A program made the translations under genes and the position numbers. Under the pieces are notes generated by a model. The model worked only from the letters and a program-made list of their open reading frames with translations. It had not been told where the DNA came from and did no database searches. A stretch of 64,000 nucleotides of DNA from Bacteroidota bacterium (GTDB taxonomy: Bacteria > Bacteroidota > Ignavibacteria > OLB7), in assembly GCA_018266795.1 (NCBI GenBank), contig JAFDZV010000010.1, positions 166,289 to 230,288 of the forward strand, read 5' to 3'. Shown piece by piece: positions 1 to 64,000 of the stretch (within the stretch, counting starts at the first letter, position 1; each line of letters begins with the position of its first letter).

Positions 1-30
1 GTGTCGGGGGTTCAAGTCCCTCCTCCGCTA
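1..30 (+). tRNA. 3' part of a tRNA cut by the window edge
   Basis: A complete T-arm is visible: stem GGGGG (6-10), loop TTCAAGT (11-17), stem CCCTC (18-22), followed by the 3' acceptor strand CTCCGCT (23-29) and discriminator A30. CCA is not encoded. The anticodon lies outside the window, so the amino acid cannot be read; the 5' acceptor strand should be AGCGGAG. It sits 20 bases ahead of a tRNA-Ser, so the two probably form one transcript. Confidence 0.85.
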
Positions 31-49
31 CAGCAGAATGGAACGATCG

Positions 50-139
50 GGAGAGGTGGCCGAGTGGCTGAAGGCAACGGTTTGCTAAACCGTCGTAGGG
101 GTTATACCTCTACCGCGGGTTCGAATCCCGCCCTCTCCG
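50..139 (+). tRNA. tRNA-Ser (anticodon GCT)
   Basis: The acceptor stem GGAGAGG (50-56) pairs perfectly with CCTCTCC (132-138), with discriminator G139 as expected for serine. The anticodon stem ACGGT/ACCGT (77-81, 89-93) closes the loop TTGCTAA, giving anticodon GCT at 84-86. The T-arm is GCGGG-TTCGAAT-CCCGC (115-131). The long variable arm between about 94 and 114 marks a class II tRNA. CCA is not encoded. Confidence 0.97.
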
Positions 140-143
140 CACT

Positions 144-181
144 ATCAGCCGGGGACCAGCGTCTCCGGCTGATTCCGTTTA
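144..181 (+). terminator. Intrinsic terminator of the tRNA transcript
   Basis: Inverted repeat ATCAGCCGG (144-152) / CCGGCTGAT (165-173), nine perfect pairs, starts five bases after the tRNA-Ser and is followed by the T-containing tract TCCGTTTATG. Confidence 0.65.
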
Positions 182-496
182 TGCAGAACCTGCAACGTTG
201 ACGCCGCCACTGCTCGCTGCCGCCACTGCTCCCCTGCCGCCATTCGAACATGCCCCATCTGCTGCACAGGCTCCCTCGGCACAGATAATCTCTCGCAATC
301 AGGATCGATGTACGCGGCGTGTCTGTCCGTTGTTCATTGGCAGGCGACCCACGATGGAGTTGGCCGTGGACACAGCGCCCACCGCGTTCACGATCACCTG
401 CATGGAGTTTTCGACGGCGAGAACCTGGGAAGGCGGGGCATCGCGGCCGGCAGGCACATCCTCATCGAGTGAGCGATTGCATGCGCACGCTCCGGT
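182..496. other. Intergenic stretch, nothing recognised
   Basis: Between the tRNA terminator and the 3' end of the CDF transporter. The open frames here have no recognisable product and no convincing start signal. No further hairpin with a T tract was seen. Confidence 0.5.
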
Positions 497-1570
497 CTAC
501 GTACCCTTCTTCTCCGTGGCTGCGTCAACGCGGGCTGGCCCCTGCCCCGCTCCAACGGACCAGTAGGCGGGCGGTCCCTGCGCATTCTCCAGCGTGAACT
601 CTCTGCGCGCAGTAGCATGGTCATGCCGGATTGGGCAGTTCGGGCGCTCGCAGAAGCAGCAACACTCGGGCCGGCACGGATCGAGGTGGAGCAGAACCTC
701 CACCTGATCACCGAACTCCTCCCGCATCGCGGAATGCACTGCGTCCTGAATCTCATGAACGCTACGCAGTTCCAGGTAGCTCGGCAGGGTCAGGTGAAAG
801 TCGATAAACCGTCGCTCGCCGGCACGCCAGCATCGCAACCGGTGCATGTCGATCATCTCCGGCACGCGGATCGCGTTCATAACCGCAACGCTTCGCTCGA
901 GAGTCTCCTGATCGGCCGTGTTCATCAGCCCGCGAACGGACTCGGAGATCAGACCGAAACCGGTAACGATAATGTTCAGCGCCACGGCGATTGCGAAGAG
1001 TGGATCCAGCAGGTTGAAGCCAGTGAAGTGTACCAGCACGATGCCGATAAGCACACCGATCGATGTATAGCTGTCGGTGAGGACGTGCTTCCCATCGGCC
1101 ACGAGCACCAGCGACTTGGTGCGCTTGCCGGCCCCGATCAGATAGAAACCCAGACCGAGGTTGATGGCGCCCGCCGCCGCAACAACCCAGATACCGATGT
1201 CCAGGGCGCGTGGTTTGTTGCCGATGATGATATCCTGCACCGCCGCGTAGCAGATGGCGATTGCCGCGATCACGATCAAGGCTCCCTCCAGCCCGGCCGA
1301 AAAGTATTCCACCTTGCCGTAGCCGTAGGGATGCCTGCTGTCGGCCGGGCGCGCGGAGAGAATGATGCTGTAGAACGCGATCCCGGTGGCGATCACATGG
1401 ACAACGGACTCCATTGCATCCGAGAGAATCGCCGCGGAGTTCGTAATGAAGTAACCACCCGTCTTCATCACGAACATCAGCACACCAACAATCAGCGAGA
1501 TGAGAGCTGCCCTGCGGCGTAGCGCCTGCTGATCGCCGGTTGCACCAAGAGTTGTCCCTGATTCGTCCAT
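497..1570 (-). CDS. Cation diffusion facilitator (CDF) transporter with Cys-rich C-terminal tail
   Basis: A 357-residue inner-membrane protein expected to export divalent metal ions (Zn, Fe, Co or Mn) in exchange for protons. Six membrane segments span roughly residues 20-215. The family metal site is visible as SDAMES in helix 2 (D51) and HVLTD in helix 5 (H162, D166); the second acidic position in helix 2 is Ser55 rather than Asp, a variant that may change metal preference. A cytoplasmic ferredoxin-like domain follows (about 215-297). The tail contains Cys 299, 303, 304, 305, 307 and 312 plus several His, matching a known subgroup whose tails carry CxxC-type clusters and CPxR. Metal specificity cannot be decided from sequence. 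It converges on no neighbour: the tRNA cluster lies downstream and a small membrane-protein gene diverges upstream. Confidence 0.93.
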   Translation of the reverse strand: MDESGTTLGATGDQQALRRRAALISLIVGVLMFVMKTGGYFITNSAAILSDAMESVVHVIATGIAFYSIILSARPADSRHPYGYGKVEYFSAGLEGALIVIAAIAICYAAVQDIIIGNKPRALDIGIWVVAAAGAINLGLGFYLIGAGKRTKSLVLVADGKHVLTDSYTSIGVLIGIVLVHFTGFNLLDPLFAIAVALNIIVTGFGLISESVRGLMNTADQETLERSVAVMNAIRVPEMIDMHRLRCWRAGERRFIDFHLTLPSYLELRSVHEIQDAVHSAMREEFGDQVEVLLHLDPCRPECCCFCERPNCPIRHDHATARREFTLENAQGPPAYWSVGAGQGPARVDAATEKKGT

Positions 1571-1748
1571 ATGCGTAGTTCTATGCTAACTTACCGCCGT
1601 TGGCACTCCGACTGCAACCCGGGCCGCGGCTTCTCGTAGAGCCTTCCTGTCCCCTTCGGCGCAATGTGGCCACACTCCCAACGGCCGTCATGTGCCGCTT
1701 CCGACCGGAGACAGTTGTACGATACTCACTTACTGGCAGGAGAAGATA

Positions 1749-1937
1749 ATGTCAGGGAAGAAAATCTTGGCGCTCGCCGTTGCGATAATTGTTGGAGTCG
1801 TGGTGTTTAAGATTCTGACGGCGATCATCACGTTTGCGCTTGGCTGGATCATTCCATTGGCCGTTGGCGCCGTCGTGGTGTATGCTCTGTACCGTGGCTT
1901 CAACTACATGCTCGATAACGGAAAGCGGCTCACCTGA
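1749..1937 (+). CDS. Small two-segment membrane protein, function unknown
   Basis: A 62-residue protein. The ATG at 1749 was chosen because AGGAGAA lies seven bases upstream and because the protein then begins MSGKKILAL, a typical N-terminus; the longer frame from 1692 adds residues with no support. Two hydrophobic segments cover about residues 6-24 and 28-46, followed by a short basic tail. No family is recognised. It is transcribed divergently from the CDF transporter and is followed 80 bases later by a strong terminator, so it is probably a single-gene unit. Its function should be treated as unknown. Confidence 0.75.
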   Translation: MSGKKILALAVAIIVGVVVFKILTAIITFALGWIIPLAVGAVVVYALYRGFNYMLDNGKRLT

Positions 1938-2016
1938 GAGCGGTTGAACGTATCGGCGTCGGTGTGCCGCCGGTCCGCGCCCTGCTGGGCTGCGCATAGC
2001 GATTGGCAACATGATG

Positions 2017-2054
2017 ACGGGCTCCCGACCGATGGCCGGGAGCCCGTTCTTTTT
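2017..2054 (+). terminator. Strong intrinsic terminator
   Basis: ACGGGCTCCCG (2017-2027) pairs perfectly with CGGGAGCCCGT (2037-2047) over 11 bases, nine-base loop, then TCTTTTTC. The T tract is on the + strand, so it serves the small membrane gene. On the other strand the hairpin lacks a T tract but lies about 40 bases past the ahcY stop. Confidence 0.9.
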
Positions 2055-2085
2055 CAGCGTCCGAACAGGTACTGGCGTGTCCCGT

Positions 2086-3363
2086 TCAGGTACCGGCCGA
2101 GTAATCGTCCATGTACTCGATCTGCTCCGGCGTAAGAACATCCAGGCCGATACCCATGGTCCGGAGCTTCACCATCGCGATCTCCTGATCCTGCTCGGCC
2201 GGGATATCGTACACCTTGTTCTCCCACGGCGTGCCGCTCTTGTGCATCTCCGCCAGGCGAAGCTGCGACATATACTGGTTGGCGAAGGACATGTCCATCA
2301 CCTCCGACGGATGCCCCTCGGCAGCAGCAAGGTTAACCAGGCGGCCCTGGGCGAGAACGTAGAGACGGCGGCCATCGGGCATCGTGTACTCCTCGTTGTT
2401 GTCACGGATGGTGCGCTTCGTTCCGCCGAGGCTCTCCAGATCGCCGAGGTTGATCTCGCAATCGTAGTGTCCGGTGTTGCAGACGATAGCGCCATCCTTC
2501 ATCGATTCGAAGTGACGCTTCACAATGACATCCTTGATGCCGGTTGCGGTAACGAAGATATCGCCCTGAGCTGCGGCCTCATCCATCTCCATCACGCGCA
2601 TCCCTTCGAGCGTGGCCTTCAATGCTGCCGTCGGCTTCACTTCGGTTACGATCACGTTCGCCCCCATCCCCTTGGCACGAAGCGCAACCCCCTTGCCGCA
2701 ATGGCCGAAACCGGCAACCACGAAGTTCTTGCCCGCAAGCATCACCGATGTTGCACGGATGATTCCGTCAAGCGTGGACTGGCCGGTGCCGTAGACGTTG
2801 TCGAAGTCCCACTTGGTCTCGGCATCGTTCACGGCGATCACCGGGTAGCGGAGCGCGCCGTCAGCAGCCATGGCGCGGAGACGATGCACGCCTGTAGTGG
2901 TCTCCTCGGTGCCGCCGATCACGCCCGGCACGAGATCCGGAAACTTGTTGTGCACGGTGAAGATGAGATCTGCGCCGTCATCGAGCGTGAGGTTCGGATT
3001 GATGCCCAGCGTCTGCTCGATGCACCAGTAGAACTCCTCCGTGTTCAGACCATGCCAGGCATACATCTTGATGCCCTCATCGGCAAGCGCTGCGGCCACG
3101 GCATCGTGGGTGGAGAGCGGGTTGCAGCCGGACCATGCCACCTCGGCTCCGGCGTCGCGCAGAGCGCGCACGAGCACTGCCGTCTCCTTGGTCACGTGCA
3201 GACAGCCTGCGATCCGATATCCCTTCAGCGGCTGGGTCTCGCGGTACTTCGCACGCAATGCCATCATCACCGGCATCCGGCTCTCGGCCCAGTCGATAAG
3301 CCTACGCCCTTCGTCGGCAAGGGCAAGGTCACGGACTTTGTACTGTCCTTCCTTGAAATCCAT
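2086..3363 (-). CDS. ahcY: Adenosylhomocysteinase, short archaeal/Thermotoga-like type
   Basis: Cytoplasmic NAD-dependent enzyme that splits S-adenosylhomocysteine into adenosine and homocysteine, relieving product inhibition of methyltransferases. The 425-residue length lacks the roughly 40-residue insertion of most bacterial and eukaryotic forms. The NAD loop reads GFGHCGKG (218-225) instead of the usual GYGDVGKG, and the C-terminal motif AEGHPSEVMD is present, both resembling archaeal-type enzymes. NDAETKWDFDN carries the conserved substrate-binding residues. AAGGAG lies just upstream of the ATG at 3363. It is the last gene of a same-strand series metK, methyltransferase, ahcY, that is, synthesis, use and recycling of SAM. 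I looked for an SAH riboswitch in the 105-base leader and did not see its consensus. Confidence 0.96.
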   Translation of the reverse strand: MDFKEGQYKVRDLALADEGRRLIDWAESRMPVMMALRAKYRETQPLKGYRIAGCLHVTKETAVLVRALRDAGAEVAWSGCNPLSTHDAVAAALADEGIKMYAWHGLNTEEFYWCIEQTLGINPNLTLDDGADLIFTVHNKFPDLVPGVIGGTEETTTGVHRLRAMAADGALRYPVIAVNDAETKWDFDNVYGTGQSTLDGIIRATSVMLAGKNFVVAGFGHCGKGVALRAKGMGANVIVTEVKPTAALKATLEGMRVMEMDEAAAQGDIFVTATGIKDVIVKRHFESMKDGAIVCNTGHYDCEINLGDLESLGGTKRTIRDNNEEYTMPDGRRLYVLAQGRLVNLAAAEGHPSEVMDMSFANQYMSQLRLAEMHKSGTPWENKVYDIPAEQDQEIAMVKLRTMGIGLDVLTPEQIEYMDDYSAGT

Positions 3364-3428
3364 CGATAGCTCCTTCAGTGTCAGTTTATGTCAGGATCGT
3401 TTCAATGCCAAGGTTCACTCTGCGTTCG

Positions 3429-3450
3429 CTGCATGGGCACTGCCATGCAG
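3429..3450 (-). other. Hairpin in the ahcY leader
   Basis: CTGCATGG (3429-3436) pairs perfectly with CCATGCAG (3443-3450) around a six-base loop, between the methyltransferase stop and the ahcY start. No T tract follows on either strand, so a terminator is unlikely; it could be an RNA-stability or processing element. Confidence 0.4.
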
Positions 3451-3468
3451 ACCGCACGCACCGCACAG

Positions 3469-4023
3469 TCAGCCTCCGGTGTCGCTCTTCACGGCCTTCA
3501 ACTCGAAGTACATGTTTTCGGCACGGAAGATGAACGCAAACAGCTGCTCCCACCGCTTGGTGAACGCATTTGCCAGCGCGGCGACGCCTGTGATGCGCCA
3601 GATCTTCGGGAAGAGAATCCGGCGCGTCACAAACCGGAAGCGTGCCTGCGCATAGAGTGTATTCGGATTATCGGCGTCGAAGCCGTCGAAGACCATCGCC
3701 CCGAAGAAATGGATGTGCGTGGGATCGTTGAACGCATAGTAGCTGCTGTAGTGCGGCGTTCTGATCCGAACGATGCCGCCGTCGCGAAGCAGGCGATACA
3801 CCTCGTTCATCACGGCAGGAACGTCGCGTACGTGCTCGATCACGTCCTGCATGATCACGAGATCGAACCGGCCGGACTCGCACGGATACGGAAACGTATC
3901 AAGGTCGTGCAGAAGGTCCGCCTGGGAGTTGGGGCTGATGTCGATGCCAACGATCTCGGTGGCCTGGCCGGCCTCAGGGAAATCGTTCTTGGCATTGCCA
4001 CAACCCAGGTTCAGTACTCTCAT
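3469..4023 (-). CDS. Class I SAM-dependent methyltransferase
   Basis: A 184-residue soluble enzyme. The start at 4023 (MRVLNLGCGNAKND) is preferred because the SAM-binding motif I (LNLGCGN) begins there and AGGTG lies upstream; the longer frame to 4200 codes for an unlikely Cys/Arg-rich leader. Motif II acid is in EIVGIDISP, and the post-motif FDLVIMQDVIEHV is typical of the Methyltransf_11 family. The substrate cannot be inferred: the C-terminal third (GFDADNPNTLY onward) is not a recognised specificity domain. It lies between metK and ahcY on the same strand and probably shares their transcript, which suggests it is a quantitatively important SAM user. Confidence 0.85.
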   Translation of the reverse strand: MRVLNLGCGNAKNDFPEAGQATEIVGIDISPNSQADLLHDLDTFPYPCESGRFDLVIMQDVIEHVRDVPAVMNEVYRLLRDGGIVRIRTPHYSSYYAFNDPTHIHFFGAMVFDGFDADNPNTLYAQARFRFVTRRILFPKIWRITGVAALANAFTKRWEQLFAFIFRAENMYFELKAVKSDTGG

Positions 4024-4216
4024 CGGCACCTGTTGCAGAGCGGAAGATTGATTGGAATGCCTGCAGGCTCTCGACGCTGGCAGACACGGCCTGCACGTGG
4101 AGCGGTTCCCGGACATGGTTCCGCCCCACTCACGGCAAACGCATGTGAGAGTTCCCAACACAACAGGATGGCAATGGCCTGCCTGCAGGCCTTGCAGCAA
4201 CTATAGCCAGGAGCTC

Positions 4217-5374
4217 CTACTTCGCAACGCGCTGAAGCTTCTTCACCAGATCCTCCGCCTCCCACGTGAATCCATCACCCGATCGGCCGAAGTGCCCGTA
4301 GGCGGCCGTGGCGCGATACACCGGACGGCGCAGCTTCAACCGAGCGATGATCCCCTTCGGGGTCATATCGATTTCCTTCAACAGAATCGCGGCGAGATCC
4401 TTGTCCGTCATCACACCGGTTCCGTGCGTGTCCACCCTGAGCGAAACCGGCTCGGCAACACCGATGGCATATGCAACCTGGATGGTGCACTGGCGCGCAA
4501 GCTTTGCGGCCACAACGTTCTTCGCCAGGTGGCGCGTTGCGTACGCCGCCGAACGATCAACCTTGGAGGGATCCTTGCCGGAGAATGCGCCGCCGCCATG
4601 TGGAGCGCTGCCGCCGTAGGTATCCACGATGATCTTCCGCCCGGTAAGCCCGGTATCGCCGTGCGGGCCGCCGATCTCGAAGTTGCCGGTCGGATTCACG
4701 AGAATGCGCGTAGCCTTGTCCATCATCTCCGCAGGAATCACCTCCGGCACAACGTACTGCAGCAGGTCCCGCTTGATGCGCTTCTGCATGGCCGCCGAAT
4801 CCTTGAACGGTGCGTGCTGCGTGGAGACAACGATCGTGTCCACGCGCTCGGGGATTCCCTCTTCGTTGTAGGCGATCGTCACCTGGCTCTTGGAATCGGG
4901 ACGCAGGTACGGCATCGGCGAGTTCTTCATCTTGCGCACCTCGGCCAGACGATGCATCAACCGATGGGCAAACGTGAGCGGCATCGGCATCAGCTCCGGC
5001 GTCTCGTCGCATGCATAGCCGAACATCATTCCCTGGTCGCCGGCTCCACCAACGTCCACTCCCATGGCGATGTCCGGCGACTGCGAGTGAACGGCATTCA
5101 GCACGCCGCAGGAGTCCGCGTCGAACCGGAGTTCGGGCTGGGTGTAGCCGATCTCGCGGATCGTACGCCGCGCCACGTCGGCAAAATCGACATAGGTTCG
5201 CGTTGTTATCTCACCGCCGATCACAACAAGCCCGGTCGTCACGAACGTTTCGCAGGCAACACGAGCGTTGGGATCGTTCGCAAGGATTGCATCCAGAATG
5301 GCGTCGGAAATCTGGTCGGACACCTTGTCTGGGTGCCCTTCGGAAACGGACTCGGACGTGAAGAGGTAGGACAT
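4217..5374 (-). CDS. metK: S-adenosylmethionine synthetase
   Basis: Makes S-adenosylmethionine from ATP and methionine in the cytoplasm; active as a tetramer. The 385-residue length and the signatures [13 protein letters not shown] (residues about 14-26), [12 protein letters not shown] and [19 protein letters not shown] are complete, with the conserved [20 protein letters not shown] loop. The ATG at 5374 gives the standard family start [17 protein letters not shown]. The gene follows the nucleotidyltransferase by 47 bases, leaving too little room for a SAM riboswitch immediately upstream; a regulatory leader would have to precede the upstream gene. Downstream lie the methyltransferase and ahcY. 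Confidence 0.98.
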
Positions 5375-5421
5375 GAGCTATGATCTCGCAATGATTGTTG
5401 ATGTTGCGTTCCGGAACGCTG

Positions 5422-6396
5422 CTACCCCAGGTCGAGCTCTGAGCTCGCACCTGCATTGACACGATGGAAGGTGCCGCGGATCGCCGCTTCGTTGCCGATG
5501 ATCGATTCATGAAGCATGGCGTTCTCCACTGTTGCGTTCTCCCCTACGATCGAATCGGTGATCACCGAATTCCGTACGACGGCTCCCTCGGCAATGGTCG
5601 TGTGCGGACCAATGATGGAATTGGCAACGTCCGCAGTGGGAGAAATGTATACCGGTGGATTGATCACCACCCCGGGGATCGGCCGCTCCAGCGAATCGCT
5701 CTCCAGCAAATGACGGTTCGTGGCGAGCAGCGTTTCTGGCTTGCCGCAGTCGAACCAGCCATCCACCTGGAACGTTGTAAACTTCTCGCCGCGATCGATC
5801 ATCATCTGCAACGCATCGGTGAGCTGATACTCGCCGCGGTTCCGCCGGTCGTTCTCGACCAGATCGATCACGCACTCGGCCAGCAGGCGAGGATGCCTGA
5901 TGTAGTAGAGGCCGACGATCGCAAGGTTTGTGGGGGGAACTTCCGGCTTCTCGATCAGGCGGCTCACCATCTCCCCCTGCATTTCGACAACGCCGAAACG
6001 CCGCGCATCCTCCACATGCTTCACGCCGAGCGATGAGTACTCCCCGGCCAGCACGGGAAGAAGATCCACATCGAAGATTGTGTCTCCGAGAATGATCAGC
6101 ACAGGCTCGTCACCGAGCGATTCCTTGGCCAGGTAGATCGAATGGCCCAGCCCCTCGCGGATCGGCTGTTGCACGAAGCGGCAATCGAAGTGATAATTGC
6201 TCCGGACATACTCCTCCACCATCTCGCCCATATAGCCAACGATGATGGTAGCCGACGTCATCCCTTCCTCGAGAAGCTTGTCCAGGATGTGGGCAAGGAT
6301 CGGCTTGCCTGCAACGGTGAGCAGAACCTTCGGAAGAGTGTATGTGTGTGGACGAAGCCGGCTACCAACGCCGGCAACGGGGATAATGGCGTGCAT
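5422..6396 (-). CDS. Sugar-phosphate nucleotidyltransferase, long form with C-terminal left-handed beta helix
   Basis: A 324-residue cytoplasmic enzyme that should activate a sugar 1-phosphate with an NTP (glucose-1-phosphate thymidylyl- or uridylyltransferase-like). The nucleotide-binding start reads PVAGVGSRLRPHTYTLPK, with ILGDTIFDVD as the metal-binding Asp motif and EKPEVPPTNLAIVGLYY as the sugar-binding region. From about residue 245 on, hexapeptide-like repeats (PTADVANSIIGPHTTIAEGAVV) form a short beta helix, as in long RmlA-like and GlmU-like proteins. It precedes metK on the same strand by 47 bases. The sugar is not predictable; polysaccharide or glycan synthesis is likely. The ATG at 6396 has no clear ribosome site. 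Confidence 0.9.
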   Translation of the reverse strand: MHAIIPVAGVGSRLRPHTYTLPKVLLTVAGKPILAHILDKLLEEGMTSATIIVGYMGEMVEEYVRSNYHFDCRFVQQPIREGLGHSIYLAKESLGDEPVLIILGDTIFDVDLLPVLAGEYSSLGVKHVEDARRFGVVEMQGEMVSRLIEKPEVPPTNLAIVGLYYIRHPRLLAECVIDLVENDRRNRGEYQLTDALQMMIDRGEKFTTFQVDGWFDCGKPETLLATNRHLLESDSLERPIPGVVINPPVYISPTADVANSIIGPHTTIAEGAVVRNSVITDSIVGENATVENAMLHESIIGNEAAIRGTFHRVNAGASSELDLG

Positions 6397-6567
6397 CTGC
6401 GGTTATCGACTCGAGGGTACGAACGTGACCGCTCAACTTACGAAACCCGGCATGAACGGCAATCCAGCGGCCTTTACGATTTGTGAGTCGGAAGTCGACG
6501 CACCGGGCGGCCAGAACACGGCAGTTGAACAGTCGCATCCGAAGGCTTCATGTTTCCGCTTTCTTGT

Positions 6568-6575
6568 TAGGTTTG
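6568..6575 (+). promoter_or_regulatory. Candidate Bacteroidota-type -7 element before nadE
   Basis: TAGGTTTG matches TAnnTTTG. The upstream TTTG-type element is poorly conserved. If real, transcription would begin near 6582, downstream of the first possible ATG (6579) and upstream of the ATG at 6621, which supports the chosen nadE start. A match this short also occurs by chance. Confidence 0.35.
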
Positions 6576-6620
6576 CCCATGGCGAACACGCCGCTTCCTG
6601 CCCGCACTTCGAACCATACC

Positions 6621-8684
6621 ATGCCTGAAGAGAAACACAGCTTCCACTCGATCTACTCACATCGGTTCATCCGCGCCGCCGTCTGCATTCCGCACGTGAA
6701 GGTTGCAGCGCCGGCGTACAACACCGAACGGACGATCGAGCTTGCACGACGGGCATCGGCCATCAACGCGGCCGTGGCTCTGTTCCCGGAGCTGGGTATC
6801 AGCGCCTACAGCAACGACGATCTGTTCCATCAGGATGCATTGCTGGATGGCGTGCTCGAAGGCCTGCACGCAGTCGTGGAGGCAAGCCGTGAGTGCACAC
6901 CGGTACTGCTGGTAGGCGCCCCGCTGCGGACGGATTCTCGGCTCTTCAACTGCGCCGTTGCGATTTATCGCGGCTCGATTCTGGGAGTGGTCCCGAAGAG
7001 TTATCTGCCGAACTACCGGGAGTTCTACGAGAAGCGCCAGTTCGCTGCCGCTCGCGACGCCATCGGCGGTACCATCCGCCTGATGGGGGAGGAGATTCCG
7101 TTCGGCAACGACCTGCTGTTCGAGGCGCGTTCGCTGGAGGGTTTTGTTCTGCACACGGAAATATGCGAAGACCTGTGGTCGCCGCTCCCTCCAAGCACAT
7201 ACGCTGCGCTCGCCGGTGCCACAGTTCTCGCCAACCTGTCGGCGAGCAACATCACGGTGGGGAAGGCCGATTACCGGCGCAACCTCTGCGCCTCGCAATC
7301 CGGCTCGTGCGTGGCCGCCTATCTCTACTCGGCCGCCGGCCCCGGCGAATCCACAACGGATCTCGCCTGGGACGGTCAGGCACTGATCTACGAGAACAAC
7401 GAGCTCCTGGCGGAGTCCGAGCGTTTCGCCCAGGAGGAGCAGGTGATCGCAGCCGATATCGATCTGGAACGATTGATGCAGGACAGGATGCGCCTCACGA
7501 GCTTTACCGACGCAGCTCACGATAACAGAGATCGGCTGCGCGGCATGCGCAGGATTGTATTCGACTTTGCAGTTCCGGCCGACGACGGAGCCTTGATGCG
7601 AGCGGTGGAACGCTTCCCCTACGTCCCGAACGATCCACGACTGCGCGACGACCGGTGCTACGAAGCCTACAACATCCAGGTGCATGGCCTCGTACAGCGC
7701 CTTCGTGCAACGGCGATCGACCGCGTGGTAATCGGCGTCTCAGGCGGACTGGATTCAACCCACGCCCTGATCGTGGCGGCGAAGGCAATGGATCGTCTCG
7801 GCCTGCCCCGCACCAACGTTCTCGCTTATACGATGCCGGGCTTCGCCACGAGCGAACACACGTACCACAACGCGTGGGGACTGATGCAGGCGCTGGGTGT
7901 AACGGCACGTGAGATCGATATCCGAACGTCTGCGATGCAGATGCTGAAGGATATCGACCATCCCTATGCTCACGGCGTTCAACTGTTCGACGTCACGTTC
8001 GAGAACGTTCAGGCCGGAGAGCGCACGTCGCATCTGTTCCGCCTGGCCAACTATCACGATGCACTGGTGATCGGCACGGGCGACCTTTCGGAGCTGGCAC
8101 TTGGATGGGCAACGTACGGTGTGGGCGATCACATGTCGCACTATGCTGTCAACAGTTCGGTGCCCAAGACTCTGATACAGCACCTGATACGGTGGACGAT
8201 CGGCAGCGGCGAATTCTCGCAGGAGACCGCAGCGTATCTGCAATCGATTCTGGACACGGAAATCTCACCGGAGCTTGTGCCGGGCAACCCGCACGATGCC
8301 GCCTCACAGCTGCAGAGCACCGAGGACCGGATCGGCCCGTACAATCTTCAGGACTTCAATCTCTACTACATCACGCGCTACGGCTTTCGCCCGAGCAAGG
8401 TGGCATTTCTCGCGCTTCATGCCTGGAGCGATGCGAACCGCGGTTCCTGGCCTCTTCACTTCGACACGTCGAAGCATGTTGCGTACGATCTTCCCACCAT
8501 CAAGCGTTGGCTGGAAGTATTTCTCTTCCGGTTTTTCAAGATCAGCCAGTTCAAACGATCGTGCATTCCGAACGGCCCGAAGGTCGGGTCCGGGGGCTCA
8601 CTCTCACCCCGCGGCGACTGGCGTGCGCCGAGCGATTCCGAGGCCGATGTATGGCTCGAAGAACTGCGCCGCAACGTGCCGTAG
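6621..8684 (+). CDS. nadE: Glutamine-dependent NAD+ synthetase
   Basis: Last step of NAD synthesis: amidates nicotinate adenine dinucleotide using ammonia channelled from glutamine. The start at 6621 ([14 protein letters not shown]) gives 687 residues, close to the mycobacterial enzyme in which homology begins at the same point; an upstream ATG at 6579 is the alternative. The N-terminal nitrilase-type glutaminase shows the triad Glu in [12 protein letters not shown], Lys in [16 protein letters not shown] and Cys in HTEICEDLW. The C-terminal synthetase domain carries the PPi loop [11 protein letters not shown] and the conserved [23 protein letters not shown] region split here by context. Two-domain form complete. 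It diverges from the nucleotidyltransferase/metK series. Confidence 0.96.
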
Positions 8685-8865
8685 GGCCCTGTGCAAACGT
8701 CGCGCCGCAGCCGCCGACCGCATCGCCCCAACGCCTGTTGTCGGAGCGCAGGGATGCATCGGTTCCAGGGGGGTACCGGTGCCGATGATTACACGCAGCG
8801 ACATTCCAATTCATCCTCCTGGAGGAACCCGGGACCGGATACCAGGCACATAAAATCAAGCGACG

Positions 8866-9960
8866 ATGAGTTCTCACAACGCATTACTCGCCGGAACCCG
8901 CAAGGGATTGCTCCTGTTCGAGCGCAACGGCAACGGCTGGCATGCAACTGCACAATGGTTCGGCGGCCAGCCGGTATCGTATTCGATGCACGACCCACGC
9001 ACCAACACGCTGTGGGCATGTCTGGACCACGGCCACTGGGGACAGAAGCTGCACCGCTCACGCGACTGGGGAACAACCTGGGAAGAGGTGAAGGCGCCGG
9101 CATACCCGGAGGGAGCGGAGATCAAGGCGGGCACGCCCGCCACACTACGCTACATCTGGTCCATCGGCGCGGGAGGTACGGACAGGCCGAACACGGTCTT
9201 CCTCGGCACGGAGCCGGGAGGTCTGTTCCGAAGCGACGACGGCGGCGACAGCTTCACGCTGGTGGACTCGCTGTGGAATCATCCCTCCCGTCAGGAGAGC
9301 TGGTTCGGCGGAGGGCGTGACTACGCAGGCATCCACTCCATCATTACCGATCCGCGCGACAGCAATCGACAACTGATCGGCATCAGCTGTGCAGGTGTGT
9401 TCGAGACAACCGATGATGGAGCAACCTGGGCCCCCATCAACAAGGGGCTGCGCGCAGACTATCTTCCAAATCCCGATGTGGAGGTTGGCCACGATCCGCA
9501 CCTCCTTGCAATGGCCCCGAACAATCCGGATGTGCTGTGGCAGCAGAACCACTGCGGAATTTTTCGCAGCACCGATGGCGGCAGGCAATGGGAACAGGTG
9601 TCGACTGAGGGGAATGACGCCCACTTCGGATTCGCCATTGCCGTGGACGAGAGGAATCCCGACCGCGCATGGGTTGTACCGGCGCAGAGTGACGGAGCGC
9701 GCATGGCAATCGGCGGTGCGCTTCGCGTATGCCGAACCGACGATGGAGGCCGTACATGGACCACGTTCACCAACGGCCTGCCGCAGCAGACCTGCTTCGA
9801 CGTGGTCTACCGGCATGCGCTGGACGTATCGGGCGATACACTGGCCTTCGCGTCGACAACAGGGAACATGTTCATTTCGGAAGATGGCGGTAACTCCTGG
9901 CATGAGCAGGCGAACTATCTCCCACCTGTCTATTCGCTCCGCTTCGCATCGCGCGGCTGA
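8866..9960 (+). CDS. Cytoplasmic Asp-box (BNR/VPS10-like) beta-propeller protein
   Basis: A 364-residue protein with at least six Asp-box turns (SRDWGTTW, SDDGGDSF, TDDGATW, STDGGRQW, TDDGGRTW, SEDGGNSW), consistent with a six- or seven-bladed propeller. Such proteins are often labelled exo-sialidases, but the catalytic Arg triad and Tyr of true sialidases are not recognisable, and there is no signal peptide (MSSHNALLAGTRKGLLLF), so a cytoplasmic binding or unknown enzymatic role is more likely. The motif LLAGTRKGLLLFE is shared with a widespread uncharacterised family. It follows nadE by 181 bases and ends at a bidirectional terminator. Confidence 0.85.
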   Translation: MSSHNALLAGTRKGLLLFERNGNGWHATAQWFGGQPVSYSMHDPRTNTLWACLDHGHWGQKLHRSRDWGTTWEEVKAPAYPEGAEIKAGTPATLRYIWSIGAGGTDRPNTVFLGTEPGGLFRSDDGGDSFTLVDSLWNHPSRQESWFGGGRDYAGIHSIITDPRDSNRQLIGISCAGVFETTDDGATWAPINKGLRADYLPNPDVEVGHDPHLLAMAPNNPDVLWQQNHCGIFRSTDGGRQWEQVSTEGNDAHFGFAIAVDERNPDRAWVVPAQSDGARMAIGGALRVCRTDDGGRTWTTFTNGLPQQTCFDVVYRHALDVSGDTLAFASTTGNMFISEDGGNSWHEQANYLPPVYSLRFASRG

Positions 9961-9986
9961 GCCATAGTACGGCAGTTCGCGAATCA

Positions 9987-10015
9987 AAAGGGCTCATCGA
10001 ATCGATGAGCCCTTT
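9987..10015. terminator. Bidirectional terminator between convergent genes
   Basis: AAAGGGCTCATCGA (9987-10000) and TCGATGAGCCCTTT (10002-10015) form a perfect 14-base inverted repeat, flanked by A- and T-rich ends, so it can stop the propeller gene on + and the VWA-OmpA gene on -. Confidence 0.9.
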
Positions 10016-10054
10016 CCACTGCTGCGAGGATGTCCGGCGACAGCATGAAGAACG

Positions 10055-11407
10055 TCAGCGCGAAACGATGATGAACTCCGTCCGGCGATTCAGACGCCGT
10101 CCTTCCTCGGTATCGTTCGAAGCGGTCGGCCGGGTCTCCCCGTAGCCGATCGTGGAGAAGCGGGCCGGCGCGATCCCCCGAAGGGTCATATATCGCTTCA
10201 CGGCGTCGGCTCGTGCCTGCGAGAGCTTCATGTTGTGCAGATGGTCGCCCATGTTGTCCGTAAAGCCCTCGATACGAAGCTTGAGCGAGGGACGAGCCTT
10301 CATCAGTCTGATCAGATAGTCCAGGCTGGCCTGCGATCCCTGCTCGATCACGTACTGATTCGTCTCGAAGCGGATGTTGTCCACCACAAGCTTGCGCCCC
10401 ACTTCCAACACCGCGAAGTTCTTGTGCACAGTAATCCCGGCGTTCGGAATCTTCAACTCCACGCGAATGGAGTCCGGAATCAGATCGGCCTTCGTGCGAT
10501 AGGTTACCGTATTCAACGACGTCATCGTCGAGATGAAGCTGTTCAGGATCTCGGCAAACGGCTTCTCGATATCGAACACCTGCCCTCCGGTGCCGTCGGC
10601 GATTGCGCGATATCCCACGATGGCCGTGGAGACGATGCAGAAGGTTCGCATGTCGTAGCGGGCAAGCAACTGGGTCATCGTGGAGGTCGTGTAGTTGGTT
10701 GTCCCATAGCCATGTTCACCGTACTGATGATAGGGTGCATCGGTGATGAGCACAACGCAACGATTCGCACTGGAGCGAAAATTCATGCTCGTGGCTGCCC
10801 GCAGGGCCTCCAGCGCATTCTCCTTCACATCGCCGCCTCCGCGCGCCTCCAACGCGCCAACCCACCCCTTGAACTCCTGAAGGTTGTCGGTAAGCCAATG
10901 CCGGTCCGCAACGTTGTCATCGAAGGCGATCATGCCGAGACGATAATCGATCCCCTTGGCGGTGAGGCGCGTGGTGAACTCCTCGATGTTCTGCTTCACG
11001 GCATCGATCTTGCTCCCCATGCTGCCGGTCTGGTCGATCAGAAACACGAAGTCCACCGGCACCCGGTTGCTGCTCGTCACCGTGGAGAGCGCAATGATCT
11101 CCTGACGCTGGCCGTTCTCGGTTATAATCACATCGCTCTTGTCGATGCCGGTAACGGCAACGTTGTTGGTATCGAACACATCGAACACAACGCTGATCAA
11201 CGGGAAGCGTGTGATATCGATATTCCGAACGGTGACGCGGAGCGTTGAATCGTGGAGTGCTACGGTGGTAAGGCCCAGCGTTGTGCGAACAACGTTGCTG
11301 TCGGAAGGCTGAGCATCGACGGTAAAGGGTAGGCATCCCCCCCACGCCGCGAGGAGCGTGACGATCAGAATCCACCGACGATAGAGCGCGACGAATCTGT
11401 CGATCAT
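10055..11407 (-). CDS. VWA-domain protein with C-terminal OmpA (peptidoglycan-binding) domain
   Basis: A 450-residue exported protein. The start at 11407 (MIDRFVALYRRWILIV) is chosen because it gives a normal signal peptide cut after about residue 32 (FTVDAQ); the longer frame to 11542 adds an unlikely Gly-rich leader. A VWA domain covers about 115-305 with the metal-site motif DQTGSMGS (125-132) and a later ITDAPYH. An OmpA domain at the end has LRIEGFTDNMGD and LSQARADAVKRYM, the residues that bind diaminopimelate, and ends RRTEFIIVSR. It probably ties a periplasmic protein-binding module to peptidoglycan. It is the last of four same-strand envelope genes; the 350-base gap upstream means co-transcription is not certain. 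Confidence 0.85.
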   Translation of the reverse strand: MIDRFVALYRRWILIVTLLAAWGGCLPFTVDAQPSDSNVVRTTLGLTTVALHDSTLRVTVRNIDITRFPLISVVFDVFDTNNVAVTGIDKSDVIITENGQRQEIIALSTVTSSNRVPVDFVFLIDQTGSMGSKIDAVKQNIEEFTTRLTAKGIDYRLGMIAFDDNVADRHWLTDNLQEFKGWVGALEARGGGDVKENALEALRAATSMNFRSSANRCVVLITDAPYHQYGEHGYGTTNYTTSTMTQLLARYDMRTFCIVSTAIVGYRAIADGTGGQVFDIEKPFAEILNSFISTMTSLNTVTYRTKADLIPDSIRVELKIPNAGITVHKNFAVLEVGRKLVVDNIRFETNQYVIEQGSQASLDYLIRLMKARPSLKLRIEGFTDNMGDHLHNMKLSQARADAVKRYMTLRGIAPARFSTIGYGETRPTASNDTEEGRRLNRRTEFIIVSR

Positions 11408-11765
11408 ACAGTGCTGGCGCCGGACGGTTGTTGCCGGGTTATCGAGACCGGAACGGTTCAATGCCTCAGGGCCAAGTGCCAGGCAGGCGATGGCGCTGCT
11501 GACCTGGACACCGCCCCCTCCTCCCTTCGCATACGACATCATTGAAAATAATAACGGATCTCTGTGCTGAGCCAGACTGAAAACGAAGACTCATCGGCTG
11601 CAGTCACAGAGACCCGTATGCTGTATTGACACGCGGTTGGCACCACACGTTACCGATGACATGATAACGTTACGCGCCGCGACGCCCTGAAGGCCCCAAC
11701 ACCCGGCACTGCTCTGGAGCCTATCGGCTCTGAAGCGCAGGTGGCCGGCTGTCCGATCGGTACCG

Positions 11766-13229
11766 TTAGTCGCCGCTGATCTTGAACCGAAGGATCGGCG
11801 AGATCATGAAGAAGGAACGCTGCTCCCATGGTGCCGGGCTGTCGCGAAGGATCGGCGTGGAGTACTTCGCCTCCACGAAGAGCCAGTTCGGAATCACCGG
11901 GATGTAGCCGGCAAGGAGCAGGTTGCGGTTGGCAAGCTGCGCGCTGAGGCCGAAGGGGAAGCCGGACTGATTCATGTACTCCACCTTGGCATAGATCCAG
12001 TCCTGTACGTCCGTGGGATGGATCAGGCCGTTGTAGATCACGCCGTCGGCGAGCTTCTCGGTATCCGCGGGGATACGCACCGGCACCAACGCCGATGCCG
12101 GACCGCCAGGCACAGGCAGCCGGGCAAACATCCCCTTGGCAATCTCCTGGTACGATGCACCAACACTGATGCGGAAGAAGTGCTCGTAATCATTCAGCCA
12201 CGTCTCCCAGAAGAACATCCCCTGCGCAACGGTACGGAGGAAGTATGCCTCCTTGATCTTTGTGAAGCGTTGCGAGGGAGGATCGATCTTCGCGGAGTCG
12301 ATCCCCCACACAACTGAACCATCGTTCATGTTGGCGAGTTCCGGCTCCAGTTTACTGAACGGCACTTCCGCGTTCACGGCAAAGCCGATGTCGTTCACCT
12401 GCGGGAGGCGGTAGTCGATATGCGCGAACGCCTTTGCGCCGAGCGATCCGTTGAGCTTGCGCGCGGAGATCGCTCCGCCCAGGAAGTCATTGCTGGACTG
12501 GCCGATCTTCAAACGGTATGCCGCACCGAGCTGAACGGTAAGAATATCGGGAACGCCCTTGGCGCGGAGCTCGACGTCGGTGAGCGGAATGACGGGGTAG
12601 GTGATCATCCCCTTCGCCTGACCGGAGGACCAGAAGTGGTAGCCGATCTCGTCGTTGCCGATCCAGTGTTCCAGGCGGGCGCCGGTGGAGCCGATCAGCA
12701 CAACCTGACGGAACGCGGATGCGGCAACAAACTGCCGCGCGCTTCCCGGCTGCATCACGTAACCGATCCTTTCCGGCGGCTTGGAGTTCACCGGCGTCTC
12801 CGGCTCGATCATGAGGTGCGCATAGTTGCGCTCGAGAATCTGCTGGTACAGACCATCTCCAAGATTCTTGCGGATAGTCTGCCCTCCGCTCAGCACGGCC
12901 GACGGGCCAACGCGGATGGAGAGAAGATCAGGCAGATCTGAGGAGCCGGGCTTCTGGAACGCCGAGGTAACGACCATCGAGTCCGACTCGCTTACCTGCT
13001 GGCCTTCGAGCTTGAAGTAGGTGGCGATCTTGACCTTCAAGTCGGCTTCAAGAATTTTCCATCGCGGCAGGTAACGCTCGATATCCGGATCGGTGGTCGA
13101 GGCGTCCGTGATCATCTTCTGGATGTCCTGCTGCGAAGGGGGCCCGGTTGGCTGCGCAACCACGGGAACGGCGTGGAAGCTTAAGGCTATAAGCACAATC
13201 GCAATTGCGATCAGCGTGAGCTTTCTCAT
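11766..13229 (-). CDS. Predicted outer-membrane protein, family unknown (paralogue-like C-terminus with next gene)
   Basis: A 487-residue exported protein. The start at 13229 gives the signal peptide MRKLTLIAIAIVLIALSFHAV ending VVAQ, with AAGGA upstream; the longer frame contains an improbable Cys-rich leader. The rest is rich in alternating hydrophobic strands (for example WLFVEAKYSTPILRDSP and FFMISPILRFKI), suggesting a C-terminal beta barrel or sheet. The segment FPFGLSAQ ... YSTPILRDSPAPWEQ resembles PWGIGLQ ... YFTPLNPKERPETHPWE at the end of the upstream neighbour, so the two probably share a C-terminal module. No known family is recognised. It lies 158 bases downstream of that neighbour, same strand. 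Confidence 0.75.
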   Translation of the reverse strand: MRKLTLIAIAIVLIALSFHAVPVVAQPTGPPSQQDIQKMITDASTTDPDIERYLPRWKILEADLKVKIATYFKLEGQQVSESDSMVVTSAFQKPGSSDLPDLLSIRVGPSAVLSGGQTIRKNLGDGLYQQILERNYAHLMIEPETPVNSKPPERIGYVMQPGSARQFVAASAFRQVVLIGSTGARLEHWIGNDEIGYHFWSSGQAKGMITYPVIPLTDVELRAKGVPDILTVQLGAAYRLKIGQSSNDFLGGAISARKLNGSLGAKAFAHIDYRLPQVNDIGFAVNAEVPFSKLEPELANMNDGSVVWGIDSAKIDPPSQRFTKIKEAYFLRTVAQGMFFWETWLNDYEHFFRISVGASYQEIAKGMFARLPVPGGPASALVPVRIPADTEKLADGVIYNGLIHPTDVQDWIYAKVEYMNQSGFPFGLSAQLANRNLLLAGYIPVIPNWLFVEAKYSTPILRDSPAPWEQRSFFMISPILRFKISGD

Positions 13230-13387
13230 GCTTTGTCTATCCTTGGCTGTAATTGTATGCGTTCGAGGGAGCGAACCTGCGCCGCGGTGCCAGGTGGGAG
13301 ATATGAATGATCCCGAACCGGGCCGGCGCATGCAACAGCACATGAGGAAGGCGCAGGCCTCCCGCATATGCCATCAAACCGCGCATG

Positions 13388-15190
13388 CTAGAAGTGATAC
13401 TTCACGCTGGCCGAGGGAACCATCAACGACGGATTCTCCCACGGATGAGTCTCGGGGCGCTCCTTCGGATTGAGCGGCGTGAAGTACTTCCCTTCGATCT
13501 TCAGATCCAGCCTCGGCGTTACCGCGAACTGAATCCAGACGTTGCCCAGAATGGACTGATCGAGGTACTGCAGGCCGATCCCCCATGGTGTTCTCTGCCC
13601 CGTACGCATAAACTCGATCTTGCCGGAGATTCCGCCGAACGTCTCGCTCTTCTCCTTCTGAAGAATCGTGGCCCGCTGATCGGGCGCGGGATTGGTATCC
13701 TGCGGGTCGTAGCGTCGGGTATAGGTATCGACGCCGTAGGCCGTGCCGCCGACCTTCAGACGGAACAGATTCTTTGCTCCCGGATCGGCATAGAAGCCGA
13801 ACGAGTAGTAGAGCTGTGTCGCATAGCGGATGATATACCCACGCTCGGCGATCGGGTCCGTAGTCTCACCGGAGAGCATGATGCTCTTGGCATTCGATTC
13901 GCTGAAGGTATAGCTGAGGTAGAAGTTGAAGAGTCCGGAATTGGCGAGCAGAGGAGCACTGAAATCGCCGGAGACAGCCAAGCCGTAGCCGCCCAACAGA
14001 CGTTGGCGATTCGAACCAATGCCGCTTGTCTCGATCGTGCTGTCGCCGAATCGGAACACCGGGAGCACCGCTCCGATCTTGATGTTCTCCAGGATGGCGT
14101 TCAGCGTCATGCGGCCTCCCCAGACCGACGGGATGTTGATCTCATCGAAACCGGTCTTCAGTTCCACGCCCCAGTCAGGATCGGGGAACGGAAGCGTATC
14201 GGATGTGGTCTTGTATGCCATGAACGACGCAAGCACGTCCGAACCAACGGAGATCTCGTACGGATACTCGTACGCGTTCGGCATTGCTGCGGCTCCATCC
14301 TTCCCGGGCAGAGTAGGATCGATGTTGAGGTTGGACGCAATCATGCGTGTAGAGTCCTGCGCACGGAGCGGACGGCCGTTGCTCACGCTGAGAAGAACGT
14401 ACGGGTACTTGTCCTCATCCAGATAGCGGGTGTTGCCAACGCTGCGCGGCACGATCTGGATCTCCGCAAGATCGCGAAGCGTGAACATCTGGTTGGCGAG
14501 AAACGGGCTGTTGCCGGTAAACACGGCCTCGCGCATCTCGTCGTACAGGGTGGGATCCAGCTTCTTGACATTGTCGTACAGATCGATGCCGCCCCACGTG
14601 GCTCCCTTGAGATTGAAGCCGCCTCCGGGCGCATCCTCGATGCCGACCAATGCCATCAGCAACGGCTGCGAGCGATCGCGCGAGGTGATCAGGAAGTAAT
14701 CCTTCGGGATGTTCTTGCGATCGTTGATGATCTTCTTCGCGAGGTTGAGCACCTGGTCGGCAACCTGCGGGTCTACATCATCCACCTGCTTGCTGAAGTT
14801 GTCGGCAAGCTTCTCGATGAACTTCTGCACATCCTTGCCGGCAGCGGTAGAGGCGATGCGCATCACGTTCTGGTAGAGGTTTTCCGCATCGGTACCATCG
14901 GTCAGGATGTCGACACGATGCTTCTCGATTTCAACGCTGTCCTTCGATGCCATCTGCATCTGCGGCACAATCAGGCGCTGCTTGAATTCATCCTGCAGCC
15001 GATAGATCGTCACATTCGTCCATTTGATTTCATCGATCTGCCGCGCGAGGTTCGCGAGTGATCGACTCAGACGCTGCTTTGTCTTGACGGTATCAGGCTC
15101 CGCACGGAGAGGAAGGGTGGGAGCGAGAACGATTCCCCAGAGACAGAGAAACGTCACGCTTTTCACCAACCGGGCGATCTGGATCCTCAT
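13388..15190 (-). CDS. Predicted outer-membrane beta-barrel protein, family unknown
   Basis: A 600-residue exported protein with signal peptide MRIQIARLVKSVTFLCLWGI ending about residue 30 (LPLRAEP). Residues about 35-150 look helical (LSRSLANLARQIDEIKW and KDVQKFIEKLADNFSKQ), perhaps a periplasmic coiled-coil stalk. From about residue 300 the pattern changes to amphipathic strands and the chain ends PSASVKYHF, with the terminal aromatic residue typical of Bam-assembled barrels. I do not recognise the family. Downstream is the protein with a similar C-terminus; upstream, after 368 bases, is the GldM-like gene. A role in an outer-membrane complex is inference from context only. Confidence 0.75.
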   Translation of the reverse strand: MRIQIARLVKSVTFLCLWGIVLAPTLPLRAEPDTVKTKQRLSRSLANLARQIDEIKWTNVTIYRLQDEFKQRLIVPQMQMASKDSVEIEKHRVDILTDGTDAENLYQNVMRIASTAAGKDVQKFIEKLADNFSKQVDDVDPQVADQVLNLAKKIINDRKNIPKDYFLITSRDRSQPLLMALVGIEDAPGGGFNLKGATWGGIDLYDNVKKLDPTLYDEMREAVFTGNSPFLANQMFTLRDLAEIQIVPRSVGNTRYLDEDKYPYVLLSVSNGRPLRAQDSTRMIASNLNIDPTLPGKDGAAAMPNAYEYPYEISVGSDVLASFMAYKTTSDTLPFPDPDWGVELKTGFDEINIPSVWGGRMTLNAILENIKIGAVLPVFRFGDSTIETSGIGSNRQRLLGGYGLAVSGDFSAPLLANSGLFNFYLSYTFSESNAKSIMLSGETTDPIAERGYIIRYATQLYYSFGFYADPGAKNLFRLKVGGTAYGVDTYTRRYDPQDTNPAPDQRATILQKEKSETFGGISGKIEFMRTGQRTPWGIGLQYLDQSILGNVWIQFAVTPRLDLKIEGKYFTPLNPKERPETHPWENPSLMVPSASVKYHF

Positions 15191-15558
15191 GTGGTTGTTC
15201 CGTGTGTTGAGAGTAAACGAATGCCAGAGTAGAACGATACTGGGCGCTGCCGGGCGGCAACATAGGAAAGAACGGGGTTACTCAGAAGCGGATTGTTACG
15301 GAGCGAGGCAACGCCTCCGAACCTGTACGCTTCACTGAGAATGACGACTGTGGGCCACTCATTGGAAGGACATTTACGGCACCAACCCATGTATCCAATG
15401 ATGCGCCTCGATGTCAGTGCGTCGCTGTGACCGGCTCTCTCAGCTTCCGCGAGCTGAGAAGAGTACGGGGTGTCAATGCCCGGGCACGCCGACTGGGGCA
15501 TCAGCCGCCCTCTTGCATCGCAGTAGAGGGCGGCCGTGCACACATCCTTCGATCTCCG
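15191..15558. other. Intergenic stretch with two hairpins
   Basis: Between the GldM-like gene and the barrel gene. It holds GCCGCCCTCT (15504-15513) / AGAGGGCGGC (15525-15534), ten perfect pairs just past the GldM-like stop but without a T tract, and a smaller TCTCAGCT/AGCTGAGA hairpin near 15432-15456. The first may end or process the upstream transcript on the minus strand. No gene seen. Confidence 0.45.
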
Positions 15559-17484
15559 TTAGCGCGGTTGCACCGAAACGGTAATGGTCATCGCCTCCTG
15601 CTTCGCTTCACCACGCCCTTGCAACTGAAGATCGACATTGACGGTCTTGTTACCGGACGTAAGATCCTTGTTCTTCAGGAGTCGGGCGAAATCCTGCCCC
15701 TTGAGGGTCAGGTAATATTTGTCGCCCTCCTGTTCCAGATTCAGAACAAGGCCGTACTGGGCGCAATCATTACAGTTCGCCTGCACACCAACCGGTGTCT
15801 CAGTGTTGCCCAGCCGCTGGATGGCTCCGAACTGCGGCGACTTCCACTCCTTGGCTCTGGGTGAAAGAATGGCAACAAAATCCACCTGTTCCGCGACAAG
15901 CTCCGGCTTGCGATAGCCAACGCTCATCTTCTTCGATTCGAGCCCGATGACGGGCGCCGGGGTTACATTCTGCTGGTTGCAGAGAAGCATCACCCACTGG
16001 CTCGAGTCCGCCGTGCCTCCTGGCTTCCAAAAGACCTTCGTCACGATATCCTCGGGCTTCATTCCTTCCGGAACCATCAACGCCTTCTGAACATCCGGAG
16101 GAAGCGCCTTGAAGTTAGTTCCGACACGGTTCATCACCTGAACCCCCTTGAACCATACAACCGTCTGGTAATGGTCGGCAGGGATCTGCGGATTGTTCCA
16201 GTCGCTCGACGGATCATAGCTTACGCCGTACGTCGCACTCAGGCCTCGCCATGCGTCCACACCGGTCCGGACAATCTGCTGATCTTTCATACGCTCTGCA
16301 CGCAGACGCGGCCTGTCCACCGAAAGGATCTTCTCGTCCGTCGCCGTACCGGCGGGTGTCGTTGCCCGAACCGTCAACTTGTTGTCGGCAACCTCAGGTT
16401 TGTCCACCACGGCATAGTACTGGTTGTTCTTCGCGTCCTTGGCCTCCATTCGTGCAGGAGCCATCACGGACTTGTTCGCCTCGTTCGGCCCAAGCGAAAC
16501 GACTACGCGGAACGGTGCGACGTTGAGCCAGTAGATGGTATCGCGCGGAGACGCGATCTGCGCGAACGGCTGCGGCGGCGGCGGCAGATCGGGCTTCACA
16601 ACCTTGATGTTGATGGCCATGCCTCCCTTGTTTTCCGCGAGCGTCTTGTAGGCGTCCGGCGTCAACAGCTTCTCAATGTACTTCTCCACCTGCGATGCCT
16701 GGCTGTCGCCAGGAGCCCCGGCCTGCTTGCGGAGCACCTTCTGCACCTGGCGAAGCTGCTTCACTGTCAGCTTGATATTGCCGATGCGAATCGTATCGTC
16801 GTCCTTGGGATCACCGGTCACACCGAGGATCTTGTTCGTCGAGGATGCAAACCGCAGACGGTACCAGCCGGAGCTGGCACTGTTCGGACTGAAGTTCACA
16901 CTGAACACCTTCACCCGATGCCCCTGTGCAACCTGCTGGCTGGTCTGCTCCTGATTCAGGATGAAGTACTTGCCCCCCGCACCGCTTGGCCCGGCAGGAG
17001 CATTGCCCTTCACAACCACAGGAGTGTCGTATCCACCAACGTCGGTACCGATCTTGGCTTCGAAGAAGGGGTCGGCAAGATCCAGCGAGTCGACCGGCAG
17101 CTGATCCTCCGGCTTGGTGATGTTGGGATCGAAGGAGACCAGATAATCGAGCTCGGAAACATCATCACCCTTGATGGTCTTTCCGTTCCGAACACTCTGG
17201 GCCTTGGCATCGCCGACCGCAACAAAGACATTGTAGTTGCGTTCGTTGTTCTTGGCTTCCTTCGCGTCCAGAACAATGTTGTCCTTCTGTGAGGCCGTGA
17301 TGCCGGTAGAACCCGAGCCGGTCTGCAACTGCGACAAGATCGTCTGCACGATCTGAATCGCCTGCCTCTGCTGGCGCCGCAGGCCTTCTTCAGCCTCATC
17401 ACGCTCGATGAAGATGATCAGCAGTTCTAGAATAACGGCAAGGTACAGCACAAAGTAAACCTTGCCAGCTCCGCCTTTCGACAT
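15559..17484 (-). CDS. GldM/PorM-like single-pass periplasmic protein (tentative)
   Basis: A 641-residue protein with one N-terminal membrane segment (about residues 8-27, VYFVLYLAVILELLIIFIE), a short helical stretch, and a long periplasmic part. The plan, MSKG start, one helix, then several Ig-like domains (for example from PFAQIASPRDTIYW and LSVDRPRLRAER), resembles GldM/PorM, the T9SS motor-shaft protein, but the characteristic RQKMINMMYLV start is absent, so this is an analogy and not a firm assignment. A CNDC pair lies near residue 580. AGGAGAAAGG precedes the ATG. It heads the series of envelope genes to 10055. GldK, GldL and GldN were not found in this window. An unrelated lineage-specific envelope protein is the main alternative. 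Confidence 0.5.
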   Translation of the reverse strand: MSKGGAGKVYFVLYLAVILELLIIFIERDEAEEGLRRQQRQAIQIVQTILSQLQTGSGSTGITASQKDNIVLDAKEAKNNERNYNVFVAVGDAKAQSVRNGKTIKGDDVSELDYLVSFDPNITKPEDQLPVDSLDLADPFFEAKIGTDVGGYDTPVVVKGNAPAGPSGAGGKYFILNQEQTSQQVAQGHRVKVFSVNFSPNSASSGWYRLRFASSTNKILGVTGDPKDDDTIRIGNIKLTVKQLRQVQKVLRKQAGAPGDSQASQVEKYIEKLLTPDAYKTLAENKGGMAINIKVVKPDLPPPPQPFAQIASPRDTIYWLNVAPFRVVVSLGPNEANKSVMAPARMEAKDAKNNQYYAVVDKPEVADNKLTVRATTPAGTATDEKILSVDRPRLRAERMKDQQIVRTGVDAWRGLSATYGVSYDPSSDWNNPQIPADHYQTVVWFKGVQVMNRVGTNFKALPPDVQKALMVPEGMKPEDIVTKVFWKPGGTADSSQWVMLLCNQQNVTPAPVIGLESKKMSVGYRKPELVAEQVDFVAILSPRAKEWKSPQFGAIQRLGNTETPVGVQANCNDCAQYGLVLNLEQEGDKYYLTLKGQDFARLLKNKDLTSGNKTVNVDLQLQGRGEAKQEAMTITVSVQPR

Positions 17485-17567
17485 ACTTAGCTTCCTTTCT
17501 CCTGAAGAGACGGGTGATTATGGGTTGCGGTCGCGAAAGTCAACCGGGATGATGATTCACAGGGCAG

Positions 17568-17597
17568 CAAAATAGGAAGTATTCCCCTTTGCAAAAC
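17568..17597 (-). promoter_or_regulatory. Candidate promoter of the GldM-like gene
   Basis: On the minus strand GTTTTG (17597-17592), a 17-base spacer and TATTTTG (17574-17568) resemble the Bacteroidota TTTG/TAnnTTTG pair with one base missing. It lies about 85 bases upstream of the ATG. Confidence 0.35.
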
Positions 17598-18509
17598 GAT
17601 GTGAAGCATGGCACTCGGTGTTGGGATGAAGAGCACCATCTGCCATTCCTCTTGCGGGTTATCGAATGATGTCGGCAAGTTCCCGGGTTGTCGTACTTCG
17701 TTACAGGCAAACTCGCCAACGCCATCGATCCGTTGATGTGTTGTTGGTCCGTTCTCCGCTCTCGACACCGAAGGTGCCCGGAATAACGGATGCAGGGTCG
17801 CGGATTCTCAAGCGATAATACAGCGCGGTCGAGCTACAAATCAAGAAAAAACTTTCGCGAGGCGTGACGTACGCCACAGTACCGCTGTCATTTGCTGCGA
17901 TTCGGCCCGATTCCTCGCTCCCACTCCCCCGCATCCCATCCTGCCCCGTTTACCGGCCGCCGTATGAGGTAACAACTCTGTCTTGATAGATATTGTCCTG
18001 TGTGTGGTTCTGCCGGACGACAGCAGCAGCTCAGGGTCGACTCCCGGTTGATATGCACGTGCACTCGTAACGGCGCGTTCGTGCGTCCGGACTTGTGCCA
18101 CTACAGTACGACGTACATCGCAGGAACGCCATTGTCGCCCCTCTCGAACGCCGCGGAAGCCTGCCTGCCGGTGCCCGATGCCGGAGGCTGTACAGAACGC
18201 GGATGCCGCGCGTCGGCCGAGGGGGGGCGGTGGATGGCAGACGGTTCCCGGTGGCCGGCACCAGACGACAGGTCGTGTCTCAGTGTGATGGCAGCGTGCC
18301 CTCAAGTGCTCGCGGTCAGTCTGACGCTGAGCCCTTCGTCAAACTCATGGCAGACTCCGCGAAGCGCATCTCGCATGGCTGACCGGTACGGCGAGATCCT
18401 TCGCCTGCGGCTCAGAGGATGACACGACGGGAGGGATACTCAAACTGAGACACTACCGTACGACAAAACCGTTTGCTTGCCAGAGATACATGCGGTACGT
18501 TTGCTCATG
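17598..18509. other. Long intergenic stretch, no gene recognised
   Basis: About 900 bases with open frames on both strands but no recognisable product, start signal or codon pattern like the neighbours. Near 18385-18422 the sequence GAGATCCTTCGCCTGCGG resembles the small dispersed intergenic element GATCCTTCGCTxCGCTCAGGATGAC known from many bacterial genomes; only one clear copy is present here. Confidence 0.4.
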
Positions 18510-18547
18510 AAAAAAACAACCCCGGCAGAAACAATCTCCTGCCGGGG
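18510..18547 (-). terminator. Strong intrinsic terminator of the 32-residue gene
   Basis: Stem CCCCGGCAG (18520-18528) / CTGCCGGGG (18539-18547), nine perfect pairs, followed on the minus strand by TTG and seven T (18516-18510). It begins seven bases after the stop of the small gene at 18554. Confidence 0.9.
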
Positions 18548-18553
18548 CTCCCA

Positions 18554-18652
18554 CTAAGGTTTGCGTCTGCGCTCGCTCGATTCGTACGTAAGACGAATCT
18601 GACGTAGCGCGTAGCAAACACAGAGCAGGATGAGCAAGGCTTCGTAAACCAT
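18554..18652 (-). CDS. Unlisted 32-residue single-segment membrane protein
   Basis: A short frame of 32 codons plus TAG. The perfect ribosome site AGGAGG lies four bases from the ATG (CAGGAGGGCGTATG), and an excellent intrinsic terminator follows the stop by seven bases, so the frame is bracketed by expression signals. The protein begins MVYEALLILLCVCYAL, a single hydrophobic segment of about 15 residues with two Cys, followed by a strongly basic, polar tail (SSERRRKP). The plan fits small regulatory or accessory membrane peptides. No family is recognised. Because the coding DNA can also fold (GATTCGT/ACGAATC and GTTTGC/GCAAAC), a dual or purely structural RNA role cannot be excluded. The nearest upstream gene on this strand is pcrA, 535 bases away. 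Confidence 0.65.
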   Translation of the reverse strand: MVYEALLILLCVCYALRQIRLTYESSERRRKP

Positions 18653-18680
18653 ACGCCCTCCTGTGATGTGGATCTGGATG

Positions 18681-18713
18681 AAAGGCGTGTTGCTGCACGC
18701 CTTTCTTCGTTTT
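18681..18713 (+). terminator. Hairpin with T-rich tail, also in the leader of the 32-residue gene
   Basis: AAAGGCGTG (18681-18689) pairs with CACGCCTTT (18696-18704), followed on + by CTTCGTTTT. No + strand gene ending here was found, so on the minus strand the same hairpin, about 30 bases upstream of the small gene's start, may instead be a leader structure. Confidence 0.45.
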
Positions 18714-18916
18714 CCCTCTCCCCGAAGCCAAGTCTGTGCTTCCAGCCCTTCATACCGGATCCCACCAGGTGGGAATGATCACGTTGCCCGCTACGCTCCT
18801 GAGGTCCAACGCAGCCATCTTCTCCAATACTTCTCAACAACATCCGCCGAGTGCCGAGCTGGAACCCGATGCCGTGCAAGGCTGCGGACCGTTCTCTGCA
18901 CGGGCTGCGGAGCAAG

Positions 18917-18952
18917 GCACGTGGCATCGTATCGCAATACGATGCCACGTGC
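18917..18952. repeat. Perfect 16-base inverted repeat downstream of pcrA
   Basis: GCACGTGGCATCGTAT (18917-18932) and ATACGATGCCACGTGC (18937-18952) around a four-base loop. It is 236 bases beyond the pcrA stop and lacks a T tract on both strands. The rest of 18714-19187 shows no gene. Confidence 0.8.
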
Positions 18953-19187
18953 ATGCAATCGAACGTTCGCTACTGACCGAACGGTACGGGCCTGAGTATC
19001 AGGAGGACGTGTGGTTATTGGAGGGCGGGGCCGATCGCCTGCGCACTGGAACGCAATCGATCGGCAGAGCGAATATACGCGATCCGGAGCCAAGGCCGTA
19101 TCTACCGGCGGCGGCTTCAGCTTCGAGACCGCAGGCGGTCAGCCGCAAACGGTCAGCCGCATGCAGTTGCGAATCGCGCGGGAGCCG

Positions 19188-21602
19188 TCAGAGCAGACGC
19201 AGGTTTGCGAACTTGAGCATGAGCTGCTTCTTCCCCACCGATTCAAATCGTACGGTGATCTTGGTTGCATCTCCCCGACCCACGATCGCCTCGATTCGCC
19301 CGGGGCCGAACGTGGGGTGCTGCACGTGCGACCCCACCTGCAAAGTCTTCGGCGTCTGGGAGTAATCATCCGCAAACTCCTGCGGCGCAATCTGGGATTC
19401 GGTCGCCGGCGGCGTACTCCCGGCACGCCGTGTGCTGAACCCGCCACGCTGCGCCCGGCCGCCGCTTCCGAAACCGAAACTGCTCGCCGATGGGCGAGGC
19501 GGCGCGGTGGAGTCGAACTCCAGCAACTCGTCGCGTATCTCATTGAGGAAGCGCGACGGTGTTGGATAGCTCAGTTCACCGAAGCGATATCGCCGCTCGG
19601 CGTTCGTCAGATACAGCTTTTCCTTTGCGCGCGTCACCGCCACGTAGAACAATCGCCGCTCCTCCTCCAGGTCGTCCTGGTCCTGCGCGGCATTGCCAAC
19701 CGGGAACAATCCCTCCTCCATCCCCGCCACGATTACCACCTTGAACTCCAGCCCCTTGGCGGAATGGATCGTCATCAGGGTTACACGATCGGCAGCGGCA
19801 TCGTAGCTGTCCGCATCCGCAACGAGAGCAATCTCCTGCAGGTACACGTCGAGCGTGGCCTCCGGGTTCAACTCACCGTACTCGGCAATGTGCGAGAGAA
19901 TGCGTTGAACGTTGTCCCAGCGGGCAACCGCCTCCGGCGTCCCCTCATCCTTATAACTCCTGAGCAGCCCCGACTCCGAGAGGAGCGTGCTGGCCAGCTC
20001 GGCCGGCGACATATCCCCCAGGTGATTACGGTAGAGATCGATCATCTCCGCAAACTTGCCGAGCACCGTTCCCACGCGCGGCGTCAGATCGGGGATCTGC
20101 TCCGGATGGCGCGCCGATTGCAACAGCGACATGTTCCGCCCCTGCGCGGCAAGCCGCAGGCGCTTCAGGGAGGTCTCCCCAACGCCGCGAGCGGGAGTGT
20201 TCACCGCACGCAGAAAGGATTCGTCGTCGCGTTCGTTCACAACCAGCCGCAGGTACGCAAGCGCATCCTTCACCTCCTTGCGCCGGTAGAACGCAACGCC
20301 CCCCACCAGTCCGTACGGAATGTTCACGCGGCGAAGTGCGTCTTCAACCGAGAGCGACTGCGAGTTGATGCGATAGAGAATCGCGATGTCGTTCAACAAG
20401 CGCCCGGCGCGTTGCTCCTGCTGAATCAGGCGTACGATCTCCTCACCCTCCTCGCGCTCATCGCGAACGGTGATCACACGAACCTTCTCTCCGGGGTCGT
20501 TCTCGGTCCACAATGTCTTGTCGATCCGCTGCCGGTTCTTCTTGATCACATCATCGGCAGCCGCGAGAATCGTCTTCGTCGAGCGGTAGTTCTGCTCCAG
20601 ACGGAAGATCCGATAGTCCGGATAGTCATGTTCGAAGTCCAGAATGTTCCGGATGTCCGCGCCGCGGAAACGGTAGATGGACTGCGAGTCATCACCAACC
20701 ACGCAGATGTTCCGATGAACCGCGGCGAGCATCTTCACCACGGTATACTGCGCGCGGTTGGTATCCTGGTATTCATCGATCAGGATATGGCGGAACAGAT
20801 TCTGATACTTGGCGGCCACCTCCGGATGCTTCTCGAAGAGATCGATCGTCCGCACCAGCAGATCGTCGAAGTCCATTGCATTGCTTGCATGCAGGCGGCG
20901 CTCATAGCTCTCGTACACGAAGGCGATCTTCTGTTCCAGCTGGTCGGCGGCGCGGTTGCGATACACCGTGGAATTCACCATCGCGTTCTTCGCGGCGGAG
21001 ATCCGTGAATGGATCATCTTGGGAGAGAAGTCCGCGGTGGAAAGGCCGAACTCGCTCATCGCAGAGCGGACCACGGAGACGGAGTCATCGGTGTCGTAGA
21101 TGGTAAAGCTGGATGTGTAGCCGAGCACCGTAGCCTCGCGGCGAAGGATCCGGCTGAAGACCGAGTGAAAGGTGCCCATCCAGAGCGGACGCGCGCGCTC
21201 CTCACCCACCAGCCGCGCAATGCGTTCCTTCATCTCGCCGGCAGCCTTGTTCGTGAAGGTCAACGCCAGGATGTTCCATGGACGAACGCCGCGGGCCAGC
21301 AGATAGGCGATGCGATAGGTGAGCACCCGGGTCTTGCCGGAGCCGGCTCCGGCCACGATCAGCACCGGCCCGTCGATTGTGGTTGCAGCATCCCGCTGAA
21401 CCGCGTTGAGATCGTTCACGAAGTCCGCGGAGAGCGGCGTCGAGGGCGCACTGTGCCGGGCGTCGTGGCGCTCCATGCCCTGCGGCGCAGGCAGATCCGT
21501 TCCGGGCGCGGAGGCATCCGGGGCCTCACCCGATGGCGTCCCCTCGTTGAACAGGTTGATCGTTCCGCCGTCACCGACGCGCTTCAGTGTAAGCTTGGCC
21601 AC
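19188..21602 (-). CDS. pcrA: ATP-dependent DNA helicase, PcrA/UvrD family
   Basis: SF1A 3'-5' helicase for repair, replication restart and clearing of stalled complexes. All family motifs are present in 804 residues: Walker A AGAGSGKT (84-91), TFTNKAAGEMKERI, DEYQDTN, GDDSQSIYRFRGAD, LEQNYRST, VTLMTIHSAKGLEF and VAVTRAKEKLYL. The end (VGSHVQHPTFGPGRIEAIVG) is the Tudor-like domain by which PcrA binds RNA polymerase. The frame opens with GTG at 21602; an ATG at 21476 (MERHDARHSAP) would give a start closer to most relatives, leaving the first 42 low-complexity residues uncertain. pyrD lies upstream on the same strand, 124 bases away. Confidence 0.95.
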   Translation of the reverse strand: MAKLTLKRVGDGGTINLFNEGTPSGEAPDASAPGTDLPAPQGMERHDARHSAPSTPLSADFVNDLNAVQRDAATTIDGPVLIVAGAGSGKTRVLTYRIAYLLARGVRPWNILALTFTNKAAGEMKERIARLVGEERARPLWMGTFHSVFSRILRREATVLGYTSSFTIYDTDDSVSVVRSAMSEFGLSTADFSPKMIHSRISAAKNAMVNSTVYRNRAADQLEQKIAFVYESYERRLHASNAMDFDDLLVRTIDLFEKHPEVAAKYQNLFRHILIDEYQDTNRAQYTVVKMLAAVHRNICVVGDDSQSIYRFRGADIRNILDFEHDYPDYRIFRLEQNYRSTKTILAAADDVIKKNRQRIDKTLWTENDPGEKVRVITVRDEREEGEEIVRLIQQEQRAGRLLNDIAILYRINSQSLSVEDALRRVNIPYGLVGGVAFYRRKEVKDALAYLRLVVNERDDESFLRAVNTPARGVGETSLKRLRLAAQGRNMSLLQSARHPEQIPDLTPRVGTVLGKFAEMIDLYRNHLGDMSPAELASTLLSESGLLRSYKDEGTPEAVARWDNVQRILSHIAEYGELNPEATLDVYLQEIALVADADSYDAAADRVTLMTIHSAKGLEFKVVIVAGMEEGLFPVGNAAQDQDDLEEERRLFYVAVTRAKEKLYLTNAERRYRFGELSYPTPSRFLNEIRDELLEFDSTAPPRPSASSFGFGSGGRAQRGGFSTRRAGSTPPATESQIAPQEFADDYSQTPKTLQVGSHVQHPTFGPGRIEAIVGRGDATKITVRFESVGKKQLMLKFANLRLL

Positions 21603-21726
21603 GAGGGAAGGTATTGGTTATGAATGATGACCGGCCGCCGCGGAGGCATGCGCTGCACGCACAGGCGCTGCACGCAATGAACCCCGGCGCAAAGGAACAA
21701 TCGATGAAGCCGGAGAGCCCCGGCGT

Positions 21727-22674
21727 TCACCCCCAACCAGCGGCAATGAGCGATGGCTGCATGGACGTATCGAGCGAGCCGATCAGCTCCCGCACCGACG
21801 CCATGCCGTGCTCGGAGAGATACGTTTCAATGCCGCGAGCAATCGCGGTGCCGGCTGCGGGGTCGACGAACAACGCCGTCCCCACCTGCACAAGCGTTGC
21901 GCCAACCACGAGGAACTCGATTGCATCTGCCGCATTCATGATGCCGCCGATGCCGATGATCGGGATGTTCACCGCCTTGCGCACCTCGTACACCTTGGCA
22001 AGAGCCATCGGCTTGATTGCCGGCCCGGAGTAGCCTCCGGTGATGGTGGCGATCTTGGGGCGCCGGGTGTGGATGTCCACAGCCATGCCGACGAACGTGT
22101 TCACACAGGAGACGGCATCGGCCCCCTCCCCCTCGCACGCCCGCGCGAACTCGGCGATCGAGGTCACGTTCGGGGTAAGCTTCATCGCCAGCATCTTCGA
22201 GGTGCGGCCCCGCAGCTCGCGCGTGATCTGCGCAACCGACGGGCAGTGCGTACCGAAATTGAGGCCGCCGTCTTTCACATTCGGACAGCTCACGTTGATC
22301 TCGTACCCGGCAATCCCTTCGTGCTCCTCGCAGCGCTCCAGCACGTAGCAATACTCCTCCACGGAACTGGCGGCGATGTTCACCACAACGGTTGCATTCC
22401 GTTCGCGCAGCAGCGGAAGCTTGGAGGAGAGGAACACATCGACGCCGACGTTGGCAAGGCCGATCGAGTTGAGCATGCCGCCGGTTGTTTCGCAGATGCG
22501 CTGCGGCGGATTTCCGTCGCGCGGCTTCCGGCTGATGCTCTTGGTAACCACAGCGCCAAGCTCCGCCACATCCACGAACGATTCGCACTCCAGCCCATAG
22601 CCGAATGTGCCCGACGCGGTGAGCACGGGGTTCTTGAACGTTACGTTGCGGATCGTGATCTCGGTAGATGCCAC
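21727..22674 (-). CDS. pyrD: Dihydroorotate dehydrogenase B, catalytic subunit
   Basis: FMN enzyme oxidising dihydroorotate to orotate in pyrimidine synthesis; class 1B works with PyrK and uses NAD+. The GTG at 22674 (read as MASTEITIRNVTFKNPV) is chosen: it gives 315 residues with the family start, whereas the frame to 23088 adds 138 residues unlike any relative. Visible motifs are LTASGTFGYG, NSIGLANVGVD, the active-site Cys in YEINVSCPNVKDGG, and the FMN-binding IPIIGIGGIMNAADAIEF. pyrK is 109 bases upstream on the same strand, as expected for a heterotetramer. Confidence 0.95.
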   Translation of the reverse strand: MASTEITIRNVTFKNPVLTASGTFGYGLECESFVDVAELGAVVTKSISRKPRDGNPPQRICETTGGMLNSIGLANVGVDVFLSSKLPLLRERNATVVVNIAASSVEEYCYVLERCEEHEGIAGYEINVSCPNVKDGGLNFGTHCPSVAQITRELRGRTSKMLAMKLTPNVTSIAEFARACEGEGADAVSCVNTFVGMAVDIHTRRPKIATITGGYSGPAIKPMALAKVYEVRKAVNIPIIGIGGIMNAADAIEFLVVGATLVQVGTALFVDPAAGTAIARGIETYLSEHGMASVRELIGSLDTSMQPSLIAAGWG

Positions 22675-22783
22675 GAGAGATGAGTGCCTTTGTGATTGAC
22701 GAATCGGGAAGGATGCGAGGAACCGCACGACGATGCAACCCGGCATTGCAGGCAGCATACGCCTCAGCACGTCGCCCAGCGAA

Positions 22784-23572
22784 TCAGTGCACCGAGGGGA
22801 TCGAGTCCAGAACGATATCGTTGATATCGTAGTTCGGGCCGTGGGTGCAGACCAGCGTATACTTGCGATTGCCGGTTGCCATCTCCACCGGGCACCCCTG
22901 GCAGATCCCGATGCCGCACGCCATCTGGCATTCCAGTGATACCTCCAGCGGAAGCCCGCGCGCATTGCAATACTCGCCCAACGCGCCGAGCATCCGGTTG
23001 GGACCACAGGCGAAGAGACGGACGTTCGAGGCGCCATGGTCGTGCAGCCATGCATCGAGCGCACCGACAACGTTGCCGTGGAATCCAAGGGAGCCGTCGT
23101 CCGTGGCGAATATCGGATTGGTCAGCCGGCCATCGTTGGCGATCATGCCGGCCGTTCTGGCGCCGTGAATATTCACGACGCTCTTCCCCAGGGCCAACAG
23201 TCTGTCGCCGAGAATCGGCATCGGTGCAATGCCGACGCCGCCACTGACAAGGATCGCGGTGCCGTACTCCCCCTCGTAGTGGAATGGTACCCCGAGCGGC
23301 CCCATCACATCCAGCGGATCGCCCGGCTCCTTGGCAGCCAGTATCCGTGACCCCTTGCCGACAACATTGAAGATCACTTCAATGCGATCCTCGCGGATGC
23401 GATGCACACTGTATGCGCGGCGCAGAAGGGGATCGAACGAGTCGTCCGGCTTGAGATTGAGGAACTGGCCGGGAAGCGTCGCGTGCGCGATGCGCTCCGA
23501 GACAAACTCCAGCGTGTAGACATTCTCCGCAACCTGCGCGGAGTGAAGTATGGAAACAGTCTCCTGAAACAT
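22784..23572 (-). CDS. pyrK: Dihydroorotate dehydrogenase electron-transfer subunit
   Basis: FAD and [2Fe-2S] subunit that passes electrons from PyrD to NAD+. From the ATG at 23572 (MFQETVSILHSAQ) it has 262 residues; a TTG four codons upstream is the alternative. The FAD-binding RAYSVHR motif, the NAD-binding ILVSGGVGIAPMP, and the cluster ligands CQMACGIGICQGCP plus a later Cys in LVCTHGP are all present. Its position directly ahead of pyrD confirms the type 1B assignment. The upstream intergenic region of about 800 bases probably contains the promoter. Confidence 0.94.
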   Translation of the reverse strand: MFQETVSILHSAQVAENVYTLEFVSERIAHATLPGQFLNLKPDDSFDPLLRRAYSVHRIREDRIEVIFNVVGKGSRILAAKEPGDPLDVMGPLGVPFHYEGEYGTAILVSGGVGIAPMPILGDRLLALGKSVVNIHGARTAGMIANDGRLTNPIFATDDGSLGFHGNVVGALDAWLHDHGASNVRLFACGPNRMLGALGEYCNARGLPLEVSLECQMACGIGICQGCPVEMATGNRKYTLVCTHGPNYDINDIVLDSIPSVH

Positions 23573-24383
23573 GGTGGACACCAATTTAGGAATTCAACGC
23601 ATGCCCGCCCGGGGGAATGTTTGTGAGAAGCTGTTGACCGGGCATCGCGGCGGGCGGCGGGCCCGCTCACGACAACAGGCATTGCGCACCGGGTACATCG
23701 ATCGTCTTCGCGAGACCCGCCGCAGACGGAGGAGGAGTGTGGCGGCCTGCACATGACGTCACTGCGTGCCGAAGCGCTACAGACGGAACGCAACGATGCA
23801 TACGACATGACGTGTCGATGCCACGATGCTCCGCAACGACGGCCCATCTGTAGAACATGCGTTCAACTTCCATTTCAAACTCCGGAGCGGCCGCTTCGTT
23901 GTCGCGGAGTTCTCTCCGCAACGAACCCGGGAACGCATAGGTCGCTCCCTGCGGGGAGCTGAATGAAGGTGGGGAGATGGTGCAGGCAACAGAGAGATTG
24001 GAACGAACTCCTCTCGCCGGTATCTCGATGCCATCATGCACCTCGGCCGATCGGGAGAGCGCACGGGCAGTTGGGGGCGCCTGGATATCATCAGCAGGTG
24101 ACAGCCGCGAAGCGGATGCCGGCCTGGCAACCTGTACCGGTCGGCATAACAGTCTGTTCGGCGGAACGATGCGCCGTGCGGGAGAGATGGCCTTCGGCGC
24201 TGCTTCGCAGTGCCACCGCTGCGCTCGCCTGCTACGGATAATGGATGCGAACATCCGTCAATGGTCGTTGCAGAGGTGTATACCTTACCGAGGGGTGCCC
24301 CCGTTGGGGGCAAATCAAGGAAGATCGTTCGCACCTGCCGGCAGATGCTCGTGATGCCGACGTTGGATAGGATAACATCGAGC
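23573..24383. other. Intergenic stretch of 0.8 kb, no gene recognised
   Basis: Between the SprE/PorW-like gene and pyrK. Open frames on both strands give Arg/Pro/Ser-rich products with no start signals. One GC-rich hairpin TGCCCCC-GTT-GGGGGCA (about 24295-24311) lies 75-90 bases past the lipoprotein gene's stop and may weakly terminate it, although it has no T tract. No riboswitch consensus was recognised. Confidence 0.45.
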
Positions 24384-26639
24384 CTACGGCTTCTTCGGAA
24401 CGCCGGATTTCTTCCCCTTGTCCGTACCATCCGGCGTGGTCCCACCCGATTTCGGATTGGTGGGTGTGGTACCGGGCGGAGTATTCCCCGACGGAGCCGC
24501 ACCGCCCGGAGTCGTCCCGCCAGGCGTGTTGCCGCCAGGCGTGTTGCCGCCGGAAGGATTGCCGCTCGGAGCCGTGCCGGTTCCTCTGCCGTTCGCCGGG
24601 GGAGTCTGCTGGCCGCCTCCAGAGCCGGGCGGCAATGCCGGCGCAGCACCGGATGGTTTCACGGCTCCATTCGGCTTCGGCGAGCTGGGACGGTGTTCCA
24701 GCTTCGAGGTGTCGCCGTTGAGCGGTATCAGCACATCCGGCTCATCGTCAGAAATGTTCGGAGGATTGTCCTTCATCCAATCCATGTTCACGCCGGTGCC
24801 GTCGTTCTGCGGCTGGTTGTCGTGCGGGGTTCGCATGCGATGCACGTTCACCGCCTGCAGCAGAGGCGCAACCGCCAGCGCCTGATCGCTGGTTGGGTAG
24901 AGGTCCGTAAGGCGGCCGTAGTAGCTGTAGGCACTGTCCAGATTGTCGAGCGTCTTCTCGTAGAGGAGCCCGATGGCATAATAGGCTCGCGGTGCGTACG
25001 ATGACTTGGGAAAGTTCATCACCAGCCGTTCGAACATCGCCAGAGCCTGAGCGTTCTCCCCAACCTTCATATGGCTGACGCCGGAGCTGTAGATGTCCTT
25101 TGCCGTATCGATCATCTCCGCCTCCGTGTAGCCCAGGCGCTTGCGGGCGTCCACGGCATACTCGGTGAGCGGGTAATCGCTCACGATCTGCTCCAGCAGA
25201 GAGTCCGCCAGGTTGCTGCGCCCTGAATCGCGAGCCATCGTGGAGCGCGCATAGATCACACGCGCCCCCTCCTTGCTGCCGACGCCTGACCACGTGTAGG
25301 AGAGATCGTAGTAACGCAGCATGGAGTCGCGGATGTCGAGCGAGGAGAAGACTCGCGCCACGTTGTAGTATGCCTCCGCCACGGCCGGCTTCAACGAATC
25401 GGGATAGTTGGCGGGCGCGAAACCCTGCGTCAACACATTGGCCTTCCCTCCCTGCTCGAAATAGCGATCCAGAAGAGACGCGTAGCGCTGCGCGCGGCGC
25501 TGGAACGGAGCGGGCGACACCTTCGCCTTCGTGAAGTTCTCCAGAGCGGTCTTGAAGTCGCCACCACGGAATGCCCTCACCGCACGCTCATATACGGCGT
25601 ATGATGAGTAGAACTTGCCAGGTGAAATGGAATCGACGCGTGCAAGTTCCGCATCGCTGGCTGCGGCACCGCCGGGACGAGTAGCCGCAAGATTCAGCAC
25701 CTCGAGGTCAACCAGTCCGTACCACGGCTGGTAATTGCCGTTGCTGCGGAGCTTCGCCAGCTGCTTCGCAGCCTCATCGTAGTCACCAAGCGCACGCTCC
25801 GAGGCAGCACGCTGCATTCCAATCTGAAACTGCGTGAGGATATCCGGAGAGTACTCCTTCTCCGCGAGATTGAACGCCTCGATCGCACCCTTGAAGTCCT
25901 GCCGACGAAAATAGAGCAGGCCGATCTCGTACTCCCACCGCGCCTTGTCCTCATCGTCCGAACTCAGAACCATCGCGCGCTCGTAGGGACGAAGCGCCTC
26001 GGCAAAATTTCCCTCGCCAAGCTGCAGATCCGCATTCAGGCGGAATGCATCGATCAGTATGTCCCGTCGCTCGTGCGCCCAGCCGACGTCTATCGTACGG
26101 CTCAGCATTACGGAGGCCTCCGCCACCTTTCCCTGCTGCATCAGATCCATGGAAAGGACAAGGTGCGCGTCCGGATACCATTTGCTTTCGGGAAAGCCGG
26201 CGATGAACTCCTCGCACTTCTTCTGCGACTGGTACCACTCGCGCTCGTAGAAGTAGGTCTTGCCGATGTAATAGACGGCGTCCGGTAGATAGTCGCTCTT
26301 GGCATCGCGCGCCATCAGCTTCGACCCCTTGATCAGGATCGAATCCAGCTTCACTTTGTTCGCGCGCATCTCCTCGTTGTTCATGGATCGGCGCTCGAGG
26401 TGATTGTAGAACTTCACATCGCGCCGTTCCAGATCGTCGAATGGAACATAGTACACCGGCTCGGGCGTCTTCTGTTCGCGGATGTAGAGCAGTTCCTCCT
26501 CCACCTCATCCATGATCCGTTCCATGTTGTAGAACAGATTGAAGTAGGTGGTGAAGTTGCGCGTAGTCTGGCAGGCCCCAAATCCAAGGGCGCCCAGCAG
26601 AGCAAGGATTGCGATATATCGTGATCGAAGAAACGTCAT
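24384..26639 (-). CDS. TPR lipoprotein resembling SprE/PorW of the type IX secretion system
   Basis: A 751-residue predicted lipoprotein: MTFLRSRYIAILALLGALGF then GAC with the lipobox Cys at 23. Just after it, TTRNFTTYFNLFYNMERIM resembles the HNLTAHYNxYYN start of SprE/PorW, a T9SS periplasmic lipoprotein. The body (about 100-620) is built of TPR-like helical repeats (for example DYLPDAVYYIGKTYFYEREW and YAPRAYYAIGLLYEKTLD). The last about 100 residues are a disordered Gly/Pro/Thr tail with GGNTP units and a basic end (GKKSGVPKKP). The assignment rests on the start motif and architecture; a generic TPR lipoprotein is the alternative. No ribosome site is evident. Confidence 0.65.
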   Translation of the reverse strand: MTFLRSRYIAILALLGALGFGACQTTRNFTTYFNLFYNMERIMDEVEEELLYIREQKTPEPVYYVPFDDLERRDVKFYNHLERRSMNNEEMRANKVKLDSILIKGSKLMARDAKSDYLPDAVYYIGKTYFYEREWYQSQKKCEEFIAGFPESKWYPDAHLVLSMDLMQQGKVAEASVMLSRTIDVGWAHERRDILIDAFRLNADLQLGEGNFAEALRPYERAMVLSSDDEDKARWEYEIGLLYFRRQDFKGAIEAFNLAEKEYSPDILTQFQIGMQRAASERALGDYDEAAKQLAKLRSNGNYQPWYGLVDLEVLNLAATRPGGAAASDAELARVDSISPGKFYSSYAVYERAVRAFRGGDFKTALENFTKAKVSPAPFQRRAQRYASLLDRYFEQGGKANVLTQGFAPANYPDSLKPAVAEAYYNVARVFSSLDIRDSMLRYYDLSYTWSGVGSKEGARVIYARSTMARDSGRSNLADSLLEQIVSDYPLTEYAVDARKRLGYTEAEMIDTAKDIYSSGVSHMKVGENAQALAMFERLVMNFPKSSYAPRAYYAIGLLYEKTLDNLDSAYSYYGRLTDLYPTSDQALAVAPLLQAVNVHRMRTPHDNQPQNDGTGVNMDWMKDNPPNISDDEPDVLIPLNGDTSKLEHRPSSPKPNGAVKPSGAAPALPPGSGGGQQTPPANGRGTGTAPSGNPSGGNTPGGNTPGGTTPGGAAPSGNTPPGTTPTNPKSGGTTPDGTDKGKKSGVPKKP

Positions 26640-26928
26640 GTCGGATCAAGTTAGCCGGGCCGGGGTCGCCATGCAATTACGGAACGGACGACCGTCGACG
26701 GATCGTGACCGAAGCCATGCACGCGTCGGAGGAGCTGCCATGCCGGAACCCCGTCTATAGTGGGCGCAATGCTGTGAATGTCGTTGGCCAATCTCCGCAT
26801 GCTCCGCCAATCATGCAATGGCGAAGCAATGCCCGGGCAACGGTGCTTCACCGGCTCGGCACGGAAGGTCCTCACGGTGGACGCCGCAACCGGGAAGATG
26901 CAACTCCCGCTCGGCGATCGACGTGCAA

Positions 26929-28875
26929 TCAGCTCAGCACCGCCCGGCGAAGATCCTCCAGCTCGCGCGTCAACTGGCGAATTCTCACCAGCACCTGATC
27001 CTCATGCTCGAGCTTGACCTGGGGGTCGAATTCAGCAGTCCGCCCCTGCAGGCTGCGGGTCTCACGCTCAAGGCGTTCGCTGACAATGCGGATCATGCAG
27101 TCGCGGGCCACCCTCCACGGATTCGGCGGTGAGGTATCGATATCCTGCCGCGACCAGTATGTCGATATGGACTCCTGCTCGATCGCCAGCAGGGTTACAA
27201 GATCGCGGAGATCGGATGAAAGGTCCTCCATCACCAACTCATCGATCGAAAACGATCGCTGGTTTACATAATGGCCCAGGATCAATCCCACCAATTCCTT
27301 CGTGAGCGGATGTGAGAAGTCATCGGGATCGATACGCGCGAAGACGTGCTCCAGCATCTGCGGATCCCCCTCGACAAGCACGCTCAGCAGTCCGACCTCT
27401 GCGGCCGGCAGCTCGGAGCGTACCAACGGCTTGCGCGGAGCCAGTGCGGCGATCCCCTCGTCGCCCTGCGCCACCAGATCCATGCCGGGATGCGGCTCGT
27501 ACGGTGCGTCATCCGGAGAAGGCCGCTCCTTGCGGGCGGGGACGCCGCGTGCGGGGAGGTCACGCCGTCTGCGCCCCTGTGTTCCAAGCGCGCGATCCAG
27601 TTCCTCGGCGAGAAGCGCCTCCGGAAGGAAGTAGTCCGCAGCGATCTTCTGCGTGTAGAGTTCGCGCTTCAGAGCATCGGGGATCAGCGCGATCGTGCCC
27701 ACAATGGAGCGCACGGCTTCGGCCGCACGATCCGGCGCATCGAAATCGCCGGCCTGCTTCATCGTCCGCGCCAGGAACTCCAGGAAGGAGGTGCTGCGTT
27801 CCACACGCCCCTCGAATTCCTTCGCGCCGAACCGCTGAACGAAGGTGTCCGGGTCCTCTCCATCGGGGAGCCGGAGCACTGAAACGTCCAGCCCCTTGCG
27901 CAGGAGAACGTCGATGCCGCGTTCGGTGGCTGACTGCCCGGCCTTGTCGCTGTCGAACACCAGCACGACGCGCGAACAGTAGCGCGCAATCAGGTCGGCA
28001 TGCTCGGCGGCCATTGCGGTGCCGCAGGTGGCGATGGCGCTTCGTACCCCCGCCTGATGAAGAGAGATCACATCCACATACCCTTCCACCACCACAGCCA
28101 CGCCGCCGCGACGGATCGTATCCTTGGCCTGAAACAGACCGTAGAGCAGACGGCTCTTATGATAGATCGGCGAGTCCGGGGAGTTGATATACTTCGGCTG
28201 GTCCGGGTCGTCGTTCATCCTCCGGGCGCCGAAGCCGAGGATACGGCCGGTGGGGTTGTATATCGGAAAGATGGTTCGGCCGCGGAACCGGTCGTAGTGC
28301 CCGGTTCGCCCGTCACGCCGGATAACCAGGCCGGCACGCTCCAACTCCTCCGAGGAGTAGCCGATGCGGCTGAGATGCTTCAGCAGTGTCTCCCAGTCGT
28401 CCGGAGCATAGCCAAGGCCGAAGCGGGTGATCGTCTCGTCGTTGAATCCGCGCTTGCGAAAGTACGCAAGGCCTGAGGCGCCCGCCTCCGAACGAAGCGT
28501 CTGTTGAAAGAAGAGCGCTGCATCGCGCACGGCCGCGGCCAACCGTTCGTGCTCGCTGAATCCCTTCCGTTCGCGCTCGTCATCCGGAATCTCGATGCCG
28601 AGCGACTGCGCAAGGTTGCGCACAGTCTCCGGGAACGTCCACCCGTTCAGCTCCATGAGGAACGTGAAGACGTTCCCACCCTTTCCGCAGGCGAAGCACT
28701 TGAAGATGCCCCGCACCGGCTCGACGTGCAACGACGGCTTGGAGTCGTCATGAAACGGGCACAGCCCCAGCCAGTTCTTTCCGGTGCGGCGCAAACGGAT
28801 GTAGTCGGAGACAACATCAACGATGTTTACCTCGGACTTCACACGTTCAACGATTTCCTCGGGGATGCCGGCCAC
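26929..28875 (-). CDS. dnaG: DNA primase
   Basis: Makes RNA primers at the replication fork. The CHC2 zinc finger is complete (C39, H42, C60, C63 within LCPFHDDSKPS and KCFACGKGGN). The TOPRIM domain shows VVVEGYVDVISLHQAG and VLVFDSDKAG. A C-terminal part from about residue 470 on should bind DnaB helicase. Length 648 is normal. The start is a GTG at 28875 (MAGIPEEIVERVKS), the usual family start. No rpoD or rpsU neighbour is present; the SprE/PorW-like gene is downstream after 289 bases, and the sensor kinase diverges upstream. Confidence 0.97.
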   Translation of the reverse strand: MAGIPEEIVERVKSEVNIVDVVSDYIRLRRTGKNWLGLCPFHDDSKPSLHVEPVRGIFKCFACGKGGNVFTFLMELNGWTFPETVRNLAQSLGIEIPDDERERKGFSEHERLAAAVRDAALFFQQTLRSEAGASGLAYFRKRGFNDETITRFGLGYAPDDWETLLKHLSRIGYSSEELERAGLVIRRDGRTGHYDRFRGRTIFPIYNPTGRILGFGARRMNDDPDQPKYINSPDSPIYHKSRLLYGLFQAKDTIRRGGVAVVVEGYVDVISLHQAGVRSAIATCGTAMAAEHADLIARYCSRVVLVFDSDKAGQSATERGIDVLLRKGLDVSVLRLPDGEDPDTFVQRFGAKEFEGRVERSTSFLEFLARTMKQAGDFDAPDRAAEAVRSIVGTIALIPDALKRELYTQKIAADYFLPEALLAEELDRALGTQGRRRRDLPARGVPARKERPSPDDAPYEPHPGMDLVAQGDEGIAALAPRKPLVRSELPAAEVGLLSVLVEGDPQMLEHVFARIDPDDFSHPLTKELVGLILGHYVNQRSFSIDELVMEDLSSDLRDLVTLLAIEQESISTYWSRQDIDTSPPNPWRVARDCMIRIVSERLERETRSLQGRTAEFDPQVKLEHEDQVLVRIRQLTRELEDLRRAVLS

Positions 28876-29242
28876 GTATTTTCAGGTGTATGATGAACTA
28901 CCACAGATTTCCGTCGCGCAGTATGCGGGCCCGCGACGCTGCCTCCACAACGACGCAATTCGGGCTTCGGTATGATCCGAAAAAGCAATCTAGTGATTGG
29001 CACCGAACCATGTTCGCAGCAATTGGTTGCCTGCACGGCGTTTGCCGGGGCTCACGAACACACCGTAGGCCGAATCCCGTTCCACGCTGCCCATCCAACG
29101 ATCATCCCCCCGGTTCACCGGCGGAATCGAACGTGTGGCATGGCGGATAGCCGTATCAATAGGTGCGGCGCCCTATATTGGGGTTGGATGTCGGCGCTCC
29201 GTTCCGGTGATCGGTCCCCGCCCAATCCCTCCAACTGTCCGC
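28876..29242. other. Divergent promoter region between dnaG and the sensor kinase
   Basis: 367 bases with no convincing gene. TATATTGG at about 29172-29179 is one base from a TAnnTTTG element and lies about 65 bases before the sensor start; nothing stronger was seen. Confidence 0.4.
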
Positions 29243-32200
29243 ATGATCGGCACATGTTCCCGACGGCTCGCATTCACGTGCCGCACCGCAACACTCGCGG
29301 CCGCGGCAGTGGCGTTGCTTTGGATTGTCTGCACCGCGGCATGCACGGCGCAGCTCCTTCACACCGGCTTTCAGCACATCGGCCTGGAGCAGGGGCTGTC
29401 GCAGAGCTTCGTCTATGCCATCCATCAGGATAGCCGGGGGTTCTTCTGGTTCGGCACGCGCGACGGGCTGAACCGGTTCGACGGTTACTCGTTCCTCCGT
29501 TTCACCTACCAACCGTTCGCACCCACCACAATCGCTTCCGGCGTGGTCCGTTCGATCTGCGAGGATAAGCATGGCGACCTCTGGCTGGGAACGTATCGCG
29601 GCGGGCTGGTCCATCTGGAGCGTTCCACCGGCCGTTTCACCAGCTTCATGCACGATCCCACGGACCCCGCGAGCATTGCCAGCAACGACGTGCTGGCGTT
29701 CATGGATCACGCCGGCTCCATCTGGATCATCAGCGCGGACGGCCTTCTGGACAGATTCGACGCCGCCGGGTGGCATCGTGGCATGAGTGCGCGGTTTCAT
29801 CACTACCCCCACAGCGACACGGACACAACCAGCCTGCTCGGCCTCGCATACTCCGCCTACGAGGATCACCGCAACAACATCTGGATCGGCACCGACCGTG
29901 GATTGAATCTGCTCGATCGATCGGCCGGAACGTTCGCCCACTTTCGAGGCACCGATGGTGCAAGCGCGGTATTCCCCAACGGTCCGATCCATTCGATGGC
30001 CGACGACGACAGAGGGAATCTGTGGCTGGCGACGCGCAACGGACTCTGTTGCCTGGATATCGCGACGCACCGGATCCGCCACATCACCCGCCAGGGGCCG
30101 GTACAACGGCTGACCGTCGACCACCACGGCGTGATCTGGTACGACACGTACGGAGGCCTGTGCACCTACAACCCGCGCAACGGCACAATGGACTGTTTCA
30201 GGCACGTTGCCAACGGCGGACCGATCAGCGGTGACCTGGTACTCTCCCTCTTCACCGACACAACCGGAACGGTCTGGATCGGTACCGACGGCGGCATCGA
30301 CAAGACGGAGGAGAATACATCGAAGTTCGCAACGGGGTTGGCCGGCTTCGACCGCAACGACAGTATCGCCATGAACAATGTGCGATCGCTTTGCGTTGAT
30401 CGGGCCGGACGCGTCTGGATCGGCACGGCGGGGATGGGAGTGATCTCCGTGGATCGTACGTCCGGTTCGATCCGGCGCTATCTCGCGGAGCCGGGAAGCT
30501 CGGCCGAGTACATCAACACGCTCTACGAGGATCATCGCGGCACCCTGTGGCTCGGCTCGCAGTTGACGGTGCGATACTCGACCATGCGCGGCGACTCCGT
30601 TCTCGGATTTGCCAACCTCAACCTCCCTCTCTCGATAACGCGCGACATCTGGGCAATCTGCGAAGATCACCTGGGCATGATGTGGTTTGGAAGCCGCTCA
30701 CATGTATTCCGTCTCGATCGCACTACCGGAGTGATAACGCTGTTCAAGCACGATCCTCACGATCCGCGGAGCATCTCGTACAATGGAGCGTGGGCTATCC
30801 ACGAGGACCGTTGGGGCGATCTCTGGTTTGCCACACCCGGCGGCGTGAATCGCTTCGATCGATCCACGCAGACGTTCGTGCGCTATCAGTACGATCCGGC
30901 AAACCAGGCAAGCCTGAGCCATGACGAGGACTGGTCGCTCTTCGAAGATCACGCCGGGACGCTCTGGGTTGGAACGTGGGGCGGCGGCCTGAATCGGTTC
31001 GATCGAGCCTCCGGCCGATTCACACACTACATGGAAGCCAGCGGCATCGCCAGCAACGTGATCCACGGCATACTCGAGGATCGGAACGGCTATCTCTGGG
31101 TAAGCACGGGGCGCGGCATCTCGAAGTTCGATCCGCGCACGGAGATCTTCACGAACTATGGTTCGTCCGACGGCATTCAACACGAGGAGTTCAACCCCAA
31201 CGCATGCTGCCAGACTCCGGATGGGATGTTGATCTTCGGCGGCATCGGCGGCATCAACAGCTTCCGTCCGGATCGTCTCACCATGGAGAACAATGTGACC
31301 TGGCCCATCGTGGTGACATCGTTTCGCAAGCTGGACTCGCTGTTCGCAACCGAGTTGACCGATGGTGCGCATGTGGACGTGCTGCCGGGTGAAAACAATT
31401 TTTCGTTCGAGTTCTCATCGCTGGACTTCAACAATCCGCTCCGCGTTCGATACTCCTACATGCTGGAAGGGTTCGATGACGATTGGAACGCAAGCGGCAC
31501 TCGGCGTTACGTATCCTACACCAATCTGGATGCGGGGGATTATGTGTTCCGGGTTCGCGCCACGGCTGGTGACGGGATCTGGCAGCCCGGCATCGCCGTG
31601 TACGTGTCGGTGATCCCTCCGTTCTGGCGCCGGCGTCCGTTCATCGTGGCTGCAGCTGCAGCCGTGGTGCTTGGAGCGGGGTTCTGGTATCGGCGGCGCA
31701 ACCGGATCATGGACGCCCGCGAAAATGCGCTGGCCAATGCACGCGAGACCGAACGGCGAGGCATTGCCGGAGAGCTGCACGACGGGCCGCTGCAGGATCT
31801 GTACAGCGTACGGTTTGCGCTGGAGCGGCTTACGGCGCTCCCGATGCCGGCACCGGCACGGGAGGATCTGAAGTCCATCGACGGCACGTTGAAGGGGGTG
31901 CGCAGCACTCTGCGCAACGTCTGCGGCGACCTTCAGCTTCCCAGCCCCACGATCGGATTGGACGATGCCATTCGGGCGCACGCGGAGCGGTTTCGCGACG
32001 CACATCCGGATGTGGAGATCTTGACGGACCTTGCTGCCGATGACGCCATGCTCACCGAGGAGATGCGAGGAACGTTCTTTCGCATCTATCGGACTGCGAT
32101 GAACAACGTCGCAAAGCATGCGGGCGCAACCGCCGTTTCCGTTCGCCTGACATTCGATGCACGTCGTGCCGTGCTGGAGATTCGAGACAACGGCCGCGGG

Positions 32201-32416
32201 TTCACCCCACCGGGCAGCCTGGACGATCTGCTCAGCAGAAAGCACTACGGATTGCTCCTTGCGGACTCGCATGCGCGGGCGGTCGGCGCACGCCTGGAGC
32301 TGGTCTCCGCGCCGGACAACGGAACAACCGTCCGTGTCACGATCGAACGTTCCAGACGTCTTGTGCCGGAATGGCTCCGGCGGGTCGGCTTCGCGCGCCG
32401 TCGTGAAACGGGATAG
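29243..32416 (+). CDS. Hybrid-architecture sensor kinase: periplasmic double propeller, Y_Y_Y domain, NarX-type kinase
   Basis: A 1,057-residue membrane sensor. The start at 29243 gives a signal sequence (MIGTCSRRLAF ... AACTAQ). Residues about 40-690 hold repeated propeller blades with the motif EDxxGxLWxGTxxGLNxFD (for example EDKHGDLWLGTYRGGL and EDHAGTLWVGTWGGGLN), then a Y_Y_Y domain (about 700-790), a membrane helix (about 792-815), and a HisKA_3 module with phospho-acceptor His846 in RRGIAGELHDGPLQDL. The ATPase domain has the N box MNNVAKHAGA and G box RDNGRGF. There is no receiver domain in the chain; the partner regulator is 107 bases downstream. This layout is typical of glycan- or nutrient-sensing systems in Bacteroidota, but the ligand is unknown. 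Confidence 0.93.
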   Translation: MIGTCSRRLAFTCRTATLAAAAVALLWIVCTAACTAQLLHTGFQHIGLEQGLSQSFVYAIHQDSRGFFWFGTRDGLNRFDGYSFLRFTYQPFAPTTIASGVVRSICEDKHGDLWLGTYRGGLVHLERSTGRFTSFMHDPTDPASIASNDVLAFMDHAGSIWIISADGLLDRFDAAGWHRGMSARFHHYPHSDTDTTSLLGLAYSAYEDHRNNIWIGTDRGLNLLDRSAGTFAHFRGTDGASAVFPNGPIHSMADDDRGNLWLATRNGLCCLDIATHRIRHITRQGPVQRLTVDHHGVIWYDTYGGLCTYNPRNGTMDCFRHVANGGPISGDLVLSLFTDTTGTVWIGTDGGIDKTEENTSKFATGLAGFDRNDSIAMNNVRSLCVDRAGRVWIGTAGMGVISVDRTSGSIRRYLAEPGSSAEYINTLYEDHRGTLWLGSQLTVRYSTMRGDSVLGFANLNLPLSITRDIWAICEDHLGMMWFGSRSHVFRLDRTTGVITLFKHDPHDPRSISYNGAWAIHEDRWGDLWFATPGGVNRFDRSTQTFVRYQYDPANQASLSHDEDWSLFEDHAGTLWVGTWGGGLNRFDRASGRFTHYMEASGIASNVIHGILEDRNGYLWVSTGRGISKFDPRTEIFTNYGSSDGIQHEEFNPNACCQTPDGMLIFGGIGGINSFRPDRLTMENNVTWPIVVTSFRKLDSLFATELTDGAHVDVLPGENNFSFEFSSLDFNNPLRVRYSYMLEGFDDDWNASGTRRYVSYTNLDAGDYVFRVRATAGDGIWQPGIAVYVSVIPPFWRRRPFIVAAAAAVVLGAGFWYRRRNRIMDARENALANARETERRGIAGELHDGPLQDLYSVRFALERLTALPMPAPAREDLKSIDGTLKGVRSTLRNVCGDLQLPSPTIGLDDAIRAHAERFRDAHPDVEILTDLAADDAMLTEEMRGTFFRIYRTAMNNVAKHAGATAVSVRLTFDARRAVLEIRDNGRGFTPPGSLDDLLSRKHYGLLLADSHARAVGARLELVSAPDNGTTVRVTIERSRRLVPEWLRRVGFARRRETG

Positions 32417-32523
32417 TGCTCGATGGCATCGCGCGAAGCGGGATGTGTTCGCCGAATGATTGTCACTCCCCGCGCCGCGGCGCAGATGTATTTCGCAACA
32501 TTGGCTCAAACACAGACACGACA

Positions 32524-33171
32524 ATGAATACACTCGAGAAGATCCGCGTGGTGGTGGCGGACGATCACGATATGGTGCGCGCCGGAATTCGAGGCTGGCT
32601 CGAGATGGAGCCGGACCTGCTCGTTGTTGGTGAGGCGCGCAGCGGCGAGGAGGCCGTTCGCCTTGTCCACACGCTGAAGCCGGACGTACTCGTGCAGGAT
32701 GTTCATATGCCTGGAATGAACGGGCTCGCCGTTATCAGAACGCTTCGCGATGAGGGCTCGCCAACGAGAGTTCTTGCTATCACCGGGTTCGACAACTCCA
32801 GCGTTCGCAGCGCATTGGACAGCGGCGCCTGCGGCTATCTCACCAAGGAGGAGAAACGGGAGGTGATGGTGGAGGCGGTACGCTGGGCAGCGGCGCGCAC
32901 GAAGGGAATCTGGATCAGTCCGGCGGTAGCGGCGGATCTCACACAGGCCAACATGGCGGTGGCCGAGGCCGCACTCACGAAGGCGGAGATCAATCTCCTC
33001 GGCCTGCTGGCGCTGCCGAACAGTGACATCGCGCGGCGGCTGCATATCTCGGAAAGTACCGTGAAGAATCACATCACAAGCATCTACAGCAAACTCAATG
33101 TGCGGACCAGACGGGAGGCACTGGAATGGGCGCGCCGCCATGGACTGATCGATGCCGTACGCGAACAATAG
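32524..33171 (+). CDS. LuxR/NarL-family response regulator
   Basis: A 215-residue DNA-binding regulator, cognate of the preceding kinase. The receiver has the acidic pair VVADDHD, phospho-acceptor D59 in LKPDVLVQDVHMPGM, and Lys in GYLTKEEK. The C-terminal helix-turn-helix reads LTKAEINLLGLLAL and SDIARRLHISESTVKNHI. The ATG at 32524 is chosen since MNTLEKIRVVVADDH is a family-like start; the frame to 32416 overlaps the kinase stop without support. Targets are unknown; the lipoprotein 419 bases downstream is a candidate. Confidence 0.95.
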   Translation: MNTLEKIRVVVADDHDMVRAGIRGWLEMEPDLLVVGEARSGEEAVRLVHTLKPDVLVQDVHMPGMNGLAVIRTLRDEGSPTRVLAITGFDNSSVRSALDSGACGYLTKEEKREVMVEAVRWAAARTKGIWISPAVAADLTQANMAVAEAALTKAEINLLGLLALPNSDIARRLHISESTVKNHITSIYSKLNVRTRREALEWARRHGLIDAVREQ

Positions 33172-33590
33172 CAGGATAGTGGATCCTGGATCGGCATCGT
33201 TGCCGCAATCGATCGATTGCATACCCCGGGCATTCGCCTGGTCGGACGCAGGCCGCACCACAGGCCTCGTACAGCCCGGGGACCGTTTCAACCTGTGCGT
33301 ACCGCCGGCGCCGCTGCATATGCTGCAGCATGTGCAGCGCCGGGTTTGCAGGCCGCCGGCCGAAGTATTCCCTTCCAGGCTCGTAGGAGTATACTCCCAG
33401 AAGGATAGCCGCAATGTCCTATGAAAATGGGAGGCCCGACCAACGACATCGCGACCGCGCTCTCATGAACGCCACCTCATCCGGAACGTATGTTTGTACA
33501 ACATGAAGGCCGGCTCACACGACCGGCTCTCACCGGGCCCGCCGGATATCGGGATTGTTCGAATGAGTTGTTCAAATATCACGAGGCATC
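33172..33590. other. Intergenic stretch with an imperfect hairpin
   Basis: Between the regulator and the lipoprotein gene. An interrupted inverted repeat at about 33305-33343 (CCGG...CGCTGCA with TGCAGCG...CCGG) is followed by GTTTG and may end the two-component transcript. No gene seen. Confidence 0.4.
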
Positions 33591-34238
33591 ATGAAGAAGA
33601 TTCTCGTCCCCGCCGTTCTGCTCACATTGGTGTTCATCACCGGCTGCCGCGACTCCCCAACCGGCCCAACCACGGTGTACGTTCACGATACCGTCTACTC
33701 CTGCCCTCACATGAATCTGCTCGATGCCGGAGACTTCCTGACATCAAACCCGAGTGTGGTCGATATGGATCAGAGCACCATTCCACCATGGCTGCCCGCA
33801 ACGGGCACGCCGCAGCTCGGAGCCGGCTTGGGCTGTGATTCAACGCATGGATACATCCAGATGTGGGGAAACAGTGTGGATGGCGAAAGCATCATGCAGC
33901 ATCTGCGTACGCCGATCCAGAAGGGAAAGACCTACGTGGTAACCGCATGCATCCGATTCCTGAAAGACAACCCGGCAAACGTAAGCCCGTTCACGCGCGT
34001 CCGGTTCATGGCGTTCAACCAGGCACCCTCCACCACACACTGGGTTGAGGACAGGCCGAACGTGGCAGTGATCGGAAGCGTGACGACCAGCAATGAGACC
34101 TGGCAGACGTATACACTGCAGGACTGGGTGGCCGACAGTGACTACTCCGGCTTCGCATTCAACGTAGAGGACGATCTGGTTGGCGACGGCTCCGCGTCGT
34201 GGGCGAAAATCGACAATGTGACGCTCAAGGAGAAGTAG
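33591..34238 (+). CDS. Lipoprotein with probable jelly-roll (carbohydrate-binding-like) domain
   Basis: A 215-residue predicted lipoprotein with start MKKILVPAVLLTLVFITGC, lipobox Cys19, and GAGG seven bases before the ATG. After a Ser/Pro/Thr-rich linker, the region NLLDAGDFLTSNPSV ... YIQMWGN ... YVVTACIRFLK ... WAKIDNVTLKEK has the strand order and ending (KIDNVTL) typical of CBM-like jelly-roll domains. It lacks a T9SS sorting domain and is likely held in a membrane leaflet. It follows the propeller-kinase system, a common arrangement for regulated surface glycan binding, but that link is inference. Confidence 0.7.
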   Translation: MKKILVPAVLLTLVFITGCRDSPTGPTTVYVHDTVYSCPHMNLLDAGDFLTSNPSVVDMDQSTIPPWLPATGTPQLGAGLGCDSTHGYIQMWGNSVDGESIMQHLRTPIQKGKTYVVTACIRFLKDNPANVSPFTRVRFMAFNQAPSTTHWVEDRPNVAVIGSVTTSNETWQTYTLQDWVADSDYSGFAFNVEDDLVGDGSASWAKIDNVTLKEK

Positions 34239-34271
34239 TTCTCTCACTCTTCTCCCCTGACGTCAACATGG

Positions 34272-34324
34272 CGCAGTGCGACCGCAAACATCGCCGGAAA
34301 CGGTCGCACTGCGTCTTCTTCTTC
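34272..34324 (+). terminator. Intrinsic terminator after the lipoprotein gene
   Basis: CGCAGTGCGACCG (34272-34284) pairs perfectly with CGGTCGCACTGCG (34301-34313), 13 bases, followed by TCTTCTTCTTCTCC. Confidence 0.85.
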
Positions 34325-34474
34325 TCCACCATCCACTTCATCCAACCTTAGCTGAACGTTCTCCCCACAAGCTGCGTGGTAGTGCCGGTGATATGCTTCG
34401 AGCCTTGGAATGGCGGCAGGAGTTGGCCGGAGGCGTGAGCCCCTGGAGTCGTCGGGGAAATCGTTCCTGTTCGT

Positions 34475-35710
34475 TCAACTGAAGCGCAGCGCCTTCACCG
34501 GCCGCACCATGGAGGCGATCAACGCGGGGATCACGGTGAAGAGAACGCAGAGCGAGAGCGAGAGCGAGACCACCAGCGCATAGTGCCAGGGCTTCAGCGC
34601 AACAGGAACGGCATCGATGAAGTAGATGAGCGGATCGAGATGCAGCGGCTTCAGGTACATCTGCACCAGCGTGAAGCCGAGCGAGAGAACAACACCGAGC
34701 GCAGTTCCAACGGCCCCAATCAGCACTCCCTGCCCGATGAAGATGCGCATGATCCCGCCGGGCCTGGCACCGAGCGTGGAGAGCACTCCGATGGATTCCG
34801 TCTTCTCCAGCACCACCATCAGGAGTGTGGAGGCGATGTTGAACACTGCCACGATGATGATCAGCCCCAGCACGATCGGAATCGGCGCGCGCTGAAGGTC
34901 GAGCCAGGCAAAGATGGACTGATAGATGTCGAAGACGGTTCGCGGGTAATGCGGGAACCCCATCGCCGTATCCAGCATGCGCGCGGTAGGTTCGATCGTG
35001 GTGGGATCGCGCACCACGATGTCGTAGCCGGTAACCTGATCCGGAGTGTACTCGAACATCCGCTGTGTGACACCGAGCGACGTGTAGGTGTAGATGTCGT
35101 CGAACTGCGCCATCCCGGTTCGGTAGATGCCGCGCAGCACGAACTGCTCGATCGACGGCGGGTTCTCCGGCGTCGGAAGGCCGTTCGGGCTGAAGATCAC
35201 AAGCGTATCGCCGATGTGCAGGCGCAGCTTCTGTGCAAGGCGTTCGCCGATCACGAGCGCAGGAAGTTCGCCGGCGCGCGGTTCGGCGAGCGCGAACGAG
35301 CCGGCGACAAGCTTGTCGCGAATGGAGGAGACGTCCCGTGTTGGCACGATCCCCTTCAGCAGAACCCCCTCCAGCGCAGCACGCGAACGGATGATTGCCT
35401 CGCGCGATGCATACGGGCTCACCGCCTTCACGTTGGGGACCTTCTTCGGCAGGGAGGATACCATCTGCTCGTATCCCTTCAGTGCACGCCCGCTGAAGGC
35501 CGTCACCTCGATATGCCCGAGGAAGGTGACCATGTTGGAGCGCAGCGTATCGTCGAAGCCGTCCAGGATCGCAAGTGAGATCAGCAGCGCCGAAACGCCG
35601 AACATCACTCCGAGCACGGCGATGGCCGTGATGAAGCTTACAAAGCGATTGCGGCGGCTGGGTGCAAGATACCTCCGCGCAATCAGGAGCGTGTACGATT
35701 GAAGGCGCAT
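34475..35710 (-). CDS. ABC transporter permease, LolC/LolE-type
   Basis: A 411-residue inner-membrane permease of the FtsX/MacB superfamily. The start at 35710 (MRLQSYTLLIARRYL) is the classic LolC/E-type start; the longer frame to 35812 is unsupported. One N-terminal helix (about 27-50, FVSFITAIAVLGVMFGVSAL), a large periplasmic domain (about 55-270), then three C-terminal helices starting near IPIVLGLIIIVAVFN. In Lol systems it extracts lipoproteins from the inner membrane for transport to the outer membrane. The ATPase partner (LolD) is not in the window, so export of another substrate is possible. Confidence 0.88.
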   Translation of the reverse strand: MRLQSYTLLIARRYLAPSRRNRFVSFITAIAVLGVMFGVSALLISLAILDGFDDTLRSNMVTFLGHIEVTAFSGRALKGYEQMVSSLPKKVPNVKAVSPYASREAIIRSRAALEGVLLKGIVPTRDVSSIRDKLVAGSFALAEPRAGELPALVIGERLAQKLRLHIGDTLVIFSPNGLPTPENPPSIEQFVLRGIYRTGMAQFDDIYTYTSLGVTQRMFEYTPDQVTGYDIVVRDPTTIEPTARMLDTAMGFPHYPRTVFDIYQSIFAWLDLQRAPIPIVLGLIIIVAVFNIASTLLMVVLEKTESIGVLSTLGARPGGIMRIFIGQGVLIGAVGTALGVVLSLGFTLVQMYLKPLHLDPLIYFIDAVPVALKPWHYALVVSLSLSLCVLFTVIPALIASMVRPVKALRFS

Positions 35711-35833
35711 GGAGCGCCAGTATACGCAAACGCGGAGGACCTTCGAGGCATCATCCCCGGTTGACCGGAGCACAAAATCACGTATCACAATGTTACGGAT
35801 GGCTTGGGGCACCTCTCATCGCATATGATTTCC

Positions 35834-35841
35834 TATCTTTG
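35834..35841 (+). promoter_or_regulatory. Candidate -7 element (TATCTTTG) before citrate synthase
   Basis: Exact match to TAnnTTTG, 53 bases before the ATG at 35894. The expected upstream TTTG at about -33 is not evident. Confidence 0.4.
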
Positions 35842-35893
35842 GCCGTTTAGCGTAGCTGCGTTCATTCACACCCTAATTGGATCAACACGTCGT

Positions 35894-37015
35894 ATGGCTG
35901 AGGCACAGAAGAAAGGCCTGGAAGATGTGATCGCCGGCGAGTCGGCGATTTGCTTTATCGATGGCCGTGAAGGTCGACTGATCTATCGCGGTTATGACAT
36001 TCACGACCTGGTGCAGGGTAGCTTCGAGGAGGCCGCATACCTTTTGCTGAACGGCGATCTGCCGACCAAGTCGCAGCTCGACGAGTTCACCGCGCAGCTT
36101 CGCGCCGAAGCACATCTGCCGCGTGAGATCGTTGGGCAGATGATGTCGCTTCCGGCAGACTCCACCGGCATGGAGGCGTTGCGCGGTATCGTCAGTTCTC
36201 TTTCGTTCTTCGATTCGGACCGCAACGACAACAGTCGCGAAGCCAATTACCGCAAGGCTATCCGGCTGCTTGCCAAGACGCCGATCATCGTTGCGTTGAT
36301 CGAGCGGATCCGTACCGGCGGCGATATTCACATGCCGCGCCCGGACCTTTCGATCGCAGGGAACTTCCTCTGGATGCTCCTCGGCAAGGAAGCCTCCGCC
36401 GAGCATGTACGCATGTTCGACACGGCTCTCATTCTTCATGCGGATCACGAGTTCAACGCCTCCACCTTCACGGCCCGTGTTATCGCCGCAACGTTGTCGG
36501 ACATGTACTCGGCAGTTGTCGGCGCCATCGGCGCGCTCAAGGGGCCGCTTCACGGCGGCGCCAACGAGCAGGTGATGCGCATGCTTCTGCAGATCCACGA
36601 TCCCGAGAAGGCGCAGAGCTGGATTGCCGAGGCACTTGCAAGCAAGAAGAAGATCATGGGCTTCGGCCATCGCGTCTACCGCACCGAGGATCCGCGTGCG
36701 ACGCATCTGCGCAAGATGTCGGAGACGCTCGGCAAGGAGACCGGCCAGACGCAGTGGTACGAGATGTCGCGCACGATCGAGCAGTACGTGCTGGCGGAGA
36801 AGGGACTCTATCCGAACGTGGACTTCTACTCCGCATCGGCGTACTACATGATGGGCATTCCCATCGATCTGTTCACGCCGATCTTCGCGATGAGCCGCAT
36901 GGCCGGATGGACCGCACACATCATCGAGCAACAGGCGGATAACCGCCTGATTCGCCCGGCGGCAGACTATACCGGCAAGATCGATCTTACCTATACGCCG
37001 GTTGACGCCCGCTGA
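35894..37015 (+). CDS. gltA: Citrate synthase (short bacterial type)
   Basis: Condenses oxaloacetate with acetyl-CoA at the entry of the TCA cycle. From the ATG at 35894 (MAEAQKKGLEDVIAG) the enzyme is 373 residues, the length of the Bacillus/archaeal type. Catalytic residues are visible: His in LILHADHEFNASTFTARV, His in MGFGHRVYRTEDPRA, Asp in YPNVDFYSASAYYMMG. 2-Methylcitrate synthase belongs to the same family and cannot be excluded; no prpB or prpD gene is nearby. Divergent from the permease; terminator downstream. Confidence 0.93.
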   Translation: MAEAQKKGLEDVIAGESAICFIDGREGRLIYRGYDIHDLVQGSFEEAAYLLLNGDLPTKSQLDEFTAQLRAEAHLPREIVGQMMSLPADSTGMEALRGIVSSLSFFDSDRNDNSREANYRKAIRLLAKTPIIVALIERIRTGGDIHMPRPDLSIAGNFLWMLLGKEASAEHVRMFDTALILHADHEFNASTFTARVIAATLSDMYSAVVGAIGALKGPLHGGANEQVMRMLLQIHDPEKAQSWIAEALASKKKIMGFGHRVYRTEDPRATHLRKMSETLGKETGQTQWYEMSRTIEQYVLAEKGLYPNVDFYSASAYYMMGIPIDLFTPIFAMSRMAGWTAHIIEQQADNRLIRPAADYTGKIDLTYTPVDAR

Positions 37016-37061
37016 TCGCCGCATCAACGCGATTGGGCACGACTCCCGGCCGGAATTGAGC

Positions 37062-37098
37062 GCGCCCCGGATCATGAGCTCCGGGGCGCTGCTGTTTG
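37062..37098 (+). terminator. Probable terminator after citrate synthase
   Basis: GCGCCCCGGA (37062-37071) / TCCGGGGCGC (37080-37089), ten perfect pairs, followed by TGCTGTTTGG. Confidence 0.6.
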
Positions 37099-37251
37099 GT
37101 GCCGGCCGTACAATCCGTCCGGTGCGCCGGCTCCCCGATGCCAGACGCCACGGAGCCAGAAGGCCGACGCATGCGGCCCGGTTCGCGCAGGTACCGACAG
37201 CGTACATCGATGCCGACCTCCTCCTTGCCCGCAGAATCACTTCATAGCGCA

Positions 37252-38877
37252 ATGTTCAACCAGGCAGGTTCCGGTGCGCCCGGCGCATTCGGGCGTCGCG
37301 CCTGGTTGTGGACCGCCGCGCTTCTCGCTGCGCTTGCGCTCCCCACACTCCTTCTTCCGCTCAGCCACGACCAGTCCTTCTTCTTCGTTACAGCACAACG
37401 TATGATTCGCGGCGCGGTGCTGTACCGCGATCTCGTGGACATCAAGCCTCCGCTTCTGTACCACATGTATGCGGTGGCCGCGCTGTTCGGCGACTCCGGC
37501 ATCTCGGTGCGCATTCTGGATCTCGTGGTGCAGGGCGGTACCTGCTGGCTGATGATCGCGCTCATCCGGCGCAGCGGTGGCGGGGATCGCGTTGCGGCGC
37601 TCGCCGCTGTGATCTTCCTCCTCTGCTACTACGGCCAGGGCTATGGCGATACCGCCCAGTGCGAGGGATACGCCGGACTTCTGGGCTTCGGCACTGCATG
37701 GATGATCATGTATCGCCGCACGGCCGCCGGATTCGTCGTTGCAGGTCTGCTGCTTGGCGCCGTCGTGATGATGAAGTTTACGATGGGCCTTCTGCTTCCG
37801 GTGGCCGTCGCGCTGGATCTTGCGGCGTTCGCGGAGGCATGGCCAAGGCGTGCACGGCTGTATGCATGGCTTCTCGGCGGCTTCGGCATCGTGCTCGCAG
37901 CGTTCGCGCTCTTCCTCACCATGAACAACGCGTGGCACAGCTACCGTCTCGTCATGGAGTTCACCAGCGCATACGCCGCCATCGAAATGCACTCACCGGG
38001 ACTCTGGATCAGGAACCTCCTGACGATGGTCCCGGAGCATCTGGCGCTCGACTATTCGCTCCTTCTTGTGACAGCAACCGGCGCCGGGCTTCTGTACACG
38101 GCCCGCACCACGCCACGCGAGGCCGGTGCCGCGCGAAGCGCAGCGTTCATCGTGCTTCTCCGGTTCAATGCGCTGGCCTTCGTTGCCCTCCTCGTATCCA
38201 TCATCGTGGAGGCGAAGTATCCGGGCTACCATTTCGAACGGCTGTACCCGTTCGGAGCGCCGCTGGCTGCTGTCGGAATGACAGCGGCACGCAACTGGCT
38301 GGCGCGCCAGCAGTCGCGGACCCTGTACCGGTGCCTGGTTCTGCCGGCTCTGGCAGGCGGCATGGTAATTCTCGGCCCGCTCCCCCGCTATGTGTGGCAC
38401 TGCCTGATTCCGGCGGCAGAGGCGCTGCAGGGAATCGATCCGGCACCGGACGGTGTGCACGCGTTCGCCCGGCGCCTGGGCGCGGGCACATACCCGCATG
38501 CTGATGGAACCACAACCCCTCGCAGGCTGCACCAGGGGGATCTGTTCGTGATGTCCAGCCAGGCCGCGCTGATCTATCTCCATGCCGGCGTCCTTCCGGA
38601 AAACAATGTCTACATGTCCGCATACATCCAGGCACCGTTCGCATCAGGGGAGTGGAAGGAAGAAACGAGGCACTTTCTTCTCCTGCATCGGCCGCGGGTG
38701 ATCGTGCTGGACGAAGGCGATGCGCTTCCCGGAATCAGCGGAACGAACATGACATCGCTGGATGCCATGCGGGCCCTGCCTGGTGTTGCGGCCATGCTCG
38801 ACAGCGAGTACGTGAGGGTGTGGGAGCTGAAGAACCCGCAGGGGGCACAGCCGGTGGTATATGAACGGAGGAAGTGA
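37252..38877 (+). CDS. Polytopic membrane glycosyltransferase, GT39/ArnT-like (PMT_2)
   Basis: A 541-residue inner-membrane protein with about ten hydrophobic segments. The first periplasmic loop reads SHDQSFFFVTAQRMIRGAVL followed by YRDLVDIKPPLLYHMYAV, the acidic motif and KPPL signature of PMT_2 transferases that move sugars from polyprenyl-phosphate carriers to lipid or protein acceptors outside the inner membrane. The usual DE pair in that loop is HD here. The ATG at 37252 is chosen (MFNQAGSGAPG); an upstream ATG at 37210 is possible. The donor and acceptor are unknown; the polyprenyl-phosphate pentose-type enzyme at 59294 might supply a donor. Confidence 0.8.
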   Translation: MFNQAGSGAPGAFGRRAWLWTAALLAALALPTLLLPLSHDQSFFFVTAQRMIRGAVLYRDLVDIKPPLLYHMYAVAALFGDSGISVRILDLVVQGGTCWLMIALIRRSGGGDRVAALAAVIFLLCYYGQGYGDTAQCEGYAGLLGFGTAWMIMYRRTAAGFVVAGLLLGAVVMMKFTMGLLLPVAVALDLAAFAEAWPRRARLYAWLLGGFGIVLAAFALFLTMNNAWHSYRLVMEFTSAYAAIEMHSPGLWIRNLLTMVPEHLALDYSLLLVTATGAGLLYTARTTPREAGAARSAAFIVLLRFNALAFVALLVSIIVEAKYPGYHFERLYPFGAPLAAVGMTAARNWLARQQSRTLYRCLVLPALAGGMVILGPLPRYVWHCLIPAAEALQGIDPAPDGVHAFARRLGAGTYPHADGTTTPRRLHQGDLFVMSSQAALIYLHAGVLPENNVYMSAYIQAPFASGEWKEETRHFLLLHRPRVIVLDEGDALPGISGTNMTSLDAMRALPGVAAMLDSEYVRVWELKNPQGAQPVVYERRK

Positions 38878-38961
38878 TGGGGTTTGGGGCCTGTGATGCG
38901 CACGCGGTGACCGATGCCACGAACACACATCTCGCACCCTCCGGCTCCGACAACGTTTGTC

Positions 38962-39138
38962 GAGATATGAGAGCCGTTATGAGGTATGAGCGATAAGAGA
39001 GACGCCCGGGGTGATGGGTGCCGAGCGGGAGAGAGTGATTCCCCCCATCATCACGCATAACCCATCACCGGAGACGTTATGAGTGACGGGTGCCACCACA
39101 TCTCTCATATCTCATATCTCATCTTTCATATCTCTTTC
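38962..39138. repeat. Nested inverted and tandem repeats between two convergent genes
   Basis: GAGATATGAGAG (38962-38973) is inverted at 39102-39113; inside it GGTGATGGGT (39010-39019) is inverted at 39060-39069. The right arm is part of a short tandem array of CATATCT-like units (about 39099-39138) that runs over the stop codon of the thioesterase gene. GAGTGACGGGTGCC at 39079-39092 partly repeats GGTGATGGGTGCC at 39010-39022. Confidence 0.8.
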
Positions 39139-39551
39139 AGCCCCGTTCCATCATCGGCCGCTGCAAGCAGATCCAGCAGGGCCTTCGGCGGACGCACCGG
39201 CTTCATCGTATCCACCGTTGTGAACGCGTGCGACGTGCGGCCCGTTGCAAGCAGTTCCGCATCACGATAGATCTCGTACTCCAGCTGCATCCGCGCACCG
39301 ATCGGCCGCCGCAGATATGTGTGCACGGTGAGCACCTCGTCGTAGCGGGCCGGACGCCGCATTGCAACGCACACCTCCAGCACCGGCAGCATCACGCCGC
39401 TCTCCTCCAGTGCCGAATTGGCAAGCCCGAGATCCCGCAGCATCTCCGTACGTCCGGTCTCCAGATACTCCACGTACACGCCGTGGTACACCACTCCCAT
39501 CTTGTCGGTATCGGGATAGCGAACGCGAACGTTTGTGGTATGATGGATCAT
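39126..39551 (-). CDS. Acyl-CoA thioesterase, YbgC/4HBT hot-dog family
   Basis: A 141-residue cytoplasmic enzyme that hydrolyses acyl-CoA thioesters. The active-site signature YPDTDKMGVVYHGVYVEYLE is intact with the catalytic Asp at residue 15 and the following hot-dog helix. Its start overlaps the stop of the upstream hypothetical gene by four bases (39548-39551), so the two are translationally coupled. In Proteobacteria ybgC accompanies tol-pal, which is not seen here. Its substrate is not predictable. The stop codon lies in a repeat array. Confidence 0.9.
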   Translation of the reverse strand: MIHHTTNVRVRYPDTDKMGVVYHGVYVEYLETGRTEMLRDLGLANSALEESGVMLPVLEVCVAMRRPARYDEVLTVHTYLRRPIGARMQLEYEIYRDAELLATGRTSHAFTTVDTMKPVRPPKALLDLLAAADDGTGLKEI

Positions 39552-40120
39552 GCAACCTTCAACTCTTTCAGCTTCTGCTCGAGCGCCGTGAATGCAATCG
39601 CGAGATCCACCTTGTAGAGGTGCTCGAACTTCTCCCGCACCAACAGGAACGGCGACACATTCACCGTGTCGTCATCGGGCGTAAGCAGAAGCACGGTTGC
39701 GGAGTCGTCGGCACCCAGCCCGCTTACCCAGCGCCCACGTGTGCGGCGTACCAGCACCTCGCCGACATAGGCGCCGAAGGCCAGCAGTACCATGGGAGGA
39801 ACGTCGGCGGACGCAGACTCCGCCCCCCATCCCGCGATGATCGCACGGTCCACCTGCGCCATGCTCTCCGGAGTGAAGTCGAAATTCTCCGCGAACACCT
39901 TCCGTCCGATGGAGGCGCAGATCGCCGCGAGTTTGTGCATGCGGTCCGCGGTCACCTCCCCCTCAATCAGGCCGCCATCCTCGATCGCAAGAATCGCGCG
40001 CCCGCCGTCGGCCCCTCCGCCCTGCGCGCGGCGCCGGCGGAGATGATTGAATGCCAGCGCCGCCACTGCCAGGTAGGCGGCGGCTGCTATCAAACCGACC
40101 ATCGCGATGTAGTTGCTCAT
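39548..40120 (-). CDS. Hypothetical membrane-anchored protein in the parAB series
   Basis: A 190-residue protein. From the ATG at 40120 (MSNYIAMVGLIAAAAYLAV) it has one N-terminal membrane helix (about 6-24), a basic stop-transfer (NHLRRRRAQ), then a soluble domain facing the cytoplasm. The part VPPMVLLAFGAYVGEVLVRR with RGRWV and LLVREKFEH resembles small uncharacterised bacterial domains, but I cannot name the family. It is 115 bases from parB upstream and coupled to the thioesterase downstream. Function unknown. Confidence 0.65.
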   Translation of the reverse strand: MSNYIAMVGLIAAAAYLAVAALAFNHLRRRRAQGGGADGGRAILAIEDGGLIEGEVTADRMHKLAAICASIGRKVFAENFDFTPESMAQVDRAIIAGWGAESASADVPPMVLLAFGAYVGEVLVRRTRGRWVSGLGADDSATVLLLTPDDDTVNVSPFLLVREKFEHLYKVDLAIAFTALEQKLKELKVA

Positions 40121-40235
40121 TGCCGTCAATGTCGCTGGTTGTTGCTGTTGGCTTCGCCCGCGGTTTCCGCGGGATGTGAACCGCGCCTCCGGAGCGCCGG
40201 GTCGCGGTGGCGCAGCGTTTGCCGCACGTTCGCCG

Positions 40236-41198
40236 CTACTGGCCGTGCCGTTCGATGACCGCGAACAGATCGAGAAGCCGTTCCAGATCCTCGGCGGAGT
40301 AGAAGTCGATCGATATCGCACCGTCGCCGGCCACACCGGACTTGATACGCACCTGCGTGCCCATCACCTGCTGCAAGCGGTTCGCGATCGCGTTGTACAT
40401 CACCTCCACCTGGGCGCGCGATCCGTTCCGCTCATTGCTCTGTGGTGCGGCACCCGCTGCAGAGCGTTTGGTTGCATGCGTCGCAGCGTTCTCCGCAACC
40501 TGCTTTGCCATCGACTCGGTTCGCCGCACCGAAAGCCCGTCGTTGCAGACCTTCAACCACACTTCCAGCCGGGCGTGATCATCGGGGATCGTGAGGAGCG
40601 CGCGCGCGTGCCCCATCGCAATCTCGTTGTTGCGGAGCGAGTTCTGAATCTGTTCGGGGAGCTTCAGCAGGCGGATGAAGTTGGTCACGGTGGACCGGTC
40701 CTTGCCGACCTTCTTCGCGACGTCTTCCTGCGAAAGGTTGAGATCGCGGATCAGGCGCTGATAGCCGAGCGCAACTTCGATGGGATTGAGATTCTCGCGC
40801 TGGACATTCTCGATCAGCGCCAGCTCCATCATGGCGCGATCGGACTCGACGTTGAGAATGTATGCCGGGATCTGCGTAAGGCCGGCCTCGATCGAGGCGC
40901 GCACGCGGCGTTCGCCGGAGATGAGCTCGAATCCGCCATCCACGCGCCGCACCGTGATCGGCTGGATCACGCCGTTCTCCAGAATGGACTGCTTCAGCTC
41001 ATCCAGCGCCTGCGCATTGAAGTCCATGCGCGGCTGGAATGGATTGCGCCGCACGCGTGCGATATCGATGAAGCAGATCGTCCCAACGGACTGCCCATCA
41101 TCAACCGGGAGCACATCACGCTCCTCGGGAGTTATCTCCGGGACGCTGGACAGGAGTGCCCCTAGCCCCCGTCCCAAGACTGTTTTGCTTTTGCTCAT
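40236..41198 (-). CDS. parB: Chromosome-partitioning protein ParB
   Basis: CTPase and parS-binding protein. The N-terminus LGRGLGALLSS is the ParA-interaction segment, the CTP-binding motif is in ELISGERRVRAS with NPFQPR upstream, the helix-turn-helix includes LSQEDVAKKVGKDRSTVTNFIRLL, and the C-terminal end is the dimerisation domain. 320 residues. It follows parA by 75 bases. I found no TGTTNCACGTGAAACA-like parS site in the window. Confidence 0.97.
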   Translation of the reverse strand: MSKSKTVLGRGLGALLSSVPEITPEERDVLPVDDGQSVGTICFIDIARVRRNPFQPRMDFNAQALDELKQSILENGVIQPITVRRVDGGFELISGERRVRASIEAGLTQIPAYILNVESDRAMMELALIENVQRENLNPIEVALGYQRLIRDLNLSQEDVAKKVGKDRSTVTNFIRLLKLPEQIQNSLRNNEIAMGHARALLTIPDDHARLEVWLKVCNDGLSVRRTESMAKQVAENAATHATKRSAAGAAPQSNERNGSRAQVEVMYNAIANRLQQVMGTQVRIKSGVAGDGAISIDFYSAEDLERLLDLFAVIERHGQ

Positions 41199-41273
41199 CG
41201 TTCCTGGTTCAACTTGGCGAATGAAGATCGTACGATCGCTCCTCGTGAGAAGCAGTACACCACGGTCTCGATG

Positions 41274-42188
41274 TTACCCTGCATCCCTATCCGCATGTGA
41301 ACCAGGAGGCGGCTCTGCATCGGCTCCCGATTTCATTTCACCACGTCGGCCGCCTCCGTTCTGCGCATCGCGCGGAAGCGATACGGCCGGCCCGCCCGGC
41401 TCGCCGGCAACCGCAGCTTCCAGATGACCATCGCGGCGGAGAATCTCCGTTGCGAGATCGATGTAGTTCCTGGTGCCGATCGACAGCGCATCGTACAACA
41501 GCACCGGCTTGCCGTGACTGGGCGCCTCGCTCAGACGAACGTTGCGCGTGATCATGGTCTGGAACACCTTGTCGCCGAAATAGCGGCGCACCTCACCGGC
41601 TACCTGATTCGAAAGGCGAAGCCGGCTGTCGAACATCGTAAGAAGCACGCCCTCGATATCGAGCGCGGGGTTCAGATGCTTCTTGACGATGGAGATCGTA
41701 TTGAGCAGCTGCCCGAGCCCCTCGAGCGCGTAATACTCGCACTGCACCGGAATGAGGATGGAATCGGCCGCAGTCAGAGCATTCAGCGTGAGCAGGCTGA
41801 GCGATGGGGGGCAGTCGATGATGATATACGTATACACGCCGCGCATCGGCTCCAGCGCACGCGAGAGCACACGCTCACGATTGGGAACGTCGATCATCTC
41901 GATCTCCGCTCCAACCAGATTGATGTGGGCCGGTATGAGATCCAGGCACCCAAGCTCTGTCTTCATCGCCGCATCGGCCGGCGCAATGCCGTCCACGATC
42001 ACTTCATAGATCGTCTTTGTCAACTTCGTCGAGTCGATACCGAGACCGCTGGACGCGTTCGCCTGCGGATCGATATCGATCAGCAACGTCGGCTGCTCGG
42101 CAGCCGCAAGCGACGCGGCAAGGTTCACCGCAGTGGTCGTCTTGCCAACTCCGCCCTTCTGATTCGCTATTGCTATGATTTTACCCAT
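41274..42188 (-). CDS. parA: Chromosome-partitioning ATPase ParA (Soj)
   Basis: Deviant Walker ATPase that drives origin segregation with ParB. From the ATG at 42188 ([19 protein letters not shown]) it has 304 residues; the extra 19 residues of the longer frame are unsupported. Deviant Walker A KGGVGKTT with signature Lys (11-18), [13 protein letters not shown], and [17 protein letters not shown] are intact. The last about 45 residues are a Gly/Pro-rich extension beyond the usual end of about 255. The Nudix gene ends 14 bases upstream, same strand. Confidence 0.96.
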
Positions 42189-42202
42189 CGGCCTCGTTAT
42201 CC

Positions 42203-42799
42203 TCACTGGGCCTGCTCCACCGCATGCGCCGGGTTGTCGATGCAATGAAGCTTGTACCAGAGAAATGCGCTCACCACGAGCGCGTGCGTGATCTCGCCGG
42301 CGCGAAGCAGTTGGTCCAGCTCCGCCAGCGGCAACAGTTCCACTTCGATCTCTTCGTGATCATCGAGACTCTGGTCGCCGCGACGGCTGAGATCGGTGGC
42401 CAGCAGCGTGTACGTCCAGTTGTCGATGATCGCAGGGTTCGGGCGCACGCGTCCAAGTTCCACAACGGTGCCGGCCTCGAATCCTGTCTCCTCCAGCAGT
42501 TCGCGCCGCGCTGCGTCCGCCGGCGTCTCGCCATGATCAACGATACCGCCGGGAATCTCCAGCGTGATCTCATCGCTGCCGTGACGGTACTGGCGTATCA
42601 GCACCAGTTCCTTCGCCTCCGTGACAGCCACCACGTTCACCCAGTCGTTGGAATCGATGTAGAAGAACTCGCCGCGCCGCCCGGTCGTCGGGCTCTCGCG
42701 CGTCACCTTCTTCAACGTGAAGACCCGGCAGTCCGCCAGTTCCTCGCGCGCAATTGTGCGCCAGGGCACGATTCCATTTCCCGGCTCGGGAAGGGCCAT
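42203..42799 (-). CDS. Nudix hydrolase, ADP-ribose pyrophosphatase-like
   Basis: A 198-residue cytoplasmic phosphohydrolase with a full Nudix box [20 protein letters not shown] followed by ETGFEAG. The upstream region [17 protein letters not shown] matches the ADP-ribose pyrophosphatase subgroup (NudF-like). The ATG at 42799 ([13 protein letters not shown]) is chosen over the longer frame, which begins with an improbable Ser/Arg/Cys-rich stretch. It leads the parA-parB transcript by 14 bases, a link with no obvious functional reason. Confidence 0.9.
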
Positions 42800-42965
42800 A
42801 ACATCGCAACGAAATGGGTGACGGCAAAGCACGTGGTTGGAGGGACCCTCCGTGGATGTGCGGTGCCGGGAGGAATTGCACGACGGCTCGCGCGGCATGC
42901 CGAATGCGGCTCGATCCTGGAAGACCGTTGAACGGCCCCGGGGGCATCGAACCTCGTACCGGCCG

Positions 42966-43655
42966 CTAGAGAGAGTGGGACACTCCAGGATCTACCACCA
43001 GCCCCGCGAATCCTTTCCCGGCAATCTGCGCAACGAAGTCGTGCGCATCCACCTCGATGGGTGGGAAGGTATTGTAGTGCATCGGAATGGTGAGCTTCGG
43101 ATGCAGGAACTCCACCGCAACAACGGCATCGGCTACGCCCATTGTGAAGTAGTCGCCAATCGGCAGCAGTGCAACATCGATTGCATTCATATCGCCGATC
43201 AGCTTCATATCGTAGAAGAGGCCGGTGTCACCGGCGTGGTAGATCGTGCGCCCTCCCAGCGTGAGAAGCAGGCCGGCGGGCGATCCACAGTATGCGCCAT
43301 CCGGCGTGGACGAGCTGTGATGCGCGATCGTGAACTTCAGATGGCCGAACGGGAACGCGCGTCCGCCTCCGATCCCCATCCCCACAGTGTTCTCGCAGCC
43401 GCGCGCTTTCAGGTAGTTGGCAACCTCGAATGTGGAAATCACCACGGCACCGGTTCGCTTCGCGATCGTCTCCGCATCGCCCAGATGATCGCCATGGCCG
43501 TGCGTCACCAGAATGGCCGTCGGTTCCAGCTGATCAGCCGGCACCGGCGCATGCGGATTGCCCGTGACAAACGGGTCGATGAGAATCGAGTCGTCTCCAT
43601 GCCGGATCAGCCATGCTGAATGGCCGAGGAAAGTCAGCGTCAACGAAGCGGACAT
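42966..43655 (-). CDS. Metal-dependent hydrolase, UPF0173 (metallo-beta-lactamase fold)
   Basis: A 229-residue cytoplasmic protein. The start at 43655 (MSASLTLTFLGHSAWLI) is the standard family start; the longer frame adds 41 unrelated residues. Metal ligands are seen in VTHGHGDHLGDAE, HAGDTGLFYDM and IPMHYNTFP, and the family marker HHSSSTPDG is present. Substrate is unknown for the family. It precedes the Nudix-parAB series by 166 bases on the same strand. Confidence 0.93.
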   Translation of the reverse strand: MSASLTLTFLGHSAWLIRHGDDSILIDPFVTGNPHAPVPADQLEPTAILVTHGHGDHLGDAETIAKRTGAVVISTFEVANYLKARGCENTVGMGIGGGRAFPFGHLKFTIAHHSSSTPDGAYCGSPAGLLLTLGGRTIYHAGDTGLFYDMKLIGDMNAIDVALLPIGDYFTMGVADAVVAVEFLHPKLTIPMHYNTFPPIEVDAHDFVAQIAGKGFAGLVVDPGVSHSL

Positions 43656-43826
43656 CCAGTGTCGATCGAAGTGAATGTTAACGGGAAACGATGAGCGCGC
43701 GTGGGCCGTCAGGATGGCAATCTCATCTGCAACCGAACGCGAAGGGATTAAAGATACCCAAACGCACTCCTCGTGCAAAGCCGGTTGAGAAGTTCAAACG
43801 TATACCATGCCCATGAATGCGTCTGA

Positions 43827-44939
43827 ATGGTTGTGCGAACAGATTCGTATGGTGATTTTTGTCGCGCCGTGACACAATCCCGTTCCTCGACCTCGATACG
43901 TCGCCGTGCCGTTCTTGCGCTGCTGAGACTCTTTGCTTCGCGCGGGCACGGCGAGCCGCCGCTCGACCCTGCCTCGCTGCACCGCGTGCTCCTGATGCGG
44001 TACGACCGGATAGGCGATATGGTTATCACCACGCCGCTGATCGATGCCTTGAAGCAGATTGCACCACAGTGCGAGATCGATGTGCTTGCAAGCCCGGTGA
44101 ACGCGTCCGTGCTTCGCGACGATCCACGCATTGCGCACACCTGGATCTGGCCGAACGGCATCCGAGGGCGGCTGCGGACGATCCGGGCATGCAGGCGCCG
44201 CCGGTACGATCTGGTGCTGCAGTTGATCCTGGGCCGCACAACACTCCCCGCGCTTCTCGCCGGCCTTCTGGCACCACACGGCCGCACCGTGGGGAACAGC
44301 GTTGCCGGGCAGGAGTTCATGATGAACTACGTTTCGAACACGGCGGGTGAGCATTTCAGTGATCGCACGTTTGCCGTTCTGAGCGGCGCCGTTGCGCTCA
44401 GCGCTCCGCTGCACCGGCCGCCATACAGACTCATCGTACCGGAGAGCGATCGGCGGAGCGTGGCGGAACGCCTCGAGGCGGCAGGGCTTGCCGGCCGGCG
44501 CTTCATCGTGCTGAACATCTCCGCCGGCACGCCGGATCGCGAACTGAGCGATCACCGGAACATCGAACTGGCTCGCGAGCTGTCGCAGTTCGGCTGCTTA
44601 GTTGCCGTAACGGGCGCGCCCGGATATCGCGATACGGTTGAACGCATCGCTGCGGCCTCAGGCTCCGTGCCGTTGGTGTTCGGTTCCATCCTCGCCGCAG
44701 CCGAAGCGCTGGGGCGTGCATGCCTGCTGGTGTCGCCGGACACCGGCACCATCCATGTTGCCTCGGCGATGGGAACGCCGGTGGTGGCATTGTTTCCCAA
44801 CAGCGGCAACCCGGCGGGCTGGAGACCGGACGGGGTGCCCTATCGTGTGATTGCGGTGCCGAGCGAGCTCGTGGCGGATGTGAATCTCCCTGAGGTGATC
44901 GTGGCCGTGAGAGATCTCATCGATGGAGACGCGGGATAG
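43827..44939 (+). CDS. Glycosyltransferase family 9 (heptosyltransferase-like)
   Basis: A 370-residue GT-B enzyme that probably adds a sugar, classically heptose, to lipopolysaccharide core. The N-terminal domain has VLLMRYDRIGDMVITTPLID and LASPVNASVLRDDPRI; the C-terminal domain has LNISAGTPDRE, VTGAPGYRDTVE, LLVSPDTGTIHVASAMGTPV and LFPNSGNP, which form the nucleotide-sugar site. It diverges from the UPF0173 gene and converges on the giant T9SS cargo gene. The first about 45 residues are a basic extension before the fold. Confidence 0.9.
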   Translation: MVVRTDSYGDFCRAVTQSRSSTSIRRRAVLALLRLFASRGHGEPPLDPASLHRVLLMRYDRIGDMVITTPLIDALKQIAPQCEIDVLASPVNASVLRDDPRIAHTWIWPNGIRGRLRTIRACRRRRYDLVLQLILGRTTLPALLAGLLAPHGRTVGNSVAGQEFMMNYVSNTAGEHFSDRTFAVLSGAVALSAPLHRPPYRLIVPESDRRSVAERLEAAGLAGRRFIVLNISAGTPDRELSDHRNIELARELSQFGCLVAVTGAPGYRDTVERIAAASGSVPLVFGSILAAAEALGRACLLVSPDTGTIHVASAMGTPVVALFPNSGNPAGWRPDGVPYRVIAVPSELVADVNLPEVIVAVRDLIDGDAG

Positions 44940-44987
44940 CGGAGTGTGCGTGGTATGAGCGCTCTCCCATTGCAGGCATCGTGCGTC

Positions 44988-45020
44988 CCGAAACGACGAA
45001 GGGCAGCCGGAAGGCCGCCC
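44988..45020 (-). terminator. Candidate terminator of the giant T9SS gene
   Basis: GGGCAGCC-GGAA-GGCCGCCC (45001-45020), seven pairs with one mismatch; on the minus strand it is followed by the T-rich TTCGTCGTTT. It lies 78 bases past the stop at 45098. Confidence 0.45.
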
Positions 45021-45097
45021 ATGTTCGATCGATGCAGTTGTGCTCTCGCTCCATCACGGTTGCAACACATCGTCCGAAGACGAGTATCGCACCGCGA

Positions 45098-48000
45098 TCA
45101 ATGCTGCAACAGCATCTGCCGCGCCATCCTGAACTTGCCGCTGATGAGCTCGTAGGTGTACAGTCCGCTCGGAAGATCGCCGGCATCGAACAGATAATCG
45201 TGATCGCCGGCAGCCTCCGCCTCGTCGATAATGGTGCGAACCAGGTTGCCTCCAGCGTCGTACAGATTCATCACGACACGATCCGGAGCACCGATGCGGT
45301 AGCGCAGCAGTGTGGTGCGCGCAAACGGGTTCGGCACATTCACGCTCAGGCTGTAGCCGTTGAGCAGATAGATGCCGCCGGTGGTATCGCAGCCGAACGC
45401 GTGGAATCGTCCGGGCTGCGTAACCGGAGTCACATCGGATGCGCCGAGCACGAGTGAGGCGGGATCGATCGTGATATCCGTATCCCAGTGATGCCCGAGC
45501 AGCACTTTGAAGGGAACGTTCACCAACGTTCCGGAAGTCTCGCCGGCACGAATCGTTCCGGTGATCGTCAGCTCACCGGCTTTCTTCTCGCTCATCGCAA
45601 CACCATCGCTCACTGTGCCGAACTCCCACGAGGCCTCATGCAATGCATCGTGCCGATTGCCGATGCGGGGCATCAGAAGATCGGCTGCATACTTCAGCGT
45701 CATCGTGTACGCAAGCGCACCGTGATAGGAGCCCGGCATGATGGTGGCTCGCACGGGAACGACGATCGTATCGTTCACCCACGCGCTGGTGCTGTCAACC
45801 GTCAGCGCAAGCTTCCACTCATCGTTCGGATTGCAGACGTCGCCGTTCAGCTTGATCGAGATCAGTTCCGGCGCCGAGCTGCGGATCTCCAGCATCGAGG
45901 AAGCCGCGGCCGTGCCCGCCGTGTATCGAATCTCGTAGTGGATCTGCCCGCCGTTGGGCTCAACAATTCCGCTCACCGGGCCAATCAGCGTGAAGTGAGA
46001 ATCGAGCCCCACGGGCGGCCCCGTGATCGAAACGGGGCAGGCGCCGGTGTTGGTAACGGTAAACTTGATCGTGGAATCGTGACCCGTTGGTATACAGCCG
46101 AAGTCGAGCGCCGAGACGCTGGCAAGCAGGTGCCCGGTGGCGCCAATGCCTCTGAGCGGAAGTGTCAGCTGTACATTGGCATCGTTCACGATCGTCAGCA
46201 GACCGGAGGCCGAACCTGCCGCAGTTGGATGGAACTTGAAAGCTACACGGAGCGTTTCGCCCGGCTCAACGGTATGCGGGAAGACCGGCAGACCCGAAAC
46301 AACCCGGAAGGGTTCACCAAGCCCATCGAGACGCATGATCGTTACCGGAACGGAACCGTTGTTGTAGATCAACACGTCGGCAACGTCGGACGAATCGCCA
46401 ACGCAGGTCTCGCCGAAGCTGAGCACGGGAAGATCCACCTGAAGCCCGCGCTCGGTGCCATGGCCGTTCAAGAGAACCATGTCGGTGAACGCGGGATCGC
46501 TGCAACTCAGATGGAGTGTGTCGAACAGCTCCTCCGGCTTCGTCGGCGCCATATGCACGTACAGCGTCTCCTGGGTGCCGGCTCTGATGCCGGTGATGGA
46601 ATTCTCCAGTACGAAATCCATCGTGCCGAGCATCGCCGTCACCGGTCCGCCGTCGCCGTCGCCGATGTTGCGAATCACCACGGGCATTGCGGGTGAATGC
46701 TCCGAGACAAGCGTAGGTGCGAAGGTGATCGTGCGCGGGAAGTTGTCGGGAACGATCACTACGTAGCGCGCCGTGCGCATCGAGGCCGAGCCGCGGAGGG
46801 CAACGCCTGTATCGAGCGCACAGTTGCCGCTGCTCAACGTAAACCCGAGCACGGTCTGGAACTCTCCCTGACCGCCCGGGCAGAACTTGACGGTGATGGC
46901 TGCGCTTGCCCCGGGCGCCACTTCACTCGGGATCGGCGGCACGATCGTGAACACCGGACTGCTCGATTGCAGGTTGCCGAGATGCATAACGCTGGCCGCA
47001 CTCAGGTTGTGCACCAGAATGGTTCGCGTAACGCACGTGTCGCTCCCCTTCAGGTCAACCGTTCCGAACGCGACGGTGGCCGGCATCTCCGGATGCGGAA
47101 GCGCATTGGTGCTCCGGATCGTGAGCGCCATGACCGAATCGATGCCGTCGCCGATCAGGCGCACAACCGTGCCGGCCGGATCGAACTGCTTCATGCAGAA
47201 ACGCAGACGAACCGATTGCGATTTGCCGTTCGCGATATCCGTACCCGGCTGCGGCGAAAGCAGCGAGACGTCAACCGCCGCAGTGTCGCGTTCAACGCGC
47301 TCCAACGTAAACGGAGCGTCGCCTGCATTGCTCACGGTGATCGTGGTGTCGATACAATCGGACGGGCAAAGCTCGCCGAGATCGAGAACCATCGAACCGG
47401 TTCCCCAACGCCCGCTGATGCCGCATCCGTACAGCTTGATGCGCTGTTCGGCAATCCACGGAATGTTGGTGTTCATCACCAGATCCGCCTCGAACGAACC
47501 GGTATCTCGTGGCGTGAACTGAACCTCCACGGACTGGCTGGCGCCCGCCTGCACAACCATCGCAGTGTTGCCGGAGAGCACCCGGAAGGACGCTGCATCA
47601 GGTCCCTCGACGTGGACGTTGGAGAGAACGAGGTTGCTGATCTGCGCCGTGTTCTGAATCGCCACAACCTTCGTTGTGGTGGTACGATAGCGATGGCAGC
47701 CGAATTGAATCGTGTCCGCAGCAAGAGTCATGCGCGGATAATCGATCACATTGCCGGCTGCGGGGGACATCACCCACTGAGGATCGAAGGCGAAGTCAGC
47801 CGAGGATGGGCTGGCCACTCCCTGCATCACGAAGAAATATGTTCTGCCCCCGTCCACGTCGGCGAACGTGAGCTTGTAGCTCCAGCGTCCGGCGGAATCG
47901 GTGCGCGTGGCATAGGAAGTCCACGGCCGCGCTTCCGCCTTCTTCCAGATCAGGATATCGCTGTTGGGGATACCGTAACCGGTGATGGAGCTGTCCACAC

Positions 48001-50878
48001 GCGCCTGCAGGAAGCGGCTGGAAGGGGACGACGGGCCGTTGTAGTAGGCGTTGGGAACAAGCGTTCCGCTTCCGGGCTTTGCGGCTGTCACTCCATCGAT
48101 CCTGAGGCGGCCATCGCCTCCATCGCCGCCGTTGGCGCCGTTGTCACCGCCAACTGCCCTGCCGCCGCGGCCGCCTGTCGCGCTCAGTTGGCCGCCGGGT
48201 CCGAACGAGATGGAGTCATGTGACGCAAGCAGGATGGAACCGCCTGCACCTCCTCCGCCGCCGGAGGAGTTCAGGGAAATGCCGCCAAGGCCGTTCGATC
48301 CATTTGCCGTGATCTTTCCCTGCACACCGAGTGTGCCGAAGGAGACAATGCTGATGCCGCCGCCGCCGGAACCGCCAACCGAGGTTCCGCCGCTCGAATA
48401 GCCGCCGCCGGCACCGCCGGAACCGCCTGCAATCGGCACCAGTTCACGGCACCCGACCACACGGCCGCCATTGTGCAGTTCGCCGCCGCCGCCATCGAAT
48501 CCGTCCTGACCTGCCGATCCATTACTGCCGCCGCCGCCGCCCGAGGGAAAGCCGCGCGGACGATTGTTCGCGATGCCGGCACTCCCTCCACCAAATGCAC
48601 CGTCGGTTGACTCGACCGGAGCCGCAGGCGAGATCCGACCGAACATGCCGGACGCACCGAACGGATGTCCGGTTCCGCCGCCGGCCGGAGCAAAGACCCG
48701 TGCGCTGGTGGTAACATCCACATAGGTCATCCCACCGGGTACCCCGTTCAGCGCGCCGCCGCCGCTTGTAAAGCCGGAGTGCATGCCGCCGCTGCCGATG
48801 CTGGAGCCAAGAAGGGTATCGGCCTCACCGCTGCCGCCACCGCCGGTATAGCCGGAGCCGCCAGCCGAGAGGTATCCGCCGGAGCCGCCGCCGCCGCCGC
48901 CGGGACCTGCGCAGGTTGTCTGGCTGACACTGTCGCTGATTGCAGAAACGGAAAGGACCGCATCGGCATTCACGAGAACGGGGCCCTTCGAGAGGATGGT
49001 AACCGGCAGAAACCCCTGATTGCCCGGCGTCCGAGGATCGCAATCGCCGGTATCGATTGTGTAGACACCGGAGCGGAGGATCAACGAGTCCACGACAAGC
49101 ACACCGCGGCGCGAGCGCATGCCCGTTCCGATGGTGCCGCCGCCGCTCATGGCGCCGAGGTGGTGCGGGGTCACGATGAAGAACGTGTCCGCATTGCTCA
49201 GAACGTTTCCAACGCGGATGTGCAGCGGAACCGCTCCCGGTTTCGCATCCGGCTTCACGAAGATCATGCTGGAGATCAGGCGACCATCCCAGCTTACGAC
49301 GGATGGGCCGATCACGATCCGGCTTTGATCGTCGGAATTATCGAGCTCCAATTGCCCGGAGCCAAGGCCGTCGAGGCCGAAGCCACCGAACTCGGTTGGC
49401 CGCGCATAGGCTTCCACCACAACACTCATCCCCGCTGCCGCCGCGTCCGGATGCAGATATTGAATCGTTGGGTAGAGCGAGGCGCGTTCGATGGTGGCAA
49501 TCTGATAGATGCCTCCCCCCTTGGACGCGCTGCCAACGAGATTCTCGCCGGCGATCACCACGCGCGAGCCATTGGCAGCAACCCGCACCTCATTCCCCCA
49601 GACAAAGGACTGATCCCGGAACCGGGCGTTCACGTCCACGGACGAATCCACCGAGCGCCATGCTTCGTTCGGAAGGGACTCGGTCTTCTGCAGCTCCGCG
49701 TAGCCAACCCGGGTGGGCTTTGCGGATGGCGTCACGGTCCATGCAACCGAGACGCGATTCGACGCATTGAAGGCGAGATCGAAATCGAGCGGTACGCCCT
49801 GCAACGGCTGCGTGAGCGGGCGCGCATCTCCGAGGTACGTTGCATTGGCGGAACTTCCCTGCGAGTCCAGGCGAGTGGAGTCCGCATACACATACAGCAA
49901 GCTATTGGGCGCCGTGGCCGGGCCGCTGATGTAGGGCATGACCAGATGCATCCCGCCATCGTTATCCAGCGCAAGCTTCACCCGCACACCGTTTGTCGTG
50001 TCGCGGTCCAACGCACTGCCGAACGGCATCGTCTGCAGCCAGTGGCGCTGATCGAAATCCCCACCGGCCTTCTGCTGGATCAGGTAAAGACTGCCGCGTC
50101 CGCCCACCACATTGCGCACGGCCACAACGGCCCGGTGGTCGCGGCCGATGGCGATGGAAGGATGCCCCACCACGCAGTTGCCGGAACACTGGAACGACGT
50201 CACTTCCTCGGTCTGGAAATCCGCCGTGGACCAGTGATAGATCGTCTTCTGCTGCGATGTGGACTCCAGCCAGATCACGTGCGCAACGCCGTTGGAGTCC
50301 ACCGCCATGTCGAACGAGAGCGGCCCGTTGCCGGGCAGCCCGACCAGTTCCTCCGGACGCCCGAACATGTGGCCGACGTTGGAGGTATAGTACAGACGCG
50401 GATACCCCTGATTGTTGGCGATGTAGAGCAGATGGATGGTGCCAAGACGATCCACGAGGAAATCCCACGGAGTGGAATTCAGGTCGGGTGCGTAGACGGT
50501 GCCGGTAAGAGTGTCGGTGGCCTGAATCGGAGCGCAGAAGACGCCGGTGGCATCGTTGGAGTAGAAAAGCTGAATGCCGGCGTTCGCTCCCTTGTCCGAA
50601 TTCCAATCCGCTCTGCTGGCCCAGCTTGCCTGCGAAGCCCAGACGACATGGGAGTGGCCCCAGCCATCGATCTGAACGCGTGCGCCGAATCTGTTGTAGA
50701 TCCCGCCGGAACGTACGGCAACAGGCCTCCACCGCCCCTGCTGCGCCTGCGCCCATGAAGAAGGGAACAGCACCGTCAGGAACAGAAATAGAGCAGCAGC
50801 GAACAACCGTGACGTGCACAGCACGCCACGTGATGTTCTACCGCAGGCAGTTGCAGTATGAGTATGGGCGTAACGCAA
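45098..50878 (-). CDS. Giant secreted protein with Gly-rich core, choice-of-anchor-D repeats and T9SS sorting domain
   Basis: A 1,926-residue predicted type IX cargo protein. The signal peptide ends near SSWAQAQQ (about residue 45); the frame opens with TTG at 50878 and a GTG at 50824 is equally possible. Residues about 46-600 are strand-rich and propeller-like. Residues about 659-939 are extremely Gly/Ser-rich (runs such as GGGGGSGGYLSAGG), resembling polymer-like domains in adhesins. From about 1060 to 1690 there are repeated Ig-like choice-of-anchor-D modules (FGTVDLKGSDTCVTRTI, FGETCVGDSSDVADVLI, FGCIPTGHDSTIKF). A cohesin-like domain follows (about 1690-1820). The last 85 residues are a type A sorting domain: VNVPNPFARTTLLRYRI, MNLYDAGGNLVRTI, LPSGLYTYELISG. 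Expected on the cell surface or shed. Confidence 0.93.
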   Translation of the reverse strand: MRYAHTHTATACGRTSRGVLCTSRLFAAALFLFLTVLFPSSWAQAQQGRWRPVAVRSGGIYNRFGARVQIDGWGHSHVVWASQASWASRADWNSDKGANAGIQLFYSNDATGVFCAPIQATDTLTGTVYAPDLNSTPWDFLVDRLGTIHLLYIANNQGYPRLYYTSNVGHMFGRPEELVGLPGNGPLSFDMAVDSNGVAHVIWLESTSQQKTIYHWSTADFQTEEVTSFQCSGNCVVGHPSIAIGRDHRAVVAVRNVVGGRGSLYLIQQKAGGDFDQRHWLQTMPFGSALDRDTTNGVRVKLALDNDGGMHLVMPYISGPATAPNSLLYVYADSTRLDSQGSSANATYLGDARPLTQPLQGVPLDFDLAFNASNRVSVAWTVTPSAKPTRVGYAELQKTESLPNEAWRSVDSSVDVNARFRDQSFVWGNEVRVAANGSRVVIAGENLVGSASKGGGIYQIATIERASLYPTIQYLHPDAAAAGMSVVVEAYARPTEFGGFGLDGLGSGQLELDNSDDQSRIVIGPSVVSWDGRLISSMIFVKPDAKPGAVPLHIRVGNVLSNADTFFIVTPHHLGAMSGGGTIGTGMRSRRGVLVVDSLILRSGVYTIDTGDCDPRTPGNQGFLPVTILSKGPVLVNADAVLSVSAISDSVSQTTCAGPGGGGGGSGGYLSAGGSGYTGGGGSGEADTLLGSSIGSGGMHSGFTSGGGALNGVPGGMTYVDVTTSARVFAPAGGGTGHPFGASGMFGRISPAAPVESTDGAFGGGSAGIANNRPRGFPSGGGGGSNGSAGQDGFDGGGGELHNGGRVVGCRELVPIAGGSGGAGGGYSSGGTSVGGSGGGGISIVSFGTLGVQGKITANGSNGLGGISLNSSGGGGGAGGSILLASHDSISFGPGGQLSATGGRGGRAVGGDNGANGGDGGDGRLRIDGVTAAKPGSGTLVPNAYYNGPSSPSSRFLQARVDSSITGYGIPNSDILIWKKAEARPWTSYATRTDSAGRWSYKLTFADVDGGRTYFFVMQGVASPSSADFAFDPQWVMSPAAGNVIDYPRMTLAADTIQFGCHRYRTTTTKVVAIQNTAQISNLVLSNVHVEGPDAASFRVLSGNTAMVVQAGASQSVEVQFTPRDTGSFEADLVMNTNIPWIAEQRIKLYGCGISGRWGTGSMVLDLGELCPSDCIDTTITVSNAGDAPFTLERVERDTAAVDVSLLSPQPGTDIANGKSQSVRLRFCMKQFDPAGTVVRLIGDGIDSVMALTIRSTNALPHPEMPATVAFGTVDLKGSDTCVTRTILVHNLSAASVMHLGNLQSSSPVFTIVPPIPSEVAPGASAAITVKFCPGGQGEFQTVLGFTLSSGNCALDTGVALRGSASMRTARYVVIVPDNFPRTITFAPTLVSEHSPAMPVVIRNIGDGDGGPVTAMLGTMDFVLENSITGIRAGTQETLYVHMAPTKPEELFDTLHLSCSDPAFTDMVLLNGHGTERGLQVDLPVLSFGETCVGDSSDVADVLIYNNGSVPVTIMRLDGLGEPFRVVSGLPVFPHTVEPGETLRVAFKFHPTAAGSASGLLTIVNDANVQLTLPLRGIGATGHLLASVSALDFGCIPTGHDSTIKFTVTNTGACPVSITGPPVGLDSHFTLIGPVSGIVEPNGGQIHYEIRYTAGTAAASSMLEIRSSAPELISIKLNGDVCNPNDEWKLALTVDSTSAWVNDTIVVPVRATIMPGSYHGALAYTMTLKYAADLLMPRIGNRHDALHEASWEFGTVSDGVAMSEKKAGELTITGTIRAGETSGTLVNVPFKVLLGHHWDTDITIDPASLVLGASDVTPVTQPGRFHAFGCDTTGGIYLLNGYSLSVNVPNPFARTTLLRYRIGAPDRVVMNLYDAGGNLVRTIIDEAEAAGDHDYLFDAGDLPSGLYTYELISGKFRMARQMLLQH

Positions 50879-51029
50879 TGTTCAAGCGCGGGGAGCGTGC
50901 GTTAACTGAATGTTTGGTACGCCTATGTCCGACGAAACCGAAGCAGAGTTAAGGGACCGGTACGTCGGCATGCAAAATCGCGAACAGGCGTTCCATAATC
51001 AAGGAAGTTGGCGTCCTAACTTCCGAGAA

Positions 51030-53204
51030 TTATGGAGTCTGAAGGGTAATACGCACCATCCTTGAGAGTAGTCGGCCTTCCGGAAGGTTGTTGTTGAACA
51101 GCTCCCTCTCGTTTCCAAGTCCGAGAACCGCAACCTTGTCCGTCATCGCCTCACCATCATGTTCCTTGATCGATCGCAGCGCAGCCACAACCGCGCGGGC
51201 GCGATCCAGCGAAAGCTGCCGGTTGCGATCGGGATCGCCCACGCGATCGGTATAACCCGCCACGGTCACCGTAGTTGCAGGTCCGATCAGCCGGGCGATC
51301 GCAAGAAGCTGAGCGGAGTGCTGCGGCTGCAACTCCGAGGAGTTGTAGTTGAAGCCTACGAGATTGAACTCGGCAACAGCCGAAGGCCGGTCGCTCGTTC
51401 CCGGCACACGCTGACGTTTCCGTTCCACGATTCTGAATGTGCCGGAGGCCGAGGCCGTGTCGCCGTCCGTATCGCGAATCACCACACGATAGCGAATGGG
51501 CGTCAGATCACGATTGACGCGCATATCGCCCAGCGACCAGCGCTTCACCTGATCGAACGTCCCCTTCTCACCACCTCCGGAGAAACGGAGCAGTTCCTTG
51601 CTCCCCTGTTCCACCGTGACATACCAACCGGCAAGCTTGCTGAACGACGTGTCCAGAATCGCCCTCGGCATGAACCGCACCGCAGGCGGCGACGCGATCG
51701 TGGCCACACGGCGAATCGTCACCGGCTGAGCCAGGGTCTCGTTGCTGAACCGGAACTCCACGCGGCGATTCTCCACAACCCCTTCATGCGTCTGCTCCGG
51801 CGAAGCGCTCGCTGTTCGGCTCTCGAACCGCATAACGATTCGCTGGGGCGGAACATGCCACGTCGTTGCCAGATAATTCGCTACGGTCTGCGCGCGCGCC
51901 AGGCCAAGACGCTCCGCCTCGCCGTTCTGAACCTCGTCCGCCGAAGCGGTCCCGACCAGCGTCAGCGTACACGCGGGATCGGTCTGCATTCGTTCGCCGA
52001 CAACATTCAGATTCTGCCAGTGAATATCGAGCGGCGTGATATCCACCAGCGAATCAACATGGAAGTGTGCAGCACGTTCGCGATCAGGAAGCCGTACGTA
52101 ACGCTCGGGAATCTCCGCGCTGCTGCTGTCGAAGAACACGTAAGGAATCATGGGAACCGATTCCATCCACGGAGATTCCTCGATCTCGATTGTCGGGTCC
52201 TCCTGCTCGCCGCCTGAGCCATCGATTGCCCGGGCGGTGATCATCGCCCGGATGGGAGGCTTGGCCCGCGCCGGCCGTCGCGTTGACGGCGTGTCCGGAT
52301 GGGACACCCGTGCGGGCTCGGGATTGGTCGACGCCGCAATCGGTTCCGGGCGACGCCCCTCCGCCGACAGATTGAACGATAGACCGATCGAGGCCTGAAG
52401 CCCGATCTCGCGCCACGATACGTTGCTCGCAATGGAGCCGAACTGCACCAGGCCACGAACTTCCGGGTGCAGAGCAAGCCGATAGCCGAACGGAATCACC
52501 GCGCCGATCTCGAGATCGACCCCCGGAACAAGCCGTTTGAAGGAAACCTGCGTAGGGTCACCGCAGGTATGCTGTGCGGAATCGTTCACGAAGAACCGGG
52601 CGTAGGAGGGCTCCAGCACCTCATCCGTGGTTTCCTGCGTGGAACCGAGCGCCACCACCAGCGACGGAGCGATCCCGAGGCGCAGGCCGTTCACGGGCTC
52701 CCACGCCACTCCGGCGGCAAGCCTGATTGCGTGGACGGCCGCGGAGAAGCGCTGCTGCTTGCTTACCACAACGGAACTGTCCGCAGGCCATGTTTCGTCG
52801 CGCGCCTCGAACGTGGTAACCGGCGAGGTCAGCTCCCGCTGTATCGTGCCATAGCCAAGGCGCGATGTAATCCAGAAATTGGGGTGCGATTGCAGGGGTG
52901 TCTCGAACAACAGTTCAGCGGCGGCCTGCGAGCGGTTCGATCCGTCGAATCGCCCGCAGGCGGAGCCCAACTGATAGATATCGAAGGATGTATTCTGCCG
53001 CATCGCAACGTAGGCGGCGGCAATCCCGATTCGGAACGGTCTATCAACAGTATCGGCGTCCGGCGCCCGTTGTTGATCAGGCGCCGAGGATGCCGGCTGC
53101 GCTGGAGATTGAGCAAGGGGTGAAGCCACGAGTACGAGCCCCGTGGCCAAGCTTCGAATGATATTGCCCCAGCGCCACCCCGAAAACGCGGGGATTGGCG
53201 TCAT
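51030..53204 (-). CDS. Outer-membrane protein with two OmpA domains around an Ig-like domain
   Basis: A 724-residue exported protein. The signal peptide covers about residues 1-35 (IIRSLATGLVLVASPLAQSPAQ). Residues about 55-285 are strand-rich and could be a small barrel (FNLSAEG end). After a Pro/Arg-rich linker come a first OmpA-like domain (about 365-500: SSAEIPERY, LTLVGTASADE, LGLARAQTVANYL, VVENRRVEFRF), an Ig/FlgD-like domain (about 510-610), and a second OmpA domain (NYNSSELQPQHSAQLLAIA, VAGYTDRVGDPDRN, LSLDRARAVVAAL). The second has the canonical diaminopimelate-binding residues; the first is less conserved. Its start overlaps the upstream gene by four bases, so it is coupled to the sigma factor operon. 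A peptidoglycan-anchored envelope sensor or structural role is likely. Confidence 0.88.
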   Translation of the reverse strand: MTPIPAFSGWRWGNIIRSLATGLVLVASPLAQSPAQPASSAPDQQRAPDADTVDRPFRIGIAAAYVAMRQNTSFDIYQLGSACGRFDGSNRSQAAAELLFETPLQSHPNFWITSRLGYGTIQRELTSPVTTFEARDETWPADSSVVVSKQQRFSAAVHAIRLAAGVAWEPVNGLRLGIAPSLVVALGSTQETTDEVLEPSYARFFVNDSAQHTCGDPTQVSFKRLVPGVDLEIGAVIPFGYRLALHPEVRGLVQFGSIASNVSWREIGLQASIGLSFNLSAEGRRPEPIAASTNPEPARVSHPDTPSTRRPARAKPPIRAMITARAIDGSGGEQEDPTIEIEESPWMESVPMIPYVFFDSSSAEIPERYVRLPDRERAAHFHVDSLVDITPLDIHWQNLNVVGERMQTDPACTLTLVGTASADEVQNGEAERLGLARAQTVANYLATTWHVPPQRIVMRFESRTASASPEQTHEGVVENRRVEFRFSNETLAQPVTIRRVATIASPPAVRFMPRAILDTSFSKLAGWYVTVEQGSKELLRFSGGGEKGTFDQVKRWSLGDMRVNRDLTPIRYRVVIRDTDGDTASASGTFRIVERKRQRVPGTSDRPSAVAEFNLVGFNYNSSELQPQHSAQLLAIARLIGPATTVTVAGYTDRVGDPDRNRQLSLDRARAVVAALRSIKEHDGEAMTDKVAVLGLGNERELFNNNLPEGRLLSRMVRITLQTP

Positions 53205-54010
53205 GGATGCCCGATACCTCCCTGCTCCTTGTGTGTGGAGGATGTGGACTCAGGCGGCGGAATCACCTGCATATCCACCTGTGCGTCGTTGGACGTATGC
53301 GAGGGCTGAACCGCCGTTGACGCCGGATTCGCCGGTGCGGCAACCGCCGGTGTCGATGTAGATGTCTTGTGCGCGGAGTCGCGCGTCACCGTTGAATGCC
53401 GAATCGTCGTACCCGCATGCCGGTGCTCCACCATCGAAACCCGATCGTTGGTGGGCTGGTCGCTCACGGAACGATCCCCGACAGCAACATCGGCCTGCTG
53501 CGGCACGGATACCTGTCGTGTCGCAACCTGCGGAGCCGACGGCAACACCAAGCTGTTCTGCGGCATCGTATAGCCAACACTCTGAACGCTCGCAGCAGAG
53601 ACCGGGGCATCGGCAGGATGCAGCATGTACCCGGCGGTAAAGCCACCGCCGATCAGCAACGTCATCAACACGCCGCGGCCGAAGAAACGGGTAAAGGGTG
53701 ATGCCGGCGCAGGATAGGGCTCGGCTGACGGAGCGGATGCCGACGGCGAGGCCGGCACAGGCTTGGGCGAAACTCCGGCAACTGCAGCGCTGGCATTCGC
53801 AAAGATCGTACTGCGCACCGCCTCCGGTACATGCGTATGCTGCACCTGGCCAATGATGATGCGGTCCAGCATGACATGCGACTTCAGCGCAAGCCGAAGG
53901 GAATCGCTGGAAGCAACCGAAATCAGGAATTGACGCTCCTGATCGGGGCTCATCTCGTTGTTGAGATAGGATGTGATCAAGTCAGCCGTTTTCATGTTCC
54001 TCTGACTCAT
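53201..54010 (-). CDS. Putative anti-sigma-like single-pass membrane protein
   Basis: A 269-residue protein. The ATG at 54010 overlaps the sigma factor stop as ATGA, and its own stop overlaps the next start the same way, so all three genes are translationally coupled. Residues 1-60 are helical (TADLITSYLNNEMSPDQERQFL) like the N-terminus of FecR/RsiW-type anti-sigma domains, without the ZAS His/Cys motif. A membrane helix lies at about 112-131 (VLMTLLIGGGFTAGYMLHP). The periplasmic part is low-complexity, rich in Pro, Ser, Thr, Val and Gln. The operon position and architecture suggest it holds the sigma factor inactive; that is inference. Confidence 0.75.
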   Translation of the reverse strand: MSQRNMKTADLITSYLNNEMSPDQERQFLISVASSDSLRLALKSHVMLDRIIIGQVQHTHVPEAVRSTIFANASAAVAGVSPKPVPASPSASAPSAEPYPAPASPFTRFFGRGVLMTLLIGGGFTAGYMLHPADAPVSAASVQSVGYTMPQNSLVLPSAPQVATRQVSVPQQADVAVGDRSVSDQPTNDRVSMVEHRHAGTTIRHSTVTRDSAHKTSTSTPAVAAPANPASTAVQPSHTSNDAQVDMQVIPPPESTSSTHKEQGGIGHP

Positions 54011-54657
54011 ATTTGGGGTGATTCATGGGATGAATTCGAGCCGATATGTTCCTCGGCGTCGTCCTCGGCCAACCCAAGCCAGTTCGAGAGGAGGGTGCGC
54101 AGATAACAGCGTGCCCGGAACGCCCGGGTCTTTGCGCCTGTCATCGTCACCCCCTGCATGTCGGCAATCTCCTGGAAGGTGTATCCCAGCATCGAATGGA
54201 GCACGAACGCCTCACGCTGCGAATCGGGAAGCCGCTTCAGCGCCCGATTGACAAGATCCTCCATCTCGTCGAACGAGCCGCCGGAGGATAACGCGAGATT
54301 GTTATCGGTGTTGACCTGGCTCAGGGACACCGGATAGTGCGCGTGCTGGCGATTGCGAAGATGGTTGATCGCGGCATTCCTCGCTATCGTGAAGAGCATG
54401 GCACGAAAACGTTCCACCTGCTCGCCACGCGTGCGAATACGAATCACGCGAAGCCACACCTCCTGAAACACATCCTGACTCTCCTGCTCGGTCGAGAGCA
54501 TGTGACGGCAATACAGAATCAGCGGACGCTCGTAGAACGCATACAGTTCCTTGAACGCCAACTCATCGCCCGCAACGAAGCGGGCAAAGAGCTGCTGATC
54601 GCGAGCGTCGCGAGCTGCCGACGCCGCATCGGGAATATAGGCCTCCCCTTTTCGCAT
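54007..54657 (-). CDS. ECF-family RNA polymerase sigma factor
   Basis: A 216-residue sigma-70 family ECF factor. The ATG at 54657 (MRKGEAYIPDAAS) has AAGAGA upstream; the longer frame to 54936 is Cys/Arg/Ser-rich and unlike sigma factors. Region 2 shows FKELYAFYERPLILYCRHML and SQDVFQEVWLRVIR; region 4 shows LPDSQREAFVLHSMLGYTFQ and EIADMQGVTMTGAKTRAFRA. It heads the coupled operon with the membrane protein and the double-OmpA protein. Targets are unknown; the T9SS giant gene lies just beyond the operon on the same strand. Confidence 0.94.
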   Translation of the reverse strand: MRKGEAYIPDAASAARDARDQQLFARFVAGDELAFKELYAFYERPLILYCRHMLSTEQESQDVFQEVWLRVIRIRTRGEQVERFRAMLFTIARNAAINHLRNRQHAHYPVSLSQVNTDNNLALSSGGSFDEMEDLVNRALKRLPDSQREAFVLHSMLGYTFQEIADMQGVTMTGAKTRAFRARCYLRTLLSNWLGLAEDDAEEHIGSNSSHESPQI

Positions 54658-54953
54658 TGCAGATCTCTTCACCGGAGTTGATTCGGAATCGTGGCACGCG
54701 ACTCGGCGCATGCCTGTTGATTCGGTGATGGGAGAACGGATGAGTTGCCTGGCTGCCGAACCCGAACCTTCTGTGTTGCACCAACAGCAACACGGGAAGA
54801 TAGTTGATTTGGCCCGAGTATGGAACCCGATCGCCGCATGGGGTGTGTGCGGCGAACGATTTGCATACGGAGAAGAAGACCTCCGCATGCCTAAAGTGTC
54901 GCACAAGCCGGCAGAAAATTTTTCCGCCGCCCGCAAGCCACAGCCTCACCGGC

Positions 54954-55157
54954 CTATCCCAGTACGATGCGGTATCGTGCAACGATACCAACCCCCTTGA
55001 TCTCGACCTGTAGATAATAGGTCCCCGAGGGTGCTCGCCCCCCGCGATCCAAACTGCCATTCCACTCCAGAAGGTGCTTTCCCGGCTCCCTGTCTCCATC
55101 GCAGAGCGTTTTGACAAGACGCCCCCCTTCATCGAAAATTCCGATGAATACGGTCAT
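54954..55157 (-). pseudogene. Orphan T9SS C-terminal sorting-domain fragment
   Basis: A 67-residue frame whose whole length resembles a T9SS sorting domain: FIGIFDEGGRLVKTLCDGD, KHLLEWNGSLDRGGRAPSG and TYYLQVEIKGVGIVARYR are the IxxxxGxxVxxL, WDGxDxxGxxVxxGxYxY pattern. It has no signal peptide and no cargo part. Upstream, the +1 frame (TRITRSFTRSDPALRL, ending in a stop exactly at this ATG) looks like the start of such a domain, suggesting a frameshift and decay of a former secreted-protein gene. It lies 300 bases upstream of the ECF sigma gene. Alternative: a short CTD-only protein. Confidence 0.65.
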
Positions 55158-55423
55158 AATCGTAGCGCAGGATCTGATCTCGTGAATGAACGCGTGATGC
55201 GAGTCAATCGAGCGCCAGGGTCGAAGCGCGTATCGGGTCTCGAGAAATACCGCAGATAGCCGAGCCCGATACAGTATACAATTGAACGCAATTTTTGTAC
55301 TGGAATATAATCATCTCCCGGCGCCCTCGATACCCACCCCGTAAATTTTCTTGTCGTGACGTGATTCCCCCCGGCAATCCCACTGCAATACGATCGTATC
55401 ACCCGCTGCCTGAAGCAGTCTCC
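55158..55423. other. Intergenic stretch with possible decayed coding sequence
   Basis: Upstream of the sorting-domain fragment on the minus strand. Two frames are open but neither reads as a known domain; AT-rich for this genome around 55265-55350. No promoter assigned. Confidence 0.35.
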
Positions 55424-55471
55424 AAAACGATGCGCGGGTATCACCCGGTCTTCACCGGATGATACCCGCGC
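55424..55471 (-). terminator. Intrinsic terminator of the copper-chaperone-like gene
   Basis: GCGCGGGTATCA (55432-55443) pairs with TGATACCCGCGC (55460-55471), with an inner CCGGT/ACCGG extension; on the minus strand TCGTTTTGG follows. It begins about 50 bases after the stop at 55522. Confidence 0.8.
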
Positions 55472-55521
55472 CGAGATGCAACCGTACGGCCTTTGCAACG
55501 GAGATCCGTCTCCTGCAACCC

Positions 55522-55728
55522 CTATCGCTCGGACGGAAGCACTTCAAAGCCTGCGTCGAGAATCGCGGCCACAATCGCCTCGTGCCCGATCGTGGCCTCA
55601 TCGTACTCCACCGTTGCAGAGCCGATCTCCACTTCCTTCCGTTCGAGCGGCAGACGATCCAATGCCTTGCGCACGCTGTTCACGCAGCCGCCGCAGCTCA
55701 TCCCGCCGATCTCAATTCGTTCGGTCAT
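55522..55728 (-). CDS. Heavy-metal-associated (CopZ-like) protein
   Basis: A 68-residue cytoplasmic protein of the HMA fold with the metal-binding motif GMSCGGC (M10, C12, C15). It should bind Cu(I) or another soft metal and pass it to a transporter such as a P-type ATPase, which is not in this window. AGGAAG lies just before the ATG. The rest (VNSVRKALDRLP, EVEIGSATVEYDE, IVAAILDAGFEV) is the full babbab fold. Alternative: a mercuric-type binding protein. Confidence 0.93.
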   Translation of the reverse strand: MTERIEIGGMSCGGCVNSVRKALDRLPLERKEVEIGSATVEYDEATIGHEAIVAAILDAGFEVLPSER

Positions 55729-55813
55729 GATCTTCCTACTGTATTGTGTTCAGTGATGTTCGAATATCCTTCCGTGCCTGCCGCAGCGATCCAGCCTGCG
55801 ACGTGCCGTGAAC

Positions 55814-56552
55814 CTAACGGTAGGCTGGAACGTCCTCAACCTTGATCCCGGCAGGCACATCGAACGACTCCTGGGGAACCGGGACGTTCAGATTCACGTT
55901 CGTCGCCTCCAGCACCAGCCCCTCCCCGGGGGGCGTACATCGATTCGGTGCGCAGCGGAATCCCCTCCCACAGCCATGCGGTCACCACGATGCCGTGCCG
56001 CTCGATGGAATGTCCCTGACATGTCCGCCCGGCAACCGTCATCGTGCCAAGCTTCTTATACTTGAGCGCGAGCTTCGCGCTGTCGCTCATCGTTGCGAAG
56101 TCCGGAAAACAGTTCACGGCAACATCGGGCTGCATGCTTCGCCGGCCGATCTTCTTCAGCGGATCGTAGAGCACAGCCACCCCGTTCTTCAGCGTGCTGA
56201 CATTCGTGATCGTAAGATGCTTGCCGCCGATGGAGTCGCTCACGTCCGTCCGCGTACACATCAGGGCACCGTAATCATCGAAGGTGAACGTTGCATTGAT
56301 CGACGGCCCCAGCCTGCTCTTCATTGTGATGATGCCGGACTTCTCGCCGAACCGATGCGCGGCGCCGCCCGTACCCGATGCAGCACCGCTTGATTCCTGT
56401 GGCGACGTTTCGGTATTCCGACTACCGGAAGCTGCCGAGGCCGATAACGTATCGCGATGCGATCCGGAAGAGCCCGAAGGCCCCTTGGCAGTGTCCGGAC
56501 CGTTGCAACCGGCAAGGATTAGCGCCAGAACAATAACGGGAAGCGCGCGCAT
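55814..56552 (-). CDS. Lipoprotein of unknown function with a one-base frameshift near its 3' end
   Basis: Start ATG at 56552 (MRALPVIVLALILAGCNG), lipobox Cys16, then a Ser/Gly/Thr-rich linker to about residue 60. The body has HRFGEKSGIITMKSRLG and YDPLKKIGRRSMQPDVA and resembles DUF-type periplasmic proteins of Bacteroidota that report a stable conversion of a covalently bound group, but no family is named. As sequenced the frame runs on to 55836 with an Arg/Gly-rich end. If one G is removed from the run of six at 55928-55933, the frame continues as YAPGEGLVLEATNVNLNVPV then PQESFDVPAGIKVEDVPAYR and stops at 55814, giving 245 residues with an ordinary end. This is either a sequencing error or a real indel. 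Confidence 0.75.
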
Positions 56553-56669
56553 GATCGTGTTCGGATTTGGTTGAAGCCTCCGGCCGCGTCCGCATGGGAG
56601 CGCCCGGAAGGAATAACACTGCGGCAACAGTGCCGCGCCCGCATAATCTACAACCGGAGGAGGAATCGC

Positions 56670-57554
56670 ATGGTGGTCACCAACTCGACAGTCGCGCTCG
56701 TAACCGGCGCAAGCTCCGGCATCGGTCGCGGGCTCGCCATCGCGCTGGCGCAACGCGGAGCCGGTGTGGCTTTGATTGCACGCCGGCATGAACGGCTGAA
56801 CGATGCAGCCGCCGCTGTGGAGGAGACGGGGGGCAGAGCGCTTCCGATCGTATGTGACGTGACCGACCGAACTTCCGTGGAGGAGGCCGTTGCGGCAACG
56901 ATCATGCACTTCGGGCGTCTCGATCTGCTGGTCAACAACGCCGGAGGCGGGCACATGGGCACTATCGAGGATACCCCGCAGGACGAGCTCGAACGGGTGT
57001 TCGCGCTGAACGTCTTCGCGCTCTGGTACGCCTCGGCGCCGGCGATCAGGCAGATGCGGAGCCAGAAGAGCGGAGCCATCGTGACGATCGGCTCCATCGC
57101 CGGCAAGATGGGCTTTCCGGGCAACGCGGCGTATGTCGCAGCGAAGCATGCGGCGGTTGGATTCACCAGAGCATTGCGCACGGAGCTTGCGGGCACCGGC
57201 ATCACTGCATCCATCGCGATCCCGGCGGGCACATTGACCGAGTGGGCGGAGACAATCGAGGATGGGGCGATGCTTCGACTGTTCGAGTATGAAGCGCGGC
57301 GCGGCGCGGAGATCGCACGAGAGCAGGGCGTGGACGCCTATCCCCCGCTTCCTCTCCTCAGCTCCGAGGAAGTTGCCGAGCAGATTCTTATCGGACTCGA
57401 ATCCAGGCTGCCGGAGATCTATACACATCCAGATTCCAGGGAGCGAATACGGGAATACGAGGAGCGGCAGATCGACGCCGAGGCACGGCTGGAGCCGTAC
57501 TGGCTTGCCAATCGCGAAGGCTACCGGCGCATTCGTGAAGAGCGGCAACCGTGA
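56670..57554 (+). CDS. Short-chain dehydrogenase/reductase (SDR)
   Basis: A 294-residue NAD(P)-dependent oxidoreductase. The ATG at 56670 has GGAGGAGG upstream and gives the usual start MVVTNSTVALVTGASSGIG; the longer frame is unsupported. Motifs: TGASSGIG (12-19), NNAGGG, catalytic Ser in TIGSIAGKMG, and YVAAK. After the Rossmann fold an extended C-terminus (about 230-294) is rich in charged residues. Substrate unknown. Divergent from the frameshifted lipoprotein, 117 bases apart. Confidence 0.92.
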   Translation: MVVTNSTVALVTGASSGIGRGLAIALAQRGAGVALIARRHERLNDAAAAVEETGGRALPIVCDVTDRTSVEEAVAATIMHFGRLDLLVNNAGGGHMGTIEDTPQDELERVFALNVFALWYASAPAIRQMRSQKSGAIVTIGSIAGKMGFPGNAAYVAAKHAAVGFTRALRTELAGTGITASIAIPAGTLTEWAETIEDGAMLRLFEYEARRGAEIAREQGVDAYPPLPLLSSEEVAEQILIGLESRLPEIYTHPDSRERIREYEERQIDAEARLEPYWLANREGYRRIREERQP

Positions 57555-58183
57555 TCGACCCGATCAGCCGCCCGGCCCGCACCCAGCATCCCGTTGAGCA
57601 ACATTCCGCCGTGCAGGATCATGCTGTTCAGAAACCCTGTTGCGCGCTCGGCAGCCCACGCTTCGATGAACCACATCTGGATTCCCCCGCCCTTGCGGCC
57701 GGGAAGAAAATGGCGCGGCCCGATGGGTCTTCGAAGATGAAGAGAGCCACCGGGCCACAGCCGTTCAGTTCCGTCCCCTAAATAACGGACCTTGGTCACA
57801 TGTTCTATTTACTCGGCACCCTCTCAGGTCACTCCATACAGCCCCAGGCGTGCGCAGCCGTACACGTGGCAGTTCGCGGACCGACATATCGTATTGCGAT
57901 CACCGGGAAACGCTGTCAGCGTCCGCCATGGCAACGGCATTCACGAAACTGGGGCTCTCCTCACGATTACACATGAGATCGCTCTGCGCAGTGGTCATTC
58001 CGTGCACTCTGGACCTTTGGAAGTTGCTGGGGGGAAGTGATAGGGTTACGACGAATTATTAGTACCAACAACAATCATACATCTTCAGGGCCGAGGGTGC
58101 AAGGTACATGATTGTGCACCCCCGCAAAAGGGTACCATCACTCCCGGCTCGTCCGGCTACGCCCAGGTTCGCCCTGCTGCGAA
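57555..58183. other. Intergenic stretch, no confident gene
   Basis: About 630 bases between the SDR gene and the J-motif gene. On the minus strand a frame from a GTG at 57799 reads plausibly for a while (KGGGIQMWFIEAWAAER) but overlaps the SDR 3' end and has no start signal. Nothing else is recognised. Confidence 0.4.
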
Positions 58184-59185
58184 TCATCGATGGTTCAGGT
58201 ACACGTCCTCGACGAAGCTGGACCAAATACTCTTCACCACTTCGGGCGGCGGCGCCTTTTGTCCGGAAAGAATCGGCGCCAGGAAGTGGTCGCACTTGGC
58301 AACCTCGTGTTCAACGGAGGCCACGTCCGCCTCGAGCATTGCACGCCGCGAAGCAATCCATGCCTCATCCCGAAGACATTCCTGCATCTGATAGATCTCC
58401 TCGCGCTTCACAGCCTCCAGCCGCCCGCGTTCGGTGCGCAGGGCAATGCGCAGGCGATGTTCCTCCCCTTCATGATCGCCCGCGGAAGCCGGTTCCCCTT
58501 CTCCCACGGCATCCACCAATTGCAGCATCGTGCGTAGAAGCGGAAGGTCGCCGCGATGATATCCGCGCTGCACCAGGTCCCAGTACTCGCGCCGTGCAGT
58601 CTCTCCCGGGCGCTGCGCATCCGGATGCAACTGCTTTGCCAGCTGCCGATACAGCGCGCGCAGTTCATCGGCGCGGCGGCGCGCACCCTGGGCGGCATCT
58701 GCGGGCGCGCTCTGCTCCACGAACGATGATGGGCGCCAGGAGCTGTCCAGATCCTTTCGATACTCGGCGCTGAACGCGGCCTGCATGCGCGAGCGCACGC
58801 GTGCAAACTCGCTGCGCACCGCCTTCATCACCAGTTCCACGGTGCGAACATCCAGCCGCTGCCCGCGATCCAGCTTGAGCGAAAAGAGTTCCACCATGCG
58901 GCGGCGCTCGCTCAGTTCAAGCGTGCGTTCCTGAAGCACGCGCTCGAGATCGCCGAAGAGTTCCGAGTAACGATCGCGGAGGTACGGAAAGACTTCGAAG
59001 GAAAGGTGGAGACGTTCGTTGAACACCGCGTGCAGATTGTCGCGAAGAGCAGCTATGCGCTCGCGCGATTCGGCAACAGCCGGGTGAAGAATGATTGCCT
59101 CTCGAGTGTGAGCGTTCAACGTAGCCTGCGCCGGTGCCGAATAATGCCTGGGTGTTCCCGCGTTCGCGCACGGCATGGCCCGCAC
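58184..59185 (-). CDS. Coiled-coil protein with a J-domain-like HPD motif
   Basis: A 333-residue soluble protein, mostly helical. Residues about 30-150 are charged helices (RERIAALRDNLHAVFNERL, RDRYSELFGDLERVLQERTL). About residue 195 comes ELRALYRQLAKQLHPDAQ, which looks like helix II and the HPD loop of a DnaJ domain, followed by ARREYWDLVQRGYHRGDL. The rest is again coiled coil. A partner of DnaK or a degenerate J protein is possible; confidence in chaperone function is low. The start at 59185 is uncertain: the first 20 residues are unlike the rest and M4 is an equally good candidate. A promoter-like TTTC-N19-TATCTTTG lies 60-90 bases upstream. Confidence 0.7.
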   Translation of the reverse strand: MRAMPCANAGTPRHYSAPAQATLNAHTREAIILHPAVAESRERIAALRDNLHAVFNERLHLSFEVFPYLRDRYSELFGDLERVLQERTLELSERRRMVELFSLKLDRGQRLDVRTVELVMKAVRSEFARVRSRMQAAFSAEYRKDLDSSWRPSSFVEQSAPADAAQGARRRADELRALYRQLAKQLHPDAQRPGETARREYWDLVQRGYHRGDLPLLRTMLQLVDAVGEGEPASAGDHEGEEHRLRIALRTERGRLEAVKREEIYQMQECLRDEAWIASRRAMLEADVASVEHEVAKCDHFLAPILSGQKAPPPEVVKSIWSSFVEDVYLNHR

Positions 59186-59244
59186 GAACAGGCCGGTGCA
59201 TTGCGCACCCTGCAGAAACCGAGAGCTGTAACGGGACTATCGAA

Positions 59245-59275
59245 CAAAGATACACGGCCCGTCCGGATACGGAAA
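59245..59275 (-). promoter_or_regulatory. Candidate Bacteroidota-type promoter
   Basis: On the minus strand TTTC (59275-59272), exactly 19 bases, then TATCTTTG (59252-59245), close to TTTG-N19-TAnnTTTG. It lies between the prenyltransferase stop (59294) and the start of the J-motif gene (59185), where a promoter is expected. Confidence 0.55.
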
Positions 59276-59293
59276 CGGCAGACTCTCCGGGTC

Positions 59294-60223
59294 TCAGTGC
59301 GCGATGTAGATGATCAGGATGGAGACCACCATCCACGCCAACCCGGTTGCAACCAGCCAGGGATCGCGCAGCACTATCGAGACAGGGTTCTCGGCCGTCT
59401 GCTGCTTCTCGTCCAGATAGAGATAGCGGAAGATCCCGTACATCACGAACGGGACGGTATAGATGAGCTTGTTGGTATTGAAGAAACGATGCGCGTGGTC
59501 GCTCACGGTATAGAGCGTGTAGCTCACGATTGCGCCCATCACCGAGACGTTGAGAATCAGGCGCACAAGTTCCGGCGTGTAATCATCCAGTACCTTCCGG
59601 CTCTCGCCGCGGCCGATGTGATTCAGTTCGCTCCGCCGCTTCGCGATAGCCAGGAACAATGCAAGGAACATGGTGCAGATCATCAGCCACTCGGAAGCCT
59701 CCACCGAAACTGCCTTCGCCCCTGCAAGCACCCGCAGCATGAAGCCGCCGGCGATGATGAAGACGTCCACGATCACGACATGCTTCAGGCCGAAGGAGTA
59801 GGCGGCATTCAGCGCGGCATAGACGGAAATGCAGAGTGCGGTCTGCCACGGAAGCATCGCAACCATGAGCCCGCTGGCGACGAGCAGAACACCGGCCTCA
59901 ACCGCGGCGGCGCGCACTCCTATGCGCCCGGAGGCGATCGGCCGCAGGCGCTTCACCGGATGCTCGGCATCGGCCGTGCGATCGGCGATGTCGTTGACGA
60001 TATACACTGCCGAGCTTACCAGGCAGAACGCCACGAATGTCTCCAGCGAGAGAAGCACACGCGAGGAATCGGTAAGCACCTTGCCGAACACGAGCGGCGC
60101 GAAGACAAACACATTCTTCAGCCAATGGGCGGGCCGCATCAGACGGATGCGATCGCGAATGGCGCCGGCATTCGCAAGCGCCGCCGCATTCCCCTTGGTT
60201 GCTGCAATCTTCTGCATATGCAT
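59294..60223 (-). CDS. UbiA-family prenyltransferase, DPPR-synthase-like
   Basis: A 309-residue protein with about eight or nine membrane helices, expected to transfer a prenyl or phosphoribosyl group at the inner membrane. The first Asp motif reads YIVNDIADRTADAEHPVKRL (NDxxDxxxD form) and the second lies in GLKHVVIVDVFIIAGGFMLR. The start, RLMRPAHWLKNVFVFAPLVFG, is characteristic of decaprenylphosphate phosphoribosyltransferase, the enzyme that makes the pentose carrier for arabinan in actinobacteria and is also found elsewhere. ATG 60223 or 60217 both fit. The rest of the epimerisation pathway (DprE1/E2) is not in the window. Confidence 0.85.
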   Translation of the reverse strand: MHMQKIAATKGNAAALANAGAIRDRIRLMRPAHWLKNVFVFAPLVFGKVLTDSSRVLLSLETFVAFCLVSSAVYIVNDIADRTADAEHPVKRLRPIASGRIGVRAAAVEAGVLLVASGLMVAMLPWQTALCISVYAALNAAYSFGLKHVVIVDVFIIAGGFMLRVLAGAKAVSVEASEWLMICTMFLALFLAIAKRRSELNHIGRGESRKVLDDYTPELVRLILNVSVMGAIVSYTLYTVSDHAHRFFNTNKLIYTVPFVMYGIFRYLYLDEKQQTAENPVSIVLRDPWLVATGLAWMVVSILIIYIAH

Positions 60224-60363
60224 CTGGAAATCTTGGCAACAAAGTCCCGCAGGCAACCGTGCTCACGCGGCGCTGCCGGGCATGGTTCATCGGAGCCGCA
60301 CACCGGCCCATCGCGCGCGGCCTGCCGGGGACGGCCCCCATCCGCAGGCGGTGATCGGCCGCA

Positions 60364-61116
60364 TTACTCCAACTCGAACACCACCGATACACGGGCACTC
60401 ACCGACAGTTCCCCCGGAGCCAGTGTGTTGTCCTCCTCACCGGAGGCTCCGCGATCGAAACGCGACGTCTGAACCTGGTTCGCATACATGCTCGTATTCG
60501 GTGTCTCCTCGATGGTCAATACCCTTCCCACCTTCACGCCAAGCTCGTGCGCCAGGAGCAGGGCCTTGTCCTTCGCAGCACGCACGGCGAGCACACGTGC
60601 CTCATCCCGGTACTTTCTCAGCTCCGAGGTACGCAACTGTCCCTGCCCCACATTCGTCACACCGGCCTTCAACGCCGCAGCAATGAGGTTCCGGGTCTTA
60701 CCGAAATTCTTCAGTGTCACGGAGACATTCCGGCTGGTGGAGAAGCCGAGGAACTCCCCGCGCCGCCCATCCTTGTATGCATACTCCGGAGCAATCGTCA
60801 GTTGATTGGTCTGAACGTCCTGACGCACAATCCCAAGCTTCTCGATGGCATCCAGCAACGCGTTCAGGCGGCTGTCGTTGTCGCGGGCGGCCTCCTCGAT
60901 ATCCTTGCTCTCGGTTTCGATACCGAAATCGAACAGCACCTGATCGGGCACAACGCGCATCTCCGCGTCGCCGCTCACCGTGATGGTCCGCATGGGCTGG
61001 GGCGCCGGCGGCTGCGCGCAAAGGCCCGCTGCGGCCGTACAAAGAAGAACCAGGAACCCAACCGAAAACAGTGATGAACTGCGGATCGCGCGGCACACTG
61101 CGTTGTTCACTCTCAT
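60364..61116 (-). CDS. SIMPL-domain (DUF541) periplasmic protein
   Basis: A 250-residue exported protein. The start at 61116 gives a signal peptide (MRVNNAVCRAIRSSSLFSVG ... GLCAQPP). The SIMPL fold begins at TITVSGDAEMRVVPDQVLFD and continues through TNQLTIAPEYAYKDG, VTLKNFGKTRNLI and VRAAKDKALLLAHELGVKVG, ending ARVSVVFELE. Relatives include the E. coli oxidative-stress protein YggE and signal-modulating proteins in eukaryotes; the molecular role is unknown. It follows the mutase gene by about 255 bases on the same strand. Confidence 0.9.
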   Translation of the reverse strand: MRVNNAVCRAIRSSSLFSVGFLVLLCTAAAGLCAQPPAPQPMRTITVSGDAEMRVVPDQVLFDFGIETESKDIEEAARDNDSRLNALLDAIEKLGIVRQDVQTNQLTIAPEYAYKDGRRGEFLGFSTSRNVSVTLKNFGKTRNLIAAALKAGVTNVGQGQLRTSELRKYRDEARVLAVRAAKDKALLLAHELGVKVGRVLTIEETPNTSMYANQVQTSRFDRGASGEEDNTLAPGELSVSARVSVVFELE

Positions 61117-61371
61117 GACGTCACGTGTTGTATTGAACGTGCGGCACACGACGTTCGTCGTTCGCCGCTATGATGCGATCAGGCTGCTGTACGATACAAT
61201 GTATTCCGTAATGACACGAGCGGGCCCGTTCGGAACCCGCTCGCCTGCAAACCATCCGGAACCTGACCGGCGCATCCGGACTCCTGCGCCCTTACCGCGC
61301 CGTTGTATACGGGCCGCACCCGAGAGACATTCCCGCCGGCACCAGACATGCGGCGCCGCGAACGGTCTCCA

Positions 61372-63093
61372 TCAGAATACCGGCTGCTCCTCGTAGACGC
61401 CGAACACTTCCTCCAGCGTGCGGCACATCTCACCCACGGTGACATAGGCACGCGCGCAGTCCAGAACGTACGGCATCAAGTTGCTACCATCCTCCGCGGA
61501 CTGCCGAAGCGCAGCCAGCGTACGATCCACATCCTCCTGGTTGCGGCGCGTGCGAAGCTCGGTAAGGCGCGCCACCTGCGTCTCCTCCACTTCCTTCGAT
61601 ATCGTAAGGATCGGGATATCGATCTTCTCGTCTTCCTGCACATACTCGTTCACCCCCACGATCACCTTCTCCTTCGCGTCCAGCTCCCGCTGATAGCGAT
61701 AGGCCGCGTCCGCGATCTCGCGTTGGAAGAAGCCGGCCTCGATCGCCGGAATCACACCGCCCAGCGCATCGATCTTCTCGAAGTACGCCTCGGCCTCCGC
61801 CTCGATCCTGTCGGTGAGTGTCTCCACGAAGTAGCTCCCGCCCAGCGGATCGATGGCGTTGATAACGCCGGTTTCGTAGGCGATCACCTGCTGCGTCCTC
61901 AGGGCAATCGTCACCGCCTTCTCCGAGGGAAGCGCAAGCGTTTCATCCATCGAGTTGGTGTGCAGGCTCTGCGTGCCTCCCAGCACAGCGGCCAGAGCCT
62001 CGAGAGCGGTGCGCACGATGTTGTTCTCCGGCTGCTGCGCGGTAAGGGAACATCCTGCAGTCTGCGTGTGGAAGCGGAGGATCCAGGAGCGGGGGCTCTT
62101 CGCGCCATACTTCTCGCGCATGCGCCGCGCATAGATGCGCCGGGCCGCACGGAACTTTGCGATCTCCTCGAAAAAGTCGATATGGGAGTTGAAGAAGTGC
62201 GAGAGACGCGGAGCGAAGTCATCGATGTCCAGGCCGCGCTCCAGGCAGTCCTCGACGTACGCGAATCCGTCGGCAAGCGTGAACGCCAGCTCCTGTGCGG
62301 CCGTGGAGCCCGCCTCACGAATGTGGTAGCCGCTGATCGAAACCGGGTTCCACTGCGGCGCGTTCGTCGTGCACCACTCGATCATGTCCGTGATGATGCG
62401 CACGGAGGGGCGCGGCGGGAACAGATACTCCTTCTGCGCGATGTACTCCTTCAGGATATCGTTCTGAAGGGTTCCCCGAAGCTTCTCGAACGGCACGCCC
62501 TGCTTCTCCGCCACGGCGAGATAGTAGGCGAAGATCATGATGGCCGGTGAGTTGATCGTCATCGAGGTGGAGACCTTGTCCAGCGGGATGCCGTCGAACA
62601 GGATCTCCATATCGGCCAGCGAGGAGACCGCAACGCCGCAGATGCCAACCTCTCCCTCGGACATCGGATCGTCCGCATCGCGCCCCATGAGCGTGGGGAG
62701 ATCGAACGCCGTCGAGAGCCCGGTCTGGCCGTTGGCCAGGAGATACTTGAATCGGTTGTTCGTGTCCTCCGGGGTGCCGAACCCGGCGAACTGCCGCATC
62801 GTCCAGACCTTGCCGCGGTACATGTTCGCATGAACGCCGCGGGTGAACGGATACTGCCCGGGGAAGCCGAGCTTCTCCATGTAGTCCCATTCCTTCATGT
62901 CGGCCGGCGAATTCAGCAGATCCACTTCGTTCCCGGAGAGCGAGGTATGCTTCCATCCGGTGGTCCGGGCAGCGGCGGCCTCTGCCTCCCACCGTCCCTG
63001 GGCCTGAACGAAGTCCAGTGCCAACTGCTGGCCTGCATGACCGTTGCTGTGGCCGTTTGCGTGGCCATTGGCTGACATGCCGTTCGTGCTCAT
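61372..63093 (-). CDS. Methylmalonyl-CoA mutase-family large subunit without B12-binding domain
   Basis: A 573-residue TIM-barrel subunit. From the ATG at 63093 ([19 protein letters not shown]) the first about 20 residues are an unusual Asn/Gly/His repeat, then the fold begins at about 70 ([20 protein letters not shown]). Motifs [67 protein letters not shown] and [17 protein letters not shown] are present. The adenosylcobalamin domain (DxHxxG) is absent; it must be a separate small subunit that lies outside the window. Methylmalonyl-CoA, isobutyryl-CoA or hydroxyisobutyryl-CoA are possible substrates; the Tyr/Gln discrimination was not resolved. Confidence 0.93.
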
Positions 63094-63473
63094 GCGCGTG
63101 TATCCTGAGTTGTTGAATGCTCGATGTCGAACGGAAAGATACGCAACCACGGCTGAACCGGACGTTGCCGGATGTGACCGGACTGCAGTTCAGAATACGG
63201 ATCGGTGTGCGAAGCATTGCAGCGCGGCATCTCTCCGAGGGAAATCCACGGCCGGGCCGGCTACGTAGAAATCCTGTTGGAGCGCCCCTCCATCAACTCC
63301 GGACGCGGCTCACCGTCCGGCCATCCATGGCGGGATTGGGAGCATAGTGATAGATTGAGCGCTGTTCCGGCCTGAGAGCAGAAATGGTTCGTCCGATGCC
63401 GGACCGCGGACAGCTTCCCGCCGGCCGGTAGGAACCGGGCTGTCCGCCCTGCTATCGAACACACGCGCTCACC
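63094..63473. other. Intergenic stretch, divergent promoter region
   Basis: 380 bases between the mutase and the STAND-ATPase gene. No gene or clear promoter consensus is seen. Confidence 0.4.
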
Positions 63474-64000
63474 ATGGATCCGGATCACTTTCGGCACGCC
63501 CGCATGATCGACAACGCAATGCGCACCGGCACTTCCTCTGCATCAATGCTCCACTCCACACCGCGTGCACCAATGGGCCTCATTGGGCGGGAGCAGGATG
63601 TGCGTGCCATCGCCGAGCTCCTTGCAACGCCGGGCATCCGCCTGCTCACGATCGTCGGCCCGGGCGGTGTCGGCAAAACCCGGGTCGCCCTTCACGCAAC
63701 CGCGTTGCACGCGGACGAATTCCCGGACGGCGCACGCATCATTCATCTCGCAGCCATCACCGATCCGGGCACCTTCATGCACGCGGTTGCGGACCAGTTG
63801 GGTCTGCGCGAAGAGGGCGGCCTTACTGTGGAGCGGCTGGTGGCCAATCATTTCCGCGAACGCCGCATGCTGCTGATGCTCGATAACCTGGAGCAGATCC
63901 CCGGTGTTGCTCCGTTCGTTTCGAGGCTGCTGGCCGAAGCCCCGGGTCTTACCATCATGGCCACGAGCCGTGAGGCGCTGCGTGTCTACGGCGAACAGGA
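63474..64000 (+). CDS. STAND/AAA-type ATPase, N-terminal part, cut by the window end
   Basis: The frame stays open from the ATG at 63474 to the end of the window (at least 175 residues). It reads MGLIGREQDVRAIAELLATP, then Walker A VGPGGVGKTRVAL and Walker B RRMLLMLDNLEQIPG, and SRLLAEAPGLTIMATSREAL. This is the start of the predicted-ATPase module found in SARP/LuxR-type and other STAND regulators that sense a ligand through C-terminal repeats. An ATG at 63573 (start of MGLIGRE) is an alternative start. The rest, including any DNA-binding or effector domain, is missing. Confidence 0.85.
   Translation, partial: MDPDHFRHARMIDNAMRTGTSSASMLHSTPRAPMGLIGREQDVRAIAELLATPGIRLLTIVGPGGVGKTRVALHATALHADEFPDGARIIHLAAITDPGTFMHAVADQLGLREEGGLTVERLVANHFRERRMLLMLDNLEQIPGVAPFVSRLLAEAPGLTIMATSREALRVYGEQ

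Follow-up and report, generated by a model that had tools for sequence, protein, structure and literature searches.

The DNA analysed here, which we call the window, is a stretch of 64,000 nucleotides from a Bacteroidota bacterium (Ignavibacteria; OLB7; assembly GCA_018266795.1, contig JAFDZV010000010.1, positions 166,289-230,288 of the forward strand). Window positions 10055-17484 hold four co-oriented open reading frames on the minus strand, here termed A, B, C and D, all of which we recovered as an earlier note, made from the sequence alone, had described them. The features of the locus are as follows:

A, 15559..17484, minus strand: 641 amino acids; N-terminal transmembrane (TM) helix followed by a periplasmic chain of Ig-like domains; no known family
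A residues 1-35, 17380..17484, minus strand: nearly invariant segment containing the TM helix
B, 13388..15190, minus strand: 600 amino acids; signal peptide, N-terminal region, and C-terminal homologue of the C barrel; last residue F
C, 11766..13229, minus strand: 487 amino acids from the likely start M47; after the signal peptide, a periplasmic alpha/beta domain (about 33-141) and a FadL/PorV-class beta-barrel (155-487)
D, 10055..11407, minus strand: about 450 amino acids from the likely start M46, with the open reading frame reaching 11542; signal peptide, VWA domain, C-terminal OmpA peptidoglycan-binding domain

The listed reading frames of C and D are over-long: alignment of homologues and the signal peptides place the start of C at M47 (13229) and that of D probably at M46 (11407). 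The gaps between successive genes from A to D are 368, 158 and about 358 bp. Pfam and NCBIfam scans returned no family match for A, B and C; D has a VWA and an OmpA domain. The single-pass protein with Ig-like periplasmic domains is A, which AlphaFold models as a string of Ig-like beta domains behind a single TM helix at the N-terminus (mean pLDDT 78). The barrel-like protein ending in an aromatic residue is B, with the C-terminus ...KYHF, and the related outer-membrane protein is C, its homology with B resting on a profile comparison (hhalign, 142 columns, E 7e-15). In the AlphaFold model of C a confident alpha/beta domain (approximately residues 33-141 of 487) precedes the beta-barrel. Profile searches of solved structures with A and C gave nothing convincing. 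Two other minus-strand genes of the window deserve mention: one (45101-50878) encodes a probable cargo of the type IX secretion system (T9SS), 1926 residues long, in which HYDIN/choice-of-anchor D repeats and a cohesin domain are combined with a C-terminal T9SS tail that scores below threshold; the product of the other (51033-53204), of 724 residues, has its OmpA domain at the C-terminus and is a further envelope-anchor candidate.

To assess conservation we used two sets of genomes. In a sample of 198 genomes from the phylum, relatives of A were found in 20, all within the class of the window, and most of the neighbourhoods show A, B, C and D in this order. A scan of named genomes yielded 80 loci, labelled Candidatus Kapaibacterium, Ignavibacteria, Chlorobiota and similar MAGs. 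The A-B-C-D order is kept in 57 of them, 54 by HMM and three (L140, L161 and L213) by tblastn; 14 of the remaining loci are cut by contig ends, and three loci (L150, L153 and L157) have A-B-C without D. Median gaps in the conserved loci are 36, 36 and 83 bp, shorter than those of the window locus. The wide gaps of the window (158-368 bp) could by themselves suggest that the four genes lie together by chance, but 54-57 loci from several families retain the order with short gaps at protein identities of 25-35%, which refutes this explanation. The adjacency that the earlier note had proposed to check across Kapabacteria and Ignavibacteria is thus kept. Directly upstream of A we found no conserved gene in the A-D loci, with the exception of seven named loci in which a GldL-like gene (see below) occupies this position. 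A small protein (F12) encoded upstream of A is exported and rich in cysteine, and it does not resemble GldL.

GldM/PorM, which forms a proton-driven 2:5 complex with GldL, consists of a single N-terminal TM helix and periplasmic beta domains, and A has the same topology both by sequence and in the AlphaFold model. Across 53 sequences residues 1-35 of A are nearly invariant (K8, Y10, F11, Y14, E20, E27, R28 and D29 strictly so), as compared to a mean column identity of 31%. We read this combination of an almost frozen TM segment and a drifting periplasmic part as a sign that the TM helix is packed inside a partner. The label 'GldM-like' given to A by the earlier note is supported by this architecture and by the gene context described below, but not by tests for GldM identity. 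A and its relatives gave no match to the curated GldM/PorM models (TIGR03517 and the Pfam GldM domains); in profile-profile comparison (hhalign) the N-terminal score against GldM was 12.8 versus a control mean of 12.3, with 56 of 150 controls scoring as high; and the fold search, which the note had also proposed, was unspecific for the A model, dominated by generic immunoglobulin chains, with GldM not among the matches listed. On these results we do not file A as GldM and instead argue for a machine that works like GldLM. The same genome also encodes, on contig C44 (L031:9189-10349), a 386-residue exported protein that has no TM helix and aligns as a homologue with A residues 306-638 (37% identity); it amounts to the C-terminal half of A encoded as a gene of its own.

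A candidate partner for the TM helix of A is found in two distant genomes (L049 and L050), where an operon encodes a 174-residue protein with two TM helices, an A-like TM protein of about 205 residues whose start matches the A profile (E 1e-10 and 5e-8), an exported protein of about 365 residues and two B/C-like pairs. When the two-TM protein was used as a query, all 20 sampled genomes with A were found to contain such a GldL-like gene, usually in two to three copies. In total GldL-like genes occur in 27 genomes, all within the class, from which 49 genomes were sampled. In the seven of these that are without A, the GldL-like gene is followed by an A-like TM gene. In one genome of another family GldL-like genes head GldL-like/A-like/B/C operons, with B and C matching the window profiles at E 8e-30 to 2e-38 in L106 and at 2e-19 and 2e-38 in L107. 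The GldL-like genes of the window genome are found outside the contig of the window, and the reported absence of canonical GldK, GldL and GldN from the window was borne out. Many GldL-like proteins carry extra N-terminal TM segments, and Pfam and NCBIfam scans of GldL-like proteins and their operon partners returned no family. Many of the same genomes also carry a second, shorter GldL-like type (about 325-345 residues; L113, L087, L115, L118 and similar), whose neighbours differ (F24, F23).

Like GldL/PorL, the GldL-like family has two TM helices, the second of which (TM2) contains a conserved glutamate; this residue, E84, is invariant in 40 of 40 sequences, as are Y35, G37, A38, L41 and R48. 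The profile-profile score against canonical GldL (17.1) was within the range of window-shuffled controls (mean 15.6, sd 4.0, maximum 29), and the weak alignment has a sensible register in which the TM2 glutamates are aligned. In the Flavobacterium GldL the TM2 glutamate, E49, is essential, and its protonation controls the contacts between the GldL and GldM helices and the conformation of GldM (PMC8986121). The TM helix of A contains a glutamate of its own, E20, which is invariant in A but not in all A-like proteins (it is an asparagine in L106), and the TM2 glutamate of the partner is therefore the better candidate for a proton site.

The genomic context links these families to type IX secretion. 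The window genome contains SprA, PorV and many T9SS sorting tails, and SprA is present in all 49 sampled class genomes. Canonical GldM (TIGR03517 and the Pfam GldM domains) had no match in the window genome or in the 49, the canonical GldN model found nothing in the 49, and GldK had no match above the cut-off in them. Conversely, none of 51 genomes with a GldM match contains a GldL-like gene; this complementarity follows phylogeny and is thus suggestive rather than independent evidence. SprA occurs with no detectable GldL-like gene in 22 of the 49 class genomes, and many SprA genomes outside the class also lack a match to the GldM model. In L237 and L238, from another class of the phylum (family f25), SprA is present and GldL and GldM match the canonical models weakly; other divergent T9SS motors may await description. 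A search of a library of open-licence papers found none that mentions type IX secretion, Ignavibacteria and GldM together.

More specific links come from neighbouring genes. In 12 genomes of four families a long GldL-like gene is directly followed, on the same strand, by a gene for a protein of 1793-1938 residues. Six of these proteins were scanned and matched PorU sortase models with E 2e-41 to 9e-76, and wherever Pfam was run they showed a Peptidase_C25 match well above the cut-off. Since all six fall below the PorU equivalog cut-offs, we call them PorU-like and go no further. In genomes with A, the long GldL-like genes are the ones followed by the PorU-like gene. In addition, the window genome has a second module. 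It is made up of another GldL-like gene, a gene for a TM protein in which the same YFVLYL segment recurs, and two more genes that belong to no known family. This module clusters with PorV (contig C28, L082:5519-10490 and L082:582-1688), and the same order is seen in a relative from the same family (L084).

Taken together, these results indicate that A-B-C-D probably encode the greater part of a machine that spans the envelope and functions in the manner of the T9SS motor. In more specific terms, we see a slightly better than even chance that in Kapabacteria and Ignavibacteria type IX secretion, or some process coupled with it, is energised by a proton-driven, GldLM-like machine whose components in the periplasm and outer membrane are encoded by A-B-C-D. 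This proposal builds on topologies, conservation, gene linkage and the modelled folds of A and C: the order and short gaps kept in 54-57 loci, the frozen TM segment of A, a GldL-like partner that is present in every genome with A and sometimes adjoins it, and the invariant TM2 glutamate, as in GldL E49 (PMC8986121). The tie to type IX secretion is supported by the PorU-like gene after the long GldL-like gene, by the second module near PorV, and by the presence of SprA, PorV and sorting tails in the absence of GldM and GldN and of any GldK match above the cut-off. Arguing against a GldLM-like T9SS motor are the 22 class genomes with SprA and no detectable GldL-like gene, the lack of homology to GldL or GldM above shuffled controls, the short and weak matches to GldN, the unspecific fold search with A and the PorU-like scores below the equivalog cut-offs. 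The suggestion of the earlier note that the four proteins form a trans-envelope machine or a T9SS accessory is thus supported in part, through conserved adjacency, the GldL-like partner, the links to PorU-like and PorV genes, and SprA with sorting tails.

By analogy with GldLM, the proteins would assemble into one complex in which the GldL-like subunits form a ring around the TM helices of A, and protons passing the TM2 glutamate would make A turn or shift. Through its arm of Ig domains A could then pass the force on to B and C, whose periplasmic domains might stand in for the GldKN ring or for PorP-type proteins. D would tie the assembly to peptidoglycan, and the complex as a whole would power secretion.

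Since the window genome contains two modules, A-D need not be the T9SS motor and may power a related but different task. A-B-C-D could be a paralogous trans-envelope motor, serving for example gliding or outer-membrane upkeep, with the second module near PorV powering the T9SS. The two GldL-like genes of the window genome and the up to three in relatives fit this explanation, but the sole GldL-like gene of a genome can be of the A type, as in G164, which has one GldL-like gene, A-B-C, SprA and sorting tails, and the long GldL-like genes that precede the PorU-like gene are those of genomes with A; we consider it credible yet unlikely. Still less probable, in our judgement, is that A is a true but extremely divergent GldM, that the two-TM protein is a true GldL and that the GldK/GldN ring is present beyond the reach of the models, so that the T9SS core would be an ordinary one. 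The shared topology, gene adjacency and TM2 glutamate, the sensible register of the GldL alignment, and the SprA genomes outside the class that miss the GldM model, together with the weakly matching GldM of L237 and L238, would all agree with such a core, but the scores do not rise above shuffled controls, no GldK match in the class passes the cut-off, and A is followed by B and C rather than by GldN. Comparison of B and C with GldN (hhalign, run without shuffled controls) gave short, weak matches (30 columns, E 0.0043; 15 columns, E 0.0098), and by sequence neither protein convincingly resembles GldN. Finally, the OmpA domain of D, like that of Pal, might point to a system of the Tol-Pal or ExbBD type in which D is a Pal-like anchor. 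This is highly improbable, since neither A nor the scanned GldL-like proteins match the MotA_ExbB or ExbD domains, and the window genome has a separate MotA_ExbB gene.

Going one step beyond the GldLM-like machine that we favour, we tentatively entertain the possibility that the whole GldKLMN engine has been replaced in Kapabacteria and Ignavibacteria by a distinct, possibly independently evolved machine made of a GldL-like ring protein, A, B/C and D. If so, the T9SS would be a translocon driven by more than one kind of motor. With SprA, PorV and sorting tails throughout the class and the canonical motor and ring genes undetected, the A-D locus and its GldL-like partner provide candidate families for the powering of secretion. 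If our reading is right, one more entry joins the few ion-driven envelope motors on record, and it shows which features such motors keep, namely the TM2 glutamate and a frozen TM helix, and which of their outer-membrane parts are exchangeable.

Compared with known systems, D has the OmpA peptidoglycan-binding domain of the PorE-type T9SS anchor, differing from it in its VWA domain and in matching the PorE model on the OmpA domain alone, with 68 bits versus a cut-off of 600. Similarly, C shares the barrel fold of FadL-class channels, its best structural match (Z 14.3), and of PorV (Z 12.2), and differs in its extra N-terminal alpha/beta domain and in having no sequence match to them. With regard to the GldL-GldM (PorL-PorM) motor, A and its partner match no model and show no profile homology above controls, many GldL-like proteins have extra N-terminal TM segments, and B, C and D stand in place of GldK and GldN. 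What is shared with that motor is a two-TM partner with an invariant TM2 glutamate, a single-TM protein with periplasmic beta domains, adjacency of the two genes in part of the lineage, and genomes equipped with SprA, PorV and T9SS tails.
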